Assembly (NCBI GenBank): GCA_031278025.1
Contig: JAITLF010000283.1
Coordinates: forward strand, 1 to 8,149
Length of the DNA: 8,149 bases
Source: Treponema sp.
GTDB taxonomy: Bacteria > Spirochaetota > Spirochaetia > Treponematales > Breznakiellaceae
Direction: 5' to 3'
How positions within the stretch are numbered: position 1 is the stretch's first letter; each line of letters begins with the position of its first letter. This document shows, in pieces, positions 1 to 8,149 of the stretch. The notes under the pieces are model-generated. The model had not been told where the DNA came from. It saw only the letters and a program-made list of their open reading frames with translations, and made no database searches. The translations under genes were made by a program, and so were the position numbers.

Positions 1-57
1 CCCCCCCCCCCCCCCCCCCCCCCCCCCACCTCCCCCCCGATGTCCGCAACGGGGGGG
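1..57. repeat. Poly-C tract with a facing poly-G run
   Basis: The window opens with 27 consecutive C (1-27), then A, CC, T and another run of seven C (32-38). A run of seven G follows at 51-57. The C7 and G7 runs can pair as a 7-bp GC stem around a 12-base loop, and the G run could also pair in many registers with the longer C tract. No credible gene covers it. It may be a real slippage-prone tract or a sequencing or assembly artefact at a contig edge; the sequence alone cannot tell. Confidence 0.75.
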
Positions 58-137
58 CCGGCATTTTCAACCTATCACTCATCATTCGCTCCTCTGGTAC
101 TAATATACAATGGAATCCCGAAAAAACAATCCCTTTT

Positions 138-187
138 GGGGGCCGGGTCCGGGGCCGGCCCCCGGGGTGCAAAGGACCCGGGTCCTT
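138..187. repeat. GC-only palindrome cluster upstream of yajC
   Basis: Three overlapping inverted repeats lie here. A 9-bp GC stem pairs 138-146 with 155-163 around an 8-base loop. A 12-bp perfect palindrome occupies 151-162. A 16-bp perfect palindrome, AAGGACCCGGGTCCTT, occupies 172-187. The 8-mer CCGGGTCC occurs at 143-150 and again at 178-185, and also in inverted form at 174-181, so the block can fold in competing ways. It could be the terminator of a gene upstream of the window, although no T-run follows directly, or an untranslated structure near the yajC promoter. Function is not known. The 1-272 stretch has no convincing coding sequence. Confidence 0.6.
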
Positions 188-208
188 CGGCTCTCTTCCT
201 CCTCCTGC

Positions 209-238
209 TTGACCCGGCGTTTTTTTCTGTGCTACTTT
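209..238 (+). promoter_or_regulatory. Candidate promoter for yajC-secD-secF
   Basis: A -35-like TTGACC lies at 209-214 and a weak -10-like TACTTT at 233-238, with an 18-bp spacer that includes a run of seven T. The -35 box sits in the 11-mer CCTGCTTGACC (204-214), which recurs exactly at the rpsL promoter (7207-7217), also followed by a T-run. The shared string supports it as a real promoter, but the -10 matches only half of the consensus. An alternative -10-like TACAAT at 106-111 lacks a clear -35. Confidence 0.45.
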
Positions 239-272
239 GGATTCTCAATTAATTTGAAAGGAAGTTATTCGT

Positions 273-677
273 ATGAAGTCATTTATGCTTTCCCTGTTGA
301 TGGCAGCCCCTCAGGGTGGAGGCGACGCCGGTTCCGCTTCTTCGTTCGTTACGACCTTGATACCGTTTGCCTTGATTATTGGTATCTTCTATTTTCTGAT
401 CATCCGTCCCCAGAACAAAAAACAGAAAGAAACCCAGCGTATGTTGGGCGCCCTGAAGAAAGGCGACAAGGTGGTTACCATAGGCGGCATTCACGGGGTC
501 ATTCAGAGCGTAAAAGACGGTTCGGTTATCGTCAGGGTTGATGAGGCCACCAAGATGGAATTCAGCCGCAGCGCCATATCTAATGTGGTCTCCGACGGAA
601 AGGGCGAAAAAATCGAAGAGAAGAAGGCTGAAGCCGGCGATTCGAATAAAGAAACGGCTGAAAAGTCTGATAAATGA
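273..677 (+). CDS. yajC: YajC, accessory subunit of the Sec translocon
   Basis: YajC is a small inner-membrane protein that associates with SecDF next to the SecYEG channel and supports protein export. The 134-residue product has one hydrophobic segment (about 25-44) followed by the family-typical R-P-Q-x-K-K-Q-K-E stretch (45-53). A small beta-rich cytoplasmic domain follows (about 62-105), with the G-D-K-V-V-T-I-G-G-I-H-G motif near 64-75. The tail after 108 is rich in Lys and Glu and probably disordered. The start is supported by AAAGGAAG (257-264) placed 8 bases before the ATG. secD begins 17 bp after the stop, and the YajC-SecD-SecF order is the usual one, which supports co-transcription. 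Identification is firm from the motifs and the neighbours. Confidence 0.95.
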   Translation: MKSFMLSLLMAAPQGGGDAGSASSFVTTLIPFALIIGIFYFLIIRPQNKKQKETQRMLGALKKGDKVVTIGGIHGVIQSVKDGSVIVRVDEATKMEFSRSAISNVVSDGKGEKIEEKKAEAGDSNKETAEKSDK

Positions 678-694
678 ATTAATCGGAGCATGAA

Positions 695-2449
695 ATGAGC
701 AAGCGGTATCGATTGGCCGTTATCCTGGTGATAGTGGCGGTGTGTTTTGTCTTTTTGTACCCTACCATACGCTGGTATTTCGTGGTGCCTAAGGAAAACC
801 AGGCCATAGCTTTAGGATCACGGGAACAGATAAAGGATTATGCCTCCCGGACAGCCATGCTGGGATTAGGACGGCTCATTGATGCCGCCCGTGTTGGCGG
901 GGATGTGCCGGAAGATTTTTCGTTCCTGACCGCCAGGGCGAAGAAGATAACCCGGAACGCGAAACTGCCTGCTCCGGAAAGATGGGATGCCGCGGCGGTG
1001 CTTTCTGTTTTTTCCAGCCGGGAAGAAGCTTTGGAAGCCGTTGAAAGTAAATATCGGGACGACATCTTCGCCCTGAAAAATCTTCAAAAGAACGCGGTCC
1101 AACTGGGCCTTGACCTTTCCGGGGGCTTGAGTATCGTCCTGCGGGCGGACACCGGTTCCCTTCAGGAACGGCTGGGCCGGCCCCTTACCGATCAGGACAA
1201 GGAAGATGGGATAAACAGCGCCCTGGAAGTCCTCAATAACCGGATAGACCGGTTCGGCCTTACCGAGCCGGTCATCCGCCGCCAGGGAGCGGATCAGATT
1301 TACGTGGAAATTCCCGGCGCCGCCGACCCGGAACGGATCAACTCCATCATCATGGGCAGGGGAAGCCTTGCCTTCCACATGGTAGATCAGGAAGCGGCGG
1401 ATACTTTTAACCGGTATTACGCTGCCAATCCCGCCACTACCTTTGACAGCGCCGGGAACCTCGTCAATCCCACAATAGTGCCTTCCGATGTGGTGATTTG
1501 CGGGGTCTATGTCAAGGATCGCTACGGCCTTGACGAGAGGGTAGGGTACACCGCTATCAAGAAAGAGGTGGGCCTTGACGGTACGCACATCAGGAGCGCT
1601 GTGGTAGAGCGGAACAACCTGGACGGCCGGCCAGAAGTTACTTTCATGCTGGATTCCGAGGGAGGAGATATCTTCTACCAACTTACCTCCGCCAATGTGG
1701 GTAAACCCCTGGCTATTGTTCTGGACGACCGGGTCAAATCTCAGGCCACCATACAGACCGCCATCCGGGATGCGGTGCGCCTTACCGGTTTCGGTCAGGA
1801 GGAGGCGGACAATATCGCGGTAATCCTCAGAACCGCCGCCCTGCCGGTGGAACTGGAAGTTGCAAACCAACAGTCTATCGGCGCTTCCCTGGGGGAGGAC
1901 ACCATCAGACAGGGACTTTACGCACTGCTGGGCGGTCTGGCGGTGGTCATGCTCTTCATGCTGGTTTTCTACAAAGGATCCGGGGTCAACGCCGTGGTTG
2001 CCCAGTTGCTGAACATCTTCTTTATGGGCAGTATTCTTTCGGCCTTCAATTTTACCCTGACCTTGCCGAGTATTGCGGGATTCATCCTGACGATAGGTAT
2101 GGCGGTGGATGCCAATGTCATCATCTTTGAACGGATGAAGGAAGAGTTGCGCCTGGGTAAAGGCCGGAAAGCGGTGGTTGACGCGGGGTTTGACAAGGCT
2201 TTTTGGGCCATCATGGACTCCAATATAACTACCTTTATCGCGGCATTGTTCCTTTCCCAGTTGGGGTCGGGCCCCATCCAGGGCTTCGCGGTGAGTCTTG
2301 CCATCGGCGTGTTCTCCTCCGTATTTACGGCTCTTTTTGTCTCCCGGCTTATTTTCGACTTTGGTACCGATGTGATGAAGACTAAGGGTGTCTCCGTCAG
2401 TTGGGCGCCTCTGCGGCCGGTACGTGAAGTTGCAAGGGGTGCGAAATGA
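695..2449 (+). CDS. secD: SecD, protein translocase subunit
   Basis: SecD pairs with SecF in an RND-like membrane complex that uses the proton-motive force to help pull preproteins out of SecYEG on the periplasmic side. The 584-residue product starts with a membrane segment (about 7-26), followed by a large periplasmic part. The D1 motif L-G-L-D-L-S-G-G lies at 137-144. The region G-R-G-S-L-A-F-H-M-V (221-230) and V-G-K-P-L-A-I-V-L-D-D (335-345) match the P1 domain. Five further membrane segments run from about 405 to 556, and I-G-M-A-V-D-A-N-V-I-I-F-E-R-M-K-E (467-483) carries the conserved membrane Asp of the RND/SecD fold. GGAG (685-688) lies 6 bases before the ATG. The stop overlaps the secF start by 4 bp, suggesting translational coupling. 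Length and motif order fit a full-length SecD. Confidence 0.97.
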   Translation: MSKRYRLAVILVIVAVCFVFLYPTIRWYFVVPKENQAIALGSREQIKDYASRTAMLGLGRLIDAARVGGDVPEDFSFLTARAKKITRNAKLPAPERWDAAAVLSVFSSREEALEAVESKYRDDIFALKNLQKNAVQLGLDLSGGLSIVLRADTGSLQERLGRPLTDQDKEDGINSALEVLNNRIDRFGLTEPVIRRQGADQIYVEIPGAADPERINSIIMGRGSLAFHMVDQEAADTFNRYYAANPATTFDSAGNLVNPTIVPSDVVICGVYVKDRYGLDERVGYTAIKKEVGLDGTHIRSAVVERNNLDGRPEVTFMLDSEGGDIFYQLTSANVGKPLAIVLDDRVKSQATIQTAIRDAVRLTGFGQEEADNIAVILRTAALPVELEVANQQSIGASLGEDTIRQGLYALLGGLAVVMLFMLVFYKGSGVNAVVAQLLNIFFMGSILSAFNFTLTLPSIAGFILTIGMAVDANVIIFERMKEELRLGKGRKAVVDAGFDKAFWAIMDSNITTFIAALFLSQLGSGPIQGFAVSLAIGVFSSVFTALFVSRLIFDFGTDVMKTKGVSVSWAPLRPVREVARGAK

Positions 2450-3669
2450 AACAAATTATCCGGTTTTCGGCCTTGTTCTTACCCGCGGCCATTCTGTCGG
2501 GTGTTTTTATCCTGACGGGGGTTGTCGGATATTTTGCCAAAGGCGGTTTTAATCTGGGTGTTGATTTCCAGGCCGGCCTTATCCAGGAAGTTCAGTTTGC
2601 CCCCTCGGCTTTCAGTTTGACCTGGTCCGGCCAGGGGAATGCTTCGGTTTCCTTTGACCGGGGCAATATGTATGTTGTGATTTCCGGCGCGGGTATTGAC
2701 GGGGTTACTCATACCTTCCCGTATGCCCAGTACTCCGGCATAGGGGCGCTGACTGGGGCGCTGGTTTCGGTGGAAGGGATATCGGTTACAACCAGGGCTC
2801 CGGCGGATGCCCAGTCCGCCTGGATCGTTCAGAGTACCCAGGGTAATCCCCTCCTCGGAAGCGATCCCTATGTAGTTCACTACCTCCCTGCCGGCAGTCC
2901 GGAAATTTTCATTGAGGATGTGCGTACCAGCCTTCTGTCCCTGGGAACGGTTTCCGTCCAGGTGCTGGGAGAAAAAACGGACCGGCGTTTTATGATTCGC
3001 ATGGAAGACAGCGATATTGATGGAGAGGGTATCCCCGCCGAGCAGATCATCTCCACGCTGGAGCGGACTTTTGGCGTCGGCGGGGTAGCGGTAACCAGAT
3101 CCGATTACGTGGGTTCCCGGTTTTCCAAACAGTTGACCGATCAGGTGGGGATCCTCATGACCATGACCCTCCTCCTCATTCTGATCTACGCCTCAATCCG
3201 GTTTAAGCCCCAGTTCGCTATAGGCGCGGTTGTGGCCATAATCCACGACACCCTTATGATGGTGGCCTTTATCACCTGGACCCGTATGGAATTCAATACT
3301 ACTACCATAGCGGCCATCCTGACTATTCTGGGTTACTCAATCAACGATACCATCGTCATCTTTGACCGGATCCGGGAAACCCGCCGTATAGCCCCTAATG
3401 ATTCTTTCGTGAACATCTTGGATCGCGCTCTTACGGAATCCCTGAGCCGGACCATCATCACCACGGTAACCACCATGCTTGCGGCCCTGTCCCTGTTCAT
3501 TTTTACCACCGATTCTATGAAGGATTTTGCCCTGTGCCTGATAATAGGCATGATTTCCGGCGTGTACTCCACTATCTTCATCGCTTCAGGCATAGTGTAC
3601 TTGTGGGACAAGCTGGCTAAAAAGAGGGCCGTCAAAAAGCGTGCCGTTCCGGTAATAGTGCGGACTTAG
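2446..3669 (+). CDS. secF: SecF, protein translocase subunit with an enlarged periplasmic domain
   Basis: SecF is the partner of SecD in the export motor. The 407-residue product has a first membrane segment (about 10-30), then G-V-D-F-Q-A-G (38-44) in the place of the usual G-[VI]-D-F-x-G-G. Five more membrane segments lie between about 232 and 388, and Y-S-I-N-D-T-I-V-I-F-D-R-I-R-E (297-311) is the hallmark SecF motif. V-G-S-R-F-S-K-Q-L (222-230) matches the segment before the second membrane helix. The stretch between the first motif and about residue 155 is roughly 100 residues longer than in a compact SecF such as the 323-residue E. coli protein; it is rich in Gly, Ser and Val and may form an extra beta-rich unit. 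AAGGGG (2434-2439) lies 6 bases before the ATG inside the end of secD. The C-terminus is basic, as expected for a cytoplasmic tail. Confidence 0.95.
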   Translation: MKQIIRFSALFLPAAILSGVFILTGVVGYFAKGGFNLGVDFQAGLIQEVQFAPSAFSLTWSGQGNASVSFDRGNMYVVISGAGIDGVTHTFPYAQYSGIGALTGALVSVEGISVTTRAPADAQSAWIVQSTQGNPLLGSDPYVVHYLPAGSPEIFIEDVRTSLLSLGTVSVQVLGEKTDRRFMIRMEDSDIDGEGIPAEQIISTLERTFGVGGVAVTRSDYVGSRFSKQLTDQVGILMTMTLLLILIYASIRFKPQFAIGAVVAIIHDTLMMVAFITWTRMEFNTTTIAAILTILGYSINDTIVIFDRIRETRRIAPNDSFVNILDRALTESLSRTIITTVTTMLAALSLFIFTTDSMKDFALCLIIGMISGVYSTIFIASGIVYLWDKLAKKRAVKKRAVPVIVRT

Positions 3670-3697
3670 GACTAGCCGTGCAGATCCTAGCATCTTC

Positions 3698-4552
3698 ATG
3701 GAACTGGTGAAGGCCCGCATACTCGGGTACTGTATGGGGGTACGCCGGGCGGTGGAGTTGGCTTACGATCAGGCCGCCCAATCAGGCCGGGTGTATACCA
3801 TAGGCCCCCTGATTCATAACCCCCAGGTTCTGAAAGACTTGAAAGGACGGGGCGTGGAGGTTCTGGAAGAAGGCTGTTTGCCCTGGGATCTTTCCGGGAC
3901 GGTGGTCGTCATCCGGGCCCACGGGATTAGTCCTAATCTGGAAGCGGAACTGGTTTCCCGAGGATGCCGTATCGCCGACGCCACATGTCCCAAGGTCAAG
4001 GCGAGCCAGATGAAGGCTCTGGCCCTTGCCGGGGCGGGATGCCGCGTCTTCCTTGCCGGTGAAGCCCGTCACGGGGAGATAGCCGGCATACGAGGATATG
4101 CGCCGGGCTGTACCGTAGTTGCGGACGGGGACGAAGCGGCCCTGGCTGCGGAACGGCTCTTCCTGGAAGAACCCGGCGCCCGGACCGCCCTTATAGGCCA
4201 AACTACCATTTCTCCCGATGAATACGCCGCCATAGGAGATGCCATCCGGTCATTTTTTTCTAGCCTCCAGGTTATCGACACTATCTGCGGCGCAACCCGG
4301 GACCGGCAGAACGCCCTTCGGGAACTCTGTGGCAAGGTTGACGCGGTGATCGTTGCCGGAGGCAGGGAATCCGCCAACACACGCCGTCTTCTTGCGATTG
4401 CCGAATCCTCCGGTAAGCCCGCGTGGCTTGTGGAGAACATTGAGGGGATACCGGCGGAAGTCGCGTCCTGCACTACGGTAGGTCTCAGCGCCGGCGCTTC
4501 TACCCCGGACGAGGTTATCCGCGCCATTGAGGCGAAGATAGCGGTACTTTAA
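3698..4552 (+). CDS. ispH: IspH, 4-hydroxy-3-methylbut-2-enyl diphosphate reductase
   Basis: IspH (LytB) is the last enzyme of the non-mevalonate isoprenoid pathway. It reduces HMBPP to isopentenyl and dimethylallyl diphosphate with a [4Fe-4S] cluster. All three cluster ligands are visible: C12 in G-Y-C-M-G-V, C97 in D-A-T-C-P-K and C197 in D-T-I-C-G-A-T. Substrate-site residues are present too: H40, H75 (R-A-H-G), H125 and E127 (A-R-H-G-E), T169 region in Q-T-T, S225/N227 in S-A-N and S268 region in A-S-T-P-D. At 284 residues it is a standard single-domain IspH without a fused S1 domain. The gene starts 28 bp after secF and may be read from the same transcript; no good ribosome-binding sequence precedes the ATG, so the start rests on the N-terminal fit to the family. 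Confidence 0.96.
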   Translation: MELVKARILGYCMGVRRAVELAYDQAAQSGRVYTIGPLIHNPQVLKDLKGRGVEVLEEGCLPWDLSGTVVVIRAHGISPNLEAELVSRGCRIADATCPKVKASQMKALALAGAGCRVFLAGEARHGEIAGIRGYAPGCTVVADGDEAALAAERLFLEEPGARTALIGQTTISPDEYAAIGDAIRSFFSSLQVIDTICGATRDRQNALRELCGKVDAVIVAGGRESANTRRLLAIAESSGKPAWLVENIEGIPAEVASCTTVGLSAGASTPDEVIRAIEAKIAVL

Positions 4553-4600
4553 GGCATCCTCATTTCCTCTTTGCGGTGCAACAGGCTGCAGGAGGGAGGT

Positions 4601-4842
4601 ATGAAACATACCAGATTGGTGGGCTTTTTGCCTTCGGATTCCTGGTGTTTTTACTCCAGGGATGGTTTAACCCTATTACCGCAGTTCCCCCGACAATGCC
4701 AAGCGAAAATAAGAGTAGGGTAGAGTACCAATCAAAGCATTCTGGAGAAGGAAAAATATTTGTAAGTGGATTGCCCCCATTAAGGGGGCCTCCTCAAGCC
4801 ACCGGCTATGCCGTGGTCTTTGACTTATTGCTTTTAGTCTGA
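4601..4842 (+). pseudogene. Possible frameshifted small secreted or membrane protein
   Basis: A strong ribosome-binding sequence (GGAGGGAGG, 4591-4599) stands just before an ATG at 4601. The reading frame from this ATG begins M-K-H-T-R-L-V-G but closes after 40 codons at 4721-4723. In the next frame, L-F-A-F-G-F-L-V-F-L-L-Q-G-W-F follows from 4624 and stays open to a TGA at 4840-4842. Joining the frames by one extra G in the GGG run at 4621-4623 gives a basic N-terminus plus a hydrophobic core, like a signal peptide or anchor, and about 80 residues in total. I do not recognise a family. It may be a recent pseudogene, a sequencing indel, or chance; the frame-2 ORF could alternatively start at GTG 4576, which has no good ribosome-binding sequence. 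Confidence 0.3.
4773..4816 (+). terminator. Two adjacent hairpins between convergent ispH and shikimate kinase genes
   Basis: GCCCCC (4773-4778) and GGGGGC (4784-4789) form a 6-bp GC stem with an ATTAA loop. CCACCGGC (4799-4806) and GCCGTGG (4810-4816) form a 7-bp stem with one bulged C and a TAT loop. The second is followed by a T-rich but broken stretch (4817-4835). Lying between two genes that point at each other, these are candidates for a bidirectional terminator. A canonical U-tract is lacking on both sides, so the call is weak. Confidence 0.35.
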
Positions 4843-4960
4843 GGTTGTTTCAAAACCCGTGCCGGCTTTCCGCAAGTCGATTTTCACGATCGTGAACGCT
4901 CCATTTTTGATCGTGAAAACCGGGACGCTGAACTCAAGGCGCGGGTTTTGGAACAGTCTC
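4841..4960. mobile_element. MITE element A, 120 bp with 23-bp inverted ends and GTCT target duplication
   Basis: The ends 4841-4863 and 4938-4960 are inverted copies matching at 19 of 23 positions. They start GAGGTTGTTTCAAAAC on the left and, read inwards from the right, GAGACTGTTCCAAAAC. The four differences become G-U pairs in plus-strand RNA, so the arms can pair without a break. An inner perfect 11-bp inverted repeat (TTTTCACGATC, 4881-4891; 4909-4919) and the palindrome TTCACGATCGTGAA (4883-4896) fill the centre. GTCT flanks both sides directly (4837-4840 and 4961-4964). The element has no room for a transposase, so it would be moved by one encoded elsewhere. Its right end lies inside the shikimate kinase gene and supplies that gene's last codons and stop. 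Boundaries are supported by the ancestral reading restored on removal. Confidence 0.8.
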
Positions 4961-5563
4961 GTCTGATAATAGTTCCAGGAGTTTGAATAGTTCCTGGCCT
5001 GTTTCCTCCGGCGTCTTGCCTTCTCCCGATACCGTAAGGTGCGCAATCTCCCGGTATGCCGCCGCCCGGCGCACATGGAGTATCCAGTGGGTCTCCCGGG
5101 GGCTTGCGGTGTCGAGAAAAGGCGGCATCTCCCCGCCCTGCGCCGACGCCTGGCTGATCCGCTCCCAGGCCGTTTCTGCGGAGGCCTCCAGGTTCACCAG
5201 GGAGAACCCGTTTCCCTCACAAAGAAGCTGCCGTGCCTTGGGGTTATCAATTATCCCCCCACCAGCGGCAATGACCCCAGGAGCGTTGCGGTCCTGCCTG
5301 ACGATACCTCCGCACTCCGCAACACCCCTTGAGGGTTGAACGGGGAATAAGCTTTCCAGGGCCCGCAGTTCCGCCGCACGGAAGGCCTCAGGCGATTCCT
5401 TAAACAAGGCGCGGGAACTTTTTCCTGTTTGGGCTTTGATGAGTTCATCCAGATCGGTGAAGGCGCCCCCTAGGAGTTTGGCTAATTCCCTGCCTGCACT
5501 GGTCTTCCCCGAATGCTTCGGTCCAAGTATGACAATATGATGAACAAATGGTGAAATTCTCAT
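4934..5563 (-). CDS. aroK: Shikimate kinase-like protein, C-terminus extended by a MITE
   Basis: Shikimate kinase phosphorylates shikimate with ATP in the chorismate pathway. The 209-residue product shows Walker A G-P-K-H-S-G-K-T (14-21), the D-L-D pair for shikimate (D37, D39), F-R-x-x-E (61-65) with the substrate Arg R62, and A-A-G-G-G-I-I (99-105). The adenine-side R-R-A-A-A-Y-R-E-I-A motif lies at 165-174. Two features are unusual. The lid region, normally R-P-L-L, reads M-P-P-F-L-D (146-151), with no Arg at the expected place. About 18-20 extra residues lie between 73 and 95. Residues 202-209 (E-T-V-P-K-P-A-P) and the stop are encoded by element A; before its insertion the gene would have ended at D201. 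The product is probably a true kinase of the family, but activity on shikimate is less certain. No clear ribosome-binding sequence is seen; the start is set by the family N-terminus. Confidence 0.8.
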   Translation of the reverse strand: MRISPFVHHIVILGPKHSGKTSAGRELAKLLGGAFTDLDELIKAQTGKSSRALFKESPEAFRAAELRALESLFPVQPSRGVAECGGIVRQDRNAPGVIAAGGGIIDNPKARQLLCEGNGFSLVNLEASAETAWERISQASAQGGEMPPFLDTASPRETHWILHVRRAAAYREIAHLTVSGEGKTPEETGQELFKLLELLSDETVPKPAP

Positions 5564-5565
5564 AG

Positions 5566-5580
5566 ACTCTACCCTAGAGT
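5566..5580. promoter_or_regulatory. Short palindrome in the divergent promoter region
   Basis: ACTCTACCCTAGAGT is a 15-bp perfect inverted repeat with 6-base arms and a CCC centre. It begins 2 bases upstream of the minus-strand shikimate kinase start and lies in the 41-bp gap shared with the plus-strand PrsW gene. A -10-like TAAAAT on the plus strand is at 5587-5592. It could be an operator or a small hairpin in the kinase mRNA leader that affects initiation. The assignment is inference only. Confidence 0.3.
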
Positions 5581-5604
5581 AACGATTAAAATAAAACCAG
5601 AGCC

Positions 5605-6279
5605 ATGACAGGAATTTGGATATTGGTTTTAGTCATTGTTATATCCGCGTTGCCTATAGTGCCGGTTTTTATTTGGTTCCGGGTCATTCGATTTCCGCTA
5701 AGTCCCTGGTGGTTTCTTGGCTTTCTGTTTGCGGGCGCCGTAGCTCCGCTCTTCGCCGGCTTTTTACAAAGCCTTTTTCCTCCTTTGTTTGAGATAGACA
5801 TGGGAACCCTCCTCTTCAAATTGTTCGTCCAGATTGCCCTGACCGAGGAAGCGGGCCGCCTGTTATTGTTCCTGGTTTTCTTGTCGCTCCATCGTCGTTT
5901 TTCGCGCCGGGTTTTTGGAGCCGCATCCCTTTCATTAGGTGCCGCTATGGGCCTCCTCGGAGGTCTGGGTTTCGCCGTCATTGAGACCGCCTCATACGGT
6001 GCCGCCGATCCCGGTGCCGCCCTGCTCCGTTCCTTTACCGCCGTCCCCCTCCACAGCGCTTGCGGCTGCCGGGATGGTATAGCCGCCGCAAGTCTGCCCC
6101 GTTCTCCCTTTCGGGCCCTCGTGTTCTTTCTCTCTGCCATCGCTGTCCACGGCATGTACAACTTCATGGTGGTAAGCCCCGGTCTGCCCCTGGGGTTCCC
6201 TATCGCCCTGGTTTTTGCCGCCCTGTTCTCCTCAATCCAGGTGATACGCTGGGGCGTGGGCATGACGGCTAGCGTGTAG
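5605..6279 (+). CDS. PrsW-family intramembrane protease (predicted)
   Basis: The 224-residue product is almost wholly hydrophobic, with about seven membrane segments (roughly 3-25, 36-58, 68-95, 105-128, 143-163, 168-190 and 196-216). It carries the signature pattern of PrsW proteases: E-E-x-x-R at 81-85 (E-E-x-x-K in many members), G-F-A-V-I-E at 122-127, H150, and H-G-M-Y-N-F at 182-187. PrsW in Bacillus cuts the anti-sigma factor RsiW in response to envelope stress; other members have unknown substrates. No anti-sigma or sigma gene is visible in this window, so the target cannot be inferred. It is transcribed divergently from the kinase gene. The ribosome-binding sequence before the ATG is weak. 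A CAAX-type membrane protease is a less likely alternative. Confidence 0.75.
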   Translation: MTGIWILVLVIVISALPIVPVFIWFRVIRFPLSPWWFLGFLFAGAVAPLFAGFLQSLFPPLFEIDMGTLLFKLFVQIALTEEAGRLLLFLVFLSLHRRFSRRVFGAASLSLGAAMGLLGGLGFAVIETASYGAADPGAALLRSFTAVPLHSACGCRDGIAAASLPRSPFRALVFFLSAIAVHGMYNFMVVSPGLPLGFPIALVFAALFSSIQVIRWGVGMTASV

Positions 6280-6322
6280 TTGCCTTGAGCCTATTCCCCG
6301 ATATAGGAGCCTGTGCAGGATA

Positions 6323-6897
6323 AATGAAACCGCCGTATCCCTTACCGGGAAGGCGATCTCCCCCGTTGATACAAGGAAGTCTGGTGCGGCGACCGTTACA
6401 GTAAGCGGCGGCAATACCCCTAACCGTGATATTGACGCAGCCTTGCTGGGAACCTGGAGAGACAAACCGGTAGTGCCCGGTTACGGTACACCCGGGGATA
6501 TTCTGACCGTTACCTTTACCGAAACAACGGTAATATGGGGCGGGAGCGCGGCAGACTGTGTCAAAACTCAGAAAATCGCGATGATGCCGCTATATATAGC
6601 GGTGTAAGACCACATAAAAAAGCAAACAACACTATATATACAAAAGGCAATGGGTTTTGACACAGTCTGGCGGGTAATACTCTCAACACCACGTTGGCCC
6701 ATATACCAGGCCTACGGTTCCTACGCAGGGGAGGCCAAGAACGGCAATATCAATCTGGTATACATAGTTCCTACCCTCGACAGGCAGTCATACACGTGTT
6801 ATACCTACATCAGTAACGATAATGGAGAACTTGCGCTAAAAGTATCAGGCTACACCTTTGCTACGTTGACCAAAAACGGCGTCGACACCAGGTCCTC
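6323..6897 (+). pseudogene. Remnant of a beta-rich surface or lipoprotein, broken by element B and a frameshift
   Basis: An open frame without any usable start runs through 6323-6551 and reads A-V-S-L-T-G-K, then D-A-A-L-L-G-T-W-R-D and I-L-T-V-T-F-T-E-T-T-V-I-W-G-G. This Gly-Thr-Trp plus alternating beta pattern recalls small lipocalin-like or surface lipoprotein domains. Element B then interrupts it and brings an in-frame TAA at 6605-6607. After removal of the element and one GCGG, the frame continues S-A-G-N-T-L-N-T-T-L-A-H (to 6702). One extra base around 6703 then shifts it to Y-Q-A-Y-G-S-Y-A-G-E-A-K-N-G-N-I-N-L-V-Y, which runs to about 6897. The N-terminus and signal peptide are missing. 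I cannot name the family; the decayed state is well supported. Confidence 0.65.
6552..6669. mobile_element. MITE element B, 118 bp with 16-bp perfect inverted ends and GCGG target duplication
   Basis: The ends CAGACTGTGTCAAAAC (6552-6567) and its exact reverse complement (6654-6669) define a 118-bp element. GCGG lies directly outside on both sides (6548-6551 and 6670-6673). A 16-bp perfect palindrome, CCGCTATATATAGCGG, sits inside at 6587-6602. There is no coding capacity. Its tips agree with those of element A at 13 of 16 positions, and size and target length also agree. It interrupts a surface-protein remnant, which rejoins in frame when the element and one GCGG are removed. A 3-bp reading of the duplication (GGC, element 6553-6668) is also possible and gives an in-frame join too. 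Confidence 0.82.
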
Positions 6898-6900
6898 GCC

Positions 6901-7015
6901 GAGACAAGTGGCCTGAGCGGAACAGTCGGCGACGGGCAGGTAAGCCTTTCCTGGACCGACCCGGCGGACCTGGACCACATAGAGAGCACCGTTACCCCAG
7001 TGGCGGATAATACTC
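6901..7015 (+). pseudogene. Fragment of an FN3-like surface-protein domain
   Basis: In the frame holding 6907, the sequence reads S-G-L-S-G-T-V-G-D-G-Q-V-S-L-S-W-T-D-P-A-D-L-D-H-I-E. This matches the first strands of the fibronectin type III-like repeats I associate with treponemal lipoproteins (conserved G-D-G-Q-V-x-L-x-W-x-D-P). Only about half a domain remains. It is cut off where element C begins, and the frame closes at TAA 7081-7083 inside that element. No start codon or ribosome-binding sequence precedes it. It may be the downstream part of the same original gene as the fragment at 6323-6897, now in another frame, or a separate gene remnant. Confidence 0.6.
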
Positions 7016-7137
7016 AACGTGAGTTCGACAACAAAGAAAATAGTCCGCGAATTATACGAATTAGCGCAATGTTCTCCAAATAATTCGTGAAAATTCGCGT
7101 TCATTCGCAGATACATTAGTCTCATCGAACTCACGTT
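7016..7137. mobile_element. Inverted-repeat element C, 122 bp, 13-bp perfect ends
   Basis: AACGTGAGTTCGA (7016-7028) and its exact reverse complement (7125-7137) bound a 122-bp stretch. An inner inverted repeat pairs 7046-7063 (CGCGAATTATACGAATTA) with 7081-7099 with few differences, leaving a 17-base loop, so the whole can fold into a long hairpin. There is no coding capacity. A clean target duplication is not seen; TACTCAA (7011-7017) and TATTCAA (7137-7143) match at 6 of 7 positions but overlap the arms. The ends differ from those of A and B, so it would belong to another family. It stands about 75 bp before the rpsL -35 box. Confidence 0.6.
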
Positions 7138-7211
7138 ATTCAAGAACATGGCTCAATACCGGGTTCCCGCAAAGATTTTTTGATTTTTTTCCCAAAAAAC
7201 ACGGAACCTGC

Positions 7212-7240
7212 TTGACCTTTTTTTTTCTTCTTGATATCCT
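7212..7240 (+). promoter_or_regulatory. Promoter for rpsL-rpsG
   Basis: TTGACC (7212-7217) and TATCCT (7235-7240) are spaced by 17 bp, the optimum for the housekeeping sigma factor. The spacer begins with nine T. A T-rich tract (7175-7190) and an A-run (7194-7199) lie upstream, as often found at strong ribosomal promoters. The predicted start near 7247 leaves a leader of about 45 bases. An overlapping TAATAT (7240-7245) would need a 22-bp spacer and is less likely. rpsL therefore seems to have its own promoter. Confidence 0.6.
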
Positions 7241-7292
7241 AATATACCCATTGCGAATTTTGGGATATAACCTCATAGGGAGTTTTTAGTAC

Positions 7293-7667
7293 ATGCCTAC
7301 AATTAACCAGTTGGTTCGTTTCGGACGGCAACAGGTCAGTTCCAAAACGAAGTCGCCAGCGCTTCAAATCTGCCCTCAAAAGAGAGGGGTGTGTACCCGT
7401 GTTATGACGGTTACCCCCAAGAAGCCAAATTCGGCTTTGCGGAAAGTAGCCCGTGTTCGTCTTTCTCATGGAACTGAAGTAACTGCATATATTCCCGGAA
7501 TTGGTCATAATCTTCAGGAGCACTCGGTAGTTCTGGTTCGGGGCGGCCGGGTTAAAGACCTCCCCGGGGTCCGGTATCACATTGTCCGGGGTGCTAAGGA
7601 TACTCTTGGCGTGGAAGATCGTAAGCGGAGTCGTTCTAAATACGGCGCTAAGCGGCCTAAGGCGTAA
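7293..7667 (+). CDS. rpsL: 30S ribosomal protein S12
   Basis: S12 sits at the decoding centre of the small subunit and takes part in tRNA selection accuracy. The 124-residue product has the full family pattern: M-P-T-I-N-Q-L-V-R at the start, the [11 protein letters not shown] loop (41-51) with K43, and the [10 protein letters not shown] loop (87-96) with K88. The K43 and K88 positions carry the wild-type Lys associated with streptomycin sensitivity, and D89 is the residue modified by RimO in other bacteria. GGGAG (7278-7282) lies 10 bases before the ATG. rpsG follows after 10 bp. The usual upstream rpoC is not present within the preceding 3 kb. Confidence 0.98.
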
Positions 7668-7677
7668 GGGTGGGGAA

Positions 7678-8148
7678 ATGGGACGAAAAAAGAAAACGGT
7701 GGATCGGGGTGTTTTGCCGGATCCTGAGTATAACAGTGTGGTAGTTTCTAAATTTGTTAATCGCATGATGTGGAAAGGAAAACGTTCTGTTGCCCTGCGT
7801 ATTGTGCATAACGCCTTGGATGTTATAAAGACGAAATCCGATAAGGGACCTTTGGAAGTGTTTCTCAAGGCGATTGATAATATTAAACCGGTTGTCGAAG
7901 TAAAGTCTCGGCGGGTTGGCGGCGCTACCTATCAGGTGCCTGTTGAAATTCGGGAATCCCGGCGAGAAGCCTTGGGTATGCGGTGGATTATCAAAGCCGC
8001 CCGGTCGCGTGCGGGGCGTGGTATGGAGGAGCGGCTTGCGGCAGAGCTCTTGGATGCGTATAATAATACGGGAACGGCCTTCAAAAAGAAGGAAGATACT
8101 CATAAAATGGCGGAGGCCAATAAGGCGTTTGCTCATTACCGGTGGTAA
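7678..8148 (+). CDS. rpsG: 30S ribosomal protein S7
   Basis: S7 nucleates assembly of the 16S rRNA 3' major domain and lines the E site. From the ATG at 7678 the product is 156 residues, the normal S7 length. It starts M-G-R-K-K-K and contains [36 protein letters not shown] and the C-terminal [13 protein letters not shown]. An earlier in-frame GTG at 7582 would add 32 residues overlapping rpsL and is rejected. A purine-rich GGG/GGGGAA stretch precedes the ATG. Being 10 bp behind rpsL, it belongs to the same operon; fusA would be expected next, outside the window. Confidence 0.98.
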
Positions 8149-8149
8149 A

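Follow-up and report, generated by a model that had tools for sequence, protein, structure and literature searches.

A palindromic, MITE-like element of 120 bp (element A, positions 4841-4960) almost certainly inserted just ahead of the original stop codon of a shikimate kinase gene of Treponema sp., and the last eight codons of that gene and the stop that it now uses lie inside the element. The window, that is, the whole stretch of 8,149 nucleotides analysed here (contig JAITLF010000283.1), contains yajC, secD, secF and ispH (LytB), a minus-strand gene for the shikimate kinase, and genes for a PrsW-type protease and the ribosomal proteins S12 and S7. Its source habitat is presumably a termite gut, where such treponemes live. 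A run of 27 C at the start of the window (1-60) may be an artefact of assembly or of the contig end.

The kinase gene and its new 3' end

The shikimate kinase gene occupies positions 4934-5563 on the minus strand and encodes 209 amino acids, of which residues 1-201 are ancestral. Its SKI domain (PF01202) scored 84.5 bits against a Pfam cut-off of 22.1 and the nucleotide-binding motif GPKHSGKT is present, which places the protein among the shikimate kinases; it also resembled solved shikimate kinases in the PDB, and its scores against the NCBIfam shikimate kinase models fell below cut-off. Searches of plasmids with the kinase gene ('near' mode) and of phages with positions 4800-5600 ('distant' mode) gave no match.

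As the original prediction held, ORF translation by script on the window put codons 202-209 (ETVPKPAP, 4960-4937 on the minus strand) and the TGA stop now in use (4936-4934) within element A. The element is flanked by a perfect target-site duplication (TSD), GTCT at 4837-4840 on the left and at 4961-4964 on the right, which reads AGAC on the coding strand. The right copy consists of the final base of codon 200 followed by all of codon 201 (D201), and the insertion point falls between codon 201 and the original stop. When the element and one GTCT were removed by script and the flanks joined, the frame gave, again as predicted, a protein of 201 amino acids ending ...LLELLSD, followed by TAA at 4836-4834. 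This TAA, on the minus strand, remains intact in the window, shifted by 124 bp and no longer in frame. The proposal that the insertion hit the stop codon and extended an apparently intact enzyme was therefore right about the extension, with the SKI domain present, and wrong about the hit: we rejected destruction of the stop, because the TAA is merely displaced. In another frame of the minus strand, an 80-aa ORF (5076-4834) crosses element A from one side to the other and has the original TAA as its stop.

Element A is short and, at 120 bp, too small to hold a transposase gene, and it has both terminal inverted repeats and a target-site duplication, as expected of a MITE. The outer 24 bases of its two ends matched at just 19 of 24 positions in a script run on the window, and an inverted repeat at 4841-4863 and 4938-4960, with 23-bp arms that are 83% complementary, was found independently. 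The window contains a second member-like element, and many occur in related genomes. The perfect duplication, the inverted repeats and the large related family uphold the view that a mobile element was the source of the coding end. Rfam gave no matches up to E = 5 across the locus (4500-5100).

In an AlphaFold model of the kinase, built on a 20-sequence alignment and with a mean pLDDT of 82, the last helix spans residues 185-201, and residues 203-209 have pLDDT values below 50. Since the tail comes after the last kinase helix and is predicted to be disordered, ETVPKPAP is probably flexible and near-neutral.

The fold of element A on the minus strand, which is the coding strand, is very stable (-51.5 kcal/mol, z -5.95), and the hairpin might have been kept as a 3'-end structure, a putative terminator or exonuclease block, with the tail as its by-product. 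We consider this explanation possible but rather unlikely. It fits the finding that ORFs of at least 100 aa, not all of them real genes, end inside or no more than 150 bp before an element on 102 of the 208 sides of 104 elements. Against it, no T run follows the hairpin on the coding strand, and a hairpin formed by an IS200-type end already lies downstream of the original stop. The latter belongs to the right-end remnant of an IS200/IS605-type element (4770-4829, plus strand) just beyond the original kinase stop; the remnant shares 92% identity across 61 bp with the sequence directly following a TnpA ORF (L075, 1329-1836) that scored 143.4 bits against a cut-off of 55 for NCBIfam IS200, and the minus-strand fold of 4760-4836 has a z of -3.79. 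An ORF at 4576-4842 passes through this remnant. Retention as a 3'-end structure is in any case compatible with the insertion history.

Related elements and a candidate mobiliser

We searched for the family with two-ended patterns made from element ends in 195 genomes of the family of L003, the closest MAG locus to the window (Treponema sp. isolate Iy174_bin49). A first, strict pattern matched only 5 of the 195 genomes, and looser patterns were used instead; these matched 53 genomes with a spacer of 0-30, 13 with 31-61 and 37 with 62-92, and a reversed control pattern had no matches in all 195 genomes in each of the three spacer ranges. The fetched loci yielded 229 non-redundant related elements, and 109 of these had perfect 4-bp flanking repeats. 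In 1000 re-pairings of flanks the mean was 4.3 and the maximum 12, a control that omits the step of keeping the candidate with the best duplication among overlapping ones and so somewhat favours the observed 109. The excess over the re-paired maximum argues that the flanking repeats are not due to chance. The duplications prefer A as the first base and T as the last (0.72 each, both orientations pooled), and 105 of the 109 perfect ones start with A or end with T. On sequence grounds, element A is a member of a large family of MITE-like elements that occurs in related genomes and makes AT-rich 4-bp duplications. Our literature searches found no paper on this element family.

A 128-bp DNA query comprising the element and its duplications found no full-length close copy of element A in the 195 genomes and gave only partial matches, to the ends or the interior, in 12 of them. 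Ends resembling those of element A, with GGCGCGGGTTTTGGAACAG in common, were present in genome G030 (L099, and L095 in the opposite orientation). The interior of element A has a look-alike elsewhere, in a tandem array (L081:1420-1646) whose unit measures 21/42 bp (GATCGTGAATGCGCC...). The second member-like element of the window, element B (6552-6669), has 118 bp and a GCGG duplication, and each of its ends departs from the end pattern at two positions. With the element omitted, one frame runs through the site, so element B seems to have split a gene remnant.

A DDE transposase was first met as PF01609 fragments at two loci (L218 and L233), each beside one family-like end; searches with PF13751 and PF01609 in 14 genomes led to an insertion sequence (IS) only through these two. 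The DDE transposase query matched 23 of the 195 genomes, with no match in the element-rich genomes G067, G098, G107, G094 and G180. Seven IS-like copies had an end broadly of this type on both sides, 1.17-1.24 kb apart (L352, L356, L358, L360, L374, L375 and L379). The most similar ends were those of L374 (GAGCCTGTTGCAAAAC twice, 1216 bp) and L379 (GAGCCTGTTTCAAAAC twice, 1174 bp), the transposase of the latter being matched as two overlapping pieces. A perfect duplication (TCTA) was present in only one of the seven, L360 (GAGCCGATTTCAAAAT twice, 1217 bp). The transposase, of about 370 aa, matched the models of IS1182-type and IS5-type insertion sequences best, at 101.9 bits against a cut-off of 270 for IS1182 and 74.8 against 140 for IS5_4; we assigned it to neither family, every NCBIfam score being below the curated cut-off. 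The 1.2-kb insertion sequence, with its similar ends and DDE transposase, is the best candidate for a putative mobiliser, and a good one.

Other gene ends that carry family elements

The 218 sides of the 109 perfect-TSD elements include 63 with a gene-like ORF, as judged by a codon score based on long ORFs of the same loci; this score does not amount to gene calling, and antisense ORFs may be among the 63. We named ORFs as genes only where family matches exist. Four genes end with a regenerated stop, unchanged length and a perfect duplication: those for FliL (L003, by Pfam), EF-G (L157), a PhnE-like permease (L320, 202.1 bits where the cut-off is 216.7) and an unnamed protein (L321). In each, the element starts directly after the T of the stop, and this T with the GA of the element makes TGA. 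Nine gene-like ORFs end in this way across the junction (T|GA), and four of the eight that could be tested are exact. The others are SmpB (L142), two residues shorter than the empty site gives, and L135, L337 and L269, in which removal of the element would lengthen the frame by 22, 39 and 205 codons. The lipoprotein of L143 was discarded as an exact case, its apparent exact stop being meaningless with none of four duplicated bases matching.

Nine gene-like ORFs end well inside an element. The natural stop lies no more than three codons from the insertion in the window and in L084, L282 and L349, and 11-83 codons further on in L146, L160, L192, L269 and L331. Tails like that of the kinase occur in an unnamed protein (L349, EVVPKPGWF), in a protein with an LPG_synthase_C domain (L282) and in a lipase-like fragment (L084). 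The citramalate synthase of L115 ends in the tail ETVSKP... (...LLSETVSKPKVLERRP), with three of four duplicated bases matching and the natural stop four codons past the insertion; no such tail motif was found in the 119 other citramalate synthases among the best 120 of 7977 relatives, query included, that were read. Three further candidates were set aside as comparable cases: SerC (L134), where the rebuilt site gives no stop and three of four duplicated bases match, MurE (L118), which sits at a contig end, and ArgB (L097), where one element end was not recognised. At L134:360-1502, serC would stay in frame for some 400 further codons if the element were omitted; with its imperfect duplication, this may be decay. 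Elements also lie just downstream of genes that by eye look the same in pairs of loci: smpB (L142 and L184), EF-G (L157 and L177) and an LPP20-type lipoprotein (L015 and L143). These may be either old shared insertions or repeated ones.

We compared the positions of insertions with those expected for 54 gene-like ORFs whose natural stop lies near an element, the window's own case included; the expected counts use the target preference measured on the same 109 copies. Four insertions (L003, L157, L320 and L321) directly follow the T of the stop, where 1.2 were expected. The last four codons through the first base of the stop held nine insertions, including that of the window, against 5.6 expected (P = 0.097), and 39 of the 54 lie 13-150 bp downstream of the stop. 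AT-rich target choice and the loss of insertions inside genes explain most of this pattern, and the level reached (P = 0.10) does not demonstrate that the family targets stop codons over and above its A..T preference. The four exact insertions would suit a family that actively targets stop codons, its GA terminus adapted to make TGA and so to spare its hosts. The count for the whole stop region and the many insertions downstream speak against this, as do the T|GA ends, of which one falls short and three stand for overruns, and we think active targeting very improbable. Scarcely more probable is the proposal that an abundant MITE family with GA...TC ends, inserting after an A..T target, makes insertion at stop codons safe and is a recurrent, lineage-wide editor of C-termini. 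If it were true, the T of a stop and the GA of an element would restore TGA, and another frame would give short, similar tails of the form E-x-V-P-K-P.

The empty site, known systems and meaning

We found 451 relatives of the shikimate kinase, read the best 120 including the query, and aligned 27 with the query. The last 30 residues of the 119 others among these best 120 of 451 contain no VPKP-like motif, in agreement with the expectation that relatives free of the element should lack the tail. The closest among the listed relatives, P0002 (75% identity), ends ...FKLLKLLSD, at the residue matching D201, which bears out the prediction of an ancestral protein of 201 residues. P0008 ends ...ILSD, and four more relatives (P0004, P0011, P0014 and P0016) end ...LLSDKSNKI; for all six the evidence consists of protein C-termini. 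In the window, the flank past element A, read on the minus strand from 4835 in the next frame, gives KSNKS. The two flanks were thus once contiguous, to judge from the four relatives, in which SD runs directly on into KSNKI.

At the DNA level, L003 was the sole close relative compared. Its identity to the window is 88% in the S12-S7 region and 79% in that of the kinase and protease, and it has no element at the kinase end, the blastn identity beginning at base 4965. Its kinase frame runs a few residues further (...FIQLKPKNI), in another frame. This locus supports the absence of the element rather than the exact position of the ancestral stop. The C-termini of the kinase group vary in sequence and length, other aligned relatives ending differently, and this variability is all that favours the tail being an old native C-terminus of a kinase subgroup with a coincidental element-like pattern, which we rejected as next to impossible given the ends of the listed relatives, the contiguous flanks in four of them, the perfect duplication and the whole element family.

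In the history that we propose instead, element A is a non-autonomous palindromic MITE moved in trans, most likely by the DDE transposase of the 1.2-kb insertion sequence. Sequence comparison shows that it inserted between the D201 codon and the TAA with a 4-bp target duplication, AGAC. Ribosomes would then enter the element in the frame GAG-ACT-GTT-CCA-AAA-CCC-GCG-CCT and terminate at its internal TGA, adding ETVPKPAP. The family as a whole prefers AT-rich A..T targets, insertions would survive selection where the core of a gene is uncut, and some copies at gene 3' ends regenerate a stop or add a short tail. We hold this mechanism as a whole, mobiliser included, to be very likely, with a confidence lowered by the distribution of the transposase and the target-site duplications of the IS-like copies. 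If the insertion history is true, the DNA behind P0002, P0004, P0008, P0011, P0014 and P0016 should have AGAC followed directly by TAA or AAAAGCAATAAG, without the element.

MITE-supplied C-termini have already been published, and the shikimate kinase adds another case. QMITE2 of Coxiella burnetii, at the 3' end of enhC, presumably supplies 33 residues of EnhC in strain Dugway, and further copies extend a few bases into the ends of genes (PMC5896051). Element A is like it in giving C-terminal residues from a MITE at a gene 3' end; compared by size and repeats, QMITE2 has 150-190 bp and direct repeats of 7-11 nt (PMC5896051), and element A 120 bp and 4-bp repeats. The enterobacterial RU-1, of 127 bp, is described as extending, from the 3' end of the gene, the amidase ECA3499 of Erwinia carotovora, with the normal stop apparently removed (PMC2759123). 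Here too a conserved enzyme is lengthened past its domain and shorter relatives exist, whereas the hosts are other ones and the RU-1 tail is longer, reaching residue 496 against 461 in others (PMC2759123). The palindromic elements of Rickettsia, about 150 bp long, carry the code for a conserved peptide and add it to host proteins by in-frame fusion (PMC10969869); in element A, by contrast, the frame fused with the host gene is not open through the element and closes at TGA after eight codons.

In the kinase gene, the states before and after a mobile element provided a housekeeping enzyme with its coding end can be cleanly compared, the empty site being readable in relatives. Elements of the same family at the ends of the genes for citramalate synthase, FliL, EF-G and the PhnE-like permease provide a comparable set in which the neutrality of such tails can be judged. 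Short palindromic repeats can thus alter gene ends in these genomes.
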